Assembly (NCBI RefSeq): GCF_023634025.1
Contig: NZ_JALJCW010000002.1
Location: 186,001-250,000, forward strand
Source: Hanstruepera flava
GTDB taxonomy: Bacteria; Bacteroidota; Bacteroidia; Flavobacteriales; Flavobacteriaceae
Length of the DNA: 64,000 nucleotides
Reading direction: 5' to 3'
The translations under genes and the position numbers were made by a program. Positions 1-64,000 of this stretch are shown piece by piece; position 1 is the first letter of the stretch; the number at the start of each line of letters is the position of its first letter. The notes beneath the pieces are model-generated. The model had not been told where the DNA came from. It did not search any database and saw only the letters and a list, made by a program, of their open reading frames with translations.

Positions 1-892
1 ATAATATACTCGAACCATTATCAAGTCTATTAAATTCATTAATTAGATTTTTTAAATCTAAAGCTTGTTCGTGTTGAATTTGAGTATTGTCGCGTTTACT
101 AGTAAAATAGAGGATATTCTCTTTAACAAAAGGACAATAATCCATTTTATGAGAATTAACAGTGCTTCCTAAATTTTCAGCTTGAGTCCATCCTATATTC
201 GTTTTTTTACTGATGTAAATATCACCACTACCATATCCACCAGTTCTGTTATAACCGCCAAATAAAATATAAGATTCATCTGGGGCAATAAAAGCGTTGT
301 ATTCATAGCTTTCAGAATTTATGGAATCTGGTAAAGCCTTTGGTTCTTGATACTTACCGTTTTTTAAAACACTAACATAGATATCATCCTTTCGGTTTTT
401 TGAAGTATCATCTCGTGTAAAATAAAAATTACCATTATCAGCAATTGAAGGATAAAATTCACCATGCTCCGTATTAATGGGCGCACCTAAATTTTTGGGT
501 TCTGACCAAGGGTTCTTTAAACTAGATCGTTCAACATACCAAATGTCAAAATCTTTTGGCTCCAATGAATCATCTAAAGGTCTTGTTGACACAAAATATA
601 GCTTTAAGCCGTCAGGAGAAAAACAAGGTTCTAAATCAAAGTGTTTTCCAGAAAAGGATGCAACTTGAGGTTTGCTCCAAGTCGTATTATTTTTTTTAAC
701 ACTTATAACGGCTGATAAATTGCCCATAACACTCTGCGCAGTAAATAGAACTTCATTGCCATCTGGCGAAATGGTAATATCACGAACATTCGGAAATTGT
801 TTGGTGATTTCAGGTATAAATGGTTTAGGTATATTTTGACTAAAACAGAAGTTTATGCTCAATAAAAAAATTAGTACGTAGAGTTTTTTCAT
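1..892 (-). CDS. Secreted PD40 (TolB/WD40-like) beta-propeller protein, C-terminus outside window
   Basis: The minus strand is open from an ATG at 892 to the window edge, about 297 codons without a stop, so the gene is cut at its 3' end. The first 19 residues (MKKLYVLIFLLSINFCFSQ) form a signal peptide with a flavobacterial cleavage site. The mature part carries repeated propeller blades with the PD40 signature SPDG: TISPDGNEVLFTA near residue 48 and CFSPDGLKLYFVS near 95. Later blades read YPSIADNGNFYFT and FIAPDESYILFGG. PD40 repeats are known from TolB and OmpA-linked periplasmic proteins. The exact role cannot be read here, and a C-terminal OmpA or peptidase domain may lie outside. No promoter was recognised. 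Confidence 0.8.
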   Translation of the reverse strand, partial: MKKLYVLIFLLSINFCFSQNIPKPFIPEITKQFPNVRDITISPDGNEVLFTAQSVMGNLSAVISVKKNNTTWSKPQVASFSGKHFDLEPCFSPDGLKLYFVSTRPLDDSLEPKDFDIWYVERSSLKNPWSEPKNLGAPINTEHGEFYPSIADNGNFYFTRDDTSKNRKDDIYVSVLKNGKYQEPKALPDSINSESYEYNAFIAPDESYILFGGYNRTGGYGSGDIYISKKTNIGWTQAENLGSTVNSHKMDYCPFVKENILYFTSKRDNTQIQHEQALDLKNLINEFNRLDNGSSIL

Positions 893-997
893 GTTTTATA
901 TATTATGATAATACAAGATAGGAATTGAATGTTTAGTTACTTCATAAGGAATTGTTAATCTGTAACTATTTATCAATGAAGTACAATTCTAAAGTAC

Positions 998-1005
998 TAC
1001 TTTTG
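998..1005 (+). promoter_or_regulatory. Candidate flavobacterial -7 element (TACTTTTG) before the MATE gene
   Basis: TACTTTTG fits the consensus TAnnTTTG and lies only five bases before the ATG at 1010, which would make the transcript nearly leaderless. I see no convincing TTG -33 box at the right distance, so this is weak. Confidence 0.35.
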
Positions 1006-1009
1006 CCAA

Positions 1010-2395
1010 ATGGTATTAAGCGCATACACCAAAGAATTTAAGTACAATTGGCAATTAGCATCACCTGTTATGTTAGGGATGCTAGGTCATACTTTTGTGA
1101 GTTTTGTTGATAATATCATGGTTGGGCAGTTGGGAACGGCTGAACTTGCTGCAGTATCGTTGGGTAACAGTTTTATGTTTATTGCCATGTCTTTAGGTAT
1201 TGGTTTTTCAACAGCCATTACACCTTTGGTAGCTGAAGCAGATGCTGAAAATAATTTTGTATCTGGAAAATCGGCTTTTAAACATGGCTTATTTCTTTGT
1301 ATGGTTTTAGGTATCCTGTTGTTTCTAATGGTGTTTTTTGCAAAACCCCTTATGTATCTCATGAAGCAACCAGCCGAAGTTGTGGAGTTAGCCATTCCGT
1401 ATTTAGATTTGGTAGCATTTTCATTAATTCCTTTAGTGTCTTTTCAAGCTTTTAAACAGTTTAGTGACGGCTTGTCAATGACGCGCTATCCCATGTATGC
1501 TACATTGGTAGCGAATATTGTAAATGTGGCTCTAAACTACGTGTTGATTTTTGGGAAATTAGGGTTTCCGCAATTGGGTATAGTTGGCGCAGCTTATGGT
1601 ACATTAATATCCCGTTTTGTAATGGTTGGTTTTTTGTGGTGGCTCTTAAAGGGACATGAAAAATCTAAAGCCTATGTTACCCAAATCAAACTGTTTGTAT
1701 TGAATTCTAGTATGATTAAAAAAATCATGAGCTTGGGTTCACCAAGTGCTATGCAAATGTTTTTTGAAGTAGCTATTTTTACGGCAGCAATTTGGTTAAG
1801 TGGATTGTTGGGCAAGAATGCCCAAGCAGCTAATCAAATTGCATTAAATCTGTCATCAATGACCTTTATGGTTGCTATGGGTTTAAGTGTAGCGTCTATG
1901 ATACGGGTTGGGAATCAAAAAGGATTGCAGAATTATTTGGAGTTAAGGCGTATTGCATTTTCATTATTTTTAATGGGTACTTTATTTGCCATATGTTTCG
2001 GACTTTTATTTTTTGCCTTTCATACCGAATTGCCAAAATTATATTTGGATCAAAAAGATATTTTGAATGCCATTGATAATACTGAAGTTATGGCTATTGC
2101 TTCAAAACTATTGATAGCAGCTGCTATTTTTCAAATAAGTGATAGTATACAAGTGGTGGTTCTAGGTGCTTTAAGGGGCTTGCAAGATGTTAAAATACCA
2201 ACTCTAATAACATTTATTTCGTATTGGGTTGTTGGTTTTCCAATAAGTATTTACTTTGGTAAAGCAGATAGTTTGGGTAGTTTTGGAATCTGGCTTGGCT
2301 TATTAGCTGGTTTGACTACTGCTGCTATTTTATTGTATATTAGATTTAATTATTTAACAAAAAAGTTGATTGATGCAAAACATGGAACTTCCTAA
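1010..2395 (+). CDS. MATE family efflux transporter (NorM-like)
   Basis: Predicted cation-coupled multidrug/organic-cation exporter of the inner membrane, 461 residues, the usual MATE length. It has about twelve hydrophobic segments. The N-terminal signature runs LASPVMLGMLGHTFVSFVDN and IMVGQLGTAELAAVSLGNS. The start of the second half is GSPSAMQMFFEVAIFTAA, which shows the internal two-fold repeat of the family. The ATG at 1010 is the first in frame. The next gene begins inside its last codons, suggesting co-transcription with 2382-2609 and the PAP2 gene. It is far from the polysaccharide locus and resembles MATE, not Wzx, so I do not assign it a flippase role. Substrate unknown. Confidence 0.93.
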   Translation: MVLSAYTKEFKYNWQLASPVMLGMLGHTFVSFVDNIMVGQLGTAELAAVSLGNSFMFIAMSLGIGFSTAITPLVAEADAENNFVSGKSAFKHGLFLCMVLGILLFLMVFFAKPLMYLMKQPAEVVELAIPYLDLVAFSLIPLVSFQAFKQFSDGLSMTRYPMYATLVANIVNVALNYVLIFGKLGFPQLGIVGAAYGTLISRFVMVGFLWWLLKGHEKSKAYVTQIKLFVLNSSMIKKIMSLGSPSAMQMFFEVAIFTAAIWLSGLLGKNAQAANQIALNLSSMTFMVAMGLSVASMIRVGNQKGLQNYLELRRIAFSLFLMGTLFAICFGLLFFAFHTELPKLYLDQKDILNAIDNTEVMAIASKLLIAAAIFQISDSIQVVVLGALRGLQDVKIPTLITFISYWVVGFPISIYFGKADSLGSFGIWLGLLAGLTTAAILLYIRFNYLTKKLIDAKHGTS

Positions 2396-2609
2396 ATTTA
2401 TTTTAGGTGATAATACTGATTATCCAAACGCTATTTATGTAATACATACCGAGTTTCCTAGGTTTATAATTAATCTAGAAAATGATGATGTAGAATGGTT
2501 GGAGGATTTTGATCAACAAGATCAACGTGAATTGGAAAATGAAGCTGAAAACTTAATTGAACAAGCCAACTCATTTTACGATAGGGAAGTGGAACGCTAC
2601 GAAGAATAG
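2382..2609 (+). CDS. Small conserved acidic hypothetical protein
   Basis: About 75 residues, strongly acidic, no membrane segment or signal peptide. It begins MELPKFILGDNTDYP and ends with a probable amphipathic helix (ENLIEQANSFYDREVERYEE). Three possible starts are in frame: TTG 2370, ATG 2373 and ATG 2382. I chose 2382 because MELPKF reads like a clean N-terminus. All overlap the 3' end of the MATE gene by 14-26 bases, and the stop is followed two bases later by the ATG of the PAP2 gene, so the three look like one operon. I do not recognise a named domain; function unknown. Confidence 0.7.
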   Translation: MELPKFILGDNTDYPNAIYVIHTEFPRFIINLENDDVEWLEDFDQQDQRELENEAENLIEQANSFYDREVERYEE

Positions 2610-2611
2610 TT

Positions 2612-3187
2612 ATGTTAGAACAATTAGTGCAGTTAGATACAGACCTTTTCTTGTACCTTAATAATTTAGGGACAACCACATGGGATCCTTTTTGGATGTT
2701 TTATACCACAAAATTCTACTGGATACCGCTATATGCCGTTTTGTTATTTTTGATTTACAAGATGCCGAATCCTAAAATTTTTATTCTAACTGTTGTTTTA
2801 ATAGTTTTAATGATTTCATTTACCGACCAGATTACTAATGTGTTTAAAAAAGTTCTGGTAATGCGATTAAGACCTTGTCATGACCCCTTGTTGGAAGGTT
2901 TAGTGCGATTAGTTAAACCAAATTGTGGAGGACAGTTCGGTTATTTTTCTGGTCATGCTTCCAACTCTATGGCCGTAGCCATATTTACAGGATTTATGCT
3001 GCGTTATCGCTTTAAATACTTGCTTTATATTTTAATAGCCTGGTCAATTGGTATGGGGTATAGCCGTATTTATATTGGAGTTCACTACCCACTTGATGTG
3101 TTAAGTGGATGGGTTTTTGGTGGACTCTCAGGTTATATGTTTTATCGTTTGGATAAATACTTTCAAAACCGATTTAGAATGCGCTAA
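2612..3187 (+). CDS. PAP2 family membrane phosphatase
   Basis: Integral membrane lipid phosphatase, probably acting on undecaprenyl pyrophosphate or a phosphatidic-acid-type lipid at the outer face of the inner membrane. 191 residues with about five hydrophobic helices. The three PAP2 motifs are present in order: KKVLVMRLRP, SGHASN and SRIYIGVHYPLD, the last supplying the catalytic histidine. It follows the small acidic gene by two bases. It ends at 3187, abutting the stop of the convergent GT39 gene at 3188 with no room for a terminator. The family is certain; the lipid substrate is not. Confidence 0.92.
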   Translation: MLEQLVQLDTDLFLYLNNLGTTTWDPFWMFYTTKFYWIPLYAVLLFLIYKMPNPKIFILTVVLIVLMISFTDQITNVFKKVLVMRLRPCHDPLLEGLVRLVKPNCGGQFGYFSGHASNSMAVAIFTGFMLRYRFKYLLYILIAWSIGMGYSRIYIGVHYPLDVLSGWVFGGLSGYMFYRLDKYFQNRFRMR

Positions 3188-4816
3188 CTATCGTTTGGTT
3201 AGAATGTAGTAGTTGGCTCGTAAGCGTTCTTTATATTGTTTGGAATCTGTATCAACTTTGTTTAAATCAAAAACGCCCTGTTTTTCAATTTGATATAAAG
3301 ATTGCATATAATCGGAATCTTCAGGGCTGATTCCAATGGTCAATAAACCAAAGGTGTCATCTTTTGGAAATTCAATAGAGCCATCTTCTAATTTTATGGC
3401 TGGAATTTTATCACCATATTGCCAAATAACTTCTGGAGCGATATAATTAAATTGATAAAGATTTAAATCGCTAGTTTCTTTCAAATTACTGATTGGACGG
3501 TAGGTTTTACTCTCAAACGCTTGTTTTAAGGGCAAAGCCAGAATAAGTAGTGCAGCAAACAGTCCAAATGTTAAATAAAATACAGTAGATATTCGCTTGC
3601 GTTTTAAGCTCTTAAAAATTAAAACTCCAATACCCAATAGAATGATACTTGACGATATGAAATAGAAATAATATCCATCCAAATTATGTTTTAAAAACCA
3701 TCCAGCTAGAAAAGAAAATACAATGCCTATCAATCCAATTAAGCCAAAATTGAAGTAAATAGGAAAAGTTTCCCGCTTATCTTTTAAGGTTTTAAATTCA
3801 CGAATTAAATAATCGATGTAAAAACTGATATTTATGGACAATGGAATTAAAACAGGCATTAAATAGCGTGACTTTTTCTCTGGAATAATCGATAACAATA
3901 CAACTGCCAAGAGGGTCCACAATAAGCTAAACTGATATGCTTTTAAATGCCTTACTCGATTTTTTAAGTACGGATACAATAAGCTGATAAATGCAGGAAT
4001 AGTCCAAATACCGCTTTGCGTAAAAAAGCTCCAATAATAGTAAAACGGCCTAACGTTATAACTACTCCAATTCCCAGTTTCTTTTTCAGCAATAGCTGTA
4101 AACGTTATAGGGTCATAAGTGCGAACATACAAATACCACCATCCACCAAGTAAAATACCAACAACTATAATACTTACAATAGCTATAAGTTTTTTGGAAA
4201 ACGGTTTATAAGTAAAGGTAAAACCATACGCTAATAAAAAAGGTAGAAGTAAAGCATATAGCGAAACAGGCCCTTTACTTAAAAACGAACAGCCTAAAAA
4301 TACACTTGCCGGTAACGCATATTTAAAATGAAATTTTTCATGTTCAAAAAACTGAAACAAATAGTAGAGGGAAACGCACATAAAACCATGGGTAAATATA
4401 TCCCAAGGTGCTTCTATTATAATACCTATTACGTAAAATGATGAGCCCACAATTAAAGCGTTTCTGAATGCAAAAAAGGTATTTTGGGTCAGCTTATTTG
4501 AAAGTTTAAATACAAAAACAACAAGTAAAACCACAAATAAAGCTGCAGGCAGCCGCATGGCAAACACACTTTTAATACCAAAAACTGAAGCTGAAATAGC
4601 GGTAAGCCAAGTTGGTAGCGGTGGTTTTTCATAACGGGCTTCACCATTCATGGTGGTTAATAGCCAATTATTATCGCTTAACATTTCTCTGGCTGTAATA
4701 AAATTACGGGCTTCCATTATGGTTACTTCTAATACATTTAAATTAGGTAGCAGCATAACCATAAATATTATGCAAAGTGTTAATAAAGGATAAGAATTAA
4801 CGAGTCGCTTTAGCAT
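3188..4816 (-). CDS. GT39-family membrane glycosyltransferase (ArnT/PMT-like)
   Basis: Polytopic inner-membrane glycosyltransferase of 542 residues with roughly a dozen hydrophobic segments, expected to move a sugar from a polyprenyl-phosphate donor to a lipid or protein acceptor at the periplasmic face. The first extracytoplasmic loop holds the acidic motif (EARNFITAREM) and the KPPLPTW motif typical of ArnT/PMT enzymes. The C-terminal 150 residues after the last helix are soluble. It is the last gene of a three-gene minus-strand operon: its start overlaps the LAB_N gene by 20 bases, and that gene overlaps the GT2 gene by four. GT2 (donor maker), LAB_N and GT39 together suggest lipid A or envelope glycan modification. 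Confidence 0.9.
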   Translation of the reverse strand: MLKRLVNSYPLLTLCIIFMVMLLPNLNVLEVTIMEARNFITAREMLSDNNWLLTTMNGEARYEKPPLPTWLTAISASVFGIKSVFAMRLPAALFVVLLVVFVFKLSNKLTQNTFFAFRNALIVGSSFYVIGIIIEAPWDIFTHGFMCVSLYYLFQFFEHEKFHFKYALPASVFLGCSFLSKGPVSLYALLLPFLLAYGFTFTYKPFSKKLIAIVSIIVVGILLGGWWYLYVRTYDPITFTAIAEKETGNWSSYNVRPFYYYWSFFTQSGIWTIPAFISLLYPYLKNRVRHLKAYQFSLLWTLLAVVLLSIIPEKKSRYLMPVLIPLSINISFYIDYLIREFKTLKDKRETFPIYFNFGLIGLIGIVFSFLAGWFLKHNLDGYYFYFISSSIILLGIGVLIFKSLKRKRISTVFYLTFGLFAALLILALPLKQAFESKTYRPISNLKETSDLNLYQFNYIAPEVIWQYGDKIPAIKLEDGSIEFPKDDTFGLLTIGISPEDSDYMQSLYQIEKQGVFDLNKVDTDSKQYKERLRANYYILTKR

Positions 4817-5429
4817 ATCGGTAAATTAAAACTAAATTTCTAACATAAATTGTAGCGCCCAAAATATGCCCTACAAATAAAACTGGGTCTTTTCTAAAAA
4901 CGGCATAAGTTAAAATTAATAGAGACCCTATTAAACTTAAAGACCAAAACCCCATAGGTAAAGAAGATTCTTTTTGCTTTTCAGAATATATCCATTGATA
5001 AACAAAACGTAGAGTAAAAACTACCTGAGAAACAATACCAAGGATTAATAACCATAAAGGAATAGCGTCGTTTTTAAATAACTTCTCTACATCTATGGTG
5101 TTATTATTAAAATAGTAAATGACAATAAATGATGGCATTAATAAAATAAACCATTGCAGCCATTTGGGTATCTGTTCCCATTTGTCCTGTAACTGGAGAT
5201 TTCTAATGTAAATAAAATAGGTTAAACCTTGGCCGAGCATAATGGCAAAGTCATCTCGTAAATAGCCATATACAAATAATAGAAATGAGGCTATTAAGCT
5301 TAAGGTCCAAAAAATAGTTGGTGTAATAACACGACCTTCTTTTTCTGAATAAATCCACTGAATTATAAGTCGCGAGGAAAATAATATTTGAGCCAAAAAC
5401 CCAATGCTATATATTAACCAATGACTCAT
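4797..5429 (-). CDS. Duplicated lipid-A-disaccharide-synthase N-terminal (LAB_N) membrane protein
   Basis: 210 residues made of two tandem copies of the LAB_N domain, each with three membrane helices. Copy 1 (residues about 3-80) reads FLAQILFSSRLIIQWIYSEK, and copy 2 (about 123-205) reads IVSQVVFTLRFVYQWIYSEK. Both continue to a P-x-x-FW-SLSLI stretch and end in YIRNL/YVRNL. LAB_N is found fused to LpxB or next to ArnC/ArnT-like enzymes. Its biochemical role is not settled; a small-transporter-like helper for polyprenyl-linked sugars is often supposed. It sits between GT2 and GT39 genes with overlapping ends, so it is translationally coupled to both. Confidence 0.85.
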   Translation of the reverse strand: MSHWLIYSIGFLAQILFSSRLIIQWIYSEKEGRVITPTIFWTLSLIASFLLFVYGYLRDDFAIMLGQGLTYFIYIRNLQLQDKWEQIPKWLQWFILLMPSFIVIYYFNNNTIDVEKLFKNDAIPLWLLILGIVSQVVFTLRFVYQWIYSEKQKESSLPMGFWSLSLIGSLLILTYAVFRKDPVLFVGHILGATIYVRNLVLIYRYAKATR

Positions 5430-6142
5430 TCGCTAGTTTTGCTAACAGTATAGTTAATGTACTTTTTCTTCATCCATAAATAGGCAAAGCAATCCATTAA
5501 AGGGCCTATAAGTCTGTTCCAAACACCAAATTTAGCCTGACCCGCTACACGGGGAAAATGTTGAACCGGAATTTGGATAATTTTACCTTGTTGTAGTAAA
5601 ATCATAGCGGGTAAAAATCGATGTAAGCCTTTAAACATGGGGATTCGTTTGGCATAAACTGTTTTTATCACTTTTAAAGGACAGCCTGTATCGTCCATGC
5701 CATCGTTGGTAAAGGCTCTGCGAATACCATTGGCAATGGTTGAAGACATGTTTTTTACAAATGAATCTTTTCGGTTTGCTCGTACACCAGTTACTAAATC
5801 ATACTCTCCAATATGCTCCAACAATAAATTAAAATCTTCAGGAGCTGTTTGCAAATCAGAATCTATATACCCAACCAATTCAGTATCTGCGTAATCAAAC
5901 CCAGCTTTTATGGCAGCACTTAAACCTCTGTTTTCAGCAAAAGAAATAAAATGAAAACTTGCATTTCTATTTGATATGGTTTCAATAAGTTCTTGACTGT
6001 TATCTTTTGAGCCATCGTTAACAAATAAAACTTTAGTTTTTCTTGAGGCTATTTTTATATAGGATAGGAGTTCTTTTTCAACACGTAGTAAATTATCTTC
6101 TTCATTATAAACAGGTACTATAATGGTAAATTGGTAATCCAT
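5426..6142 (-). CDS. GT2 glycosyltransferase (dolichol/undecaprenyl-phosphate sugar synthase-like)
   Basis: 238-residue GT-A enzyme predicted to transfer a sugar from a nucleotide donor to undecaprenyl phosphate, feeding the GT39 enzyme downstream. The N-terminus is IIVPVYNEEDNLLRVEKEL, followed by VNDGSKDNS, then GYIDSDLQTAPEDF with the metal-binding D-x-D, as in ArnC/DPM1. It lacks the C-terminal membrane helices of ArnC, so it is the soluble short form. First gene of the minus-strand operon; its TGA overlaps the ATG of the LAB_N gene. The candidate promoter at 6163 would give a very short leader. Confidence 0.9.
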   Translation of the reverse strand: MDYQFTIIVPVYNEEDNLLRVEKELLSYIKIASRKTKVLFVNDGSKDNSQELIETISNRNASFHFISFAENRGLSAAIKAGFDYADTELVGYIDSDLQTAPEDFNLLLEHIGEYDLVTGVRANRKDSFVKNMSSTIANGIRRAFTNDGMDDTGCPLKVIKTVYAKRIPMFKGLHRFLPAMILLQQGKIIQIPVQHFPRVAGQAKFGVWNRLIGPLMDCFAYLWMKKKYINYTVSKTSE

Positions 6143-6162
6143 ATTACACGTAGTTAGTTATG

Positions 6163-6170
6163 CAAATGTA
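6163..6170 (-). promoter_or_regulatory. Candidate -7 element for the GT2-LAB_N-GT39 operon
   Basis: On the minus strand this reads TACATTTG, a match to TAnnTTTG, 20 bases before the ATG at 6142. No TTG is seen at 17-23 bases further upstream. Confidence 0.4.
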
Positions 6171-6309
6171 TTCTTTTTTGGATAAAACCATACGAAGGAC
6201 TAAAAATGTTTTAAGTTATAAGCTGTATAATTGAGGGCTAATTAAACAGGATTATAATGGGTGTATTAAAAGGAGTTAAAAAAAAAGTGGCTGGTACAAG
6301 GAGAACTTT

Positions 6310-7398
6310 CTATAATCCTTGTTTTAAGCTTAAAAGGTATTCTGCGGCTACAAACGGAGTGGTTTGATTAGTTTCTATAAGTTTAAGCTGTTCAACTAAA
6401 GCTGTTTTTATCTTGTGGTGATTAAAAAAAGCATTCTGTAGATTATCTTTTACAGTCTGGATTAACCAATATTTGTTTTGTTCTTGCCGTCTTTCATTAA
6501 AAAACTGGTTTCCTTTAGTTAATGTAACATAATCTTCAATAGTTTGCCAGATATCCGAAATACCTTCGTTATGTAAGGCACTACATAGTTGAACTTTAGG
6601 TGTCCAACCGGAAGCTTTTTCAGGATAAAGATGGAGGGCACGGTTAAACTCTACTTTGGCTAATTTGGCACGTTTAATATTATCATTATCCGCTTTGTTT
6701 ATGGCAATAGCATCAGCCATTTCAATAATACCACGTTTTATACCTTGAAGCTCATCACCAGCTCCAGCTAATTTAAGAAGTAAAAAGAAATCTACCATAC
6801 TATGTACGGCAGTTTCACTTTGTCCTACACCTACTGTTTCAATTAGAATAGTATCAAACCCGGCAGCTTCACATAAAATAATCGTTTCACGTGTTTTTCG
6901 GGCAACACCTCCCAATGAATCGCCAGAAGGAGAAGGCCTAATAAATACATTGGTGTCTTTTACCAAATCCTCCATTCGGGTTTTATCACCAAGAATACTT
7001 CCTTTGGTTAGAGAACTACTAGGGTCAATGGCCAATACAGCGACTTTTTTACCTAAAGCAGATAAGTGTTTGCCTAAAGACTCAATAAAAGTACTTTTGC
7101 CAACTCCAGGAACTCCGGTTATGCCAATTCTAACCGACTTGTTAGCGTGCGGTAGACATGCTTTGATAATTGTATTGGCTTTCTCTAAATGCTTACTGTT
7201 TTTGCTCTCTATTAACGTGATGGCTCTACTTAATGCAGTAACTTGCCCTTTTAGAATTTCGGAAACTAGAGTGTCTGTAGAAACCGATTGCAGACGTTTT
7301 TGCTTAATTTTATGTATGGCATTAGTATTAGTGATTTCAGGATATGAAACACCTTTTTGTTCTGATAATGCCGTTTTATGTCTGCTTTTTTTAGTCAA
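6310..7398 (-). CDS. meaB: Methylmalonyl-CoA mutase-associated G-protein chaperone MeaB
   Basis: GTPase that loads and protects adenosylcobalamin in methylmalonyl-CoA mutase (MeaB/ArgK, human MMAA family), cytoplasmic. 362 residues, usual length. The Walker A is GVPGVGKST near residues 94-102, followed by AIDPSSS, ETVGVGQSE and the base-recognition INKAD. The 40-residue N-terminal arm is basic and of low conservation. The start overlaps the stop of the DUF2911 gene by eight bases, so the two are likely one transcript. The mutase genes are not in the window, but the matching cobalamin adenosyltransferase is at 20908-21480. Confidence 0.95.
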   Translation of the reverse strand: MTKKSRHKTALSEQKGVSYPEITNTNAIHKIKQKRLQSVSTDTLVSEILKGQVTALSRAITLIESKNSKHLEKANTIIKACLPHANKSVRIGITGVPGVGKSTFIESLGKHLSALGKKVAVLAIDPSSSLTKGSILGDKTRMEDLVKDTNVFIRPSPSGDSLGGVARKTRETIILCEAAGFDTILIETVGVGQSETAVHSMVDFFLLLKLAGAGDELQGIKRGIIEMADAIAINKADNDNIKRAKLAKVEFNRALHLYPEKASGWTPKVQLCSALHNEGISDIWQTIEDYVTLTKGNQFFNERRQEQNKYWLIQTVKDNLQNAFFNHHKIKTALVEQLKLIETNQTTPFVAAEYLLSLKQGL

Positions 7399-7957
7399 AA
7401 GTTTTTAAAGGTATACCAATTTTGGTGTTGTCCCAAGCCATGGTTAATGATATACTGTCTAGTGTATTGTTAAAGCCAATGGTGAATTGCTCTACTACCT
7501 GATTTAAGTGTTCAACAGGAACAGAAATATTTACAACGTCAAATTCGGGTTCTCGTAACGGATTCATTTTGGCATCAACACCCCAAGGATATTGTTTACT
7601 ATTAAACATAACCTGCCATGTAGAATCGTTGGGTATGGTCCATAGCGTATACTTTCCGGCTGGTAATGAGTCGTTACCAATTTTTAAAGGTTTAGAACAT
7701 TTAAATGTAGTAGCCTCATTAGCACCAGTACGCCAGACTTTGTTGTAAGGAACTAAACCGCCAAAAATGTCTCGGCCGCGTTTTGATGGTCTGTTGTATA
7801 CTACTTCAAAGACTAAATCATTTTCTATAAGCTTAACAGTATCTATCGGACTCTTTCTTTTTGCCAAAAGGCTATCGTCTACAAAATAAGAATACAAAAA
7901 AAGACTCACTGCTATGAGTACCAATAAGCCAAAAAACCATCGAAATTTATTATTCAT
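7391..7957 (-). CDS. DUF2911 protein, membrane-anchored
   Basis: 188 residues. A single N-terminal hydrophobic helix (about residues 7-26, WFFGLLVLIAVSLFLYSYF) acts as anchor or uncleaved signal. The rest is a DUF2911 beta domain, recognisable by YNRPSKRGRDIFGGLVPY, VWRTGANEATTF and AGKYTLWTIPND. The family is common in Bacteroidota, often secreted, and its function is unknown. The gene precedes meaB with an eight-base overlap, which may be simple co-transcription. Confidence 0.88.
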   Translation of the reverse strand: MNNKFRWFFGLLVLIAVSLFLYSYFVDDSLLAKRKSPIDTVKLIENDLVFEVVYNRPSKRGRDIFGGLVPYNKVWRTGANEATTFKCSKPLKIGNDSLPAGKYTLWTIPNDSTWQVMFNSKQYPWGVDAKMNPLREPEFDVVNISVPVEHLNQVVEQFTIGFNNTLDSISLTMAWDNTKIGIPLKTFD

Positions 7958-8125
7958 TTCCCCAAAAAATAGTGTTATAAAGATACTTTAAATGTTATTT
8001 GTAATAAAATAGTAAACCATAAAATTTATACAAATTTTTATCTGTGAAAAAAATTATATCTTTTTTGCAACAACAGAATTTTTTGTTCGTCTTTAAGATG
8101 AACCAAACCAAAAACCAAACAAAGC

Positions 8126-8677
8126 ATGTTTCAAATAGACATTGTTGAAAAATGCAAACAAAACGATCGTAAAGCACAAATGCAGTTGTACAACCAGTAC
8201 TGCAATGGTATGTATAGTGTTGCTAAACGATTTGTAAAACATGATGCCGAAGCCGAAGATGTTGTTCAAGACGCTTTTATTAAAGCGTTTACAAAACTTC
8301 ATCAGTATAATGCAGAAGTAACGTTTGGAGCTTGGTTAAAACGTATTGTTGTTAATACTAGTATTGATGCTTTAAAATCTAAAAAACAACGCCTTGTTGA
8401 ATTGGATGATGTGCACTTAAAAGTTGTTGATACTGGAGATGATGACAAATGGTTGGCAGATGATGCTGTGAGTATAGATGAAATAAAAGAAGCTATAAAT
8501 CAACTGTCTGACAAATACAAGTATGTCGTTATGTTGTTTTTAATTGAAGGCTATGACCATCAAGAAATTTCAGAAATTTTAAATATTTCAGAAGTGGCTT
8601 CAAGAACACAGCTATATAGAGGTAAATTACAGTTGCAAAAATTGCTAAAACAAAAACAAAATGGCACAGGATATTAG
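8126..8677 (+). CDS. ECF-type RNA polymerase sigma-70 factor
   Basis: 183 residues with sigma region 2 (residues about 15-80, containing DAEAEDVVQDAFIKAF) and region 4 (about 125-175, with YDHQEISEILNISEVASRTQ as the helix-turn-helix and QLYRGKLQLQKLL after it). No region 1 or 3, so ECF class. The next gene begins 17 bases before its stop and encodes a membrane protein of anti-sigma type, and the third gene encodes a secreted adhesin-like protein. This is the usual layout of a self-regulated envelope-sensing sigma operon. No certain promoter was found in the 168-base upstream gap. Confidence 0.93.
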   Translation: MFQIDIVEKCKQNDRKAQMQLYNQYCNGMYSVAKRFVKHDAEAEDVVQDAFIKAFTKLHQYNAEVTFGAWLKRIVVNTSIDALKSKKQRLVELDDVHLKVVDTGDDDKWLADDAVSIDEIKEAINQLSDKYKYVVMLFLIEGYDHQEISEILNISEVASRTQLYRGKLQLQKLLKQKQNGTGY

Positions 8678-9248
8678 AAAATTATTTGAAGATGCCCGTA
8701 ACAACACAGAAGATAGAATGTCTTCTGGACATGAGGCCCGATTTTTAAAAAAGCTAGATAACCAATTACCAATCAAGAAATCCAAAAGGTTTACATGGTT
8801 ACAAATAGCAGCTAGTATAGTAGTTGTTTTGGGATTGGGATACGGTACGTATAGCTATTTTAATAATCCTATAGAGCCTGTAAAGGTTGTAGATACCAAT
8901 AATAAAACCATTGAAGAACCTACAAAAAGTTTGGGTGATATTTCACCAGATTTAAAAAAGGTTGAAGATTATTATTTGGCTAATATCAATTTAGAATTAT
9001 CGAAGGTAAAGCTAACGCCAGACAATAAAGAGTTAATCGATGGTTACATCAGTAGGCTAGACGAATTAAATAAGGAGTACAAACGCCTGTCTATAGAGCT
9101 TACCGAGTCTGGTGCTAATGAGCTAACTGTAAATGCCTTAATTACCAATTTAAAGTTTCGTTTAAACTTAATGTACCGCTTAAAGGAACAATTAAAGATG
9201 CTAAATGAAACCAACGAAAATCAAAATCAGAACAAGATTAATGCATAA
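8661..9248 (+). CDS. Putative anti-sigma factor, single-pass membrane protein
   Basis: 195 residues: a charged cytoplasmic N-terminus (1-43), one membrane helix (about 45-63, WLQIAASIVVVLGLGYGTY), and a periplasmic part rich in charged helices (about 95-190). It overlaps the ECF sigma gene by 17 bases, so the proteins are made in step. I do not see a zinc-binding HxxxCxxC motif, so this is not a ZAS-type anti-sigma. The assignment rests on topology and position, not on a recognised domain. Confidence 0.65.
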   Translation: MAQDIRKLFEDARNNTEDRMSSGHEARFLKKLDNQLPIKKSKRFTWLQIAASIVVVLGLGYGTYSYFNNPIEPVKVVDTNNKTIEEPTKSLGDISPDLKKVEDYYLANINLELSKVKLTPDNKELIDGYISRLDELNKEYKRLSIELTESGANELTVNALITNLKFRLNLMYRLKEQLKMLNETNENQNQNKINA

Positions 9249-9260
9249 AACAATCAAAAA

Positions 9261-10793
9261 ATGAAAACAGTAAATATATTAAGTATACTATTTTTCCTAA
9301 CAATAAGTGTTTCGGCACAACAACGGTTAGAGAAAATTTCACAGTCAGTTAATGTAAATGACGATGTGATTATCAATCTCAATACAAGCCAAACCGATAT
9401 TATTATAGATACCTGGAACAAAGATATTATTGAAGTAGAAGCTTATATGGAGAGCAATACTCTTACAAAACAAGAATTGGAAACCTATTTAAAAGGATGG
9501 AAAGTAAGCGTTGATGGATCTAAAGATAACGTTACCATTAGTTCTAACGCTTCTGGATTATCCTGGACGGAGAGTGTAGGCTTGCTTGAATTGGAATCTA
9601 TAGATGCCTTACAAGATTTAGAAATCGAATTAGCCGATTTACCTGTAATGCCTATGGTAGACGGTCTGTTAGAGTCTATGGATCTAGCCAATATGCCAAA
9701 AATGCCAAAAATGCCAGATTTACCAGACTTACCAGAAGGTATGAATAATATTAATTTCGATTTTGATAAATACGAAAAAGAAGGCGAAGCCTACATGGAT
9801 AAATGGAGTAAAGAATATGGTGAAAGGTATGGAGAAGCCTACGCAAAAAAAATGGAGAAATGGGCTAAATCTGTGGATTCAGATGCACTAGCCAAGTATG
9901 AAAAAGAAATGGAAGCTTGGGGTGAAAAATTTGGAGAAGAATTCGGAGAGAAATTCGGAAAAGAAATGGAAGCATGGGGCGAAGCCTTTGGCGAAAGTTT
10001 TGGAAAAAGCATGGAGGCCTGGGGTGAAAAATTCGGTGAAGATATGGAGAAATGGGGCGAAGAATTTGGTAAGGAAATGGAAGAGCGTGCCAAAGTTTAT
10101 GAAGAACGTGCAAAAATAATTGAAGAGCAAGCAGAGGCAAACGAAGGATTATTTAAAGAAAGAGAAGATGCTTACCGCGTGCTTTTAGAAAAAGAGTCCA
10201 AAAAGAATTTGAATATTAAGAAAACCATTAAGATAAAAATCCCAAAAGATGCCAAACTAAAAGTTAACGTGCGTCATGGTGAATTAAAGTTTTCTAATGT
10301 AATACATAATTTAAAGGCAGATTTAAATCATGCCACCTTTTTGGCCAATAGCATTGATGGAGAAAAAACCTCCATCAATGCTTCCTATACGTCTGTGTTT
10401 GTAAAAAACTGGAATATGGGCGAATTAAAACTCAATTTTGTTCAAGATGCCTTGCTTCAAGATGTCAATGGTATGGTTTTAAATTCCAATTCGTCTAATA
10501 TAGGAATTGATAGATTATCTGGAAATGCTATAATTAATGGTAGCTTTGGCGACTTGGTGATCCATAATATAAATGACAATTTTAATAATTTAAATATAAC
10601 TTTAGATAATAGTAATGCTGCAGTTAAATTGCCAAAAGGTAATTTTAAGTTGCAGTATCAAGGAAAGCATTCTTATTTAGAGCACCCTGAAAATAACAAA
10701 GGGAAATCGGTTTCTTCATTTAATTTGGGAAGCATAGCTAATAATAAAACTATTGTAATAAACGCAAAATACAGTAAGGTAATCATGCAATAG
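9261..10793 (+). CDS. Secreted adhesin-like protein with DUF4097-type beta domain and long repeat helix
   Basis: 510 residues. Signal peptide MKTVNILSILFFLTISVSAQ. Residues about 22-100 and 315-510 are beta-rich (for example INASYTSVFVKNWNMGELKL) and look like the DUF4097/putative adhesin beta-helix found in Bacteroidota sigma operons. Between them lies a Met-Pro-rich linker (NMPKMPKMPDLPDLPEGM, about 144-162), then about 150 residues of charged helix. The helix has near-repeats of the type KEMEAWGEKFGEEFG (about 175-300), which produce long spurious open frames on the other strand. It follows the anti-sigma gene by 12 bases and is probably the sigma operon's effector or target. The beta-domain naming is from pattern, not a search. 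Confidence 0.7.
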   Translation: MKTVNILSILFFLTISVSAQQRLEKISQSVNVNDDVIINLNTSQTDIIIDTWNKDIIEVEAYMESNTLTKQELETYLKGWKVSVDGSKDNVTISSNASGLSWTESVGLLELESIDALQDLEIELADLPVMPMVDGLLESMDLANMPKMPKMPDLPDLPEGMNNINFDFDKYEKEGEAYMDKWSKEYGERYGEAYAKKMEKWAKSVDSDALAKYEKEMEAWGEKFGEEFGEKFGKEMEAWGEAFGESFGKSMEAWGEKFGEDMEKWGEEFGKEMEERAKVYEERAKIIEEQAEANEGLFKEREDAYRVLLEKESKKNLNIKKTIKIKIPKDAKLKVNVRHGELKFSNVIHNLKADLNHATFLANSIDGEKTSINASYTSVFVKNWNMGELKLNFVQDALLQDVNGMVLNSNSSNIGIDRLSGNAIINGSFGDLVIHNINDNFNNLNITLDNSNAAVKLPKGNFKLQYQGKHSYLEHPENNKGKSVSSFNLGSIANNKTIVINAKYSKVIMQ

Positions 10794-10823
10794 TTTTTTA
10801 TTTTTGGGTTTTCATACTGTAAA

Positions 10824-11516
10824 ATGAACGCCACTCAATTTTCTTCTTTTTTAAACGGTATAAGTAAAGAACCGTTATATGTTTTAGATAAGACCATTCC
10901 TTTAAACAAGTATACACCTATTAACTTATCTGAAACCAATCCAGATTTACTAGCATTTAATGTTGCTAATTCCCAAGATTGGGAAACGTATTTAGATGAT
11001 TATTTGCAAAACAAACAGTCTCAAGTAGCTTACGGTGGTTATTTGGAAAAACGCAGTATATACAAACGGAGTTCATATTTTAACGAATCTCATAAAGATT
11101 TAGAGCGCAATATACATCTCGGAATAGATTTATGGTTAGCTGCTGGAAGTTGTATTTATACACCTTTAGACGGTACAATTCATAGTTATGCCAATAATGT
11201 TAATCATGGCGATTATGGGCCAACCATCATTCTTAAACACGCGATTAAAAATGTGGTGTTTTATTCATTATATGGACATTTAAGTTTAGAATCCATAAGT
11301 AGTCTAAGAATAGGACAAGCTTTCAAAGCTGGCGATTATTTAGCTACATTGGGAAGTGCAGAAGTAAATGGCGATTATGCACCACATTTACACTTTCAGC
11401 TTATTCGAGATATCGAAAATTATAATGGAGACTATCCAGGTGTGTCAAATAAAAAAGATTTACAGTTTTATGTAAACAATTGTCCAGACCCTAATCTGCT
11501 TCTAAAATTGCCTTAA
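10824..11516 (+). CDS. M23-family metallopeptidase-like protein without signal peptide
   Basis: 230 residues with the LytM/M23 zinc site: HLGIDLW (HxxxD) near residues 93-97 and HLHFQL (HxH) near 189-191, plus YGHLS before them. The family cleaves peptidoglycan cross-links or acts as an activator. No signal peptide or membrane helix is visible at the N-terminus (MNATQFSSFLNGISKEPLYV), which is odd for a wall enzyme. A TATTTTTG sequence at 10799-10806 could be a -7 promoter element. The 3' end overlaps the convergent cohesin-like gene by four bases. Confidence 0.85.
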   Translation: MNATQFSSFLNGISKEPLYVLDKTIPLNKYTPINLSETNPDLLAFNVANSQDWETYLDDYLQNKQSQVAYGGYLEKRSIYKRSSYFNESHKDLERNIHLGIDLWLAAGSCIYTPLDGTIHSYANNVNHGDYGPTIILKHAIKNVVFYSLYGHLSLESISSLRIGQAFKAGDYLATLGSAEVNGDYAPHLHFQLIRDIENYNGDYPGVSNKKDLQFYVNNCPDPNLLLKLP

Positions 11517-12271
11517 TGCGATACTAATAGCTTACTGACGTTTTGGCTACCTTCTATAGTCTTAACGGTTAAAAAGTATAATGCACTGGGTAATACAGAT
11601 GTGTCTAAAACTATTCCTTCAGGAGTTGGAGAATTGCTATCCATTGGCTTTAAAAGCACCGTTTTTCCATCAAGGGTTTGTATGGTTATAGACTGAATAG
11701 CTGTTTGATTATCAGCGAGTTTAATTGTTACTGTATCTTGTGCTGGATTTGGATAGATGGAAACAGTTAGAGAATTACTAAATGTCTCAATAGATAGGGT
11801 TTCTAAAAGAATGTCATTTGCTGTGCCTAAAATATCACTTCCAGAGTTGTTAACAACCACAGTACCATCAGCAGCATCATAATTGTGGGCAATGGAAATA
11901 GCTTGTGTTTCATCGAGAACTTCAAATTCAATAGTAAAAATAATTTCATCGGTAGTAATGTTGCCAGATAAACTTGCCGCTTCATATTTCACTAAACCAG
12001 GGGTTCCAGTATCGTTTACAGGAGTAAAATCAAAAGCATATACTGGAGTTAAACTATTAAGTTGAATAACACTAGGGTTGTAAATGAGTTTTATTCGTAA
12101 TGCATTATATGGGTTCCCGGTAGACAGAATAGAATAATTAAATGTTTGCCCATTGCTTAATGGGGGAGTAACGTCTACTGTTGCAACTAAATCTACCGAT
12201 TGAGCACTTAAGCTCATACTTATAAAAAACAATAAGGCAACTTGTAGAAAATATGGTTTTATTTGTTTCAT
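11513..12271 (-). CDS. Secreted cohesin-like protein with T9SS type A sorting domain
   Basis: About 252 residues from the ATG at 12271 (MKQIKPYFLQVALLFFISMS, signal peptide). An upstream in-frame start at 12301 would overlap the preceding gene and add ten poor residues, so I reject it. Residues about 25-165 form a cohesin-like beta sandwich: VDLVATVDVTPPLSNGQTF, LRIKLIYNPSVIQL, FTIEFEVL. Residues about 175-252 are a type A T9SS sorting domain with VSIYPNPAQDTVTIKL and a typical end (YFLTVKTIEGSQNVSKLLV). It lies ten bases behind the 1523-residue dockerin protein in the same orientation. This suggests a surface anchor (cohesin with T9SS tail) for the larger protein. Confidence 0.82.
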   Translation of the reverse strand: MKQIKPYFLQVALLFFISMSLSAQSVDLVATVDVTPPLSNGQTFNYSILSTGNPYNALRIKLIYNPSVIQLNSLTPVYAFDFTPVNDTGTPGLVKYEAASLSGNITTDEIIFTIEFEVLDETQAISIAHNYDAADGTVVVNNSGSDILGTANDILLETLSIETFSNSLTVSIYPNPAQDTVTIKLADNQTAIQSITIQTLDGKTVLLKPMDSNSPTPEGIVLDTSVLPSALYFLTVKTIEGSQNVSKLLVSH

Positions 12272-12281
12272 CTTTAAAATT

Positions 12282-15200
12282 TTAATCATTTTGTGTATCA
12301 CCTACTAATTGGTAGTTTCCAGAAAATAGCCCAAGGTCAAAAATGTTTATGGTTTGGTTACCATCAAAATCAGCTCGCGAATCATAACTTGAATCACCAT
12401 TACTTAAGTTGTAGGTACCAGCAAAAATTCCCAAATCAAAAATATTAACAGCATTATCATTATTAACATCACCGGCCAGTAGCATCGGAATAATTTCTGT
12501 ACCGTTGGCATTTACATCTACTATTTTTAACTGCTGTAAATATTGAGGATGTTTTACTAAAACCTTATAGGTGCCTTTGCTAATGGTCGAGCTTAAAGAA
12601 ATGGTACCGCCTAAATCTCCAGATTCATTAAAAGTATATTCAGGTGTTGTTAAGTCGTCCAAAGTATAAAACAAAACAGAGTAGGAGCCGCTATGGTCTG
12701 ATCGTCCTTGTAGACTTACACTTAAATCAATAGTATATTCCGGAATTAAAACATCAACGGTTTGGTTACAAGATAACGAGGTGTTACCAGAAGCATCCGT
12801 AGCAGTCCAAGTAATAGTTGTTGTACCCAATGGGAATGGATCTGTAAGTAACAACCCATCAGAACGCGAAAAGTCATAGGTAATAACACTATCACAATTA
12901 TCTAATGCCGTAGGATTTGATATAACGATATTGGCTTCTGTAGTACCAATCGGTATCTCTTCAAGAAGGTTTGTTGGACAGGTTATTGTTGGTGCTTCAG
13001 TATCGTCTAAAACAATCCATTCAAAAGATTGGTTAACATCTAAACTCCCCGGTTTTTTTAGGGTTACAGTAACCTGATGCACACCATCGTTGTTAGGGCC
13101 ACCAGAAACAGCGGTTTCGTCAATAGTACCAAATATTAAACCGTTTGTCGGTTCAATGGCAATCCCTAAAGGTTGACCAGAAATTTCATATACTAAATTA
13201 TCCAGAGGATTGCCACCAGATCCTTCCGCTTGAAAATCAGAAATTTCTAATTCACAGTCCATACGGTCTGCAATAGGTTGTAATTCCAATTCAGGGTATT
13301 GAATACCTAAAATTTCAATGCCATTGACTAAAGGGTTTTGTATGTCAGAATGAATAAAACCTATTTCCAAAGCCCCTCCTGTAACAGTAACATTAAATTG
13401 TTCCATACCTCCAACTTCATGACCAAATCGTAAAGACAAATCAAGATTGGTTATTTTGCGTTCACCTTCAATTTCAACATGAAATAATCGTTCTCCGGGT
13501 TCCGAAGTACCACTGTATAAATTAGCAAAATATAGATTAACTATATAGTCGCCATCTGGCACATTAATAGCATAAATCATGGGATAGTCAGGTCCACTGT
13601 TACTATGCTGGCTACTTAAAACAGTAGTGTAAGTACTACTATCCATATAATCTGGTATAGATGCATCTCTGTTGTTATAGTCTACACTACCATTAAAAGG
13701 ATTACCTGAAGCTACAACAAACGATTCCCCATTACGTGTTATATTGTCTTCCCAATTAGGGCCGCCATCTGTTGCTACAACTTCGGCACCACCAGCATTT
13801 ATTCTAACAACTGGAGCAAAAATATCAGTGAGTTCAGCAGTTATATCTGCTTGAATGGCCGAATTATTTCCAGAATGGACAACAGAAATTACTGCTGTTT
13901 TTGTGCCTATTAGGGCATCTGAACTAAAATCTATTGGAATGGTTACCGATGAACCTGGGTTAATGTTAAAAGGCAAACTGACATCTGTAGAAAATAAACT
14001 GCTATCAGTTCCAGAAAAATTAAGCGCAGTAACTGTAATTGCAGTATCTGTTGGACCGCCTTCATTATTTAAGGTTAGGTACTTTGTGCGCTGCGAATTG
14101 GTAACTGGAGTTAATCCAAATTGTAACGGATCCGGATTAATGGATATGATACCGTCTAGATTTTCATAAACCTCAATAAAATCCCATGTAGCTGTAAAGG
14201 AGTTTGGTGTAGTTTGCGAGCGTGCCGTTGAAATCAAACCAACTGCCAAACCTTTATTATCTGTATCGTCTAAAAAAGATAAAGGAATCGTTATAGGGCT
14301 ACCTAAAACTATTAACGTATGGCCATCATCTAAAGAGTAGAAAGGCTGCGCAGATAATGTCGCGGGATCAATCGATACATAAAGATCAACCGAACCTGAG
14401 TCCAGAATGCTAGGGACATCATAACTAGTGTTTGACGTTACAACACCACCAGATTCCAATAATACTTGTAGACCATTAATGTTGTCGTTGTTGTCTGTAC
14501 CATTCATCAATACAAACTTTAAATAATTGTCTTGATCGCCTGTACCTAGTTGTATACCGTACGATTGAAAATCTACAGGATCGTTTTGCATGCCGTTTGA
14601 ACCAAAGTAAGGCGATTCTATTCTGGAGTGTACCGTAAAAGCATTTGAATTGACATCCACATTTACTCCAAATTGAAATCCATAATCTTGGTCATTAGTA
14701 TTTTCAAAAGCATCACCTCCAGTAACACCATCTACAGTAGCTTTTCCTGCAGCACCCCCAAAAGACATTTGCGTTTCATTAAACTGGTCAAGATAATCTG
14801 TATTACCAGTTGGGTCTAGCATGAGACCCGTAAAACCGAGTCCAAAAAAACCGGTGCCGGGATCATTGTTCCAAAACGGGTAGTCAATAGGCAGGTTATT
14901 AGTTGTTCCGTTATTGGCATCAATAGCAAAAGCATCATCGACATCTAAAATGCCATCATTATCATCATCTGGATCGTTTAAATCTGAAATAAAATCGCCA
15001 TCATTATCTTTGGGCTTGCTACTTTGAGAACAAATATTGGTATTATTGTCAATCTCATCTTGATTGGTATAACCATCATTATCCGTATCAGCATTAGGAT
15101 CATAGCCAGGATCGCCAGGTTGTAAACAGGTTATGTCCGATGGTTCAAAAATGGTTACGCTATTCGACCCGTAGGTAGCGGCCCAAACTGTGCCAGGGAA

Positions 15201-16853
15201 GATATCATCATCGCCTTGGGCAATAACATCTAAAGGAATACTACCAAAGCCATTAAAAGTAACCTCGTGTTCCAAAACGGTGTCGCCAGAAGCGTTAAGT
15301 ACATACCTGTTAATATCGCCATTAAATGACGCCGTTAAAATATTGCCTTGCATGGCACCAGAAAAATTACTTGCAGTATATTCAGTAATACCATTTGTTG
15401 AAGATGGAATGACATCTAAAATATTATTTCTAGGACTGGACACAGGTTCGTCTACTAAATACTCACCCAGTTCAGGTTGATCTGGAAAATCACCGATGTT
15501 AAATGAACTGTTAAAGTAACCTGAAGTGCCTACAAGCATCGAAGCTAAATCGTGATTATTGGTGGCTACCCAAGAACCATCTATTTGTTCATACGAAATA
15601 ACACGGGCTCTCGATGGAAATGCCAAAATAGGAATAGGATGCCCACCATAATAGGTTCCGTTTGCATCATTAATGGTGCCAACAAAATGCAACGGATCAC
15701 CAGAAAAATTGCTGCCACTCTCATTCATTTCATTCGTAATATAATGTAAATTAGGGTCGTAGGTAATGGTGCTTTCATCTCCTAAATAGGTGTCTGTAGC
15801 ACTATCATAAATTCTTGGAACACCGCCCCATAGCGCATTTGGTCCGTTATCGGATGTATAAATTCTATTGTTCTCTGTTATAATAACATCATAAGCGTTT
15901 CTAAAACCAGGAGCAAAAATCTGTAAAGGGCCACCTGCTTCTGGAAAGGCCTGATTTAAACTGTTGTTACCTCCAAAAGGATCACCAATATCAATTGTGG
16001 CATTATACATAGGATGCCCTACGGGATATGGAAATTCTGGATGGGTATTGTCAATATCTTGACGCAAAGGATCATTTAGCGTAGGTAAGTCATAAACATA
16101 TTGCGTGTTTGTCCTAGGATCTGTATAAACGGGCATGTTTTCCAAGTCGGTAAGATTTACTATAAGCATGGATGCCGATAGAAAAAATTCTGGAGTCCCT
16201 GCAAAATTGTTACTTGGTGCGCCTTTATTGGTTTGTCCACCCTGTACAATAAGCAAATAATCGCTTCCATCTTTATGAAACATGTCCAAACCGTTTACAG
16301 CATGGTTTTCTTCACAGCGAGGCAAGCCTCTAATTAAGTCAACCTTTTCCCAAACACCATTTACTTTTGTAATTCGGGATAACATACTAGAATTGGTATC
16401 AAGGTTTGAATCATTTCCTGCTGAACCCCCACCCAATAAATAATCAGATGATGTTACATATACAATAGGATTTTGAGCTGTTCCAGCAGTCATGATTCCG
16501 GTTATCAATCGTTGTTGGCTGGGATTGAATTCCCCTAAATCGTTATGATTCGGAATTCCTGTTTTAATGATATCTATTTCTTCGGTATCTATTACGGTAT
16601 ACGTTCCTTCTCCGGCTACGGCATTATCACGTTCAATAGTATAGGCATATATGGTACCATTTTGTTGCGAAATATAAAGCCTATCATCAGGACCAAAGTC
16701 AAGTGATGTAGGGTTTAAAACACCTTCATTTTGCAAGCCAGTTGATCCGAAGCTAATGGATTGGGCTGCTATATTATTAATGGTTGTAACTAAAATTAAG
16801 GCCATCAGAATAGGAAAACAGCCTTTGCTTTTAAAATACGATAATACAGTCAT
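12282..16853 (-). CDS. Giant secreted multidomain protein: propeller, malectin, HYR and C-terminal dockerin
   Basis: 1523 residues, with an N-terminal hydrophobic signal (about 14-30, ending NNIAAQ). Order of parts: glucose/sorbosone-dehydrogenase-like propeller (about 35-575, FGPDDRLYISQQNGTIYAY); acidic calcium-type repeats (about 580-650, NDGDFISDLNDPDDDNDG); a lectin-like beta domain (650-910); an ASH/choice-of-anchor domain (about 920-1015); malectin (about 1020-1180, VVRINAGGAEV through VNGIEILGI); a cadherin-like segment; an HYR domain (about 1285-1370, APTITCPTNL, TWTATDASGNTS); and a type I dockerin pair (DVNNDNAVNIFDLGIFAG, DFDGNQTINIFDLGLFSG). There is no T9SS tail, unusual for such a protein in this phylum. 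The neighbouring cohesin-like gene has one. Likely polysaccharide binding or oxidation at the surface; the enzyme activity is unproven. Confidence 0.85.
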   Translation of the reverse strand: MTVLSYFKSKGCFPILMALILVTTINNIAAQSISFGSTGLQNEGVLNPTSLDFGPDDRLYISQQNGTIYAYTIERDNAVAGEGTYTVIDTEEIDIIKTGIPNHNDLGEFNPSQQRLITGIMTAGTAQNPIVYVTSSDYLLGGGSAGNDSNLDTNSSMLSRITKVNGVWEKVDLIRGLPRCEENHAVNGLDMFHKDGSDYLLIVQGGQTNKGAPSNNFAGTPEFFLSASMLIVNLTDLENMPVYTDPRTNTQYVYDLPTLNDPLRQDIDNTHPEFPYPVGHPMYNATIDIGDPFGGNNSLNQAFPEAGGPLQIFAPGFRNAYDVIITENNRIYTSDNGPNALWGGVPRIYDSATDTYLGDESTITYDPNLHYITNEMNESGSNFSGDPLHFVGTINDANGTYYGGHPIPILAFPSRARVISYEQIDGSWVATNNHDLASMLVGTSGYFNSSFNIGDFPDQPELGEYLVDEPVSSPRNNILDVIPSSTNGITEYTASNFSGAMQGNILTASFNGDINRYVLNASGDTVLEHEVTFNGFGSIPLDVIAQGDDDIFPGTVWAATYGSNSVTIFEPSDITCLQPGDPGYDPNADTDNDGYTNQDEIDNNTNICSQSSKPKDNDGDFISDLNDPDDDNDGILDVDDAFAIDANNGTTNNLPIDYPFWNNDPGTGFFGLGFTGLMLDPTGNTDYLDQFNETQMSFGGAAGKATVDGVTGGDAFENTNDQDYGFQFGVNVDVNSNAFTVHSRIESPYFGSNGMQNDPVDFQSYGIQLGTGDQDNYLKFVLMNGTDNNDNINGLQVLLESGGVVTSNTSYDVPSILDSGSVDLYVSIDPATLSAQPFYSLDDGHTLIVLGSPITIPLSFLDDTDNKGLAVGLISTARSQTTPNSFTATWDFIEVYENLDGIISINPDPLQFGLTPVTNSQRTKYLTLNNEGGPTDTAITVTALNFSGTDSSLFSTDVSLPFNINPGSSVTIPIDFSSDALIGTKTAVISVVHSGNNSAIQADITAELTDIFAPVVRINAGGAEVVATDGGPNWEDNITRNGESFVVASGNPFNGSVDYNNRDASIPDYMDSSTYTTVLSSQHSNSGPDYPMIYAINVPDGDYIVNLYFANLYSGTSEPGERLFHVEIEGERKITNLDLSLRFGHEVGGMEQFNVTVTGGALEIGFIHSDIQNPLVNGIEILGIQYPELELQPIADRMDCELEISDFQAEGSGGNPLDNLVYEISGQPLGIAIEPTNGLIFGTIDETAVSGGPNNDGVHQVTVTLKKPGSLDVNQSFEWIVLDDTEAPTITCPTNLLEEIPIGTTEANIVISNPTALDNCDSVITYDFSRSDGLLLTDPFPLGTTTITWTATDASGNTSLSCNQTVDVLIPEYTIDLSVSLQGRSDHSGSYSVLFYTLDDLTTPEYTFNESGDLGGTISLSSTISKGTYKVLVKHPQYLQQLKIVDVNANGTEIIPMLLAGDVNNDNAVNIFDLGIFAGTYNLSNGDSSYDSRADFDGNQTINIFDLGLFSGNYQLVGDTQND

Positions 16854-17011
16854 AACATTACTTTTCGCTTATTCGTGCTATTAATCGAAAAATAGTTTAA
16901 TTATCAGGAAAGTTGTCGCATGTAAATTTACTAATATCAAGCAATCTACAAGAATGTAAACGGTGATTTTCGTTAAAAAGAAAAAATATCGGTTTTAGAG
17001 TTTACTACCAA

Positions 17012-17044
17012 AAAAATACCGCGTTAAAATACGCGGTATTATGG
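17012..17044 (-). terminator. Rho-independent terminator of secA
   Basis: Perfect ten-base stem, AATACCGCGT at 17015-17024 and ACGCGGTATT at 17031-17040, with a six-base loop. Read on the minus strand it is followed by a T run. It lies 24 bases after the secA stop. Confidence 0.85.
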
Positions 17045-17063
17045 ATAATATGATCTTAAAATG

Positions 17064-20000
17064 TTATTCAACTAAAACCCAATCGCCTTTGGCGATTAAA
17101 GGTTCTGCTTGTTTGTATTTCAATGTTTTGTTTTCGCCGCTCATAACGTGTTTGATGGTCACACGGTCATTTCTACCAATTTTAGGTCGATCTCTAACTA
17201 TGGTTTCTACAACTTCCGGCTGACGTTGCGTATTGCCCGCAGCTCGACTTTGGGCAGCACGTTCATCCATATTTGGAATATCTTCTTTTTCTGTTTTTAA
17301 GTTTTCCTTTTTACGGGTTTGACGCGCTTCTTGAATAGCATTGGTGGTTTCTGTAGGTAACTCTCCCTTAAACAAGAACGAAATCACATCTTTATTCACC
17401 TGGTCAATCATACTTTTGAATAATTCAAACGCTTCAAACTTATAGATTAATAACGGATCTTTTTGCTCGTGTACAGCCAGCTGGACCGATTGCTTTAACT
17501 CATCCATTTTACGCAAATGGGTTTTCCACGAATCATCTACAATGGCCAAGGTAATATTTTTTTCAAAGTCATTAATCAACTGTTTACCATTGGTTTCGTA
17601 GGCCTTTTCTAAATCGGTTATAACCTGCAGATTCTTAACACCATCTGTAAACGGTACTACAATACGCTTAAATTTATCGCGCTGTGTTTCATATACATTT
17701 TTTATAACCGGAAAGGCAATCTCGGCATTGCGCTCCATTTTGGCACGATAATGCTCAAATGCGGCTTTGTAAATAATGCCTGCTAATTCTTGAACGCCTA
17801 ATTTTCCAAATTCATCTTCTGAAACCGGAGCGCTCATAGAGAAGTAACGAATCAATTCAAATTCAAAATTCTTATAGTCATTAGCCGCTTTGTTGGTTTC
17901 GGCTATCCCTTCAGAGGTATCATAAATCATGTTGGCCAAATCCACGCGTAAACGTTCACCGTGTAAGGCATGGCGACGACGTTTATAAACCACTTCACGT
18001 TGCGAGTTCATAACATCATCATATTCCAAAAGTCTTTTACGAACACCAAAGTTGTTTTCTTCTACTTTTTTCTGCGCACGTTCAATAGATTTTGAAATCA
18101 TGGAATGCTGGATCACTTCACCTTCTTCCAATCCCATTCTATCCATCATTTTGGCAATACGCTCACTACCAAACAAACGCATTAAATTATCTTCTAGAGA
18201 TACATAAAATTGTGAGCTTCCTGGGTCTCCTTGACGTCCAGCACGACCTCGTAACTGTCTATCCACACGTCGGGAATCATGACGTTCCGTACCAACTATG
18301 GCTAAACCACCAGCGGCTTTTACTTCATCAGATAATTTAATATCGGTACCACGACCGGCCATATTGGTGGCAATGGTTACCTGACCTGCATTACCAGCTT
18401 CGGCCACAATTTCAGCTTCTTTTTTATGTTGTTTGGCGTTTAGGACATTATGCGGTATTTTACGAATACTCAACATTTTTCCTAACAATTCTGAAATTTC
18501 AACAGACGTGGTACCAATTAACACCGGTCTTCCAGCTTGAGACAATTTCGTAACCTCATCAATTACAGCATTGTATTTTTCGCGCTTGGTTTTATAAACT
18601 AAATCTTCGCGGTCGTCACGGGCAATAGGTTTGTTGGTTGGAATTTCAACAACATCCAATTTATAGATTTCCCAGAACTCGCCGGCTTCGGTAACCGCTG
18701 TACCGGTCATACCAGATAACTTGCGGTACATTCTAAAGTAATTTTGTAGCGTTACTGTGGCAAAGGTTTGGGTAGCATCTTCAATCTTAACATTCTCTTT
18801 GGCCTCAATGGCTTGGTGTAACCCATCAGAATAACGACGACCATCCATAATACGTCCCGTTTGCTCGTCAACAATCATAACCTTATTGTCCATCACCACA
18901 TACTGGATATCCTTTTCAAATAGAGCATAGGCTTTTAGTAATTGGTTAAGGGTGTGGATGCGTTCTGATTTAACACCAAAATCCCTGAAAAGTTCTTCTT
19001 TTAAATTAGCTTCTTCTTCCGATGTCAGGCCTTGTGATTCAATTTTGGCAATCTCGATGCCAATTTCGGGCATCACGAAAAAGTCAGGATTATCCTTACC
19101 CGATAAATGCTCGATACCTTTATCGGTCAATTCAATTTGATTGTTTTTTTCTTCTATAACATAGTACAGTTCCGCATCTACCTTTGGCATCTCACGGTTG
19201 TTGTCCTGCATGTAAAAGTTTTCGGTCTTTTGAAGCATCTGCTTAATGCCTTCTTCACTTAAAAACTTAATAAGGGCTTTGTTTTTAGGCATTCCACGAT
19301 ACACGCGTAGCAATTGAAAACTACCTTCTTTGGTATCGCCTTCAGCAATCAATTTTTTGGCTTCGGCTAAAACACCAGTAAGATATTTACGCTGTACCGA
19401 AACAATATCTTCTACTTTAGGTTTAAGTTCCACGAACTCATGGCGGTCACCTTGCGGAATAGGCCCTGAAATAATTAATGGGGTTCTGGCATCATCAATT
19501 AATACAGAATCCACCTCATCTACAATGGCGTAGTGGTGCGGGCGCTGAACCAAATCGTCTGGTGAGTGCGCCATGTTATCACGTAAATAATCAAAACCAA
19601 ATTCATTGTTGGTACCATAGGTAATATCGGCACGATAGGCTTTTTTACGGGCAGCAGAATTAGGTTGATGGTAATCAATACAATCTACGCTTAACCCATG
19701 GAATTCAAATATAGGAGCCATCCAAGCACTATCACGTTTCGCTAGGTAGTCGTTAACCGTTACCAAATGCACACCTCTACCAGCTAATGCATTTAAATAA
19801 ACTGGTAAGGTGGCTACTAATGTTTTTCCTTCACCAGTTTGCATCTCGGCTATTTTGCCTTGGTGCATAGCAATACCACCTATAAGCTGTACATCATAAT
19901 GAATCATATCCCAAGTAATGGGCTTACCGGCAGCATCCCAAGAATTGGCCCAAACGGCCTTATCGTCATTAAGGGTTACGTAATCTTTTTCGCCAGATAC

Positions 20001-20417
20001 TTCGCGGTCAAAGGTATTGGCAGTAACTTCTATTTCGGTATTATGCACAAAACGTTTGGCAGTTTCTTTTACAACAGCAAAAGCTTCGGGGAGAATGTCG
20101 TTTAAAACAGCTTCAGTAACTTGATACACTTCGTCTTTTATCTTGTCTATTTCAATATAGATGTCTTCGCGTTCATCAATATCTTCAGTGGCTTCAGCTT
20201 TGGCTAAAAGGTCTTCTATAGTTTCGTTAAGAGACTTTCGGGCTTCGGCAATCTGGGCCTTGAAATTAGCAGTTTTGGCACGTAGTTCATCATGCGATAA
20301 GCCTTCTAATGCAGCTTCGTGCGATTTAATTTGTTTTACTATGGGCATAATGGCGTTGACATCTTGTTTCGATTTGTCGCCTACAAAAACCTTAAGTACA
20401 GAATTTAAAAAACTCAT
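17064..20417 (-). CDS. secA: Preprotein translocase ATPase SecA
   Basis: Cytoplasmic/peripheral membrane motor that drives unfolded preproteins through SecYEG. 1117 residues, the long form usual in Bacteroidota. Seen in order: Walker A MQTGEGKTLVA (near residue 190), DEVDSVLIDDARTPLIISG, the second helicase domain with TNMAGRGTDI and QLRGRAGRQGDPGSSQFY, and the scaffold/wing helices. The extra charged insertion near residues 60-90 (AKAEATEDIDEREDIYIEID) is a phylum feature. The C-terminus (GRNDRVTIKHVMSGENKTL onward) replaces the usual zinc-binding CxC tail that recruits SecB. Monocistronic, with a terminator at 17012-17044 and a possible -7 element at 20489. Confidence 0.98.
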   Translation of the reverse strand: MSFLNSVLKVFVGDKSKQDVNAIMPIVKQIKSHEAALEGLSHDELRAKTANFKAQIAEARKSLNETIEDLLAKAEATEDIDEREDIYIEIDKIKDEVYQVTEAVLNDILPEAFAVVKETAKRFVHNTEIEVTANTFDREVSGEKDYVTLNDDKAVWANSWDAAGKPITWDMIHYDVQLIGGIAMHQGKIAEMQTGEGKTLVATLPVYLNALAGRGVHLVTVNDYLAKRDSAWMAPIFEFHGLSVDCIDYHQPNSAARKKAYRADITYGTNNEFGFDYLRDNMAHSPDDLVQRPHHYAIVDEVDSVLIDDARTPLIISGPIPQGDRHEFVELKPKVEDIVSVQRKYLTGVLAEAKKLIAEGDTKEGSFQLLRVYRGMPKNKALIKFLSEEGIKQMLQKTENFYMQDNNREMPKVDAELYYVIEEKNNQIELTDKGIEHLSGKDNPDFFVMPEIGIEIAKIESQGLTSEEEANLKEELFRDFGVKSERIHTLNQLLKAYALFEKDIQYVVMDNKVMIVDEQTGRIMDGRRYSDGLHQAIEAKENVKIEDATQTFATVTLQNYFRMYRKLSGMTGTAVTEAGEFWEIYKLDVVEIPTNKPIARDDREDLVYKTKREKYNAVIDEVTKLSQAGRPVLIGTTSVEISELLGKMLSIRKIPHNVLNAKQHKKEAEIVAEAGNAGQVTIATNMAGRGTDIKLSDEVKAAGGLAIVGTERHDSRRVDRQLRGRAGRQGDPGSSQFYVSLEDNLMRLFGSERIAKMMDRMGLEEGEVIQHSMISKSIERAQKKVEENNFGVRKRLLEYDDVMNSQREVVYKRRRHALHGERLRVDLANMIYDTSEGIAETNKAANDYKNFEFELIRYFSMSAPVSEDEFGKLGVQELAGIIYKAAFEHYRAKMERNAEIAFPVIKNVYETQRDKFKRIVVPFTDGVKNLQVITDLEKAYETNGKQLINDFEKNITLAIVDDSWKTHLRKMDELKQSVQLAVHEQKDPLLIYKFEAFELFKSMIDQVNKDVISFLFKGELPTETTNAIQEARQTRKKENLKTEKEDIPNMDERAAQSRAAGNTQRQPEVVETIVRDRPKIGRNDRVTIKHVMSGENKTLKYKQAEPLIAKGDWVLVE

Positions 20418-20488
20418 GTGTTATATATTTTAATTGTACCAGTTTGATAACTGATAGTAATAGTTCTTTCTTTGAGAATTAACGTTCC

Positions 20489-20496
20489 CAAAGATA
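20489..20496 (-). promoter_or_regulatory. Candidate -7 element for secA
   Basis: Minus-strand TATCTTTG, a match to TAnnTTTG, 72 bases before the secA ATG. A correctly spaced TTG is not visible, so only the -7 half supports it. Confidence 0.4.
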
Positions 20497-20529
20497 CCGT
20501 TGTTCGGTTAATTTTTATAATTAATAGAC

Positions 20530-20561
20530 ACAAAAAAAGTCTCAAAACGAGACTTTTTTAT
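20530..20561 (-). terminator. Terminator of the DUF2795 gene
   Basis: Stem AAGTCTC (20537-20543) / GAGACTT (20549-20555), extended by A:T pairs, with a five-base loop and a T run on the minus strand. It sits 16 bases after the stop at 20577. It could also act weakly on the other strand because both sides are A/T runs. Confidence 0.75.
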
Positions 20562-20576
20562 ATGTTGTTTAAACTA

Positions 20577-20798
20577 TTAATATTCGTCCTCGTTCCAGAG
20601 GTAATCTTCGTCTGTTGGATAATCAGGCCATATTTCCTGAATCGATTCGTAAGAATCACCTTCGTCTTCAATAGATTGTAAGTTTTCAACTACTTCTAAC
20701 GGAGCACCAGTTCTAATGGAATAATCAATTAATTCGTCTTTAGTGGCTGGCCAAGGTGCGTCACTTAAATATGATGCTAATTCTAATGTCCAATACAT
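20577..20798 (-). CDS. DUF2795 family small acidic protein
   Basis: 73 residues: MYWTLELASYLSDAPWPATK, then DELIDYSIRTGAPLEVVENL and a very acidic tail ending DEDYLWNEDEY. The first 50 residues match the compact helical DUF2795 fold (Leu-x-x-x-Leu then WPA-T-K-x-E-L). The acidic tail is typical of Bacteroidota members. Function unknown; cytoplasmic. It has its own promoter (20822-20851) and terminator (20530-20561), so it is a stand-alone transcript. Confidence 0.85.
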   Translation of the reverse strand: MYWTLELASYLSDAPWPATKDELIDYSIRTGAPLEVVENLQSIEDEGDSYESIQEIWPDYPTDEDYLWNEDEY

Positions 20799-20821
20799 TT
20801 GTAATGTGTTTTAATTTTTTG

Positions 20822-20851
20822 CAAAAATAAATTTTTAGTTTAAATAGGCAA
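20822..20851 (-). promoter_or_regulatory. Flavobacterial promoter of the DUF2795 gene
   Basis: Minus strand: TTG (20849-20851), 19-base spacer, TATTTTTG (20822-20829). It fits TTG-(17-23)-TAnnTTTG and starts 24 bases before the ATG. Confidence 0.7.
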
Positions 20852-20907
20852 GAAAAAAAACAATTAATTACGCATTAATAAAAAGAACGTGCTTGCTTAC
20901 AAAGGCC

Positions 20908-21480
20908 TTAATGTTTTTCCGGAATCCATTTCACTTCGTCAGCTTGCAGTTCATAGGACAACTTTCGTGCCAACACAAATAAGTAGTCAGAAAGACGATT
21001 TAAGTACATTAAAGCCATAGGATCTATAGGCTCCATATCGTTTAGTGCCGATGCCAAACGTTCAGCTCTGCGGCATACACAGCGAGCAATGTGACAGAAT
21101 GACACAGTTTGATGACCGCCAGGAAGGACAAAATGCGTCATTTGTGGTAATTCGGTATTCATGGTATCCATTTCGTCTTCTAACAGTTTGATGTTATCAG
21201 CAGATATTTTGGGAATGTTTAAGCGCTCTTTGCCGCTTTTTAAAATGGCTTTTTCAGGATCTGTAGCTAATATGGCTCCAACTGTAAATAGCCTATCTTG
21301 TATATGGATTAAGATATCTTTATAATAAGGTTTGATGTCTTGGTCGCGAATTAACCCCAAATGTGAGTTCAATTCGTCTACAGTACCATAACTGTCTATA
21401 CGAATATGGTGTTTGGGCACACGGGTTCCACCAAATAATGCTGTGGTGCCTTTGTCGCCTGTTTTTGTGTAAATTTTCAT
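20908..21480 (-). CDS. Cob(I)yrinic acid a,c-diamide adenosyltransferase, PduO/MMAB type
   Basis: Transfers adenosine from ATP to cob(I)alamin to make adenosylcobalamin, the cofactor of methylmalonyl-CoA mutase. 190 residues, full family length. The N-terminal nucleotide motif is YTKTGDKGTTALFGGTRVPK. SYGTVDELNSHLG follows, and the C-terminal helix carries CRRAERLA. Single gene with its own promoter (21486-21515). It pairs in function with meaB at 6310-7398. Directly upstream lies a repeat-rich gap. Confidence 0.95.
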   Translation of the reverse strand: MKIYTKTGDKGTTALFGGTRVPKHHIRIDSYGTVDELNSHLGLIRDQDIKPYYKDILIHIQDRLFTVGAILATDPEKAILKSGKERLNIPKISADNIKLLEDEMDTMNTELPQMTHFVLPGGHQTVSFCHIARCVCRRAERLASALNDMEPIDPMALMYLNRLSDYLFVLARKLSYELQADEVKWIPEKH

Positions 21481-21485
21481 AATAA

Positions 21486-21515
21486 CAAAGTTAGTGGTTA
21501 AAAGTTATAAGGCAA
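21486..21515 (-). promoter_or_regulatory. Flavobacterial promoter of the adenosyltransferase gene
   Basis: Minus strand: TTG (21513-21515), 19-base spacer, TAACTTTG (21486-21493), ending six bases before the ATG at 21480. The message would be almost leaderless. Confidence 0.65.
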
Positions 21516-21530
21516 AAGGTTTTTCAATTG

Positions 21531-22290
21531 TCATTGCGAAGGAGGAACGACTGCGGCAATCTCTTACAACGTTTAAGCACTAGATAAATTTTAAAAGAAA
21601 TTAAAAATGAGATATTGAGATTCTTCGTTTCACTACGTTCACTCTGAATGACAATGACTTTAACTTATCACACTGAAATTACAGATGTTTATGTCACACT
21701 GAACCTGTCGAAGTGCCTTCAAAACATGGATATACTATCCAAAAATCAAAAGCTTTTTTAATTGTCATTGCGAAGGAGGAACGACTGTGGCAATCTTTTG
21801 TAAGCTAAAGCTTAATATGAATTTTGTCTTTTTCATGTGGATTGAGATACTGAAACAAGTTCAGCATGACAAAGAGATTCTTCGTTTCACTACGTTCACT
21901 CTGAATGACAACGACTTTAACATATCACACTGAAATTACCGATGTTTATGTCACACTGAGCCTGTCGAAGTGCCTTCAAAACATGGATATACTATCCAAA
22001 AACCAAAAGCTTTTTTAATTGTCATTGCGAAGGAGGAACGACTGCGGCAATCTTTTGTAAGCTAAAGCTTAATATGAATTTTGTCTTTTTCATGTGGATT
22101 GAGATACTGAAACAAGTTCAGCATGACAAAGAGATTCTTCGTTTCACTACGTTCACTCTGAATGACATATGTCACACTGAGCAGAGCCTGCCTTGAGCTT
22201 GTCGAAAGGTCGAAGTGCCTTCCAAATCATAAAAAGCATTCAAAATGTCATTCAGAAGGAGGTTGAAAACCGACTGAAGAATCTTTTGGA
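21531..22290. repeat. Hairpin-repeat cluster with a 257-bp tandem duplication
   Basis: This 760-base gap holds no gene. It is built of short palindromic repeats: GTCATTGCGA...GGCAATCT units (about 21531, 21763, 22020), GAGATTCTTC...GAATGAC units, GAGATACTGAA...CAGCATGAC units and TGTCGAAGTGCC segments. A block running from 21656 is repeated head to tail from 21913 with a 257-base period (to about 22168) and only a few base differences, so it is a recent local duplication. The repeats lie between two minus-strand genes and may also act as transcription stops. Confidence 0.85.
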
Positions 22291-22303
22291 CTAAAACTAA
22301 TAA

Positions 22304-23071
22304 TCAAACGCGTATCTTAAAATGCTCTTTAGCTTGCTCGGTTCTAAAAAACACAAAACCCCAAAAATAGGTGTCAATGGTTACGGTTACTTGTGGATGT
22401 TTTTTAATGGCTTCCCAAGCTTCAGTCATGCCTTTGGACCAATAGATATCATCAAAAATAAAAACGGTATCATTATGGGCTGTAGGGAGTAGTGTCTCAA
22501 AATAACCAAGCGTTGCAGATTTGGTATGATTACCATCAAAAAAAATAAAATCGAAAACTTGATGGTTAAGATCTGGTAGATGACTGTTAAAATCACCAGT
22601 TAAAAGTGTGATGTGTTTGTGGTTTTGTAAGCTTTCTTTAGCAAAAGCAGATAGTTTTGGGCAGCCTTCAATACTGGTAATTTGGGTATCAGGATTTCCT
22701 AATGCTATAGCTTGGGTGCTGATGCCCAAAGAGGTTCCCAGTTCTAATACATTTTGGGGTCTAAAGTATTGTGCCAAACGATATAATAGCTTACTGCGTT
22801 TTAAAGGGGTTCCAGAAGTTTTTGCAATTGTAGAGACTTGCCGTTGATTGGATGGTTGGGTTTTGGATCCAGGCCCTAAATCGGTTATGGATATAACCTG
22901 ATCGTTTTGTAATAATTGCTCGCGATAGCTGATTAACTTCGAATAATCTTTATAGACTGTTTGGTCGTAAAAGCATTGGGTTACCAAATGATACACAAAT
23001 GGGGAGTGCACACCATGTTGATTGGTGGAACTAAACAAAAATTTAAAATAAGATATCACAGCGTGCCACAT
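22304..23071 (-). CDS. Class I SAM-dependent methyltransferase (O-methyltransferase-like)
   Basis: 255 residues. The SAM-binding glycine motif is VLELGTSLGISTQAIA (near 115-130), followed by ITSIEG with the acidic ribose-binding residue, and FDFIFFDGNHTK as the post-motif that in this family coordinates substrate or metal. The N-terminal 100 residues (HGVHSPFVYHLVTQCFYD) are typical of a Bacteroidota branch. The substrate is unknown and no biosynthetic neighbours are seen. The repeat clusters on both sides isolate it as a single gene. Confidence 0.85.
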   Translation of the reverse strand: MWHAVISYFKFLFSSTNQHGVHSPFVYHLVTQCFYDQTVYKDYSKLISYREQLLQNDQVISITDLGPGSKTQPSNQRQVSTIAKTSGTPLKRSKLLYRLAQYFRPQNVLELGTSLGISTQAIALGNPDTQITSIEGCPKLSAFAKESLQNHKHITLLTGDFNSHLPDLNHQVFDFIFFDGNHTKSATLGYFETLLPTAHNDTVFIFDDIYWSKGMTEAWEAIKKHPQVTVTIDTYFWGFVFFRTEQAKEHFKIRV

Positions 23072-23102
23072 GTTATATATATTAAATTCCTAATTCTACT
23101 TC

Positions 23103-23190
23103 ACTTTCATCAGTCACCCGTCATCGTTCATCCATCATCAGTCATCAATCACCCGTCACCCGTCACCTGTCATCGGTCACCCGTCACCTA
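23103..23190. repeat. Degenerate short tandem repeat (GTCACCC/GTCATC units)
   Basis: About 88 bases of imperfect 7-14-base units of the kind GTCACCC, GTCATCA and GTCACCT in the gap between the methyltransferase start and the ABC-F stop. There is no spacer regularity, so it is a minisatellite and not a CRISPR array. Confidence 0.8.
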
Positions 23191-23195
23191 ACTTA

Positions 23196-25055
23196 CTAAC
23201 CCTCTAGTTTTTCCATAAGCTCCAACCAGCGCATTTCTTTTTCTTCAATCGTATCTAAAATAACTTGTAGTTTTTGGGATAGGTCTTGAATGGCTTCGCT
23301 AGATAAATCAAGATTAAGAAATTCGTCTTCTACTGTTTTTTTATCAAACTCCAACGACTTTAGTTTGCTTTCAATACTCTTAAACTCTTTTTGCTCATTG
23401 TAACTTAAGGTCGTATTACTATCTTTTTTCCATTGTTTCTTTTCCTTTTTAGGCGCGTCTGTCACCAAGGGCTCTTGGCTGTCCTCATAGGCTCTAAAAT
23501 CGGTGTAATTCCCTGGGAAGTCATCAATCACACCATTGCCACGAAACACAAAAAGGTGGTCGACAATCTTATCCATAAAGTATCGGTCGTGGGAAACCAC
23601 AATTAAGCAACCCGGAAAATCCAATAAAAAGCTCTCCAGGACATTCAAGGTTACAATGTCAAGATCGTTTGTAGGCTCATCCAGAATTAAAAAGTTGGGG
23701 TTTTGAATAAGAACTGTACATAAATATAAACGCTTACGTTCACCACCACTTAACTTTTCAACAAAATCGTATTGCTTCTTACGGTCAAATAAAAAACGCT
23801 CCAACAGTTGTTGGGCACTAATTTGCCGCCCTTTTTTTAAGGGGATATAGTCACCATAGGCTTTAATGACATCAATAACTTTTTGTTTGGGTTTTACTGG
23901 AATACCCGCTTGGGTGTAATATCCAAATTGTACCGTTTCGCCAACCACAACTTTTCCGGTATCAGGTTTTAGGCTTTGGGTTAAAATATTGAGAAAGGTT
24001 GATTTTCCAGTGCCGTTTTTCCCAATAATGCCAACGCGCTCTCCCTTTTTAAAGGTGTAGTCAAATCCGTTTAAAATAACCTTGTCTTTATAACTTTTGC
24101 CCAAGTTATGCAACTCGATAATTTTACTGCCCAGACGCTCCATATTGAGTTCAAGCTGTACCTCATGGTCTTTGCGGCGTTGTTGGGCACGATGTTTAAT
24201 ATCGTGAAAATCGTCAATCCGCGACTTGGATTTAGTGGTCCGCGCTTTGGGTTGCCGGCGCATCCATTCCAGTTCCTTTTTAAATAGTTGTTTGGCTTTG
24301 TTGGTTTCAATGGCTTCCTGCTCCAATCGGGCGTCACGTTTCTCTAAATAATAACTGTAATTGCCTTTATAGGTATAAAGTTGCCCTTGGTCAAGTTCTA
24401 TGATTTCGTTGCAAACGCGCTCTAAAAAGTAACGGTCATGGGTAACCATTAGTAAGGTTAGCTGTTCTTTGGCGAAAAAGGTTTCCAGCCATTCAATCAT
24501 TTCTAAATCTAAATGGTTGGTGGGCTCATCTAGAATAAGCAAATCGGGTTTTTTAAGAAGGGCTAGGGCTAGGGCTAAACGTTTTTTTTGTCCGCCTGAA
24601 AGTGTTTTTATGTGTTGCTGTAAATCATCTAGCTTAAGCTGAAATAGAATCTGTTTGTATTGGGTTTCAAAATCCCATGCCCCATGGCGCTCCATATTGT
24701 CAAACGCTTTTTGATAGGCTTCTGCGTCTTCCGGGTTTTTAAGGGCACTTTCATAAGCCTTAATAATGTCCAACGTGGGATTTTTGGTACTGAAAATGGC
24801 AGCTTCAATGGTTAAGTTGTCGTCCAGTTCAGGTTCTTGGGCCAAGAAAGCCACCTGAATATCTTTGCGGTATACAATCTGTCCGGCATCAGGTTCGTCC
24901 TTTCCGGCAAGCATATTCAGTATGGAGGTTTTTCCAGTTCCATTTTTAGCAATTAAGGCTATTTTCTGATCCTTATGGATACTAAACGAGAGGTTTTCGA
25001 AGAGTGTTAACTCGCCGTAATGTTTGGCAATATGTTCAACAGATAGGTAGTTCAC
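23196..25055 (-). CDS. ABC-F family ATPase (Uup-like)
   Basis: 619 residues with two ATP-binding cassettes and no membrane domain. Cassette 1 has GKNGTGKTS-type Walker A (residues about 36-44, AKNGTGKTSIL), signature LSGGQKKRLALA and LLILDEPTNHLDL. Cassette 2 has GKNGTGKSTFLN, LSGGERKRLYLC and FLILDEPTNDLDI. The linker (about 240-310) is basic and helical. The C-terminal 80 residues form a coiled coil (SYNEQKEFKSIESKLKSLEF), as in Uup. ABC-F proteins act on ribosomes, and Uup-type members are linked to ribosome or replication-intermediate handling. Single gene, with repeat clusters upstream. Confidence 0.95.
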   Translation of the reverse strand: MNYLSVEHIAKHYGELTLFENLSFSIHKDQKIALIAKNGTGKTSILNMLAGKDEPDAGQIVYRKDIQVAFLAQEPELDDNLTIEAAIFSTKNPTLDIIKAYESALKNPEDAEAYQKAFDNMERHGAWDFETQYKQILFQLKLDDLQQHIKTLSGGQKKRLALALALLKKPDLLILDEPTNHLDLEMIEWLETFFAKEQLTLLMVTHDRYFLERVCNEIIELDQGQLYTYKGNYSYYLEKRDARLEQEAIETNKAKQLFKKELEWMRRQPKARTTKSKSRIDDFHDIKHRAQQRRKDHEVQLELNMERLGSKIIELHNLGKSYKDKVILNGFDYTFKKGERVGIIGKNGTGKSTFLNILTQSLKPDTGKVVVGETVQFGYYTQAGIPVKPKQKVIDVIKAYGDYIPLKKGRQISAQQLLERFLFDRKKQYDFVEKLSGGERKRLYLCTVLIQNPNFLILDEPTNDLDIVTLNVLESFLLDFPGCLIVVSHDRYFMDKIVDHLFVFRGNGVIDDFPGNYTDFRAYEDSQEPLVTDAPKKEKKQWKKDSNTTLSYNEQKEFKSIESKLKSLEFDKKTVEDEFLNLDLSSEAIQDLSQKLQVILDTIEEKEMRWLELMEKLEG

Positions 25056-25079
25056 CGTGTGTTTTTTGCAAATAACGTA

Positions 25080-26010
25080 AAAAAATAGGGTTTTGGTTAG
25101 AATGCTTTAGAGATTCTTCGTTTCACTGCGTTCACTCTGAATGACATTTTGCTTGTCATTGCGAGGAGGTCCCAATAATTTGGGGCGACGTGGCAAATAC
25201 GAAGTATTCACGAATACCTATTTCTAAAAATTATTATGCATGAGTAATCTCTTTTCACATGTTTCGAGATGCTGAAACAAGTTCAGCATGACAGAGAGAT
25301 TCTTCGTTTCACTGCGTTCACTCTGAATGACATTTTGCTTGTCATTGCGAGGAGGTCCCAATAATTTGGGACGACGTGGCAATCTCTTTTCACATGTTTC
25401 GAGATGCTGAAACAAGTTCAGCATGACAGAGAGATTCTTCGTTTCACTACGTTCACTCTGAATGACAATAATCATTCCTATGTCACATTGAGCAGAGCCT
25501 GCCTTGAGCTTGTCGAAAGGTCGAAGTGCTATCCAAAGGTTGAAAATCTTCCTTTGTCATGGTGAGTATCCAGACGTTTACTTTCTAGAGACGCGGCAAT
25601 CTCTTTTCACATGTTTCGAGATACTGAAACAAGTTCAGCATGACAAAAAGATTCTTCGCTTTGCTCTGAATGACATTTTGCTTGTCATTGCGAGGAGATC
25701 CCAATAATTTGGGACGACGTGGCAATCTCTTTTTGTTTGTTTTGAGTTCACGATATCAAAGGCAGTTTTTTGTATTATGAGATTCCTCGACAAGCTCGGA
25801 ATGACAAGTGATTGTTTATAAAGAGATTAGCTGCACTGAATCTATAGGTTTTTTCACTTCGTTACACCTGTCTGCCGATAGGCAGGCTTGTACTGAAATC
25901 GAAGATTCGACGTAGTCAATGACATTTTGCTTGTCATTGCGAGGAGAGCCCAATAATTTGGGGCGACGTGGCAATCTCAAATTAAAATTTGTAAGATTTG
26001 AAATAGTAAT
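25080..26010. repeat. Dense cluster of REP-like palindromes
   Basis: No gene. I can read at least four repeat types here sharing the outer frame GTCAT...ATCTC: 25296-25331 (core CAGA/GAAG), 25341-25386 (core GCGA/GGCA with an inner GTCCCAATAATTTGGGAC hairpin), 25266-25292 (stem ATGCTGAA/TTCAGCAT) and 25779-25805 (CTTGTC loop). Several are strung together two or three times between 25111 and 25735. Open frames that span them (for example minus-strand 25224-25475) translate the repeats and are not genes. A CTGCC-GATA-GGCAG hairpin is at about 25870. Confidence 0.85.
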
Positions 26011-26029
26011 ACTTAGCAACAGTCAAACT

Positions 26030-26195
26030 CCTCTTTGACTAAAGAGGAGAGCCTGGATAATTTTAATTCATTTCCGAAGGGCCCCTCCCTTGAAGTGCGG
26101 CAGAGCGTTAAGAAATAGTCCAGTGGACTATTTTAGTGAAGGGCGAGCTGGCGTGTGGAGTGGCTAGGTTTGGTAAAACCTAGACGGAGGGTTTG
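26030..26195. repeat. Hairpin repeat of the CAAACTCCTC / GGAGGGTTTGAA family
   Basis: Starts with a CAAACTCCTC arm at 26023-26032 and an AAAGAGGAG stem. It holds TAGTCCAGTGGACTA (a palindrome near 26116), then CTAGGTTTGGTAAAACCTAG and GACGGAGGGTTTGAA (about 26165-26200). It is the same family as the array around the DUF559 gene at 31574-32600. Confidence 0.75.
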
Positions 26196-26286
26196 AAAAA
26201 GCGTTCTATAACCTACCATATTTTACGATAAAAACGAAAAGCTTAAGCTCTTCATCGTAAAAAAACCAAAATTTAGGGGATATGTT

Positions 26287-26315
26287 TTGATATTCCTTGT
26301 GAAAGGCTATATTTG
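26287..26315 (+). promoter_or_regulatory. Promoter of the polysaccharide export operon
   Basis: TTG at 26287-26289, 18-base spacer, TATATTTG at 26308-26315: a full match to the flavobacterial TTG-(17-23)-TAnnTTTG promoter. Transcription would start near 26322, about 16 bases before the ATG at 26338. A possible upstream TTG start codon for the first gene coincides with the -33 box, which argues against that start. Confidence 0.75.
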
Positions 26316-26337
26316 TGATGAAACCGATGCCCTAATT

Positions 26338-27132
26338 ATGAAGCATTTATATATCGTATTTTTGGTTGCTATGGTCTGTTTGATGCAGTCCTGTATTCCC
26401 AATAAAAAGTTGGTGTATCTACAAAACCAAGAAGCCGCTTTAGATAGTACATTAATTTTAACCGAAGCTCAAAAGCCATACCGCGTACAGATAAATGATA
26501 TTTTAAATATTGTGGTTAAGGTAATGGACCAGAATAATGTGCAGATTTTTAACCCAGCCGGTCAACGTGAATTAAATGCCAATGGTGAGGAACGCGCTTT
26601 TTTTGATGGCTTTACGGTCGATTTACACGGTAATATACGTATTCCAGTACTGGGAGAAGTCAATGTATTGGGGTATACCACAGAAGAGATTGAGCAGTTA
26701 TTAGAGAAAAAACTGTTGGAAGAAGAGTTTAAGGAAACCGCCAATATATTTGTAAGTGTCAAACTTACGGGATTGCGCTACACGGTTAATGGGGAGGTGG
26801 GTAGAACGGGTACACGTACCTTATATCAGCCTCGTGTTAATATATTTGAAGCTTTGGCCAATGCTGGCGATATTACCATTACAGGTAATCGTGAGGATGT
26901 AATAGTTATTAGGCAATACCCCAATGGACAACAAATTCACCATCTAAATTTATTGGATGTGGATGTTATGAAATCGCCTTACTTCTATATTCAAATGAAT
27001 GATATCATTTATGTAAAACCCCTCAAGCAAAAATCATGGGGCACGGGAACTACAGGATTACAAACTTTTACAGCCATTGTTGCTGTTATGTCATTTGTTA
27101 CTACCACTATTTTGTTAATTGATAGATTATAA
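26338..27132 (+). CDS. Polysaccharide export outer-membrane lipoprotein (Wza/OPX-like)
   Basis: About 264 residues from the ATG at 26338. Residues 1-19 are a lipoprotein signal with lipobox LMQSC (Cys19). The Poly_export domain follows (about 50-140: PYRVQINDILNIVVKVMD, GNIRIPVLGEVNVLGYT), then an SLBB-type domain (about 145-230, YTVNGEVGRTGT, IFEALANAGDI). It ends in a C-terminal hydrophobic helix (TFTAIVAVMSFVTTTILLI), as in OPX proteins that cross the outer membrane. Four bases separate it from the BY-kinase gene, its known partner. An in-frame TTG at 26287 would add 17 residues ahead of the signal and overlaps the promoter, so it is rejected. Confidence 0.93.
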   Translation: MKHLYIVFLVAMVCLMQSCIPNKKLVYLQNQEAALDSTLILTEAQKPYRVQINDILNIVVKVMDQNNVQIFNPAGQRELNANGEERAFFDGFTVDLHGNIRIPVLGEVNVLGYTTEEIEQLLEKKLLEEEFKETANIFVSVKLTGLRYTVNGEVGRTGTRTLYQPRVNIFEALANAGDITITGNREDVIVIRQYPNGQQIHHLNLLDVDVMKSPYFYIQMNDIIYVKPLKQKSWGTGTTGLQTFTAIVAVMSFVTTTILLIDRL

Positions 27133-27135
27133 ACT

Positions 27136-29616
27136 ATGGCCGTGAGTGATTATGATGAATTAGAGCATATAGAATCAGGTAGGATTACTTTTGATTTTAA
27201 GGGCTATTTGTTTAAGGTTTTAAACTTATGGAAATTTGTTTTAATCTGTATAGGTGTTGCGTTGACCATAGCTTATTTTATAAATGTTAGGAAACAAAAT
27301 ATATACAAGCTTGAATCCTTAATTTCTGTAGAAAATGACCAGAATCCTTTTTTTACGGCGAATACCAGTATTTCCTTTAACTGGGGAGGGGTTTCTGGTA
27401 AAATGGGTAAAACCATTACCACACTACAAACCCGAACCCATAATGAGTTGGTTGTAGATTCTTTAAAATCCTACTTGAATTATTATCGAGAAGGTAAGTA
27501 TAGAAAGATTGATATCTATAAACAGGCTCCTTTTGTTTTTGATTTAGATATGGCTAAACCCCAAGTGCTGAATAAATTTATTGGGATACGTATTTTATCT
27601 GATACTAGTTTTGAGGTGTTTACCAATTTTGAAACAGAAAACGGAATGGGTCAGCGCTATGATACTAAAAAACACCTAGCCGTTACTGTTCCTGTAGGCG
27701 AATTTAAACAGGTCTTTAGATTTGGTGAAACCGTTGATATATCGTTTTTACATGGTGTTGTTAATTTAAGAGATGGCAGAACCATTCAGGTTGGTCAGGA
27801 ATACTACATTAAGTTTAGTAATTACGATAGTACAGTACATACCTACAAGATGAGAATTGGTGTGCGACCTTTTAGTAATTCTTCGGCATCTGTTTTGGTT
27901 TTATCTTTGGCAGGTACCAATAAGGCCAAGCTAGTTGATTATTTAAATACTACGGCTACTATATTAAGTGAAACGGAATTGGAGCGTAAAAACCAGTATG
28001 CTACGAATACCATTAAATTTATTGATAGTAGTCTCGCGGCAGTAAACGATAACCTGAAAGATGTTAATGAAGAAATGAATCGGTTCCGTAAGGAAAATAA
28101 GATATTTGATGTATCTGAAGAAATGGCCCAAGTTTCTGAAAAACTAAAACAATATGAAACTGAACGGGAGATTGAAAACACCAAATTAGATTACTTAAAA
28201 ACGTTAGAGAGCTATTTGCGGACCAAAACCGATTATACTAAAATAGCGGCACCCAGTTCGGTAGGTATTGAGGAGAAGAATATTCAAAATTCCGTTTCTA
28301 AAATTACAGCGTTAGCTATTGAGCGGCAAAGTTTGGAATATACTACGCGGGAAGGTTCTGATTTGTTTAAGGATTTGGATAGGCGGATTGATGCGGAGAA
28401 GAATGTCCTGTTGGAAACTATTGATGCTACCCGTAACACCATAATGGTGCTCTTGCAAAGTAACAATAGGAATATAGCCAATATGGAGTCGCAATTGAGT
28501 GATTTGCCAGAAGACCAACAGGAATTTTTAAAAATTCAACGGAAGTTGGATATCAGTCAGGAAGCCTATAATGTCTATATGGATAAACGTAGTGAAGCTG
28601 CCATAGTAAAAGCAGCCAACATCTCCGATATTAGCATTGTAGATGAGGCCAAAGATATTGGAGGAGGCCTTATAGGCCCCAATAAGTCTTTGAACTATAT
28701 GATGGCGCTTATGCTAGGCTTTTTTATACCTATGTTCCTCATTTTTATTATCTTTTTACTGGATAATACCATACATGGTTCCGATGAGGTAGAGCGGTTG
28801 TCTAGTATTCCCATTATGGGCTTAATAGGGAAGTACCGTTACCATAATAATCTTGTTGTGTTTGAAAAGCCCAAATCGGCGGTAGCGGAATCCTTTCGCT
28901 CCATTAGGTCTTCCTTACAATTTATTTTAAATAAAGAAACACGAGACGATGGCCGAGCCATAATGATTACCTCTTCTGTAAGTGGTGAAGGAAAAACCTT
29001 TTGCTCGATTAATATAGCTACGGTTTATGCCTTAAGTGGTAAAAAAACCATCTTATTAGGGCTGGATTTGCGTAAGCCTAAAATATTTGATGATTTTAAT
29101 ATTACCAATGATTTAGGTATGGTAAATTACCTTATTGGAGAATCAGACTTCGATAGAGTTATACATAAAACCCACATCGAAAATTTAACAATTGTACCAG
29201 CTGGGCCTATACCGCCAAACCCTTCAGAATTATTGATGAGTGATCGTATGCGTACGCTAATGGCAGACTTACGGCAGACCTATGATATCATCATCTTGGA
29301 TACGCCGCCATTAGGGTTGGTTACTGATGCTTTGGAATTGGTTAAATATGCCGATACTTCTATTTTTATGGTTCGTTTAGATTATACCAAAAAAGGGATG
29401 TTGCAACTTATTAATGCGAAGTATCGCGGCGGGGAGATTAAAAACATCAATTTTGTCTTGAATTTTTATAAACATAAAACCAATCATAACTACGGCTATG
29501 GCTATGGCTATGGTTATGGCTATGGTTACGGTTATGGCGTATATGGTAATGCCTATCATGAAGATGGTAAATTATCAACCTTTCAAAAAGTTAAACGGTT
29601 TATAAAGCGGTTTTAA
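27136..29616 (+). CDS. Bacterial tyrosine autokinase / polysaccharide co-polymerase (Wzc-like)
   Basis: 826 residues. Membrane helix 1 lies near residues 29-50, a long periplasmic Wzz-type domain with coiled coils spans about 55-515, and helix 2 is at about 520-545. The cytoplasmic BY-kinase has Walker A SSVSGEGKTFCSINIA (about 611), Walker A' LLGLDLRKPKI (about 638) and Walker B IIILDTPPLG (about 717). The tail (about 786-808) has eight successive Tyr-Gly pairs and two further tyrosines, the autophosphorylation cluster. Such kinases control chain length and assembly of capsule or exopolysaccharide with Wza. It is directly downstream of the OPX gene and in the same operon. Confidence 0.95.
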   Translation: MAVSDYDELEHIESGRITFDFKGYLFKVLNLWKFVLICIGVALTIAYFINVRKQNIYKLESLISVENDQNPFFTANTSISFNWGGVSGKMGKTITTLQTRTHNELVVDSLKSYLNYYREGKYRKIDIYKQAPFVFDLDMAKPQVLNKFIGIRILSDTSFEVFTNFETENGMGQRYDTKKHLAVTVPVGEFKQVFRFGETVDISFLHGVVNLRDGRTIQVGQEYYIKFSNYDSTVHTYKMRIGVRPFSNSSASVLVLSLAGTNKAKLVDYLNTTATILSETELERKNQYATNTIKFIDSSLAAVNDNLKDVNEEMNRFRKENKIFDVSEEMAQVSEKLKQYETEREIENTKLDYLKTLESYLRTKTDYTKIAAPSSVGIEEKNIQNSVSKITALAIERQSLEYTTREGSDLFKDLDRRIDAEKNVLLETIDATRNTIMVLLQSNNRNIANMESQLSDLPEDQQEFLKIQRKLDISQEAYNVYMDKRSEAAIVKAANISDISIVDEAKDIGGGLIGPNKSLNYMMALMLGFFIPMFLIFIIFLLDNTIHGSDEVERLSSIPIMGLIGKYRYHNNLVVFEKPKSAVAESFRSIRSSLQFILNKETRDDGRAIMITSSVSGEGKTFCSINIATVYALSGKKTILLGLDLRKPKIFDDFNITNDLGMVNYLIGESDFDRVIHKTHIENLTIVPAGPIPPNPSELLMSDRMRTLMADLRQTYDIIILDTPPLGLVTDALELVKYADTSIFMVRLDYTKKGMLQLINAKYRGGEIKNINFVLNFYKHKTNHNYGYGYGYGYGYGYGYGVYGNAYHEDGKLSTFQKVKRFIKRF

Positions 29617-29650
29617 ATTTTCAAGCTATTAACACTAATTGGGATTATAT

Positions 29651-30934
29651 ATGAAACATCATATTACTGTTGTGGGTCTAGGATATGTAGGATTACCTTT
29701 GGCGGTTGAATTTGCGAAACAATACCCGGTTGTGGGTTTTGATATTAATGCTAAGCGGGTAGCGGAGTTGCGTTCAGGCACAGATCGTACTTTAGAGGTG
29801 TCTTCACCAGAATTAGAGGCTGTATTATCCACAGACAAGCAGTCAAAAGGGCTCTATATTACGGATCAAGTGTCGGATTTATCACAATCTAATGTATATA
29901 TCGTAACAGTTCCAACACCTACAGATGAGTTGAACAAACCTATTTTCACGCCCTTAATCAAGGCGAGTGAAAGTGTTGGAGGGGTTTTAAAGAAAAACGA
30001 TATCGTAATTTATGAATCTACCGTCTATCCTGGTGTTACCGAGGATATTTGTGTGCCCATTTTAGAGCGCGAGTCAGGATTACAATTTAATGTGGATTTT
30101 TATGCGGGCTATTCCCCAGAGCGTATTAATCCAGGAGATAAAAAACATACCGTTACCAAAATTTTAAAGGTTACATCGGGCTCTACACCAGAAATTGCTA
30201 AAATTATAGACGATTTATATAAATCGGTAATTACGGCAGGTACCCATATGGCACCGTCTATTAAGGTGGCCGAGGCTGCGAAGGTTATTGAGAATTCGCA
30301 ACGGGATATTAACATTGCCTTTGTTAATGAGTTATCCAAAATATTTCGCTTGTTGGATATTGATACAAAAGCTGTTTTGGAAGCTGCTGGAACCAAGTGG
30401 AATTTTATCAAGTTTACACCGGGTTTGGTTGGTGGGCATTGTATAGGTGTGGATCCCTATTATTTGGCACAAAAAGCCATTGAATCGGGTTATAACCCAG
30501 AGATTATTTTGGCAGGGCGAAAAATGAATGATAGTATGGGTAGTTATGTGGCTACCGAAACGGTAAAACTGATGATTAAAAAGGGAGCCACCATTAAGAA
30601 TTCCAGAGTATTAGTTCTGGGTATTACCTTTAAGGAAAACTGTCCTGATATTCGCAATTCGCGTGTTATCGATATTATTCGTGAGTTTGAAACCTACGAC
30701 ATTCAAGTGGATGTGTACGATCCTTGGGCATCGGCAGACGAAGTTCAGGAGGAATACGGTTTTGATTTAATTTGTAGTGACGATTTATTGGGTACCGATT
30801 ATCAAGCTGTGGTTTTGGCTGTTTCTCATGATAAGTTTACAGATTTAAATATTCAAAATTTAAAAACCCCTTCTGGGGTAGTTTTTGATGTGAAGTCTAT
30901 GTTGCCTGCCGAGCAGACTGATGCGCGGTTGTAG
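29651..30934 (+). CDS. UDP-sugar 6-dehydrogenase (TviB/WbpO/VipA-like)
   Basis: About 427 residues. It oxidises C6 of a UDP-sugar, probably UDP-GlcNAc or UDP-GalNAc, to the uronic acid using two NAD+. The Rossmann motif VVGLGYVGLPLAVEF is at the very N-terminus, and the catalytic cysteine lies in GLVGGHCIGVDPYYL (Cys near 264). The C-terminal UDP-binding domain holds VLGITFKENCPDIRNSR. I use the ATG at 29651; an upstream TTG at 29639 adds only four residues. With the C4-epimerase at 33225-34196 it forms the pair seen in Vi antigen (TviB/TviC) and O6 (WbpO/WbpP) loci, predicting UDP-GalNAcA-type uronate. Confidence 0.92.
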   Translation: MKHHITVVGLGYVGLPLAVEFAKQYPVVGFDINAKRVAELRSGTDRTLEVSSPELEAVLSTDKQSKGLYITDQVSDLSQSNVYIVTVPTPTDELNKPIFTPLIKASESVGGVLKKNDIVIYESTVYPGVTEDICVPILERESGLQFNVDFYAGYSPERINPGDKKHTVTKILKVTSGSTPEIAKIIDDLYKSVITAGTHMAPSIKVAEAAKVIENSQRDINIAFVNELSKIFRLLDIDTKAVLEAAGTKWNFIKFTPGLVGGHCIGVDPYYLAQKAIESGYNPEIILAGRKMNDSMGSYVATETVKLMIKKGATIKNSRVLVLGITFKENCPDIRNSRVIDIIREFETYDIQVDVYDPWASADEVQEEYGFDLICSDDLLGTDYQAVVLAVSHDKFTDLNIQNLKTPSGVVFDVKSMLPAEQTDARL

Positions 30935-31029
30935 TACTCTAAATCCCTAAAGGGGACTTTTAATCTCATAGCATAGTTTAATTTTGAAGCGTCTAGAGAC
31001 TAGATTATAGAGGCTAGACGACAACGCAA

Positions 31030-31420
31030 CATAAACAACAACAAGCAGTTATTGTGATGAAAAGCGCGCTGTCATAGCGAGGATCCAGACGTTTACTGTC
31101 TGGGGACGTGGCAATCCCTTTTAGGGTTCTGGTGTTATTTGAGAAGTTAGGTTTTATTCTTTTGGGTTATAATTATTTACTTAAGTTAGACATTGTGTTT
31201 TGTTTTTGTTCATTTTGTCTTGATACAAAACGAACCAAAAAATCAAGAAGATCTGGAGGACATTCTTTCAGACCATTCGCCTCTTTTTTTTATTAGAATT
31301 TTGAAGACTACAGTTTATTTTTTGATTTTGCCCTAGTATTAAATTGCTTATTTTGTTTTTATGTCTCATTATGTCTTCAGACCTTCTATTTTCCGGCTTT
31401 GCCGGAATTTGGTTTAAGTG
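31030..31420. repeat. Composite intergenic repeat with T-run/A-run and CCGGC hairpins
   Basis: It holds a REP-like unit at about 31068-31120 with CCAGACGTTTACTGTCTGG, and a hairpin of GTTC...GAAC with inner TTTTG/CAAAA near 31208-31232. A CCGGC-TTT-GCCGG hairpin followed by AATTTGG lies at about 31392-31410. The same pair of hairpins recurs at 34850-35030 and 37550-37710. No coding sequence was recognised. Confidence 0.6.
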
Positions 31421-31439
31421 CGGGTTGTAATTAGACTTG

Positions 31440-31990
31440 TAAAAGGCTGGACAGAGGGTTTGACAATTCAAGGAGGTGTTTTTTTCAAACGCCTTTTTCT
31501 TTATTTCTGTTATCACTTTAGAAAATTCATTCCACTCTTCATCTGAAGAGGGTAGCTGTACTAATTATTAATTAACCAAGAGGCTCCTCCCTTGAGTTGA
31601 AGGGAGGTGGATAAACTGCCAGTAAGCAGTTTAGACGGAGGGTTTGAAATAGTAATTATATAATTTAAATCAAACTCCTCTTTCTTTACTTCCGTTATCA
31701 CTTCAGTAAATTCATTCTCCTCTTTATCTAAAGAGGAGAGCTTAAATGGATAGTATATTACCAACTGGACCTCACTTTAGATGAAGGGAGGTGGCTAGGT
31801 TTGGTAAAACCTAGACGGAGGGTTTGAAATAGTAATTATATATTTAAAATCAAACTCCCCTTTCTTTGTCTCCGCAAGCTACGACAAATTCATTCCCCTC
31901 TTCATCTGAAGAGGGGAGCTTAAATAGTTAATATATTACCAACTGGCTCCTCACTTTAGATAAAGGGAGGTGGCTAGGTTTGGTAAAACC
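31440..31990. repeat. Tandem array of about 180-bp hairpin repeats
   Basis: Left arms GGAGGGTTTGAAAT at 31637-31650 and 31817-31830, with a third, diverged arm at 31994-32007, are spaced 180 and 179 bases apart. Each of the first two is followed after 18 AT-rich bases by the inverted right arm ATCAAACTCC(T/C)C at 31669-31680 and 31849-31860. Each unit also has a CTAGGTTT...AAACCTAG stem (not in the 31637 unit) and a CTCCTCTTT-ATCT-AAAGAGGAG or CCCCTCTTC-ATCT-GAAGAGGGG stem. A more degenerate unit starts near 31452. No genes. Confidence 0.85.
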
Positions 31991-31993
31991 TAG

Positions 31994-32413
31994 ACGAAGG
32001 GTTTGAATTAGTCTTCAAAATTAGAAGTAATCTCTTTTAAGACAGACGGTAAATTTTCAAAAACTAATTTATTTTCAAATCGAATAACCGTATAGCCTAA
32101 ATTTTCTAAATGGCTAGAACGTATATTATCATACTCTTGAGCTACAGGATTGTTGTGTACTTCACCATCTAGTTCAATGATAAGTTTTTCGGATGCACAG
32201 TAAAAGTCTACAATGTAGTTTTTAATACTATGTTGTTTTGTAAATCGTTTGCCTTTTAACTGCCTTGACTTAATATGTGTCCATAAAAACGCTTCAGCTG
32301 GAGTCAGGTTTTTTCTTAATTCCTGTCTTTTGGTTTTTAACTGGGTTTTGTTGTGTATCCGTTGTTTGGGCATAAATTAAATATAATAAAATTAATTATT
32401 CAAACTCCTCTTT
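31994..32413. mobile_element. Putative DUF559-bearing cassette bounded by inverted repeat arms
   Basis: Left arm GACGAAGGGTTTGAAT (from 31994) and right arm ATTCAAACTCCTC (32398-32410) are inverted copies (11 of 13 bases pair). They enclose exactly one gene, whose stop codon begins at 32008, one base after the left arm core. In neighbouring copies of the same repeat the space between the arms is only 18 AT-rich bases. Thus the gene occupies the loop of the repeat. Mobility is inferred from this filled/empty contrast; no transposase is present. Confidence 0.55.
32008..32373 (-). CDS. DUF559 (Vsr-like) endonuclease-domain protein
   Basis: 121 residues, basic N-terminus then the DUF559 fold related to very-short-patch repair and PD-(D/E)xK nucleases: RKNLTPAEAFLWTHIKSRQL, RFTKQHSIKNYIVDFYC, LIIELDGEVHN (conserved E-x-D of the active site) and NLGYTVIRFENKLVFENL. 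The family is common in Bacteroidota as single small genes of unknown job. This one lies on the opposite strand to the surrounding polysaccharide genes and exactly inside the inverted arms of a hairpin repeat. No promoter was recognised. Length matches the family, so it looks intact. Confidence 0.88.
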   Translation of the reverse strand: MPKQRIHNKTQLKTKRQELRKNLTPAEAFLWTHIKSRQLKGKRFTKQHSIKNYIVDFYCASEKLIIELDGEVHNNPVAQEYDNIRSSHLENLGYTVIRFENKLVFENLPSVLKEITSNFED

Positions 32414-32600
32414 CTTTATTTCCGTTATCACTTTAGTAAATTCATTATCCGCTTATCAAACTCCCCGTCCAAACTGCGTTTGTCCACCCCTCTTCGCCTG
32501 AAGAGGGGAGCTGGGTTGGTTATAATTTATTTACAAATGGCTCCTCACTTTAGATAAAGGGAGGTGGCTAGGTTTGATAAAACCTAGACGGAGGGTTTGA
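32401..32600. repeat. Right-hand part of the hairpin-repeat array
   Basis: Begins with CAAACTCCTCTTTCTTTA, the normal continuation of a right arm. A rearranged stretch follows (32450-32500) with CCCCTCTTC-GCCT-GAAGAGGGG, then another left half with CTCCTCACTTTAGATAAAGG and GACGGAGGGTTTGAAA (about 32588-32602), which has no right arm after it. No gene. Confidence 0.75.
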
Positions 32601-32694
32601 AACCTTAAAAGCTTAACCGTTGCTCGATAGAGCTTATCTGTTTATCTAATTGGTACATCTTTCACTTTGTTTTCCTGTAATTAGTATTATTTTT

Positions 32695-32770
32695 AAAGTT
32701 GTAAAAACACATTATGGAAAAATGTTTTTAGGCAATCGCTTTAAATCGTATTCATCCCGTGAAACCTAAA
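32695..32770 (+). pseudogene. Remnant of a GIY-YIG gene 3' end
   Basis: Bases 32700-32769 translate as VKTHYGKMFLGNRFKSYSSRET and stop, nearly the C-terminus of the intact GIY-YIG protein at 32933-33238 (LKTHYGKMYLGNRLKSY). About 90% of bases agree over 49 positions. Upstream of it the frame has no GIY-YIG N-terminus. A GTGAAAC...GTTTCAC hairpin (32755-32784) interrupts the copy. Confidence 0.75.
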
Positions 32771-32817
32771 TTTGTTTCACAGGATAAATGAGTCAAGTTA
32801 ATAAGTTAGAAGATAAA

Positions 32818-32850
32818 GAGATTGCCACGGCGCAAGCACCTCGCAATGAC
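32818..32850. repeat. Single REP-like palindrome inside the duplicated segment
   Basis: 33 bases from GAGATTGCC to CGCAATGAC, a member of the GTCATTGCGA...GGCAATCTC family with a short core. The parallel segment of the second copy (about 33205-33240) lacks it. Confidence 0.7.
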
Positions 32851-32870
32851 AAATAAGTTTTAATGATAAT

Positions 32871-32923
32871 GGAAAATAGAATTAAAGAATATAGTTATTT
32901 AATTACTGGCGGAGCTGGGTTCA
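32871..32923 (+). pseudogene. Truncated 5' copy of the sugar epimerase gene
   Basis: ATG at 32871 starts MENRIKEYSYLITGGAGF, matching the N-terminus of the intact epimerase (INNKIKEYSYLITGGAGF from 33234 on). The copy breaks off in the middle of the Rossmann glycine motif at GGGTTC and runs into the start of the GIY-YIG gene. Confidence 0.8.
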
Positions 32924-32932
32924 ACCCATGAA

Positions 32933-33238
32933 ATGATGACAGAATTAGATCAAACATATTATTTTGTTTATATTTTACAATCATTGAAAGACGGTAATAA
33001 ATATACAGGTTATACCAAAGATCTGTCATCAAGATTTGAGGCGCATCAGAAAGGAAAAGTCAAATCTACAAAACATAGACGACCATTAAAGTTGATATAT
33101 TTTGAAGGGTGTTTAACACAGGAAGATGCATTGAAACGTGAGAAATATTTAAAAACACATTATGGAAAAATGTATTTGGGCAATCGCCTCAAATCTTATT
33201 TCATAAGTCAAGTTAATAAAGTAGATGAAAATGATTAA
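32933..33238 (+). CDS. Stand-alone GIY-YIG nuclease domain protein
   Basis: 101 residues comprising a single GIY-YIG (UvrC/UPF0213-like) domain. YFVYILQSLKDGNKYTGYT holds the YxY...YTG version of the motif, SSRFEAHQKGK has the catalytic Arg, ALKREKYLKTHYGK has the catalytic Glu/helix, and it ends with LGNRLKSYF. Related to homing endonuclease catalytic domains, but without a DNA-binding tail. The 3' end overlaps the start of the epimerase gene by 8-14 bases. The gene sits between a truncated and a complete copy of that epimerase's 5' end. Chosen start ATG 32933 (ATG 32936 also possible). Confidence 0.88.
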   Translation: MMTELDQTYYFVYILQSLKDGNKYTGYTKDLSSRFEAHQKGKVKSTKHRRPLKLIYFEGCLTQEDALKREKYLKTHYGKMYLGNRLKSYFISQVNKVDEND

Positions 33239-34196
33239 TAATAAAATAAAAGAATATAGTTATTTAATAACCGGAGGGGCTGGGTTCATCGGTAGCAATT
33301 TAGTTGCATACCTGTTGAAAAACAATGCTAAAAAAGTACGTGTTTTAGATAATTTCTCCAATGGGTATCGTGAGAATCTTTCCGAATTTATGAATCGCCC
33401 TAATTTTGAACTTATGGAGGGGGATATCCGTGATTTGGATACCTGTAAACAAGCCATGGCAGGTATGGATTATGTGAGTCATCAGGCTGCATTAGGTTCT
33501 GTACCACGGTCTATTAACGATCCTGCTACAACTAACGCTGTTAATATTTCGGGTTTTTTAAACATGATGATTGCATTAAAGGATTCTGATACCGTTAAAC
33601 GTATGGTTTATGCGGCTTCGAGTTCTACCTATGGTGATAGTCTGTCATTACCTAAAGTTGAAGATACCATAGGAAAGCCCTTATCGCCCTATGCGGTTAC
33701 TAAGTTTGTGAATGAATTATATGCTGATGTTTTTGGAAAAACGTATGGCACCGATGTTATAGGGTTGCGCTATTTTAATGTGTTTGGCCCTAAGCAGAGC
33801 CCCAATGGGGCTTACGCGGCGGTCATTCCGTTGTTTATGCAGGCCTTGAGTGATAATGTACCGCCTAAAATTAATGGCGATGGCGAGCAAACACGCGATT
33901 TTACTTATGTTGATAATGCGGTGCAAGCCAATATTAAAAGTTTTTTTGCTGACAACACGGCTAGCAACCAGGTTTTTAATGTGGCCTGTGGTGAACGGAT
34001 TAGTGTTAATTACCTTTGGGAAAGTCTTCAGCTAGCTGCAGGTTCCGATTTAAAAGCGGTTTATGGACCACCACGTCAAGGCGATGTTCGTGATAGTTTG
34101 GCTGATATTTCTAAAGCGGAAGGTCTGCTAGGGTATCAGCCTGAAGTTTCAGTTCGTGAGGGTTTGAAACTGACTTGGGATTGGTTTAATAAATAA
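33225..34196 (+). CDS. NAD-dependent UDP-sugar 4-epimerase (SDR; TviC/WbpP-like)
   Basis: 323 residues, extended short-chain dehydrogenase fold. The NAD motif TGGAGFIGSNL lies near residues 14-24, DNFSNG after the second strand fixes the cofactor ribose, the catalytic Ser/Thr is in SSSTYGDS, and Y-x-x-x-K is in SPYAVTKF (about 155-162). It most likely interconverts the C4 configuration of UDP-GlcNAc or its uronate, making UDP-GalNAc(A) together with the dehydrogenase at 29651-30934. The two enzyme genes, usually adjacent, are separated here by 2.3 kb of repeats and nuclease cassettes. Starts at 33225 and 33231 are both possible. Confidence 0.9.
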   Translation: MKMINNKIKEYSYLITGGAGFIGSNLVAYLLKNNAKKVRVLDNFSNGYRENLSEFMNRPNFELMEGDIRDLDTCKQAMAGMDYVSHQAALGSVPRSINDPATTNAVNISGFLNMMIALKDSDTVKRMVYAASSSTYGDSLSLPKVEDTIGKPLSPYAVTKFVNELYADVFGKTYGTDVIGLRYFNVFGPKQSPNGAYAAVIPLFMQALSDNVPPKINGDGEQTRDFTYVDNAVQANIKSFFADNTASNQVFNVACGERISVNYLWESLQLAAGSDLKAVYGPPRQGDVRDSLADISKAEGLLGYQPEVSVREGLKLTWDWFNK

Positions 34197-34203
34197 CTAA
34201 TTA

Positions 34204-34530
34204 TTTGTCATTCAGAAGGAGGTTATAAACCGACTGAAGAATCTCTTTAAAAAAATATGCCTACTGTCATTGCAAGTTGGCAAACGACTGTGGCAATCTC
34301 CTTTCCCTAATTATGAGATGCTGAAATAAGTTCAGCATGACAGAGAGATTCTTCACTTCACTACGTTCGTTCTGAATGACAGAGAGATTAGCTGCGCTGA
34401 ACCTAAAGGTTTCTTCACTTTACTACGTTCACTAAATAAAACAGATCCATGTCATTCAGAAGGAGGACGATAGGACGACTGAAGAATCTCTACTAAAAAA
34501 TACCCCTTTTGTCATTGCGGGACAGCGCGT
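34204..34530. repeat. REP-like palindrome cluster after the epimerase gene
   Basis: Units GTCATTCAGAAGGAGG...CTGAAGAATCTC at about 34207 and 34451, GTCATTGCAAG...GGCAATCTC at about 34266, GAGATGCTGAA...TTCAGCATGAC at about 34315 and GAGATTCTTC...GAATGAC at about 34346. Same superfamily as at 25080-26010. No gene. Confidence 0.8.
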
Positions 34531-34599
34531 TTAAAAACAGTATATTACAGTTTTAGTGCTTTCTTTCTTTTTTATTCATGGGTTACTATTTTTTTTAAA

Positions 34600-35210
34600 G
34601 GAATTCATGAATGCTTCGCATTTGCATCGATCAAATAGTTCGACAGGCTCACTACAGGCTAGAAACAAAAAACTCTAGACTTACTTTTAATACCTTGAAA
34701 ATCTTACGAACAAGTTTTATCGTGTGCATTGCAACCGCTTTGCTTCGGCAATGCTCCGCTACCAGCCGCCATACTTGTTCTTGATTTTACTACGGTATTA
34801 AAACTAGGTCGTTTTGGGAATCTGATTGTAATGAGATGGTGTTTATTCTTTTTTTCTGGTCAAAAAAAGAACCAAAAAAGACTTTTACTGCCAGAGGTAT
34901 TTTTAAAGGTTTTTTTAGAAAGCCTTTAAAACCATAAACCCATCCCTAGATTTTTTCCAAGGCTTCAAAAATCTTAAACGGGATGTGTTTATCTATACTG
35001 CTGCCAGTGGTTTTCGGCAGAGCCGAAATTAGGTTTGACGTTGTTTACTTATGTGAATTCAATGCCCGTGCACGAGATTGCTCCTGTATTAGCATAGTCC
35101 ACTGGACTATTTCTTAACGCTTGGCCGTATCTGAAGAGGAGAGCTGTACTAGTTATAATTGATTACCAAAAGGCTTCTCACTTTAGATAAAGGAGAGACG
35201 GAGGTATTGA
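34600..35210. repeat. Composite repeat region, non-coding
   Basis: Holds GAACAAGT/ACTTGTTC inverted ends (34707 and 34764 area) around a TTGC-TTCG-GCAA hairpin, and a TTCTTTTTTT/AAAAAAAGAA hairpin (about 34848-34873). A TTTCGGC-AGA-GCCGAAA hairpin is near 35012, and a degenerate GACGGAGG-type arm is at about 35198. The order matches the composite at 31030-31420. I see no supported coding region. Confidence 0.6.
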
Positions 35211-35212
35211 AA

Positions 35213-35245
35213 ATAAAAAAAAGGAAGCCGAAGCTTCCTTTTTCT
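35213..35245 (-). terminator. Terminator of the 249-residue hypothetical gene
   Basis: Stem AAGGAAGC / GCTTCCTT (35221-35240) with a short CGAA loop, and T runs on both sides. It lies 18 bases after the stop at 35263, so it ends the minus-strand gene and may act in both directions. Confidence 0.8.
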
Positions 35246-35262
35246 GTTTACATCTAAACTGA

Positions 35263-36012
35263 TTACAATACTTCAATGATTTGCAATGCATTGAATTCCC
35301 CATTTTTAAGTGGGTATTGCAGTCCGTTAATATCTTGAAAAAAAGCAATTTTCAAGAGATAGATAGACTGTCCAGAACCTGATGCCGCAGCAGAAGGGGT
35401 GAGTGTTACCGTTGAGGTTGTTGCATTAATTGCTACATTAACGGTGTTACTCAATTGTAAATCTTTTTCCTTCGTTGCAAAATCCAGATTCAAGAATCCT
35501 GTAGTAAACTCCACATGTGTGGCACCTGGAGGGATATACAGTTTTTGAGTTGGCGTAAAGTCGGTTATAGTGACTTCGCCTGTGACTGTATCTAAACTAA
35601 AATCGGTTTGTAGGACTTCTTCCAAAGGTGCCTTACGGTTAAAATTAAATCCTTTTAACCAAGCTTTACCTTCAGGTGTTTGAATTCCTATTTCGACTTT
35701 TCGCTGCCCTCTAAATGAGGTCTGATCTTGGTTTTTAACCTTAATCATCCGTTGGGTCAATCTTGATGCCAATTTGCTATCCTTGGCATTAGAGACCATA
35801 TCCAAAATAGACCGTCTTAAGAGTTTTCCGCTTGATGCACTTGCACCAAACTCATTATTGTTTTCTCGGGTTCGCTCGAAAGCTGGATCTTTTTGAATAC
35901 GTTCTTTACTGACACCGCCCTTTGTTCTCATGCGGTATCCGTCTTCTGTTTTGTAGAAGTTTACATCGTCTAAGGAGCCGCGCACCTTAAACAAAGATTT
36001 GTACTTTGCCAT
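35263..36012 (-). CDS. Conserved hypothetical protein of Bacteroidota type
   Basis: 249 residues without a signal peptide or membrane helix. The N-terminal 110 residues are basic and helical (MAKYKSLFKVRGSLDDVNFY, KGGVSKERIQKDPAFERTRE). The C-terminal half is beta-rich with a DUF-like sandwich (LYIPPGATHVEFTTGFLNLD). I do not recognise a named family. It has its own terminator and a possible -7 element (TAATTTTG, minus strand 36055-36062). It is the only sizeable minus-strand gene inside the polysaccharide region and is flanked by repeat clusters, so it is probably not part of that pathway. Confidence 0.75.
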   Translation of the reverse strand: MAKYKSLFKVRGSLDDVNFYKTEDGYRMRTKGGVSKERIQKDPAFERTRENNNEFGASASSGKLLRRSILDMVSNAKDSKLASRLTQRMIKVKNQDQTSFRGQRKVEIGIQTPEGKAWLKGFNFNRKAPLEEVLQTDFSLDTVTGEVTITDFTPTQKLYIPPGATHVEFTTGFLNLDFATKEKDLQLSNTVNVAINATTSTVTLTPSAAASGSGQSIYLLKIAFFQDINGLQYPLKNGEFNALQIIEVL

Positions 36013-36054
36013 TTTTTTAAGTATTGTGCATGTTATTTAAACATACTGATAAAA

Positions 36055-36062
36055 CAAAATTA
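36055..36062 (-). promoter_or_regulatory. Candidate -7 element for the 35263-36012 gene
   Basis: Minus strand TAATTTTG matches TAnnTTTG, 43 bases before the ATG. No -33 TTG is seen at normal spacing. Confidence 0.35.
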
Positions 36063-37073
36063 AATTTGGTTGTAGGCTCAGGGTTTTGATATGCGCGCTT
36101 AAGTATGAGCTCCTACTTAAAAATTTTTATCATTATCCCGAGCTTTCAACTGTTGAGACAAATTTAAATAGTGTTGTTAATTGACATTTTGCTTTTTGAA
36201 GGTATAGCCGTTCTTTGATAGTATTTCAGCTAAACTGATTTATCTAACATTCTTATGTCTTTCTTTTTATTTATTGCGATTAGTACTGTTTTGTGAGTTT
36301 TATCCGTTTTATTGCTGTTTATACGTTTTATTATGTTTTTGAGGTCATAGGGTTACATACGAGCCATGTATGGGTTATCTACGGAGTATCTACGGGACTA
36401 GGTGGTGGGTGAGTAGTGGGTAGCGGGTAGTGGGCAGCGTAGTGGATTGTGTGTCAAGCGCAGGATGACACGGGCAGTTTTTTGTATTATGAGATTCCTC
36501 GACAAGCTCGGAATGACAGACTTGTTTGCACGGTGAGACGTTTACGAAGGGTGATGGGCCTGAATCGATACTGAAGCAAGTTCAGCACAAGGTTCAGGAT
36601 GACAAGGCAGTTTTTTTATGTTATGAGATTCTTAATATCGCTGCGCCTGTCTGCCGATAGGCAGGCTCGTTCTGAATGACAAAAGGATTAGCTAAGTTGA
36701 ACCTAAAGGTTTCTTCATTACACTGTGCCCATTGTGAATTTTATATTTGCTAGTAATTTTATGTGTTGGACTTATTAATGATGTTAAAGTATTGAAAATA
36801 AGATGTTTAATTCAATTTTTTAAGTGCTTAAAAAGCATGTCCTAAATTATTTTGAAAGAATTTTGTTGGTTTGCTTTTTATGACATCATGATGTCATTTA
36901 GTGAAGAGTAATTTTTATTTGATTTGTAAAAATTTATGCTTGTTAACAGTTTTTGTGAGATATTAACTACGAGTTTGTTAAGTTATAGTTAATAACTCAT
37001 AAGCAGATTGTTTTAAGATTGTAATATTTTGGACTAATTTGCTTGCATTAACTAATAATTAAAACAATTAATA
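36063..37073. other. Gene-free kilobase with scattered repeats
   Basis: No supported gene. It contains a G-rich degenerate tandem stretch (about 36395-36455, units like GTAGTGGGTAGCGGG), a GAGATTCCTCG...CGGAATGAC palindrome (36491-36517) and a CTGCC-GATA-GGCAG hairpin (about 36650). About 350 very AT-rich bases follow (36720-37073) in which I see only promoter-like sequence. Confidence 0.6.
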
Positions 37074-37122
37074 ATGAAAAGACTCATTAAACAACAGCAA
37101 AGAGTAAAAAGATTAATATTAC

Positions 37123-37347
37123 ATGTATTATCGGATAACAATATACCCATGCGAGGTGTCAGAAATATTGGGGATTAAACTTAATACGGCTCAAACTTTA
37201 ATACGAACTATAAAAGATGCTTATTGTAAGAAAAAGCATCAGGATGTTACGATTAAAGAGTTTTGTGAATATAAGGGCTTACCTTATGATGAGGTTTTTA
37301 ATATGATTAATAAAATTACCCCAAAACATGATAAGCAATCTGCTTAA
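37123..37347 (+). CDS. Small hypothetical protein, possible DNA-binding helix-turn-helix
   Basis: 74 residues: MYYRITIYPCEVSEILGIKL, then TAQTLIRTIKDAYCKKKHQD and FCEYKGLPYDEVFNMI. Many small Bacteroidota proteins share the pattern YRITxYPxxxxxIxG...A..L...IK...K..H..VT..EFC.Y.GL. The middle looks like a helix-turn-helix in which the IYP strand precedes the recognition helices. Role unknown. A separate 34-codon frame (ATG 37074 to TAA 37178) overlaps its start in another register and may be a leader or chance. Confidence 0.65.
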   Translation: MYYRITIYPCEVSEILGIKLNTAQTLIRTIKDAYCKKKHQDVTIKEFCEYKGLPYDEVFNMINKITPKHDKQSA

Positions 37348-38157
37348 TATATTTGTGACTTGTTTTGAGTTTTAGGAGGATTAATACTGGACCTCTACTA
37401 TTATGACTTTCTTATTTCCATTCTTTTAATTTCTTGAGAACATTTTGATAACCAAACAGGCTTAATACTGGCTTTCCTGGTTTGATGTTAAAGCAAGGTA
37501 CTCATTATAATAACTCAACAAGACGCTATTCTTCTGACAGTTGTTTTCGACTTTGTCGAAATTTGGTTTTTTTCTCTGTGTTCTTTTTATTATAGCCGTA
37601 ATCTTATGAGAGATTTTAGACAGGCAGAATTATAGTGGTTTTACTTGCTTTTGCTATTTACTAGCACTCAAGTTTTTTATTTTGTTCTTTTTTACGCACA
37701 AAAAAGAACCCAAAAGTGCTTTCACTGTCGGTAGGCATTTCACCTACGGTGAACCAAGCCCAAAACTTCGCGTCGCAGAGCTCCTGTCCTCGAAGCTTTT
37801 GTTCTTTATGCTTACGACAGTGGGTTTTAATTCTGCGCATGAATTAAGTTTTTGTGAAATCGATTTATTGTTTTGTTAAGTTGAGGGTATATGAGACTTC
37901 ATTATATTGAAGCTTTTGTGCTTTATGCTTATGACAGCAGTTTTCCGGTTTTGCTTGAGTAGGATTTGTTAAGGTGTTTAAGTGGATTCCAGAGAATAAC
38001 AGCTTTCCCCATTGTTGTTGTAAGTAAAGAACGAAAACAGCAATCTCATTATCACATTCCATTACCCACTAAAAACGCGTTCTTAATTCTTAATTCTTAA
38101 CTCTTAATTATTTATATTAGCCCTAACAAAAGCACTAAAAATTTACATTAATATTCT
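37348..38157. repeat. Gene-free gap with hairpin repeats upstream of wzm
   Basis: Holds TTAATACTGG twice (37381, 37460), a TTTCGAC-TTT-GTCGAAA hairpin followed by TTTGG (about 37547), and a GTTCTTTTTT...AAAAAAGAAC hairpin (about 37684-37709). A run of CTTAATT-type units (about 38082-38110) lies just before the transporter gene. Possible frames here translate repeats. No clear promoter was recognised before 38158. Confidence 0.6.
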
Positions 38158-39003
38158 ATGCCTTTAGAAACCCGTGTTTATCAAAAGGAACGTACTTTAA
38201 AAATGGGTGCGCTTTTAAAAGCGAGTTTAAAGGATTTGTTGGGCTCCCGTTTTTTAGCCCGGCAATTGGCCGAGCGCGATATCAAGGCCCAATACCGGCA
38301 ATCATATTTAGGTATTTTATGGGCCTTTATTACCCCCATTGCTACTGCTGCGGTTTGGATTTTTTTGAATAGTAGTGGTACTGTGCGTTTAAGTGATACT
38401 GGTGTACCTTATGCTGTATATGCGTTTTCGGGTACGTTAATATGGTCTATTATTGTGGCAGCCATTAATTCGCCCATGCAGAGTACTAATGCCGCTAAAG
38501 GCATACTTACAAAAATTAATTTTCCTAAAGAAGCCTTATTGCTTTCGGGTGTTTATAAACTTTTATTTGATAGTAGTATTAAGATATTACTATTAGTGCT
38601 CTTTGTGTTTATTTTTGGGGTTGGATTTCATTGGAGTTTGTTATTGGTGCCTATTGCTGTTTTGGGTGCTGTTTTGTTTGGAAGTACTTTGGGGCTGTTT
38701 TTAACACCTATAGGACTGCTGTATAAAGATATTGGTAAAATCATCACCTTTGGGATGCAATTTTTAATGTATGTCACCCCTGTGGTGTATGCCATACCCA
38801 AAGCCGGTATGATGAAAACGATTATGACGTATAACCCGATTACCCCTATTATTTTGACCACCCGTGATTTGGCGGTTGGGTTTACACCAGAGTATTTAAG
38901 CTATTTTTTAATTGTTTTAGCGATATGTGTGCCTTTGCTGTTTTTAGGTTTGGTGCTGTATCGTATTTCGATTCCTATTATTGTGGAACGGTTGAGTGCG
39001 TAG
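38158..39003 (+). CDS. wzm: ABC-2 type polysaccharide exporter, permease subunit (Wzm-like)
   Basis: 281 residues with six hydrophobic segments. The conserved cytoplasmic entry helix is LLGSRFLARQLAERDIKAQY, followed by RQSYLGILWAFITPIATAA as in ABC-2 O-antigen/capsule/teichoic exporters. GLFLTPIGLLYKDIGKI and LMYVTPVVYAIPK belong to the second half. With the ATPase at 39478-40683 it should move a lipid-linked polysaccharide across the inner membrane. The pair is normally adjacent; here a four-helix-bundle gene cassette of about 470 bases separates them. Confidence 0.92.
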   Translation: MPLETRVYQKERTLKMGALLKASLKDLLGSRFLARQLAERDIKAQYRQSYLGILWAFITPIATAAVWIFLNSSGTVRLSDTGVPYAVYAFSGTLIWSIIVAAINSPMQSTNAAKGILTKINFPKEALLLSGVYKLLFDSSIKILLLVLFVFIFGVGFHWSLLLVPIAVLGAVLFGSTLGLFLTPIGLLYKDIGKIITFGMQFLMYVTPVVYAIPKAGMMKTIMTYNPITPIILTTRDLAVGFTPEYLSYFLIVLAICVPLLFLGLVLYRISIPIIVERLSA

Positions 39004-39014
39004 GGAGGTGTGGG

Positions 39015-39476
39015 TTTTCGGTTGTCAGTTTTCTGTTATAACGCAAACTCACAAAAAAATAAACAAAAATGAAAAGTTATAAAGATTTAGAGGTTTATGT
39101 TTTAGCTTTCCAATATGCTGTTGAAGTACATGAACTTACCTTAAAGCTGCCGAAGTACGAACTCTATGAACAAGGAAGTCAACTTCGAAGATCATCTAAA
39201 TCTATAAAAGATAATATTGTAGAAGGTTATGGAAGACGTAGTTATAAACAGGATTTTATTAAATTTTTAGTGTACGCACACGCATCGCTTTTAGAATGTA
39301 GAAGTCAATTAGAAATGATAGAATTGTTGTATGAATTAGAAGTTAAAGGTTTAATTTCAAAATATGATACTTTAGGAGCAAAATTATACAGTTTTAAAAA
39401 TTATGTAGAACAACATTGGAAAGTTTGAAGTTTATAATTAACCAACAACCCACAACAGACAACCGGTAACCGAAAA
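39015..39476. mobile_element. Putative intervening-sequence-like cassette with 23-bp inverted repeats
   Basis: Left arm 39015-39037 (TTTTCGGTTGTCAGTT...) and right arm 39454-39476 (the reverse complement begins TTTTCGGTTACCGGTT...) pair at 19 of 23 bases. They enclose only the four-helix-bundle gene. The cassette lies between the wzm stop and the wzt ATG, its right arm ending one base before the start codon at 39478. In 23S rRNA genes, relatives of this gene also sit in a stem-bounded insert. Confidence 0.55.
39069..39428 (+). CDS. Four-helix-bundle protein (23S rRNA intervening-sequence protein family)
   Basis: 119 residues, all helical: [40 protein letters not shown] and [19 protein letters not shown] are the family's hallmark segments. 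The family is known from ORFs inside intervening sequences of 23S rRNA genes in Leptospira and others, and as single genes across Bacteroidota; it forms pentameric bundles and its function is unknown. Here it interrupts the wzm-wzt pair on the same strand, so it is probably transcribed with the exporter. Full length and intact. Confidence 0.9.
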
Positions 39477-39477
39477 A

Positions 39478-40683
39478 ATGAACGATAGTGAAATTTTAGT
39501 AAAAGTAGAGGGCCTAAGCAAAAAGTTTTGCAAGGACCTAAAAACCAGCTTGTGGTATGGTGTTAAGGATTTGGTGAGTGGTGTGCGTGGTTCCAGGCAG
39601 GAGCGGGAGTTGCGCCCCAAGGAATTTTGGGCGGTACAAGATGTGAGCTTTGAACTGCGCCGTGGGGAGTGTTTGGGACTTATTGGCCATAATGGTGCCG
39701 GAAAAAGTACGCTGCTTAAAATATTGAACGGGTTGATAAACCCAGATGCTGGAAAAGTAACCATAAAGGGCCGAGTGGGTGCCTTAATAGAACTGGGAGC
39801 CGGTTTTAACCCGATATTGAGTGGGCGTGAAAACATTTATAACAACGGTGCTATTTTAGGGTTTAGCCGTAGGGAGATTGATGCCAAGCTGGATGCCATT
39901 ATAGCCTTTGCTGAACTGGAGGAGTTTATTGATATGCCTGTACAGCATTATAGTAGTGGTATGAAAGTACGCTTGGGCTTTGCCGTAGCCGCCCAAATGG
40001 AACCTGATGTGCTTATTATTGATGAGGTATTGGCTGTGGGGGATGTGGCATTTAGAATGAAATGTTATAATACTATTAATGAACTACAAAAAAAAACAGC
40101 CATTATTTTTGTATCCCATTCTATGCCACAAATTGCTAAATTGTCAAGTTCTGCTTTATTGCTTTCAAGGGGTAAAGTTAAAAATCAGTCAATTGATGTA
40201 TCTAAAGTAATTAATCAATACTTTTTAGATAGTCCTATTGATAATAAAGAGATGATAAGTGGGTCTGGTAAAGCTAAAATAGTTAAAACGAATTTTGATG
40301 CTTCTAAACAGATTTCAATAAAGAAAGATTCTTTAATTAGTTTAGAATTTACTTTAGATATAAGCCCTGAAATTGAACGTTTTGGAATAAGGGGAGTTGT
40401 GTATGATAGTGAGTTCAAGGGATTGTTGGATATAAATTCTTTACATGAAGGACATATTTTTATAAACAAAGGAAGTTCTCAATCAATAAATATTTCTTTT
40501 ACTAACCCTTTAAATCATGGAGACTATTCACTGACACTCGTTGTTTTTGAAGTAGATGATAATATGAAAATTAAAGAGAGATTATTGAGGTATGAAGGGT
40601 TTTATAATTTTAAAAGTTTATCAGATAATGAATTTGATTCATATATTCCTATGAGTGTTAATGTTTTAATAAACCAAAATTAG
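39478..40683 (+). CDS. wzt: ABC transporter ATPase with C-terminal carbohydrate-binding domain (Wzt-like)
   Basis: 401 residues. The nucleotide-binding domain spans about 1-245: Walker A GHNGAGKSTLLK, signature YSSGMKVRLGFAVA and Walker B DVLIIDEVLAVGD, with the KPS/O-antigen-type insert GVKDLVSGVRGSRQERELRP. Residues about 255-401 form a beta-sandwich like the Wzt C-terminal domain (SLEFTLDISPEIERFGIRGV). In O-antigen systems that domain reads the modified end of the chain before export. Base composition changes sharply inside the gene: about 50-57% GC at 39541-39660 but 25-30% at 40261-40380, suggesting the C-terminal half was exchanged. Confidence 0.92.
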   Translation: MNDSEILVKVEGLSKKFCKDLKTSLWYGVKDLVSGVRGSRQERELRPKEFWAVQDVSFELRRGECLGLIGHNGAGKSTLLKILNGLINPDAGKVTIKGRVGALIELGAGFNPILSGRENIYNNGAILGFSRREIDAKLDAIIAFAELEEFIDMPVQHYSSGMKVRLGFAVAAQMEPDVLIIDEVLAVGDVAFRMKCYNTINELQKKTAIIFVSHSMPQIAKLSSSALLLSRGKVKNQSIDVSKVINQYFLDSPIDNKEMISGSGKAKIVKTNFDASKQISIKKDSLISLEFTLDISPEIERFGIRGVVYDSEFKGLLDINSLHEGHIFINKGSSQSINISFTNPLNHGDYSLTLVVFEVDDNMKIKERLLRYEGFYNFKSLSDNEFDSYIPMSVNVLINQN

Positions 40684-40691
40684 ATTTTTAT

Positions 40692-41282
40692 ATGGGAGCA
40701 TTTTTAATTAACAATCCAAAGTGTGTTTTTGTCCATATACCAAAAGTTGCTGGTACATCAATACGTAATGGAGTGTTTAAAGGGGATTATGAAGGACCTG
40801 TATTCAAGAGTATCCCAAATGATTGGAATCAATATTTTAAGTTTGCTTTTGTGCGTAATCCATATGATAGAATGGTGTCTGCATGGAAAATGTTTACTGA
40901 AGGGATGGAAAAATCAAAATGGTCTTATAATAATGAGCCTCCTTTAAAGAATACGAGTTTTATTGATTTTATAAAAATTGCCACAGATGCTTCTATTGAT
41001 TATCATTCAAGGAATAGTATTAAAAGTGTTTTAAGGCATCATACTTTACCACAAATCCATCCATATCATTGTTTTATAGATTTAGATTTTATAGGTAAAT
41101 TTGAAAATTTAGAAAGTGATTTTTCGATAATAGCTAAAGAAATAGGTTTAAGGAAATACAAACTAAACCATTTAAATAAAACGAAAAGGATACATTACAG
41201 AGAGTATTATGATAATGAGACTTTTGAATTAGTTTCTAACAATTATAAAGAAGATATAGAACGATTTGGATATAGTTTTTAA
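40692..41282 (+). CDS. Sulfotransferase family 2 protein
   Basis: 196 residues. It should transfer sulfate from PAPS to a sugar hydroxyl. The 5'-phosphosulfate loop is VFVHIPKVAGTSIRNG near residues 12-27, and the 3'-phosphate motif is FAFVRNPYDRMVSAW near 54-68. Both fit the carbohydrate (HNK-1/chondroitin) sulfotransferase type HIPK-x-AGTS. The sequence is very AT-rich, like the end of wzt just before it (eight-base gap) and the methyltransferase after it (two-base gap), so the three may have arrived together. No signal peptide or membrane anchor, so it acts in the cytoplasm. Confidence 0.88.
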   Translation: MGAFLINNPKCVFVHIPKVAGTSIRNGVFKGDYEGPVFKSIPNDWNQYFKFAFVRNPYDRMVSAWKMFTEGMEKSKWSYNNEPPLKNTSFIDFIKIATDASIDYHSRNSIKSVLRHHTLPQIHPYHCFIDLDFIGKFENLESDFSIIAKEIGLRKYKLNHLNKTKRIHYREYYDNETFELVSNNYKEDIERFGYSF

Positions 41283-41284
41283 AT

Positions 41285-42238
41285 ATGAAGAATAAAGATT
41301 CCAAAAAGTATTATTCAAATCTTAAAAAAGAACAAATACTTTGCCCAATCTGTGATGATAATCAGTTTAAAGTGTTGGCTAATAAAGATAGGTATGGTAT
41401 GGGTGTACAAACAGTTATTTGTAATAATTGTAGTATGATTTACATTAACCCAAGACCTACAGAATTGGAAATGAACAATTTTTATAAAAATCATTACCGT
41501 TCATTTTATGAGTCTATAGAAGTTCCTACTCAAGATTATATTAATAAAGGTCCTTTTAAAGCTAGAGCTAGTTTTGTGAAAGATGCTTTAAATAAGTATT
41601 TACAAAAATCTAAAACGATTTTAGATGTTGGGTGTGCAGAAGGTACTTTGTTATCACAGATTGAAATATATTACCCTGATATACAGACCTATGGGATTGA
41701 ACCAAGTATTGGGTTTGGGGAGTATGCAAAACAAAACCTTAAAGGGGATATTTTTATTGGTTCTTATCAAGATTTTATAAAGCATTCTAGTGGTATCTGT
41801 TTTGATGTTGTTACTTCAACACATGTTTTAGAACATATTTTAAACCCAAAAGAATATTTACTAGAGTTAAAAAAAATGATGCACAAAGCAAGTGTATTAT
41901 ATATTGAAGTTCCTAATATAATGAATGATAGGGTCAACGGATTAGGGGCTGTTCATTTAGGACATGTACTTTCTTTTGACATGCAGACTCTTGAAAGTTT
42001 GCTAAATATATGTGGATTTGAAGTAGTAGAATCTTTTGAAGAAGGATTGCCTGCCTTAACACCAGCCATGGCAGTGATATGTAAAATAGATGATAATATT
42101 GAGCCCATTGAGTTCCCGAGTAAACAGGAAATATTAAAGAAAGAAAAATTATTCATTCAAAAGGTAACCTGGAAAAACAAGAAAGCATCTAATAAGTTCA
42201 ATGTAATTCAAAAAATAAAAAATAGACTACTAGGTTGA
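41285..42238 (+). CDS. Class I SAM methyltransferase with N-terminal zinc ribbon
   Basis: 317 residues. Two Cys pairs at the N-terminus (LCPICDDNQF and VICNNCSMIYINPRP) form a zinc ribbon as in sugar C- or O-methyltransferases of this group. The SAM site is TILDVGCAEGTLLSQIE (near 110-125), with a post-motif FDVVTSTHVLEHILNPKEYL. The likely target is a nucleotide sugar or the growing glycan. The TGA overlaps the ATG of the next sulfotransferase by one base. AT-rich like its upstream neighbour. Confidence 0.88.
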   Translation: MKNKDSKKYYSNLKKEQILCPICDDNQFKVLANKDRYGMGVQTVICNNCSMIYINPRPTELEMNNFYKNHYRSFYESIEVPTQDYINKGPFKARASFVKDALNKYLQKSKTILDVGCAEGTLLSQIEIYYPDIQTYGIEPSIGFGEYAKQNLKGDIFIGSYQDFIKHSSGICFDVVTSTHVLEHILNPKEYLLELKKMMHKASVLYIEVPNIMNDRVNGLGAVHLGHVLSFDMQTLESLLNICGFEVVESFEEGLPALTPAMAVICKIDDNIEPIEFPSKQEILKKEKLFIQKVTWKNKKASNKFNVIQKIKNRLLG

Positions 42239-43182
42239 TGAGCATTTTCAAAAAAAAGACCAATAATCATTTTATTATAGCAGCACCACGTTCTGGCACT
42301 ACCTGGATGAGCAAGATGTTGAATGCCCATGAAGATGTGTTTTGTGTAGAGCGTAGGTTGTTTGGTGATTATGCAGATTTTGTTCTAGATGAAGGGCAAG
42401 AAATACCTAGGTTACGCATAACGTTAGACAAGTATATAAACAGTATGTTGTTGCACCATGGATACCCACGGAAACAGAAAGAATCGATGTTGCGTAGTGT
42501 TATTGCAGGTGTTTTAAATACGGAGCGTGAGTTTTCAAGAAAAAAAGTAGTAGTTGATAAGGTAACACCCTATATACATACAGCAGATAAAGTATTATCG
42601 CAGATAGATACTTTTTTTCCGAAAGCTAAAATCTTATTTTTGGTAAGAGATGGTAGAGATGTGCTTACAAGTGGGGTTTTTCATTGGTTTAATAAGCAGC
42701 CAATAGGGAGTGCGTTAAGTACATTTGAGCAGGAACGACGTACTATGTATTTACACAACGAGCGCAAAAAAGGCACGCGTTTTTTTCAAGATAAGGAGAT
42801 AGAACAATGGGCAACAGAATGGATGCAGCCATTGCAAACTATACAAGAAGCTAAAAAGAACCATGAAGTAAAGGTTGTACATTATGAAGATGTTTTGAAG
42901 GATACCAATAGCGTTTTAAGAGAATGCCTCACGTTTTTAGGAGCCAAGACCAATGAAAGTATGATTAAAACATGCCTTGAGGTAGGTGATTTTAAACGTA
43001 TGAGCCAGGGAAGGGAACGCGGAGATGCCCAAGCCAATGCCCATGTACGTAAGGGAGTTTCAGGAGACTGGAAGAATTACTTTACTTATGCCGATGGGAA
43101 ATTGTTTCATGAAATAGCAGGCTCTAGTTTAGTAGCATTTGGATATGAAGAAAATGACAGTTGGGTTGAAGGACTTAGATAA
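42238..43182 (+). CDS. Sulfotransferase (APRSGTTW type)
   Basis: 314 residues from the ATG at 42238, which overlaps the previous stop (TGATG). An in-frame TTG at 42235 would add one residue. The PAPS loop is FIIAAPRSGTTWMSKML near residues 13-29, and the 3'-phosphate motif KILFLVRDGRDVLTS is near 133-147. This is the Sulfotransfer_1/3 type, distinct from the family-2 enzyme at 40692. GC is higher again from this gene on. Predicted to sulfate the same polysaccharide at another position; acceptor unknown. Its 3' end overlaps the next gene by about 30-40 bases. Confidence 0.87.
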   Translation: MSIFKKKTNNHFIIAAPRSGTTWMSKMLNAHEDVFCVERRLFGDYADFVLDEGQEIPRLRITLDKYINSMLLHHGYPRKQKESMLRSVIAGVLNTEREFSRKKVVVDKVTPYIHTADKVLSQIDTFFPKAKILFLVRDGRDVLTSGVFHWFNKQPIGSALSTFEQERRTMYLHNERKKGTRFFQDKEIEQWATEWMQPLQTIQEAKKNHEVKVVHYEDVLKDTNSVLRECLTFLGAKTNESMIKTCLEVGDFKRMSQGRERGDAQANAHVRKGVSGDWKNYFTYADGKLFHEIAGSSLVAFGYEENDSWVEGLR

Positions 43183-44551
43183 ACAGGCTTACGATATAGT
43201 TTGTAATTGGTATAAGTATACAGGCTTTAATCCAGTGTATAATGGTATAGATTATAGTCATATAATCCGGTTTTATTTATGGGATAAAGTTGGGCGTGCA
43301 TTACGTATAAAACATGGTATTGATTATGGTGAAGTAGAATTTTATAGGAAAGAGTATAAAAGCTATCCGCAATACTATACGCCTGTAATATCAAAAGGAA
43401 GTTTTAAAAAATCTTTTTTATCGAGAAATAAAATTGTTTTTATACCATTTCAATCTCATTACACGCAAAAAATAATTCATGAACTGCAACTTACAAAAGG
43501 CGTTAAGGTTATCTCAAAAGTATCAGGTGGTATTCTTTCTAAAAAAAATATCATAAAGCCAAAGAAATATAATTTTGATAGCGTTTGGAATGATACCTTA
43601 TATAATCAATTAATACGCGGATTGAACGAACAAGGCTTATGTTTAATTCCTGAGGATGTTTTGCTTTTAAAAGAACAAATTTCAGGTGTTGTAGCAATGA
43701 CAAGCTTGGCTATAGCTGAATTGAAGGACAATAAGCCACATGCTGTGTTTGTACATTCGGATAATCATCCACCGTTTATAAATTATGTGTTGGCCGCCCG
43801 AAAACTAGGTATACCTACCTTTACCTATCAACATGGTTTAGATTGTGAGTATTATTATTATGATGATTGTTTTGCGGATTTTATTGGTGTATGGAGTAAT
43901 CATAGAAAAAAAATGTATGAATTGAATTCGGTGATGCAACCAAAATCATTTAAAGTTTGTGGAAATATTTTTTTATCTAAACAACCGGAATGTAAGGAAG
44001 TTGGTTTAAATAAAATATTATTTATAACAAGACCTCATAAATCATTAAAATGTTATTCGCCTTCAAGAAGTCATAAAGAAGGTTTAAACATACTAAATGT
44101 CATCCTAGAATATTTAAGGGAAAATAAACATATTGAACTTGTCATTAAACCACATCCTATGGATTTAGTATCGCTTTATGATGATGCTATAGAGCAAAGC
44201 GGGCTCCATGAGCGTGTAAAAATAAAGGAATCTATTTTATCAGAATTGCTATGTGAAAGTACGGTTGTTGTTACTGAAGATTCTACTGCAGGAGTTGAAG
44301 CGATGCGATTTGGTATTCCTGTTATACATGCTAATCTATCTGAAGTGGAGCCTTTGTTACCACTCGTAGATGGGCAATCTGCATTAAAAGGATTTAGTGA
44401 AGTAGAATTGCTTCAAAATTTGGAAACAGCTTTTAATTTAGGCTCACATGAAAAAAAGATGATGTATTTACGCCAAAAGGAAATGGTAGAGATGCTAATC
44501 CCTGAAGGACAAGTAGAAGCGGTTACAAACTATATTTTGGAAAATATTTAA
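43145..44551 (+). CDS. Probable GT-B glycosyltransferase, capsule-type
   Basis: About 469 residues, soluble. The C-terminal half has features of GT-B/CDP-glycerol-like capsule transferases: PTFTYQHGLDCEYYYYDD, FIGVWSNHRKKMYEL, LVIKPHPMD and VVVTEDSTAGVEAMRFGIPV. The H-P-M/T-E-x-S-x-x-x-x-E pattern binds the donor. The N-terminal half is unlike families I know. Possible ATG starts are 43145 and 43154 (TTG at 43139); all overlap the sulfotransferase gene. Four bases separate it from the next GT4. Function as a polymer-assembly transferase is inferred from fold and context. Confidence 0.7.
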   Translation: MKKMTVGLKDLDKQAYDIVCNWYKYTGFNPVYNGIDYSHIIRFYLWDKVGRALRIKHGIDYGEVEFYRKEYKSYPQYYTPVISKGSFKKSFLSRNKIVFIPFQSHYTQKIIHELQLTKGVKVISKVSGGILSKKNIIKPKKYNFDSVWNDTLYNQLIRGLNEQGLCLIPEDVLLLKEQISGVVAMTSLAIAELKDNKPHAVFVHSDNHPPFINYVLAARKLGIPTFTYQHGLDCEYYYYDDCFADFIGVWSNHRKKMYELNSVMQPKSFKVCGNIFLSKQPECKEVGLNKILFITRPHKSLKCYSPSRSHKEGLNILNVILEYLRENKHIELVIKPHPMDLVSLYDDAIEQSGLHERVKIKESILSELLCESTVVVTEDSTAGVEAMRFGIPVIHANLSEVEPLLPLVDGQSALKGFSEVELLQNLETAFNLGSHEKKMMYLRQKEMVEMLIPEGQVEAVTNYILENI

Positions 44552-44555
44552 ATAT

Positions 44556-45695
44556 ATGTCAAAACTTTTATTCATAACATTAAATGACCATGTGTCTTGG
44601 GGAGGTAGTGAAGAGCTATGGAGCAAAGCGGCATTGGAAATGGTTAACCAACACCATATAAGCATAGTAAAAAAACAATGGCAAGAAGAACATGACCGTA
44701 TCATACAAATTGAAGCTTTAGGCGGTAAGATTCATTACAAGCCAAAACCAAAGCCATATAAAAAGGGTATTTTGCATCACATAAAAAGAAAACTTAAAAA
44801 GCCTACACCTAAACCACATGATTTAGAAGGAGTAACAAAAACGCAATCATTCGACCTAGCTATATTATCGGTAGGAAATCATGTAGATGCTAACATTATT
44901 AGTTTAACAAACTATTTAAAACAACATAACATACCTTATGTACTAGTAGTACAGTTAGCAACTAGTTTACGGTACTTACATGACCATCAAATAGAAAAAT
45001 TAAGTTTAGCTTATAATGAAGCAAAAGGCGTAGGTTATTTATCCGTTGAAAACAGAATCGTATTAGAAACACAATTAGGCGTATCTTTAAATAATATTTT
45101 TAAAATAAACAACCCTTTTAATTATGAACAAAAGTATGTACAACCTGAAAGTAACGACATGTTGCAAGTAGCTTGTGTAGCTGCCTATACCATGTTTCAT
45201 AAAGGTCAAGATTTGTTATTAAAAGTACTTTCTCAAGACAAATGGAAAACGAGAAACGTTTGTTTTAACTTATATGGAAGTGGTGTAAACGAACAACATT
45301 TTAAGGGGTTAATTACACGTTACGAATTAGAGAACACGGTAGTTTTAAAAGGACATGAATCTAATAAAGGGGTTATTTGGAAAAATAATGTAGCTTGTAT
45401 CATGCCATCTAGAATGGAAGGGCAAAGTTTAGCCATGTTAGAGGCTATGTCATTTGGCCGTATGGTTATTAGTACAGCTGTTGGTGCGGCTGAAGAATTA
45501 ATAGAACACGGTAAAACGGGTTTTTTAGCTAAAGCACCAACTATTGAGCTTATAGATGAAGCATTAGAACAGGCTTGGGAAAAGCGCGATATGTGGGTAG
45601 CTATGGGCAAGGCATCTAGAGATAAATTATATGAGGTAGTTACTGAAGATCCGGTAGATACTTTTTCAAATGAAATTAATAAGTTATTAAAATGA
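44556..45695 (+). CDS. GT4 family glycosyltransferase
   Basis: 379 residues, GT-B fold. N-terminus LLFITLNDHVSWGGSEELWS. The C-terminal donor domain has LKGHESNKGVIWKN, then IMPSRMEGQSLAMLEAMSFG (the E-x7-E donor motif) and VGAAEELIEHGKTGFL. A Lys/Pro-rich loop (YKPKPKPYKKGILHHIKRKL, about 66-85) may contact the membrane or lipid-linked acceptor. The stop overlaps the start of the next fragment gene (ATGA). Donor and acceptor unknown. Confidence 0.87.
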   Translation: MSKLLFITLNDHVSWGGSEELWSKAALEMVNQHHISIVKKQWQEEHDRIIQIEALGGKIHYKPKPKPYKKGILHHIKRKLKKPTPKPHDLEGVTKTQSFDLAILSVGNHVDANIISLTNYLKQHNIPYVLVVQLATSLRYLHDHQIEKLSLAYNEAKGVGYLSVENRIVLETQLGVSLNNIFKINNPFNYEQKYVQPESNDMLQVACVAAYTMFHKGQDLLLKVLSQDKWKTRNVCFNLYGSGVNEQHFKGLITRYELENTVVLKGHESNKGVIWKNNVACIMPSRMEGQSLAMLEAMSFGRMVISTAVGAAEELIEHGKTGFLAKAPTIELIDEALEQAWEKRDMWVAMGKASRDKLYEVVTEDPVDTFSNEINKLLK

Positions 45696-45994
45696 AACTC
45701 CTCTTAATTACACACGATGCATCGCGTTCTGGTGCGCCTATGGTGCTTTTGCATTTTTTAAGGTGGTTGCAAAAGGAACAACCAGATGTGCAAGTAGATG
45801 TTCTGGCACTTATAGGTGGTGCCATGGAAGGTGATTTTAAGGCTGCTTGCCGTTCATTTTATAATTATAAAGATGAAAAACAAATAGTAGACTCAAAAAT
45901 TAAAAAAGTAGCTTATAAAAAGAGTAAGTTAAGGTTCCCTAAAAATCGTTTGCTACAAAAGATATATAATCAATATCTTCGTATGAACATGTAA
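45692..45994 (+). pseudogene. Truncated GT4 glycosyltransferase (N-terminal fragment)
   Basis: 100 codons beginning MKLLLITHDASRSGAPMVLL and FLRWLQKEQPDVQVDVLAL, the start of a common GT4 family with a full length near 380. It ends at LLQKIYNQYLRMNM; no C-terminal donor-binding domain follows, and the next gene is an unrelated GT2 six bases later. It keeps the translational overlap with the gene before it. Most likely a remnant left when the neighbouring GT2 module was inserted. Confidence 0.75.
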
Positions 45995-46000
45995 TAAGAT

Positions 46001-46789
46001 ATGAATCCCAAATTAAGTATTGTTATACCCTGTTATAACTCTGAATCCACTCTTGAAGATACTTTGCGATCAGTTTTTGATCAAGATTTTCAACAATGGG
46101 AAGCAATTATTGTAAATGATGGTTCCCCAGATAATTTAGAATCTATTGCATTGAGTTGGGTAAAAAAAGATTCTCGTTTTAAATATTTCAAAAAAGATAA
46201 TGGGGGATTAGGAAGTGCGAGAAACTATGGTATTGAAAAAGCAAGAGGGCAATTTATTTTACCCTTGGATTCAGATAACAAAGTGAGACCTGATTTTGTA
46301 GGTGCTTCAATAAATGTTATGTATCACAATGAAAAGGTTGCTGTAGTTTATGGTGACGCTATGTTTTTTGGAGATAAAAACGAATTATGGGATGTTGGTT
46401 TTTTTGATAAGTATAGAATGTTACAACATAATTATATTGACGCCTGTGCTGTAATAAGAAAATCTGTATATGAGAGTATTGGTGGATATGATGAAAATTT
46501 GCCGCACCAAGGGCATGAAGACTGGGATTTTTGGTTACGCGTTATAAAAAGTGATTTTACGTTTTATTATCTTAAGCAAATAACATTTGATTATAGAGTA
46601 TCAAGTAATTCAATGATTAAGACTTTTGATAATGATATGATGCAAGAAAATATAAACTATATCAAGAAAAAACACTATGATTTGTATGTTAAAGAGTTTT
46701 CTAAATTATTGAACGAAAATAAAGTGTTAAGAGAAAAGCTGTCATCTACATTTTTTGAAACATTGAAGAAATATTTAAAACGATTTTGA
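46001..46789 (+). CDS. GT2 family glycosyltransferase
   Basis: 262 residues, GT-A fold. LSIVIPCYNSESTLEDTLRS at the N-terminus, then IIVNDGSPDNL, GSARNYGIEKARGQF, and the metal site FILPLDSDNKVRPDF. Instead of D-x-D-D it reads DSDN, within family range. The acceptor-side HEDWDFWLRV carries the E-D catalytic base motif. The gene is AT-rich and follows the truncated GT4, with the next GT2 start inside its stop codon. Confidence 0.88.
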   Translation: MNPKLSIVIPCYNSESTLEDTLRSVFDQDFQQWEAIIVNDGSPDNLESIALSWVKKDSRFKYFKKDNGGLGSARNYGIEKARGQFILPLDSDNKVRPDFVGASINVMYHNEKVAVVYGDAMFFGDKNELWDVGFFDKYRMLQHNYIDACAVIRKSVYESIGGYDENLPHQGHEDWDFWLRVIKSDFTFYYLKQITFDYRVSSNSMIKTFDNDMMQENINYIKKKHYDLYVKEFSKLLNENKVLREKLSSTFFETLKKYLKRF

Positions 46790-47718
46790 AGCCCAAAGTC
46801 TCCATCATCATCCCTAACTACAATCATAAGCCGTATTTGCAACAGCGGTTAGATAGTGTTTTTCATCAAACCTATCAAGATTTTGAAGTTATTTTACTAG
46901 ATGATGCCTCAACCGATGGCAGTCAGGACTTACTAAAACCGTATCAAAACCACCCAAAAGTGAGTCAATTGATAATCAATAAAACAAATTCTGGTAGTCC
47001 GTTTAAACAGTGGCAAAAAGGTATTGCTTTAGCTAAAGGTAAATATATATGGATTGCCGAAAGTGATGATTATTGTGAACTTGATTTATTAGAAACCTGT
47101 TTAGAGGATTTTTCAAGAAACCCGCAATTGGGGTTGGTTTACACACAAAGTTTAGATGTAGATGAAAAAGGTAAACGTTTAAGACATAGAGAGGTCTATA
47201 CCAATACTTTTAAACCCAATATTTGGCAGGCTAACTTTACTAAATCAGGGCGTGAATTTATAAATGACTATTTGCTTGTTAAGAATGTGATTCCCAATGC
47301 CAGTGCCGTAGTTTTTAAAAAAGAATTGGTTACAAAGCAAACTTTTACTAATAGTCTTTTGCAGATGCGCATGTGTGGCGATTGGTTTTTTTGGTTGCAA
47401 CTCGTGCAGGATACAAACATGGCATTTATAAATAAACCCTTGAATTATTTTAGGCATCATTCGCAAGTAAGTAGAAACCATAAGACACCAACCATAAAAA
47501 AACAACGCTTATTAGAAGAGGCTACGATAAGAGACTTTGCTTTAGATACCTTTGGTTTATTCCATAAAAGTGCTACAAAAACTATGTATTTAAAGTGGTT
47601 TGCGTTACATACTAAATATGATATTTTTAAACCGTACTTTTATCAGGTGCGTTTAAAAAACAAAAGTTATGGTGCATTGATTAGTGATTTTTTTACAATT
47701 AAATTAAAAAACCTATAG
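46786..47718 (+). CDS. GT2 family glycosyltransferase (TTG start)
   Basis: 310 residues. The start is TTG within TTGA, overlapping the preceding TGA; no ATG lies near and the family motif begins at once (KVSIIIPNYNHKPYLQQRL), so TTG is favoured. LLDDASTDGS and WIAESDDYCEL supply the nucleotide- and metal-binding residues, and RMCGDWFFWLQL is the acceptor helix. A C-terminal segment of about 60 residues is basic. Next gene four bases on, also with TTG. Confidence 0.86.
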   Translation: MKPKVSIIIPNYNHKPYLQQRLDSVFHQTYQDFEVILLDDASTDGSQDLLKPYQNHPKVSQLIINKTNSGSPFKQWQKGIALAKGKYIWIAESDDYCELDLLETCLEDFSRNPQLGLVYTQSLDVDEKGKRLRHREVYTNTFKPNIWQANFTKSGREFINDYLLVKNVIPNASAVVFKKELVTKQTFTNSLLQMRMCGDWFFWLQLVQDTNMAFINKPLNYFRHHSQVSRNHKTPTIKKQRLLEEATIRDFALDTFGLFHKSATKTMYLKWFALHTKYDIFKPYFYQVRLKNKSYGALISDFFTIKLKNL

Positions 47719-47722
47719 TATT

Positions 47723-48835
47723 TTGACCATCGCCATATTTACACCTAGCCAAAACCCGTATTCGGAGACGTTTATTCAGGCGCATAAGCAGTATTTACAG
47801 GATAGGGTGTGTTATTATTATGGTAACTTAAGGCATATGCGTCTAGAAGGCGAAACCGCGTTAGTACCCAAACATAAGGAATGGCAATATCGGTTACAAC
47901 GTAAAATACAAAAGCAGTCTTACAGCGCTATTAATGGCCAGCGCATATTGTATAGTTTAAAACAGCAGCAGGTAGATGTTGTTTTGGTGGAGTATGGTAC
48001 GCATGCCCATAATTTATTATCCCTTTTAAAACAAAGTGGTTTACCGGTTGTCGTGCATTTTCATGGGTATGATGCGAGCGTGCATGTAGTGATAGAACAA
48101 TGCGAGCAATATAAAGCCGTTTTTGCCTATGCTAAATATGTGGTGGCCGTATCACAAGTGATGTATCAAAAGCTGTTAGCTTTAGGTTGTCCAAAAGCTA
48201 AACTGGTCTATAATGTTTATGGGCCGCAACCCGAGTTTGAATCTGTAAACCCCAAGTTTAGCAAAAAGCAGTTTATAGGCATTGGGCGTTTTACTGATAA
48301 AAAAGCACCTTATTATACCATTATGGCTTTTAACAAGGTAGCCAAACAACATCCCGAAGCCCAATTAGTATTAGCAGGCGATGGTGTGTTGCTTGATATG
48401 TGCAAAAATTTGGTAAAGCACTACCAATTGGAAAACCAGGTGCAGTTTTTAGGCGTTATCACCCCAGAACGCTATCGGGAACTGTTAGGGGAGTCTTTGG
48501 CGTTTGTACAGCACTCGGTTACTGCAACTAATGGCGATATGGAAGGCACGCCATTAGCGGTATTGGAGGCGAGTGTTTCCGGTTTACCTGTAATAGCCAC
48601 CAAACATGCGGGCATTCCTGATGTAATAAAACTCGGCGAAACAGGGTTGTTATGCTATGAGCATGATGTGGATGGCATGGCTGCACATATGAAGCAATTG
48701 CTTGACGATGTCAATTTTGCGAGGCAATTGGGGACTAATGGAAAAGCCAACATTCTTGAACAGTTTTCTATGAAACGCCACATTCAAGACCTTCAAGACA
48801 TTTTAGAAGCCGCTGCAAAAAATTCCTTATTATAA
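47723..48835 (+). CDS. GT4 family glycosyltransferase (TTG start)
   Basis: 370 residues, GT-B. The N-terminus TIAIFTPSQNPYSETFIQAH is complete right after the TTG at 47723, and no ATG is near. VVHFHGYDASVHV is the acceptor-site HFHG motif, and FIGIGRFTDKKAPYYTIMAF opens the donor domain. The E-x7-E region is GDMEGTPLAVLEASVSGLPV. It resembles WcaL/amylovoran-type colanic acid galactosyltransferases (ETFI...FHGYD). Higher GC than the gene before. Confidence 0.88.
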   Translation: MTIAIFTPSQNPYSETFIQAHKQYLQDRVCYYYGNLRHMRLEGETALVPKHKEWQYRLQRKIQKQSYSAINGQRILYSLKQQQVDVVLVEYGTHAHNLLSLLKQSGLPVVVHFHGYDASVHVVIEQCEQYKAVFAYAKYVVAVSQVMYQKLLALGCPKAKLVYNVYGPQPEFESVNPKFSKKQFIGIGRFTDKKAPYYTIMAFNKVAKQHPEAQLVLAGDGVLLDMCKNLVKHYQLENQVQFLGVITPERYRELLGESLAFVQHSVTATNGDMEGTPLAVLEASVSGLPVIATKHAGIPDVIKLGETGLLCYEHDVDGMAAHMKQLLDDVNFARQLGTNGKANILEQFSMKRHIQDLQDILEAAAKNSLL

Positions 48836-48870
48836 TTCTACATTGTATATTAGTCGGGTAAATAATAATC

Positions 48871-49851
48871 ATGCCTAAACAACCCTTAGTTTCTATAATT
48901 ATCCCTACTTATAACCGTGCCCACCTTATTGGTGAAACCTTGGATAGTGTATTGGCACAAACCTACCCAAACTGGGAATGTATTGTGGTAGACGATGGTA
49001 GTACTGATGACACGGAAACTTTATTACAAACCTATATAGATAATGATGTGCGTTTTCAATATCATAGGCGGCCCGACACCCATTTGCCAGGTGGTAATGG
49101 AGCCCGAAACTATGGGTTTGAGATTTCAAACGGTGCTTTTATACAATGGTTTGATAGTGATGATGTGATGCTACCGGAGTTTTTGAGTGCTAAATTGGCA
49201 GGGTTTACAACCCAAGCAATTGAATTTGTTATTTGTACGGGATATAATACCGATGAAAATTTGAAGAGCCAAACATTAATACCTTTATCAGAATCACAGA
49301 ATTTGTATAAGGATTATGCTCAAATAAAATTTATAGCTTTAACGCCTTCAATTTTGTTTAAAAAGTCCTTTTTAAACGAAATAGATTTATTTGATGAAAC
49401 TTTGGTAAGAGGTCAAGAGATGGACTTTTTTTTACGGTTGTTTTATTTTAAAACAGCTGAGCAGTATCAAATAATAAACAAACGCCTGTTTTTATATAGG
49501 CAACACGATAAAACAAAAACGGTTGAAGATAAAAGATATAACCCTTTGTATAAGGACAGTCAAACACGAATTTATATAGCCAATTTGGAACGGAGTGTTG
49601 CACTACAAGACAAGGATTTAATTATCATGTTTTATAGGTCATTGTTAAACTATTTTTTTGCAGGTTTAAATCATAAACATTATAACAATAGTACACTTAT
49701 ACTAAAAAAATTACCCCGTATTATGGGTGTGGTGAGTGCTAGGCTGAAGTTTGAATTAAGACTGTTAGGAGCTGCTTGTATGCTATTTAAACACCCTTTT
49801 TATCGGATTCATTTGAGATTAAAGTATCATCCAGCATTAAAGCGGTTATGA
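48871..49851 (+). CDS. GT2 family glycosyltransferase
   Basis: 326 residues. PLVSIIIPTYNRAHLIGETL, VVDDGSTDDTETLL, GARNYGFEISNGAF and FIQWFDSDDVMLPEF mark a classic GT-A enzyme with a D-S-D-D metal site. VRGQEMDFFLRLFY is the acceptor helix. The last 60 residues are basic with a hydrophobic patch that may touch the membrane. Stop and next start overlap by four bases (ATGA). Confidence 0.89.
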   Translation: MPKQPLVSIIIPTYNRAHLIGETLDSVLAQTYPNWECIVVDDGSTDDTETLLQTYIDNDVRFQYHRRPDTHLPGGNGARNYGFEISNGAFIQWFDSDDVMLPEFLSAKLAGFTTQAIEFVICTGYNTDENLKSQTLIPLSESQNLYKDYAQIKFIALTPSILFKKSFLNEIDLFDETLVRGQEMDFFLRLFYFKTAEQYQIINKRLFLYRQHDKTKTVEDKRYNPLYKDSQTRIYIANLERSVALQDKDLIIMFYRSLLNYFFAGLNHKHYNNSTLILKKLPRIMGVVSARLKFELRLLGAACMLFKHPFYRIHLRLKYHPALKRL

Positions 49852-51044
49852 AAAAAATTCTGATTATACCCTCATTATACCCTAGCCATAATAAATATTC
49901 GGGGTCATTTTTTAGAGATCAAGCCTTGTTTTTAAGTCAAAATGGTTTTGATGTGAAAGTTTTGATGGCCGAGGAATTACATACCAAGAGTTATGTTTTT
50001 CAAGTTTTAAAACGCATTTTTTATAATAAACGTAATACTTTATCAACCGACTTTTTAAGCCAAAATCCAACGGCTTATTCTTTTCCTTTAGTCATTCAAA
50101 AATCTTGGAGTGAAAGAAAAAAAATGAACACTTATAAAGAGAGGTATAAGGTTGCATTTCAAGAACTTTTGGAATTAGGATGGCGACCTGATTTAATACA
50201 TGCGCAAAACGTATTTAAAGCTGGAATAGTAGCTCAATACGTTTGTAGTGTATTTGATTTGCCCTATGTTATTATTGAGCATTCGCCTTTTAGATTAAAG
50301 AGTTACTCTAGCTTTTTTCAAGACGAAATAAAAACAGCATTTCGTAAAGCAAATAAAGTGGCCGCAGTAAGTAGATATCAAAGAGACTGTTTATTACGAG
50401 ATGGAATAGAAAGACCTATTGAAGTAGTATGGAATTTAGTGGATGAAAGGAAGTTTATTATTCCAGAGAAAAAGCAACATTCAACATTTCGGATTGTAAC
50501 CATTACGTATTCTGACCCTGTAAAAGATGTTACTACTTTTTTTAAAGCGCTAGCAGCTTTTGTTGAAATGGACACTTATCAGGATGTTCAGGTTATTGTG
50601 GTGGGTAATGCTACCTTTGGAGCGTCGCCAGATTCAGATACATCATATTTTGAAAACATAGCCGCTAAACTAGGTGTAAGGGAAATATGTACTTTTATTC
50701 CTTATGCTACCCAAACCAAGATTATACAAATCTTACAAGAAGCCCATGTTTTCGTTTCTACCAGTATTGAAGAGACTTTTGGGTTGGCCGTACGGGAAGC
50801 CCTATTATGTGGTGCTACTGTTATATCTACTAAAAGCGGTGGTGTAGAGGATACCTTAAATTCCAGTAATAGTATCTTGGTGGAAGTTGGTGATTTTAAT
50901 GAAATTGCTTTACATTTAGAACAAATTAAAAAGAAACAAAAGTGTTTTGATATTTTACAGAACCGAAACGATGTGATATCACAAAGTGGTCGGGCAAAAT
51001 TTTTAGAGGCTATGACCAATTTTTACACCATACCCCATGATTAA
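49848..51044 (+). CDS. GT4 family glycosyltransferase
   Basis: 398 residues. KKILIIPSLYPSHNKYSGSF at the start, LIHAQNVFKAGIVAQYVC and YVIIEHSPFRLKSYS in the acceptor domain, VAAVSRYQRDCLLRDGIERP linking, and VSTSIEETFGLAVREALLCG as the donor E-x7-E motif. Overlaps the preceding GT2 by four bases and the following aminotransferase by eight, so it is translationally coupled to both. Confidence 0.88.
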   Translation: MKKILIIPSLYPSHNKYSGSFFRDQALFLSQNGFDVKVLMAEELHTKSYVFQVLKRIFYNKRNTLSTDFLSQNPTAYSFPLVIQKSWSERKKMNTYKERYKVAFQELLELGWRPDLIHAQNVFKAGIVAQYVCSVFDLPYVIIEHSPFRLKSYSSFFQDEIKTAFRKANKVAAVSRYQRDCLLRDGIERPIEVVWNLVDERKFIIPEKKQHSTFRIVTITYSDPVKDVTTFFKALAAFVEMDTYQDVQVIVVGNATFGASPDSDTSYFENIAAKLGVREICTFIPYATQTKIIQILQEAHVFVSTSIEETFGLAVREALLCGATVISTKSGGVEDTLNSSNSILVEVGDFNEIALHLEQIKKKQKCFDILQNRNDVISQSGRAKFLEAMTNFYTIPHD

Positions 51045-52110
51045 TGTTACCAAAACATTTTTACCTCCACAGCAGGAGTATCAGGCTCTTTTACAACAGG
51101 CTTGGGATACAGGCTGGATGACCAATAGAGGTGTGCTCGTTAAAGAACTTGAAGATAGGTTAAAGGCTTATTTGGGAGTCCCGCAACTTATAAGCATGAC
51201 CAATGGTACCTTACCGATACAGATAGCTATAAAGGCGTTGGGTTTAACAGGAGAAATTATTACCACACCGTTTAGTTATGTGGCTACGACCAGTAGCATT
51301 GTGTGGGAAGGTTGTACACCGGTTTTTGTGGATATTCACCCCGAATATTTGACCATTGATGAAACACAGATTGAAGCTGCTATAACCTTAAAAACTTCAG
51401 CTATTCTGGCAACACATGTGTTTGGTAACCCCTGTAATGTAGAGGCTATTGAAGCTATAGCCAAAAAACATAACTTAAAAGTTATTTATGATGCTGCCCA
51501 TTGTTTTGGTGTGACTTACAAGGGGCAATCTCTTTTTAATTATGGTGATGTGAGTACTTGTAGTTTTCATGCTACCAAATTGTTTCATACTGGGGAAGGT
51601 GGTGCTTTGTTTTGTAAGCCAGAATATTATGAGCGTATGTATTGGCATCATAATTTTGGGCATGATGGACCAGAGGCCTTTTATGGCTTGGGTATTAATG
51701 CCAAGATGAGTGAACCCCAAGCCGCTATGGGACTGGCTGTTTTACCGTATATGTCTGATATTTTAGAATCTAGAAAACGTGTTGTTGAAACTTATAATGC
51801 GGTTTTAACTGATTTGGAGATACAATTGTTAGCCATACGGGACCATACCTTATGGAACTTTAGTTACTACCCAGTTGTTTTTAAAACTGAAGCACAATTA
51901 CTGGCAGTAAAAACTGCTTTAAACCAGGCTGATATTTTTCCGAGGCGGTATTTTTATCCTAGCTTGAACACCTTGCCGTATGTGGATGGTTCTGCTTGTG
52001 AAGTAGCAGATGATATTGCTTCTAGGGTTTTATGTTTGCCACTTTTTGTTGGGTTTGAAACTCAAGATATTAATAGGGTATTAACTGTAATAAAAACTAT
52101 TATATGCTGA
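51037..52110 (+). CDS. DegT/DnrJ/EryC1/StrS aminotransferase (sugar transaminase)
   Basis: 357 residues, PLP-dependent type I fold. It aminates a keto-sugar nucleotide, using glutamate. Signature segments: TNRGVLVKELEDRL, TTPFSYVATTSSIVWEGCTP, VIYDAAHCFGV and SFHATKLFHTGEGGALF, where the Lys (about 180) binds PLP. With the NeuD-type acetyltransferase next to it (seven-base overlap), this looks like a VioA/VioB- or PglE/PglD-style pair making an N-acetylated 4-amino sugar. Which sugar is not readable from sequence, and no 4,6-dehydratase is in the window. Confidence 0.9.
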   Translation: MINVTKTFLPPQQEYQALLQQAWDTGWMTNRGVLVKELEDRLKAYLGVPQLISMTNGTLPIQIAIKALGLTGEIITTPFSYVATTSSIVWEGCTPVFVDIHPEYLTIDETQIEAAITLKTSAILATHVFGNPCNVEAIEAIAKKHNLKVIYDAAHCFGVTYKGQSLFNYGDVSTCSFHATKLFHTGEGGALFCKPEYYERMYWHHNFGHDGPEAFYGLGINAKMSEPQAAMGLAVLPYMSDILESRKRVVETYNAVLTDLEIQLLAIRDHTLWNFSYYPVVFKTEAQLLAVKTALNQADIFPRRYFYPSLNTLPYVDGSACEVADDIASRVLCLPLFVGFETQDINRVLTVIKTIIC

Positions 52111-52754
52111 TTATAGGCGCCAAAGGGTTGGCTAAAGAAGTATTGGAACTTGTTTATCAAGACGAAAATGGATTAATTGATAACTTGGTGTTTTATGATG
52201 ATGTTAATTTGAAAGGTCCTGATAAACTTTATGATAAATATCCCATTTTAAAGTCAAAAGAAGCTGCACAACGGTATTTTAAAATGGTTGATAATAGATT
52301 TGCATTGGGAATAGGTAATCCGTATTTACGTCAAAAATTGAGTTTGGTGTTTGAGGAACTTGGCGGTGTGTTAACTTCTATTGTTAGTGCTAAAGCGGGA
52401 ATAGGTCAGCATGGTATTTCTATTGGCTCTGGTAGCAATGTCTTTGAGCAAACTATTGTTTCAAATGATGTTACTATTGGTAAGGGTGTATTGGTATATT
52501 ATAATACACTTATTACCCATGATGTACGTGTAGGGGATTATGTGGAATTATCTCCGGGAGCTGTTTTGCTAGGGCGTTGTGTTATTGGTGATTTTACCCA
52601 TATAGGTAGTGGGGCAACTATTTTGCAAGATGTTACGGTAGGTAAAGGTGTGGTAGTTGCAGCTGGTGCTGTCGTAACCAAGGATGTTCCAGACTATTGT
52701 ATGGTTGCTGGGGTGCCTGCTGTTGTTAAAAAAATATTGACTCCTGAAAATTAG
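52104..52754 (+). CDS. NeuD/PglD-type sugar O/N-acetyltransferase
   Basis: 216 residues. The N-terminal Rossmann-like substrate domain is MLIIGAKGLAKEVLELVYQD, and the C-terminal left-handed beta-helix of hexapeptide repeats spans about 85-210 (IGQHGISIGSGSNVFEQTIV, VGKGVVVAAGAVVTKDVPDY). The catalytic His lies in NTLITHDVRVGDYV. It likely acetylates the amino sugar made by the aminotransferase with which it overlaps by seven bases. Confidence 0.9.
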   Translation: MLIIGAKGLAKEVLELVYQDENGLIDNLVFYDDVNLKGPDKLYDKYPILKSKEAAQRYFKMVDNRFALGIGNPYLRQKLSLVFEELGGVLTSIVSAKAGIGQHGISIGSGSNVFEQTIVSNDVTIGKGVLVYYNTLITHDVRVGDYVELSPGAVLLGRCVIGDFTHIGSGATILQDVTVGKGVVVAAGAVVTKDVPDYCMVAGVPAVVKKILTPEN

Positions 52755-52760
52755 GTATTT

Positions 52761-53720
52761 ATGGGGGCTCCACTTTTAAGTGTTTTTGTTATTACCTATA
52801 AGCAGGCTGCTTTTATTAAGCAGGCTATAACTGGTATTTTGAATCAGGAAACCCAATTTGATTATGAGCTTATTATTGCGAATGATTGCTCTCCAGACCA
52901 TACCGGAACTATAATTGAAGACATACAGGCATCACACCCTAAAGGGCATGTTATTCGGTATTATGAGCAATCTGAAAATTTAGGTATGTATGGTAACTTT
53001 ATGTTTGCTTTGAACCAGTGTAGGGGACAATACGTAGCAATTTGTGAAGGCGATGATTACTGGACCGACCCCAATAAATTGCAATTACAAGTTGATTTTT
53101 TAGAAAGCCATCCGGAATATGAAGTTTGTTTTACCAATATTAGTATTGTTGATGAGGATGGACATGTTGTAAAAGAGGTTTTGATTGCAGATGATAGAAA
53201 GACAGATTATGAGCGTTCAGATTTACCCATTTGGGCACCGACTTTAACACGGGTATTTAGAAATCGAGATTTTAATAAACTGCCTACAGCGCCTGGACTT
53301 GATACTATTATGCTATTATGGCAGTCTGAATTTGGTAAAATTAAATTTATTGACATTAATACTGGGGCTTATAGATTACATGAAGGAGGTATATATAGTG
53401 CTGAAAGCACTGCAGTTAAAAAGGAACAAGTTTTACAGACTTTAATAGTGAGTTTGAGCATAATAGACTCTAGCCTATATTCTAAATACTTTGGTATGCT
53501 ATTTAAAAAGCTTGTTGAGTTGGGCCATTTAAATAGGGCAATATACAAAGTGAGCAAACAAGAAGTGGATAAAGCTTTCAACTTATATAAAGGTATTATG
53601 TCTTTTTCTTTGTACGCAAAAATAAAGTTTGCTTTTTTATTAATCTTATTTCCAATTGATATTCAAAAGCGGTTTCAGTCTGTTTTATTTAAAATTTTTG
53701 ATAGGTTGTTTATCTATTGA
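52761..53720 (+). CDS. GT2 family glycosyltransferase
   Basis: 319 residues. LLSVFVITYKQAAFIKQAI, LIIANDCSPDHTGTII, LGMYGNFMFALNQCRGQYVA and ICEGDDYWTDPNKLQLQVDF place it in the GT2 branch with EGDDYW metal site, common in O-antigen loci. The C-terminus ends in a hydrophobic segment (LYAKIKFAFLLILFPIDIQK). Related in sequence to the enzyme at 53854-54738, which keeps the same EGDDYW block; the two are paralogues. Confidence 0.88.
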   Translation: MGAPLLSVFVITYKQAAFIKQAITGILNQETQFDYELIIANDCSPDHTGTIIEDIQASHPKGHVIRYYEQSENLGMYGNFMFALNQCRGQYVAICEGDDYWTDPNKLQLQVDFLESHPEYEVCFTNISIVDEDGHVVKEVLIADDRKTDYERSDLPIWAPTLTRVFRNRDFNKLPTAPGLDTIMLLWQSEFGKIKFIDINTGAYRLHEGGIYSAESTAVKKEQVLQTLIVSLSIIDSSLYSKYFGMLFKKLVELGHLNRAIYKVSKQEVDKAFNLYKGIMSFSLYAKIKFAFLLILFPIDIQKRFQSVLFKIFDRLFIY

Positions 53721-53853
53721 TGCTCTCTGTTTACGGCAAAATATTATGGCTGGGATGTGCATGAAATTTAGAATAACTTACTAGAAACTAAATGTGATTA
53801 TGTTTATATTGCAGTTTAAAGGATTGTGACTACTATACAGATATTACATAAAT

Positions 53854-54738
53854 ATGAATAATAAACCTATTGTGAGTGTTTGTATGATAACATACGGACA
53901 TGAGGATTATATAGGCGAGGCCATAGATGGTGTGTTGATGCAGATTACCGACTTTGATGTAGAGTTGGTGATTTCTAATGACTGTTCTCCTGATAAGACC
54001 GATTTAGAGGTGAAAAAATATTTAGGCATTGACCATGGCCGGGTAACTATTAATTATATTAAGCTTGAAAAAAATATAGGAATGATTCCTAATTTTATAT
54101 TTGCTCTTGAAAAGTGTCGCGGTAAGTACATAGTGATGTGTGAAGGTGATGATTATTGGATAGATGAACACATGCTGCAAAAACAAGTGGATTTTTTAGA
54201 GAAGCATAACACGTATAATCTTGTAACCGGTTATGTTAAACAATATGTTCAAAGTACGGGAGAATTTATTGGTTCTAAAGAAAAAAAGGCTTATGATTTT
54301 ACTTATAAAGATATGATTATAAGAAATCAATGTTCTACCTGTGCTACTATGATTCGTAACTTTATTAAAGATAACGGGTTTAATTACGCTGATGATATGG
54401 GAAGTGATTCCCAGCTTTGGATTCGCGCTTTAGGATCTGATGGGCTAGGACGTAAAATGGAAGCGGAATTTGCGGTTTACAGGCGGCATGATGACAGTTT
54501 TACGTTTAAGAGAACCCTAACCAAAACCCCTTACGAATCGGGCATACAATTTATGAAAGCTAAAATAAAGCGCGCTAGATTTTGGAATGATTATTTTGGA
54601 AATACCGCTAAAGCTTCTGTATTGCAAGTTGAAAAGACCATGTATAAGCGTATGGCTAAAGCAGCTTATAAAACTAAAGACTTGAAAGGACTATTGAAAT
54701 TTGGTTTTAGTTACACCAAAGCCCGATTGTCTTTGTAA
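53854..54738 (+). CDS. GT2 family glycosyltransferase, paralogue of the upstream GT2
   Basis: 294 residues. IVSVCMITYGHEDYIGEAID, LVISNDCSPDKTDLEVKKYL, IGMIPNFIFALEKCRGKYIV and MCEGDDYWIDEHMLQKQVDF line up with the 52761 protein block by block. The C-terminal 120 residues differ, implying another acceptor. The 133-base gap before it holds no complete gene. Next start is 15 bases on. Confidence 0.88.
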   Translation: MNNKPIVSVCMITYGHEDYIGEAIDGVLMQITDFDVELVISNDCSPDKTDLEVKKYLGIDHGRVTINYIKLEKNIGMIPNFIFALEKCRGKYIVMCEGDDYWIDEHMLQKQVDFLEKHNTYNLVTGYVKQYVQSTGEFIGSKEKKAYDFTYKDMIIRNQCSTCATMIRNFIKDNGFNYADDMGSDSQLWIRALGSDGLGRKMEAEFAVYRRHDDSFTFKRTLTKTPYESGIQFMKAKIKRARFWNDYFGNTAKASVLQVEKTMYKRMAKAAYKTKDLKGLLKFGFSYTKARLSL

Positions 54739-54752
54739 TTTTTAATGACACT

Positions 54753-56150
54753 ATGACCCTATCGTTGCCTATACTTCCTAACAGTCATACGTTTGCAAAA
54801 CAGCTAAACGAGCCTCATGAGTTAGATTTTAAGTCTATTTGTGTTTTTATAGCTGCTGGTTTTTTTATGGGCTCGGATACCTACTGGAAAGATACTGTTT
54901 GCTTATTACCTGGGCATGATCATGAGTTGGATACTCATGGTTTTTTGTTAAACAGTAACCCTAATTTTAAGTGGCACTATTCTCCAAATAATATGTCATT
55001 TGATGAAGCATTAGAGGCGTATATTACCCTTTTTAAGTCTATTGTAGCTGAACAGGTTGGTGAGAATGCTGTTATTTTACCGTTATCGGGTGGTTTGGAT
55101 AGCCGTAGTCAGGCTCTTATATTAAAACAGATGGATAACCCTGTTCATGCATTTAGCTATGCTTTTGAGGGTGGCTATCCCGAACATCACATATCTAAAC
55201 AGATAGCTGCAGCTTGTGATTTTAGTTTTGAGCAGTTTGATATAAAAAAAGGGTATTTATGGGAGGTGATTGAAGACCTGGCTGCCATAAATGGGTGTTA
55301 TTCTGAATTTACGCATCCTCGACAAATGGCTGTATTGTCTCAATTGAAACAAATGCAAGGTGTATTTTCTTTAGGCCATTGGGGCGATGTGCTGTTTGAT
55401 AGGGGAGTCCCTGAGGGTACTCGAGAGGCTGATGTTATTCCCCTATTACTCAAGAAAATGATAAAACCCCAAGGGTTGATCTTGGCAGAACAATTATGGG
55501 AGACATGGGGTCTGACAGGTGATTTTAAGACTTATTTGATAGACCGCATCAGTACCGATTTAAACACGATTACCATAGATAACATTAGTGCCAAGGTTAG
55601 GGCCTATAAGACCAGTCATTGGGCACACCGTTGGACCACTACTAATTTGAGTGTGTTTACGGCCGCACATCCCATTACTTTGCCGTATTATGATACACGC
55701 ATGTGTTCATTTATTTGTACTGTTCCAGAAGACTATCTGGCAGACAGGCGTTTGCAAATAGCTCATTTACAGCAGGATAAATCTTTGTCACGCATAACCT
55801 GGCAAGCACAAAAACCCTTTAATTTACAAAATTATCACTATAACAAGGTACCTTATAATATTCCTTATCGTGCATGGAGTAAGTTTAGGCGAACAGTACA
55901 AGAATTGATAGGAAACCCTTATATACAGCGCAACTGGGAATTACAGTTTTTAGGTGCTGATAACCGAAAGTATTTAGAGGATTATTTATTTGATTCACAA
56001 TTTAATAAATGGATTCCAAAATCTATCGTGAATGAGACCTATAACCGATTTTTAAAGGAGGACCCTTTGCATACAGCCCATGCAGTAAGTATGTTGTTAA
56101 CTTTGTCTGTATGGTATAACAATTGTAGAGATAATGAGGTAATGAGGTAA
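54753..56150 (+). CDS. Asparagine-synthase-like ATP-dependent enzyme lacking a working glutaminase
   Basis: 465 residues. The synthetase (AANH) domain has the pyrophosphate loop ILPLSGGLDSRSQALILKQM near residues 108-127, SLGHWGDVLFDRG as a degenerate second motif, and HPITLPYYDTRMCSFICTVP. The N-terminus (MTLSLPILPNSHTFAKQLNE) lacks the Cys2 that glutamine-dependent enzymes need, and only about 100 residues precede the loop, so it would use free ammonia or another acceptor chemistry. In O-antigen loci relatives (WbpS type) amidate uronic acids, which fits the uronate enzymes here; that is inference. Ends in a short tandem repeat. Confidence 0.8.
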   Translation: MTLSLPILPNSHTFAKQLNEPHELDFKSICVFIAAGFFMGSDTYWKDTVCLLPGHDHELDTHGFLLNSNPNFKWHYSPNNMSFDEALEAYITLFKSIVAEQVGENAVILPLSGGLDSRSQALILKQMDNPVHAFSYAFEGGYPEHHISKQIAAACDFSFEQFDIKKGYLWEVIEDLAAINGCYSEFTHPRQMAVLSQLKQMQGVFSLGHWGDVLFDRGVPEGTREADVIPLLLKKMIKPQGLILAEQLWETWGLTGDFKTYLIDRISTDLNTITIDNISAKVRAYKTSHWAHRWTTTNLSVFTAAHPITLPYYDTRMCSFICTVPEDYLADRRLQIAHLQQDKSLSRITWQAQKPFNLQNYHYNKVPYNIPYRAWSKFRRTVQELIGNPYIQRNWELQFLGADNRKYLEDYLFDSQFNKWIPKSIVNETYNRFLKEDPLHTAHAVSMLLTLSVWYNNCRDNEVMR

Positions 56151-56168
56151 TGCGATAATGAGTTAATG
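56130..56168 (+). repeat. Short tandem repeat at the end of the synthetase gene
   Basis: Units of the type GATAATGAG, GTAATGAGG and GATAATGAG repeat with small changes over about 40 bases and supply the last codons (NEVMR) and the stop at 56148-56150. The length of the protein's tail depends on the unit number. Confidence 0.65.
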
Positions 56169-56182
56169 AAACAAATGAATTT

Positions 56183-57184
56183 ATGAAATTATCAGTTGTA
56201 ATTCCTGTTTATAATGGTGCAGCATTTATTGAAAAATCCTATCAATCTATTTTGGGTCAGGGTATAGATGATTTTGAGCTCATATATGTAAACAATAATT
56301 CTCGAGACCAATCTGTTGATGAGATACTTAAAATACAGTCTATTGATAGCAGGGTGCAGTTATTGAATCAACCCAAACAAGGTGCAGCTGCAGCTCGTAA
56401 TATGGGTATACGGGCTTCAAGAGGGGATTATGTTTATGTGTTTGATGTTGATGATGAAATTTATCCTGATGCACTTAAGGCTTTATTGTCAGCTTTAGAA
56501 TTGCATCCAGAAGTAATGGCGGTTTTTGGTAAGATGGTAAAATCTTATAAGGGTATTACGCAGACAATGAAACCAGATGACGAAACCCATGCTATAGTCA
56601 TTAAAGAACCTCCTTATTGGGGTTTAGAATGGTTTGGAAGCTTAAAAACAGTTGTAGGACCACCAGCTTTTTTGTACAGGAGGGCCGTTTTTGATTCTAT
56701 AGGATACTATAATGAATCTATTAGGAATAATGAAGATACAGCTTTGGATATTAAACTAGGTCTGACACAATGTGTGGCTTTTATAGATAGATATGTGTAT
56801 TTGTATTTTAAACATGAAGAATCTACTATAGAACAAGCGAAACGGCGTATGCCCCGTGCGTTTATGATTTGGCCTCGTTTGATAAAGGAACATTTACCCT
56901 TTTTTTTGGCACGTGATACACCAAAGCGGTTTCAGGAATTGTTGTTTAGACAGTTGTTTCTTTCCATGGGGAGACAGATTGTTCATACCAAAGGACTAAA
57001 CCAACGTTTACAATTAAAACAACAACTGGTACAGGACATTCAAGCTATTAAGATTCCCTGGTACATACAGGTTAATTTGACAATATTAATTATCTTGCCT
57101 CTAGAAAGTTTGCGAAAAGTATATGGGTATTATATTGTACCTTTTGCAGTGCAACAACTAGTTGAAAAAAAACAGTTTAATTGA
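56183..57184 (+). CDS. GT2 family glycosyltransferase
   Basis: 333 residues. LSVVIPVYNGAAFIEKSYQS, YVNNNSRDQSVDEI, GAAAARNMGIRASRGDYVYV and FDVDDEIYPDALKA give the GT-A fold with a DVDD metal site. NNEDTALDIKLGLT is the acceptor helix. A C-terminal hydrophobic stretch (VNLTILIILPLESL) could bind membrane. Stop overlaps the next start (TTGA). Confidence 0.88.
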   Translation: MKLSVVIPVYNGAAFIEKSYQSILGQGIDDFELIYVNNNSRDQSVDEILKIQSIDSRVQLLNQPKQGAAAARNMGIRASRGDYVYVFDVDDEIYPDALKALLSALELHPEVMAVFGKMVKSYKGITQTMKPDDETHAIVIKEPPYWGLEWFGSLKTVVGPPAFLYRRAVFDSIGYYNESIRNNEDTALDIKLGLTQCVAFIDRYVYLYFKHEESTIEQAKRRMPRAFMIWPRLIKEHLPFFLARDTPKRFQELLFRQLFLSMGRQIVHTKGLNQRLQLKQQLVQDIQAIKIPWYIQVNLTILIILPLESLRKVYGYYIVPFAVQQLVEKKQFN

Positions 57185-57765
57185 AGCCATTACATTTCAT
57201 GAAACATCTATTGAGGCGATTACTATTACGAATCTGGTATAGGCGCTATGTTTTGCATGATGTTTCCATTCAAGATGATATTGTTGCTACGCTTGAAGTT
57301 AGAGGCAGCAAGGTTCAAAAAGAATCACTAGAGAAGCAGTTTAACCATTTGATGTTGCACTATCCAGACTATGCATTACTATTTTTTTGGCGAATTAATA
57401 AATCAAAAAATCAATGGCGCGGGTTGTTTCTGGATGATATACCATTTAAGATTTTTAGAAGCACTGAAATTGGAGGTGGTATGATGTGTTACCATCCCTT
57501 TTCAACTGTGATTAATGCCAAATCTATTGGAAAGAATTTTCAGTTTAGAAATGGACTTACTATTGGGAATAAGGGTAATGATAATGCACAATTGCCAACG
57601 CTAGGTGATTTTGTTACTGTGGGTGCTCAAGTTGTGATTATTGGCAATATTACCATTGGAGACCATGTACTTATAGGGGCTGGTTCTGTAGTTGTTAAAG
57701 ATGTGCCATCGCATTGTGTTGTTGCCGGCAATCCTGCTAAAATAATTAAGCGATTAAATGGGTAA
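57181..57765 (+). CDS. Hexapeptide-repeat acetyltransferase (serine acetyltransferase-like)
   Basis: 194 residues from the TTG at 57181, or 188 from the ATG at 57199. The left-handed beta-helix covers about 95-190: GGGMMCYHPFSTVINAKSIG, FQFRNGLTIGNKG, VTVGAQVVIIGNITIGDHV and VVVKDVPSHCVVAGNPAKII. The catalytic His is likely in CYHPFSTV. The CysE-like branch is frequent in capsule loci, where members O-acetylate sugars. Eight-base overlap with the next GT4. Confidence 0.85.
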   Translation: MKPLHFMKHLLRRLLLRIWYRRYVLHDVSIQDDIVATLEVRGSKVQKESLEKQFNHLMLHYPDYALLFFWRINKSKNQWRGLFLDDIPFKIFRSTEIGGGMMCYHPFSTVINAKSIGKNFQFRNGLTIGNKGNDNAQLPTLGDFVTVGAQVVIIGNITIGDHVLIGAGSVVVKDVPSHCVVAGNPAKIIKRLNG

Positions 57766-58858
57766 AAGACGTATACGTATCCTATTCACCATTTCAAACT
57801 TTTATACTGCTGGTAGTGGTAAAGTGGTATATGATTTAATTAATGGGCTTAACAAAAATTATTTTGATATTGAAATTGCATGTGAAAGTACACAAGGAGT
57901 ATTTTTTAAAGAAGTAGAAAAATTGGGTATTCCGATACATGTTTTTGAAACCAAAACCCCTTATCGCCCTTATACAACTTTGATACCACGTGTTTTAAAA
58001 ATATCAAAGTTTTATAAAGCAAATAATTATGATATTGTACATTCCTGGCATTGGAGTAGTGATTGGACTTCAGTGTTGGCGGCCCGATTTATAGGCGTAA
58101 AATGGATTTACACTAAAAAGGCTATGGGAGCTAATAACAAGCATTGGAGATTAAAGAACTTTTTATCACACTTTATAATAACAATTAATGATGAGATGCA
58201 CGCCTATTTTCCTAATAAAAAACAACAGGCTCTAATACCCATAGGTATTGATACTCGTTATTATAGTCCCGAAACATTAAAAGATATTTTACCATTGGAC
58301 AGCTCTTGTTTTCATATTATTACTGTGGCCAATTTAGTTCCTGTAAAAGGTTTGGAAGTTTTACTTAAGGCTATTAAAATTCTAAACAATTCTAAATTAC
58401 GATTAACTGTTCTAGGAGACTTTAGTAATGATTATGGACAGTCTATGTTTGCTTTAAGCCGTGAAATGGGATTGGATGAGCAGGTGACTTTTCTTGGTAA
58501 ACATATGGACGTTAGACCTTATATAGCTTCTTCAGATCTTTATGTTATACCTACTTTGGACAAAGGGCGAAAAGAAGGTATGCCCATGGCATTGGTTGAG
58601 GCTATGAGTATGGGGATACCTGTGCTTGGTTCTAATATAACGGGTATTAAATTTGTTTTAAAAGACTTTAAAGATTTGTTGTTTCAAGCCGGAGATGCCA
58701 AGGCTTTGGCACTCAAAATTTCTAAAGTTCAAGCCTTAACTATGAAAGAACGACAGTTGTTAGGTAAATCTTTAAGAGCATATTGTGAAACTCATTTTAC
58801 TATGGAAGCATTTATTAGCGCACATGAAACTCTCTATAAATCTCTTGTAAAACTATGA
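57758..58858 (+). CDS. GT4 family glycosyltransferase
   Basis: 366 residues. ILFTISNFYTAGSGKVVYDL carries the GSGK-type GT4 glycine loop, and VHSWHWSSDWTSVLAARFIG and IITVANLVPVKGLEVLLKAI belong to the two domains. KEGMPMALVEAMSMGIPVLG is the donor E-x7-E motif. ATGA overlap with the sulfotransferase gene after it. Confidence 0.89.
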   Translation: MGKRRIRILFTISNFYTAGSGKVVYDLINGLNKNYFDIEIACESTQGVFFKEVEKLGIPIHVFETKTPYRPYTTLIPRVLKISKFYKANNYDIVHSWHWSSDWTSVLAARFIGVKWIYTKKAMGANNKHWRLKNFLSHFIITINDEMHAYFPNKKQQALIPIGIDTRYYSPETLKDILPLDSSCFHIITVANLVPVKGLEVLLKAIKILNNSKLRLTVLGDFSNDYGQSMFALSREMGLDEQVTFLGKHMDVRPYIASSDLYVIPTLDKGRKEGMPMALVEAMSMGIPVLGSNITGIKFVLKDFKDLLFQAGDAKALALKISKVQALTMKERQLLGKSLRAYCETHFTMEAFISAHETLYKSLVKL

Positions 58859-59712
58859 GTTCGTTTAAGAAACATGTTATTGTAGTGGGAAGTGCCCGTA
58901 GCGGAACCAGTTGGTTGAGTGAAACTTTAGCACAACCGTATAGGTATCGTATGTTATTTGAACCAGAACAAGAAACGCGTACCAAAAAAGGGCATTTAAT
59001 TTGTGATAAGTGGCTAAATACTGAAACTGTAACACAGGAGGCGCATACCTATTTAAAGCGTGTTTTTCAGAACCGTGTTGATTGTGATTGGATAGCCCAG
59101 AACAGTAATAGAAAGTTCAAGCGTCATTTATGGCCTTTTTTACCCAAAAAGTATATCATCAAGTTTGTTCGGGCTAATTTAGCAGCCCATTATATGAATA
59201 CGGTTTTTGCAATACCGTTAATTCATATAATTAGAAATCCGTATGATGTTATTTGCTCTCAACAACAAGTAAAATTTCCATGGCTTTATGATTTGTCTCA
59301 TTTTGTAAAGCAAGACAGATTGGTTGAGCTGATAAAAAGGACATATGCATATGATATCACTCAATTTAGTAACTTGAATCATACTGAAATTTTGGCCTTG
59401 CGTTGGTGTATAGAAAATGTTATTCCGTTAGAGGTTTTTAAACCATATTTTAACAAAGCACTGGTTGTTCGTTATGAAGAATTGTTCAACAACCTTGATA
59501 TGTTTTACGATATATGTAGTAGATTTAATCTGGAACCTGTAGATGACTTAAAAGCAATATTGAAACAGCCATCTTCTAAAACACATCCTAATAGTACTTT
59601 GCATAAAGCACCCGCTAAAAAGAAAAACTTAACTTCGGTAGAAGTAGACCAAGTAAGTCAAATATTAGATGTTTTTAAAACGGAATTATACTCTAAAACC
59701 TTTTTAGAATAA
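58855..59712 (+). CDS. Sulfotransferase (SARSGTSW type)
   Basis: 285 residues. The PAPS 5'-phosphosulfate loop is VIVVGSARSGTSWLSETLA near residues 8-26, and the 3'-phosphate motif IPLIHIIRNPYDVICSQQQ is near 121-139. It is the third sulfotransferase of the locus and is most like the 42238 enzyme in motif style, although the remaining sequence differs. No membrane segment. It overlaps the preceding GT4 by four bases, so the two may act in sequence on the same residue. Confidence 0.87.
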   Translation: MSSFKKHVIVVGSARSGTSWLSETLAQPYRYRMLFEPEQETRTKKGHLICDKWLNTETVTQEAHTYLKRVFQNRVDCDWIAQNSNRKFKRHLWPFLPKKYIIKFVRANLAAHYMNTVFAIPLIHIIRNPYDVICSQQQVKFPWLYDLSHFVKQDRLVELIKRTYAYDITQFSNLNHTEILALRWCIENVIPLEVFKPYFNKALVVRYEELFNNLDMFYDICSRFNLEPVDDLKAILKQPSSKTHPNSTLHKAPAKKKNLTSVEVDQVSQILDVFKTELYSKTFLE

Positions 59713-59894
59713 GATTAAGCGGCATTTGTTTTGGCCTTTATTACATTTTTTGAAGATGGTAACCTAATATTTCAAAACAGTTCTAATTGAACTTTGGTTT
59801 AAGGTCTGTCTATTTTATTAATTATTTATGTTTAATTAGTAGCCATTATTATAGAAAAGATAGGAAGCTCATTGATTAAATTTAGATATATTTG

Positions 59895-60845
59895 ATGTTT
59901 AATATCAATGGCCTAATTGAAAGTTTCCGAATTATGATTCATATTATTTATAGTTATTTTTTAAAAAGTAATCCCCTAAAGAAGAGGTATAAAATAACAT
60001 TGTGGTTGCATTGGCAGATTTATAAATTTCTAAAGGTTAGTTTGGTTAAATATTATAAAAATTTATCGTTAAATAATTTAGGTGTTGATAGTAATAGTAA
60101 TGTAATAGTAAGTTTAACCTCTTTTCCTGCACGAATTGAAGTTGTTTATTTGTCCGTACGTAGCATTTTAAATCAAACACAAAAACCAAAAAAAGTTTTG
60201 CTATGGTTGGGTGAGGAACAATTTCCTTTAGGTGAAGAATCTCTGCCAAATTCTTTGTTGGAGTTAAAGCCTTTAGGTTTAGAGATTAAATTTTGTAAAG
60301 ACATCAAGGCGCATAAAAAGTATTTTTTTGCATTTCAAAAATACCCGCAAAATTTGATAGTTACTGTAGATGATGATGTAATATACTCACGAGATCTTTT
60401 AAAAATATTAGAAGAAACACACATTAAACACCCAGATTGTGTTGTGGCCAACCGAGTTCGATTAATGGAAATGGATGCTTCTGGTTTTAAGCCTTACAGG
60501 GGCTGGAAAATAAATGATGTTGGAGATAATAACCCATCAAAAAGATTGTTTTCTACTGGGGTTGGTGGTGTATTATATCAACCTAAATTTTTCTCAAAAT
60601 CATTTTATGATTTAGAAGGTATAAAAAAAACTAAATGTATGAATGATGATATTTGGTTAAAAGCGGGTCAAATTATAAATGAAGTACCTGTCGTTTACAC
60701 CAATTTTTATTTTAAGAATTTTATAGAGATACCGGATTCTCAAGCAGAAAGTTTGTTTTCTACAAATGTCTTTGCAAACGAAAATGATAGGCAGATTTCT
60801 GAAATATTTAATTATTTTGGAGTAAATCAAGCATCTTTTGATTAA
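59895..60845 (+). CDS. GT-A type glycosyltransferase-like protein
   Basis: 316 residues from the ATG at 59895 (an in-frame TTG precedes it at 59892). After a hydrophobic N-terminal 25 residues it reads VIVSLTSFPARIEVVYLSVR, SILNQTQKPKKVLLWLGEEQ and LIVTVDDDVIYSRDL; the DDD is the metal site. GVGGVLYQPKFFSK and MNDDIWLKAGQI come from the acceptor half. This pattern is typical of a lineage of glycosyltransferases in capsule loci. It is strongly AT-rich compared with flanking genes, and the 180-base gap before it has no gene. Confidence 0.78.
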   Translation: MFNINGLIESFRIMIHIIYSYFLKSNPLKKRYKITLWLHWQIYKFLKVSLVKYYKNLSLNNLGVDSNSNVIVSLTSFPARIEVVYLSVRSILNQTQKPKKVLLWLGEEQFPLGEESLPNSLLELKPLGLEIKFCKDIKAHKKYFFAFQKYPQNLIVTVDDDVIYSRDLLKILEETHIKHPDCVVANRVRLMEMDASGFKPYRGWKINDVGDNNPSKRLFSTGVGGVLYQPKFFSKSFYDLEGIKKTKCMNDDIWLKAGQIINEVPVVYTNFYFKNFIEIPDSQAESLFSTNVFANENDRQISEIFNYFGVNQASFD

Positions 60846-60879
60846 TTGATTATTATTTAAAATTTAACAGTATATTCTT

Positions 60880-61410
60880 ATGGGGTCATTTCTTAAAAAC
60901 CAAGATTTATGTGACCACAATGTTTTAAAGGTTGTATCTATAGGACGTCCACATTGGAAAAAAGGTTATGTTTATGCTTTAGATGCCCTTAAACTGTTAA
61001 AAGATTTGGGAATTTCTTTTCAATATACCCTAATTGAGGGATCTGGTGCCATTGAGTTTCAATACCAAGTTCATGATTTGGAGTTGGGTGATGAGGTGGA
61101 ACTATTAGGGAAGCTGTCTGATAATATGGTAGATGAATACTTTAATAATGCTGATGTGCTGTTGTTAACGAGTTTAGGCGAGTGTGAATTTGATATGGTG
61201 TTGAAAGCTATGGCGATTGAGACCTTGGTGTTAAGCACAAATTGTAACGGTATAAATGATTTGATTATTAATGGTGAGAACGGGTTTTTAGTACCCATAC
61301 GTAATGCGCAAGCAATAGCCGATACATTGGTTATGATAAAGAATCTGCCAAGAGAACAGTATAATTTTATCACTAAAACGGCTTTAAAAACTATACAAAG
61401 GAAGTTCTGA
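60880..61410 (+). pseudogene. C-terminal half of a GT4 glycosyltransferase, decayed
   Basis: 176 codons covering only the donor-binding half: VVSIGRPHWKKGYVYALDAL, LGKLSDNMVDEYFNNADVLL and NGINDLIINGENGFLVPIRN. The intact neighbour at 61473-62666 has the same stretch (TVARLHWKKGLEYTLEALAI, FTGRLSSEAVKEVLEASDIY). The E-x7-E donor motif is spoiled: where the neighbour has EGFCNAVLEAQAMG, this reads GECEFDMVLKAMA, losing the second Glu. No N-terminal domain precedes it. A remnant of a partial duplication. Confidence 0.78.
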
Positions 61411-61472
61411 AGAGCTTATGTAATTTGTGTTTAGTTGAGTTTGTATCAAAATATGAAAACAATAGTTAACCT

Positions 61473-62666
61473 ATGAAACAACGTATTGGTCTGGTATTAT
61501 CACAAATTCCTGGATATTCTGAAACCTTTTTTAGAAATAAAATAGCTGGTTTGCAAGCCGCAGATAAAACGGTTGTTTTGATAGTGACCGATACGGCGCC
61601 AAGTGAAAAGATTGTATTGGGATGTGAGATTGTTGTTGCACCATCATTTAAAGGTTCTAAATTGCGTGTGGGTATTCGCGTGTTAAAATCACTTTTCCAA
61701 GCACTTGTATTTGCACCAAAAAGCAGTTTACGTCATTTCCAATTAGATAGACAAGCCAATATTTCAGTACAAGAAAGTTTAAAACGATTAATACAAAATG
61801 CATTTTTTTTTAAACAGGATTTAGACTGGTTGCATTTTGGGTTTGGTATGTTAGCTGTTGGACGGGAGCATGTTTCTAAAACGATAAAAGCTCGTATGGC
61901 AGTGAGTTTCAGAGGGTTTGATTTGTATCTATCTCCTTTAAAACACCCCAATTGTTATGATTTGTTATTTAGCATGAAAACGGTGAGTTATCATGTACTG
62001 TCTCATAACATGCGAAGAGATTTGCACGCTTATGGAGTTCCTGAAGAAGCGATACAGGTTATTACCCCAGCTATTGATGTTTCGTTTTTTAATACTAAAA
62101 AGGAAAGATTGTTCAAAGAGCTGGACAAAACTATGCAAATTGTTACTGTAGCCCGTTTACATTGGAAGAAAGGTTTGGAGTATACCCTAGAAGCTTTGGC
62201 TATATTTAAACAACAAGGCGGGTTGTTTAATTATACCATTATAGGGTCTGGAGAGGATTATGAGCGTCTAGTGTTTGCGGTGCATCAATTGAAGTTAGAG
62301 GATGTTGTAACTTTTACAGGGCGCCTCTCATCAGAAGCTGTGAAAGAAGTTTTAGAAGCATCAGATATTTATTTGCAATATAGTATACAAGAAGGTTTTT
62401 GCAACGCTGTATTGGAAGCTCAAGCTATGGGCTTATTGTGCGTAGTGAGTAATGCGGAAGGTTTGGATGAAAATGTTCAGCATGGGCGAACAGGATGGGT
62501 GGTGCCTAAGCGTAAACCTCAAGCTTTGGCCGATTGTCTGTTGGAAATATTGCAAATGACGCCTTTGCATTGTAAACAAATCTCTAATGATGCTGTAAGT
62601 CGTGTACAACAACAATTTAATTTAGAACAACAGCAGCAATTATTTTTAGCATTTTATGAGAAATAA
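61473..62666 (+). CDS. GT4 family glycosyltransferase (WcaL/amylovoran type)
   Basis: 397 residues, intact GT-B. IGLVLSQIPGYSETFFRNKI at the start is the colanic-acid/amylovoran type; SFRGFDLYLSPLKHPN is the acceptor loop, ARLHWKKGLEYTLEAL opens the donor domain, and IQEGFCNAVLEAQAMGLLCV is the E-x7-E motif. Its donor half resembles the broken copy directly upstream. A short intergenic stretch separates it from the next methyltransferase. Confidence 0.89.
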   Translation: MKQRIGLVLSQIPGYSETFFRNKIAGLQAADKTVVLIVTDTAPSEKIVLGCEIVVAPSFKGSKLRVGIRVLKSLFQALVFAPKSSLRHFQLDRQANISVQESLKRLIQNAFFFKQDLDWLHFGFGMLAVGREHVSKTIKARMAVSFRGFDLYLSPLKHPNCYDLLFSMKTVSYHVLSHNMRRDLHAYGVPEEAIQVITPAIDVSFFNTKKERLFKELDKTMQIVTVARLHWKKGLEYTLEALAIFKQQGGLFNYTIIGSGEDYERLVFAVHQLKLEDVVTFTGRLSSEAVKEVLEASDIYLQYSIQEGFCNAVLEAQAMGLLCVVSNAEGLDENVQHGRTGWVVPKRKPQALADCLLEILQMTPLHCKQISNDAVSRVQQQFNLEQQQQLFLAFYEK

Positions 62667-62729
62667 AGCCCTTATATTGTGGTTTTTAAAACGAGAACTT
62701 TTATTATTGTATGATAAAACGTATGCGAT

Positions 62730-63479
62730 ATGACCTCTTATGAATGGTTTAGGTGGTTTACATTCCCACTTATGACGGTGCATTTAAAAACTGTACGGCA
62801 TGATATCCAGAAGCTTGTAGGTTTAAAACAATCTCCTGAAAGGACACTTTCTATATTGGATGTAGGGGGTAGGAAGTCACCTTATACCATAGGTGTGCCT
62901 GCTGCTATTACGTTATTGGATGTGCCCCAAGAAACAGGAGTTAAAGCTGATTTACATTTGGGTTTTACCCAAAAGATATTGTCTGATATCCAAATAAAAC
63001 GTAGCAATATAAGTGATTTGGTTATTCAAGACATGACACAATCTACCTTGCCTGATGCGAGTTATGATGCCGTTGTATCAATTGAAGTTATAGAGCATGT
63101 TCCCGAGGATGATTTGTTTGTAAAACATATATCTAGGGTCATTAAACCTGGGGGTTGGGTTTATTTAACGACGCCAAATGGCGACTTTATTAAGAATGAG
63201 GGGCCAGACAAGAACCCAGACCACATTCGACATTATACTAAAGTGGAATTAGAGCAATTATTGGCACGTTATTTTGATGAGGTGTCTGTACATTATGCTG
63301 TTAAAACAGGCCGTTTTCGGGTTTGGAGTTTAAAAAGTTTAAAAACTAAAAACCCCATACATATTCTGAAGACCCTTTTAGGTACATTTATTAACACCTA
63401 TGAGTCTAAAGGTTTAGAAAACAAACCTAAAGGGACAGCTCATTTGGTGGCTGTTGCTCATAAAAAAACAGTGATTTAA
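62730..63479 (+). CDS. Class I SAM-dependent methyltransferase
   Basis: 249 residues. The SAM loop is SILDVGGRKSPYTIGVPAAI near residues 39-58, with LLDVPQ carrying the ribose-binding Asp, then SYDAVVSIEVIEHVPEDDLF and VIKPGGWVYLTTPNGDF. This is the Methyltransf_11/23 pattern seen in O-antigen and capsule loci. The N-terminus (WFRWFTFPLMTVHLKTVR) is partly hydrophobic. Likely methylates a sugar of the polymer or its end. An FkbM gene follows after seven bases. Confidence 0.88.
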   Translation: MTSYEWFRWFTFPLMTVHLKTVRHDIQKLVGLKQSPERTLSILDVGGRKSPYTIGVPAAITLLDVPQETGVKADLHLGFTQKILSDIQIKRSNISDLVIQDMTQSTLPDASYDAVVSIEVIEHVPEDDLFVKHISRVIKPGGWVYLTTPNGDFIKNEGPDKNPDHIRHYTKVELEQLLARYFDEVSVHYAVKTGRFRVWSLKSLKTKNPIHILKTLLGTFINTYESKGLENKPKGTAHLVAVAHKKTVI

Positions 63480-63486
63480 TAAGTTT

Positions 63487-64000
63487 ATGATGTCTATAAA
63501 AACACTTTTACTATCTATAAAAAGAATCATCAAAGGAGAGCACAAACGATATATTCCCGTTAACCTTTGCGGGACATCTTTGCAGGTGCTGCCGGGAACT
63601 TGCAGAGCAAATCCAGATCAAGATGATGCTTGGTGGTTTTATTTATCTAAACATCATCATGTTATTTTTGATATAGGATGTAACATAGGTTATACGGCCT
63701 TGATAGGTTTGATTCATGATCCCAATAAAAAAATGATTTTGGTAGATCCCAATCCCAAAGCCTTGCAGAAAGCGGCTTTAAATATCATTAATAACGGTAT
63801 AGGGAATAAGGTTTATTATCAAGCAGCTTTTGTTGGTAATACGGTTGACGATACGGTTCGTTTCTATACAATTGGTGCAGGTGCAGCAGGGAGCATGTAT
63901 CCTACTCACGCAAAAACAGCGGCTTCTATGAATGCATTTATGGATGTTAAAACCATAACATTAGATCATCTTTTTATCTTCTATGACATGAAACCTGATT
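63487..64000 (+). CDS. FkbM family methyltransferase, 3' end outside window
   Basis: 171 codons are present up to the window edge, starting at ATG 63487 (a second ATG at 63490). The FkbM signature is visible: DDAWWFYLSKHHHVIFDIG, CNIGYTALIGLIHD (SAM loop), ILVDPNPKALQKAALNI, and GAAGSMYPTHAKT. FkbM enzymes O-methylate sugar or polyketide hydroxyls; in capsule loci they modify glycans. The continuation would carry the final third, including the usual LDVEG motif. Confidence 0.88.
   Translation, partial: MMSIKTLLLSIKRIIKGEHKRYIPVNLCGTSLQVLPGTCRANPDQDDAWWFYLSKHHHVIFDIGCNIGYTALIGLIHDPNKKMILVDPNPKALQKAALNIINNGIGNKVYYQAAFVGNTVDDTVRFYTIGAGAAGSMYPTHAKTAASMNAFMDVKTITLDHLFIFYDMKPD

Follow-up and report, generated by a model that had tools for sequence, protein, structure and literature searches.

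How a short nuclease gene came to stand directly before a sugar-nucleotide epimerase gene, with pieces of both genes recurring just upstream, is the question raised by this locus of Hanstruepera flava. In the window (the whole stretch of 64,000 nucleotides that was analysed), the 3' remnant of a GIY-YIG gene is followed by the 5' remnant of an epimerase gene, an intact GIY-YIG open reading frame and an intact epimerase open reading frame (Table 1), which is the order that an earlier note on this DNA had described. The note's figure of about 90% agreement between the two segments is a fair one, as 129 of 146 aligned bases are identical (88%, gapped alignment). Its description of the locus as a partial tandem duplication is right as to the likeness of the segments, but these are better read as two successive units at one site. 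The likeness exceeds chance: the best local match between the flanks of the window GIY gene scores 68, compared to a 99th percentile of 36 and a maximum of 73 in 1407 control pairs of flanks taken from different loci (SDR-SDR pairs omitted).

Table 1. Features of the nuclease-epimerase locus, in window coordinates
Feature	Position	Strand	Evidence or remark
Upstream region common to the uninterrupted G003 locus (same genus)	32400..32694	+	Likeness stops where the GIY remnant starts
Unit 1: remnant of first GIY-YIG gene, 3' part	32695..32754	+	32695-32752 vs 33143-33200, 86%
Palindrome inserted where the unit 1 right repeat belongs	~32755-32787	+	DNA fold -7 kcal/mol, z -2.95
Unit 1: GIY 3' end, continued	32788..32819	+	vs 33203-33234, 81%
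Unit 1: epimerase 5' end up to the cut at the Rossmann motif, displaced by unit 2	32866..32923	+	32866-32923 vs 33231-33288, 83%
Unit 2: left end (AACCCATGAAATGA)	32923..32936	+	Its TGA ends the displaced frame, 9 nt beyond the motif
Unit 2: GIY-YIG nuclease ORF, intact	32933..33238	+	101 aa (codons); PF01541 E-value: 3.3e-17
Unit 2: right end (TTATTTCATAAGTC), within nuclease ORF	33196..33209	+	10/14 to end consensus, degenerate
Unit 2: carried epimerase start, ATG to motif	33225..33288	+	31/39 nt like G004, 15/39 like G003
Host gene: SDR sugar-nucleotide epimerase	33225..34196	+	323 aa; PF01370 E-value: 2.7e-52

The intact nuclease has the GIY-YIG catalytic domain (PF01541, 63 bits; cut-off 22.6). 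This is the sole open reading frame of the unit; it matches PF01541 alone and no known transposase. The Tyr, Gly, Arg and Glu positions of the domain, which are catalytic, are invariant in seven aligned nuclease proteins. The closest solved structures in a profile search are BH0048 (1zg2, E-value: 4e-9) and EF2693 (1ywl, E-value: 1.1e-5), both UPF0213 single-domain GIY-YIG proteins that resemble the window nuclease at the profile level. With dN/dS values of 0.03-0.23 in six nuclease pairs, the nuclease appears to be under purifying selection. The best NCBIfam model of the host protein is TviC (324 bits, below the cut-off of 760). The nuclease and epimerase reading frames overlap by 14 nt and are probably translated in a coupled fashion. 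An intron was considered and rejected: positions 31000-35000 of the window have no Rfam match at an E-value of 0.1, the related loci L094, L126, L119 and L063 have none at gathering scores, and the window protein shows no likeness to group I intron endonucleases at an E-value of 0.001. Three relatives have a below-cut-off likeness to a group I intron endonuclease model.

The remnant of the first nuclease is recognizable at the protein level (residues 71-101 of the window's own nuclease match it by tblastn) and is interrupted not only by the palindrome but also by ~40-50 extra bases between ~32818 and ~32865. Before the motif, the two epimerase starts are alike at 31 of 39 nt. A local alignment to L011, the uninterrupted locus of G003, spans window positions 32400-32705. 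The palindrome was also considered as a dispersed repeat; this was rejected, since the genome has a single copy when up to 3 mismatches are allowed. Several repeat copies lie between the dehydrogenase and epimerase genes, around a DUF559 gene (32008-32373, minus strand; PF04480, E-value: 1.2e-34), and one 79-nt repeat has seven full or partial matches in the genome, mostly nearby.

Comparison within the genus indicates which part of the epimerase gene is new. Four other genomes of the genus were searched (G001-G004), and none has a full copy of the window nuclease at the epimerase site. The site is empty in G001-G003, and within the genus the gene is mosaic, with a break at the motif; in G004 the 3' remnant of a GIY gene lies immediately before the epimerase gene, and G001 has a 46% relative of the nuclease elsewhere in its genome. 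Over the 300 nt past the Rossmann motif, the window gene is closest to that of G003 (89.7%), with G004 and G002 at 75.7%. Over the 39 nt before the motif it matches G004 at 31 positions, G003 at 15 and the other relatives compared at 14-20 (G001, whose motif did not fit the search term, was read separately). The window and G004 epimerases both begin with NNKIK(E/D)YSYL. By eye, a (Y/H)Hxx(D/E)(L/I)S-like stretch opens the protein in seven of the eight nearest uninterrupted relatives (L011-L018), the start of G013 differing from the other seven. Because the 5' end is unlike G003 and like G004 while the body is closest to G003, the window epimerase is considered foreign up to the motif. The single unit of G004 is like unit 1 of the window in having lost both the native start and the greater part of the nuclease gene. 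In the window, a deletion probably removed the native start together with the 5' part of the first nuclease copy.

The earlier note had proposed that a nuclease cassette carrying a fresh gene start displaced the old start upstream and left the gene whole, and the same order recurs among relatives. In 84,980 species genomes scanned, 244 relatives were found, and the best 80 of them were retained. Among these 80, all 26 SDR-hosted loci (24 found by motif search, L066 and L092 added on reading) consist of the old 5' end cut at the motif, the GIY gene, a new ATG and 5' end, and the remainder of the gene. No GIY gene upstream of an epimerase gene without a duplicated fragment was seen among the 80; the sole flagged case, L073, is not SDR-hosted (its SDR gene lies farther off) and was left out of the 26. 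The hosts are TviC-like, RmlB-like and other SDR genes, and this lineage of nucleases sits in the Rossmann-motif codons of SDR sugar epimerases and dehydratases. Within the 397 family genomes, 11 (window included) have a member of the nuclease subfamily at E-values below 1e-30, the next matches being at 1e-18 with ~50% identity or less. Nine of the 11 members precede an SDR gene (L044, one of the nine, is incomplete on the left), and the other two sit inside genes resembling those of a four-helix-bundle (S23-like) family, as we presume these hosts to be. The exact left junction (GGNTTYAACCCRTGAAATRATG) is found in 8 of the 397 family genomes, every time at such an SDR-type locus; a reversed-pattern control gave 0 in all rows listed.

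The reading frames of these loci are arranged much as in the window. Of 27 loci, 22 have a displaced frame that ends at the left-repeat TGA, 9 nt beyond the motif, and in 23 the carried ATG, taken as the farthest in-frame ATG, falls between 17 nt inside and 57 nt beyond the nuclease stop. The flank-duplication score is above the control 99th percentile in 21 of 27 SDR loci, window included, and not above it in six, which weighs against the carried-start reading. Early breaks disrupt the nuclease in L082 and L091, and no start codon is evident in the displaced piece of L080. In L080 (the same locus as L041) the nuclease frame is open into the downstream SDR gene, a possible nuclease-dehydratase fusion of 450 codons counted from the start of the match.

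The SDR loci have a common order and a common insertion point, and the new start goes with the nuclease. The clearest instance is Galbibacter sp. EGI 63066, in which two contigs (L067 and L068) have the same unit in two different SDR genes. The host proteins are ~35% identical over their first 110 residues and the units 91.7% identical over 396 nt; the likeness begins at the left end and drops at the motif, ~350 bases past the nuclease start. In L068 the displaced start of the host is short (MKILITGVAGF), and the host now opens with MKNKDSKKNKRILITG, like its sister copy. Correlations were taken across 27 loci (the 24 from the motif search, the window, L066 and L038, without L092), which are not independent (L038 and L070 are near copies). 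Nuclease distance correlates with distance of the carried start, at r 0.273 (p 0.0006) or, when the body is held fixed, 0.197 (p 0.006), and shows no correlation with that of the displaced start (0.029, p 0.37), which follows the host body (0.264, p 0.0002). Distance of the carried start is itself correlated with that of the host body (0.298) and of the displaced start (0.469); spread mainly among related hosts, later conversion or partial local copying would each fit these two values.

These observations point to a mobile unit, composed of a nuclease gene and a replacement 5' end, that would enter SDR genes at the Rossmann motif by a form of intronless homing in which a gene start is carried along; we put the probability of this reading at about 0.7. 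The proposed sequence of events is as follows. The unit would consist of the GIY-YIG gene between a left and a right terminal repeat, followed by a new ATG and a replacement 5' end. The nuclease is predicted to cut at approximately TGGxGCxGGxTTY^ATHGG, in the glycine-rich codons of the Rossmann motif, and repair would then copy the unit in. The left junction would form at the terminal repeat, and the right junction through likeness over the motif or, between orthologous genes, deeper in the body. The host's own start would remain upstream with its frame closed by the left-repeat TGA, and the gene would now begin with the ATG brought by the unit, close to the nuclease stop or overlapping it, with the old promoter plausibly serving both nuclease and epimerase. 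The carried start would restore the motif and leave the same site open to re-entry, which in the window would have taken place twice. The motif is indeed restored after insertion, with no evident protection for the new allele, which counts against the homing reading; the idea that a recoded carried motif guards against re-entry was considered and rejected, no consistent recoding being seen by eye.

The ends of the element bear on a different mechanism. Both ends fit an end consensus, which leaves variable columns free, in 76 of the best 80 of the 244 relatives (L086, L106, L132 and L135 fail), and they are covarying inverted repeats. Pairing of each locus's own ends gives 912 matches, the maximum in 2000 shuffles being 842, and at two variable columns pairing is 0.92 and 0.89 in own pairs compared to 0.41 and 0.37 in swapped pairs. 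The elements so bounded are 271-366 bp long, with 55 of the 76 at 292 bp or less. Such ends would be expected if the GIY-YIG protein acted in a transposase-like manner on them and inserted the element at many kinds of site, the SDR start being copied from the host at or after insertion. Members outside SDR genes lie in or beside four-helix-like, RAYT-like and other unrelated genes (assigned by motif or by eye) and bring no gene start with them; the flank-duplication score exceeds the control 99th percentile in only 1 of 52 such loci (2 of 54 were dropped for short flanks). The displaced start of L066 and that of L076 are almost equal to their carried starts (0.96 and 0.98), which would fit local copying or later conversion and counts against homing with a carried start; in both, a short palindrome separates the SDR start stretch from the left end. 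Against transposition, the moving part in SDR hosts runs beyond the right repeat to the motif, the carried start tracks the nuclease lineage, and no target-site duplication is evident by eye in coding contexts. Transposition of this kind is judged unlikely, and homing with a carried start is favoured, since in SDR hosts the mobile part extends beyond the right repeat and stops at the motif. The paired ends nonetheless suggest a mechanism beyond plain homing, and the earlier note's comparison with intronless homing applies in part: the phage type falls short of the inverted-repeat ends.

In L095, L105, L107, L108, L119, L121, L123 and L129 the elements lie, by eye, inside RAYT/Y1 transposase-like genes, at two conserved motifs (NHFHL and NPVHHGF). 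L006, L007 and L054 were examined as possible carriers of gene ends and rejected, as dispersed repeats raise the flank score there. Short palindromes that contain no gene and resemble two joined ends occur at window positions 32755-32787 (where the arms, judged by eye, resemble the two ends of the element), at 2944-2980 in L066, at 2936-2972 in L076 and near 2960 in L133. These palindromes, beside or within elements, are possibly non-autonomous derivatives.

Units can be stacked, as they are in 5 of 27 loci. L094 contains the native start (MKKVLVTGMAGF), a full unit, a second full unit and the gene remainder, and each unit brings M(N/S)KHKIKKILVTGMAGF. In L092, L100 and the window, the second unit lies behind a first nuclease that is truncated at its 5' end, and in L101 a decayed right end is visible upstream (by eye). 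The window thus appears to contain two successive units of which the first has decayed, with L094 as the undecayed form, and two entries at one site would explain it simply. The simplest rival account is that a long-resident GIY gene and the first bases of the epimerase were duplicated in place and that copy 1 then decayed, nothing having moved. The window does have two like segments in succession, and in L094, where the two nuclease copies differ by a dS of only 0.06, the second unit may have arisen by amplification through recombination between the start copies, as might also be the case in the window. Local duplication leaves unexplained the single-unit order at 21 of the 26 + 1 loci read, the foreign 5' end within the genus, the presence of the same unit in two unrelated host genes and the absence of the gene from the site in G001-G003; as a full account it is disfavoured and very improbable. 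Polysaccharide loci are exchanged frequently and the host gene adjoins genes for a Wzc-like kinase and a nucleotide-sugar dehydrogenase, so that exchange by recombination at the conserved motif might have carried the GIY gene along as a bystander, but the use of the same point in several kinds of SDR host, the element's own paired ends and the purifying selection on the nuclease leave this the least probable reading of all.

A sister group of nucleases provides a parallel on tRNA genes. Of 26 more distant GIY loci compared, 13 have a tRNA gene directly downstream (Arg, Met or Ala; L033, L034, L045, L046, L048, L050-L053, L055-L057 and L059), eight have one upstream instead and five have none. 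In all 13, part of the tRNA 5' end recurs as a copy upstream of the nuclease, over 16-24 nt in nine and 9-13 nt in the other four. This looks like the same principle as that of the SDR units, with a nuclease unit that would have entered a tRNA gene and brought a new 5' part. A hairpin-like stretch is seen by eye past the copied tRNA piece.

Taken with the end repeats, these loci could represent a class of minimal elements of ~0.3 kb in Bacteroidota and several candidate phyla, in which the sole gene would encode a single-domain GIY-YIG protein acting on its own ends. One lineage would home to the Rossmann motif of sugar-nucleotide enzymes, exchange their gene starts and with them the N-termini, and stack at its sites; the end palindromes would perhaps be non-autonomous forms, and the sister group would act likewise on tRNA 5' parts. 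This wider proposal is put forward tentatively, as one that could well be correct. If the repeat-ended family moves by means of the GIY-YIG protein alone, it would be a very small self-sufficient mobile element. Ten relatives (L104, L110, L111, L120, L125, L128, L130, L131, L138 and L142) are on contigs titled as Patescibacteria-type candidate bacteria, at some distance from Bacteroidota; the titles are taken as given and binning errors are possible. Relatives in viral contigs were also sought, and of 100 pattern matches none was confirmed as a relative.

Integrative elements are known to rebuild the end of a tRNA or protein gene upon integration, using an integrase and attachment sites. The window unit resembles them in that a conserved gene is entered and the cut-off part replaced, and differs in encoding a GIY-YIG protein only. 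No bacterial element of the present kind was found in the literature searched, which was covered mostly at abstract level and thinly for preprints and subscription journals, and the accessible text of a 2006 survey of GIY-YIG proteins (PMC1564403) makes no mention of one. The nearest known counterparts are the gene hybrids formed by mobile open reading frames in fungal mitochondria, described for atp6 of Allomyces and for atp6, atp9, cox2 and nad3 of Glomus, with a GIY-YIG enzyme in one of the four Glomus cases (PMC3630166, from the portion accessible). As in the window, an endonuclease open reading frame has entered a conserved gene and supplies foreign sequence in place of the end that was cut off; the native end persists in a displaced position, and the replaced end differs in ancestry from the body. 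Unlike in the window, it is the 3' end (C-terminus) rather than the 5' end that is replaced, and the genes are mitochondrial rather than on bacterial chromosomes, so the window unit is like these hybrids and not a member of the group; paired inverted ends are not mentioned in the accessible part of that account (PMC3630166). The Seg and Mob enzymes of phage T4, as far as the available text describes them, are free-standing and lie next to conserved genes, and their insertions can split genes (PMC2988022). The window nuclease gene is similar to those of the free-standing Seg enzymes in adjoining a presumed target that lies in a conserved and functionally critical stretch and in overlapping its neighbour in a way that suggests coupled translation (PMC2988022, PMC1564403). 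In contrast, the T4 enzymes sit between intact genes or split their host, whereas the window insert supplies the start of its host (PMC2988022, same text), and cutting is known for several Seg enzymes and predicted for the window nuclease.

The unit would be a mirrored counterpart, on bacterial chromosomes, of the fungal mitochondrial hybrids, in which a selfish nuclease enters a useful gene and pays by rebuilding its start. Homing with a carried start would explain why sugar epimerases of these bacteria have mosaic N-termini and why short GIY-YIG genes lie directly before sugar epimerase genes. With a conserved motif, defined unit boundaries and uninterrupted relatives at hand, cutting and transfer are directly testable. 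Another GIY-YIG group, represented by L047, L049, L054, L058, L060, L061 and L062, lies ~120-385 nt downstream of an intact tRNA-Asn gene.
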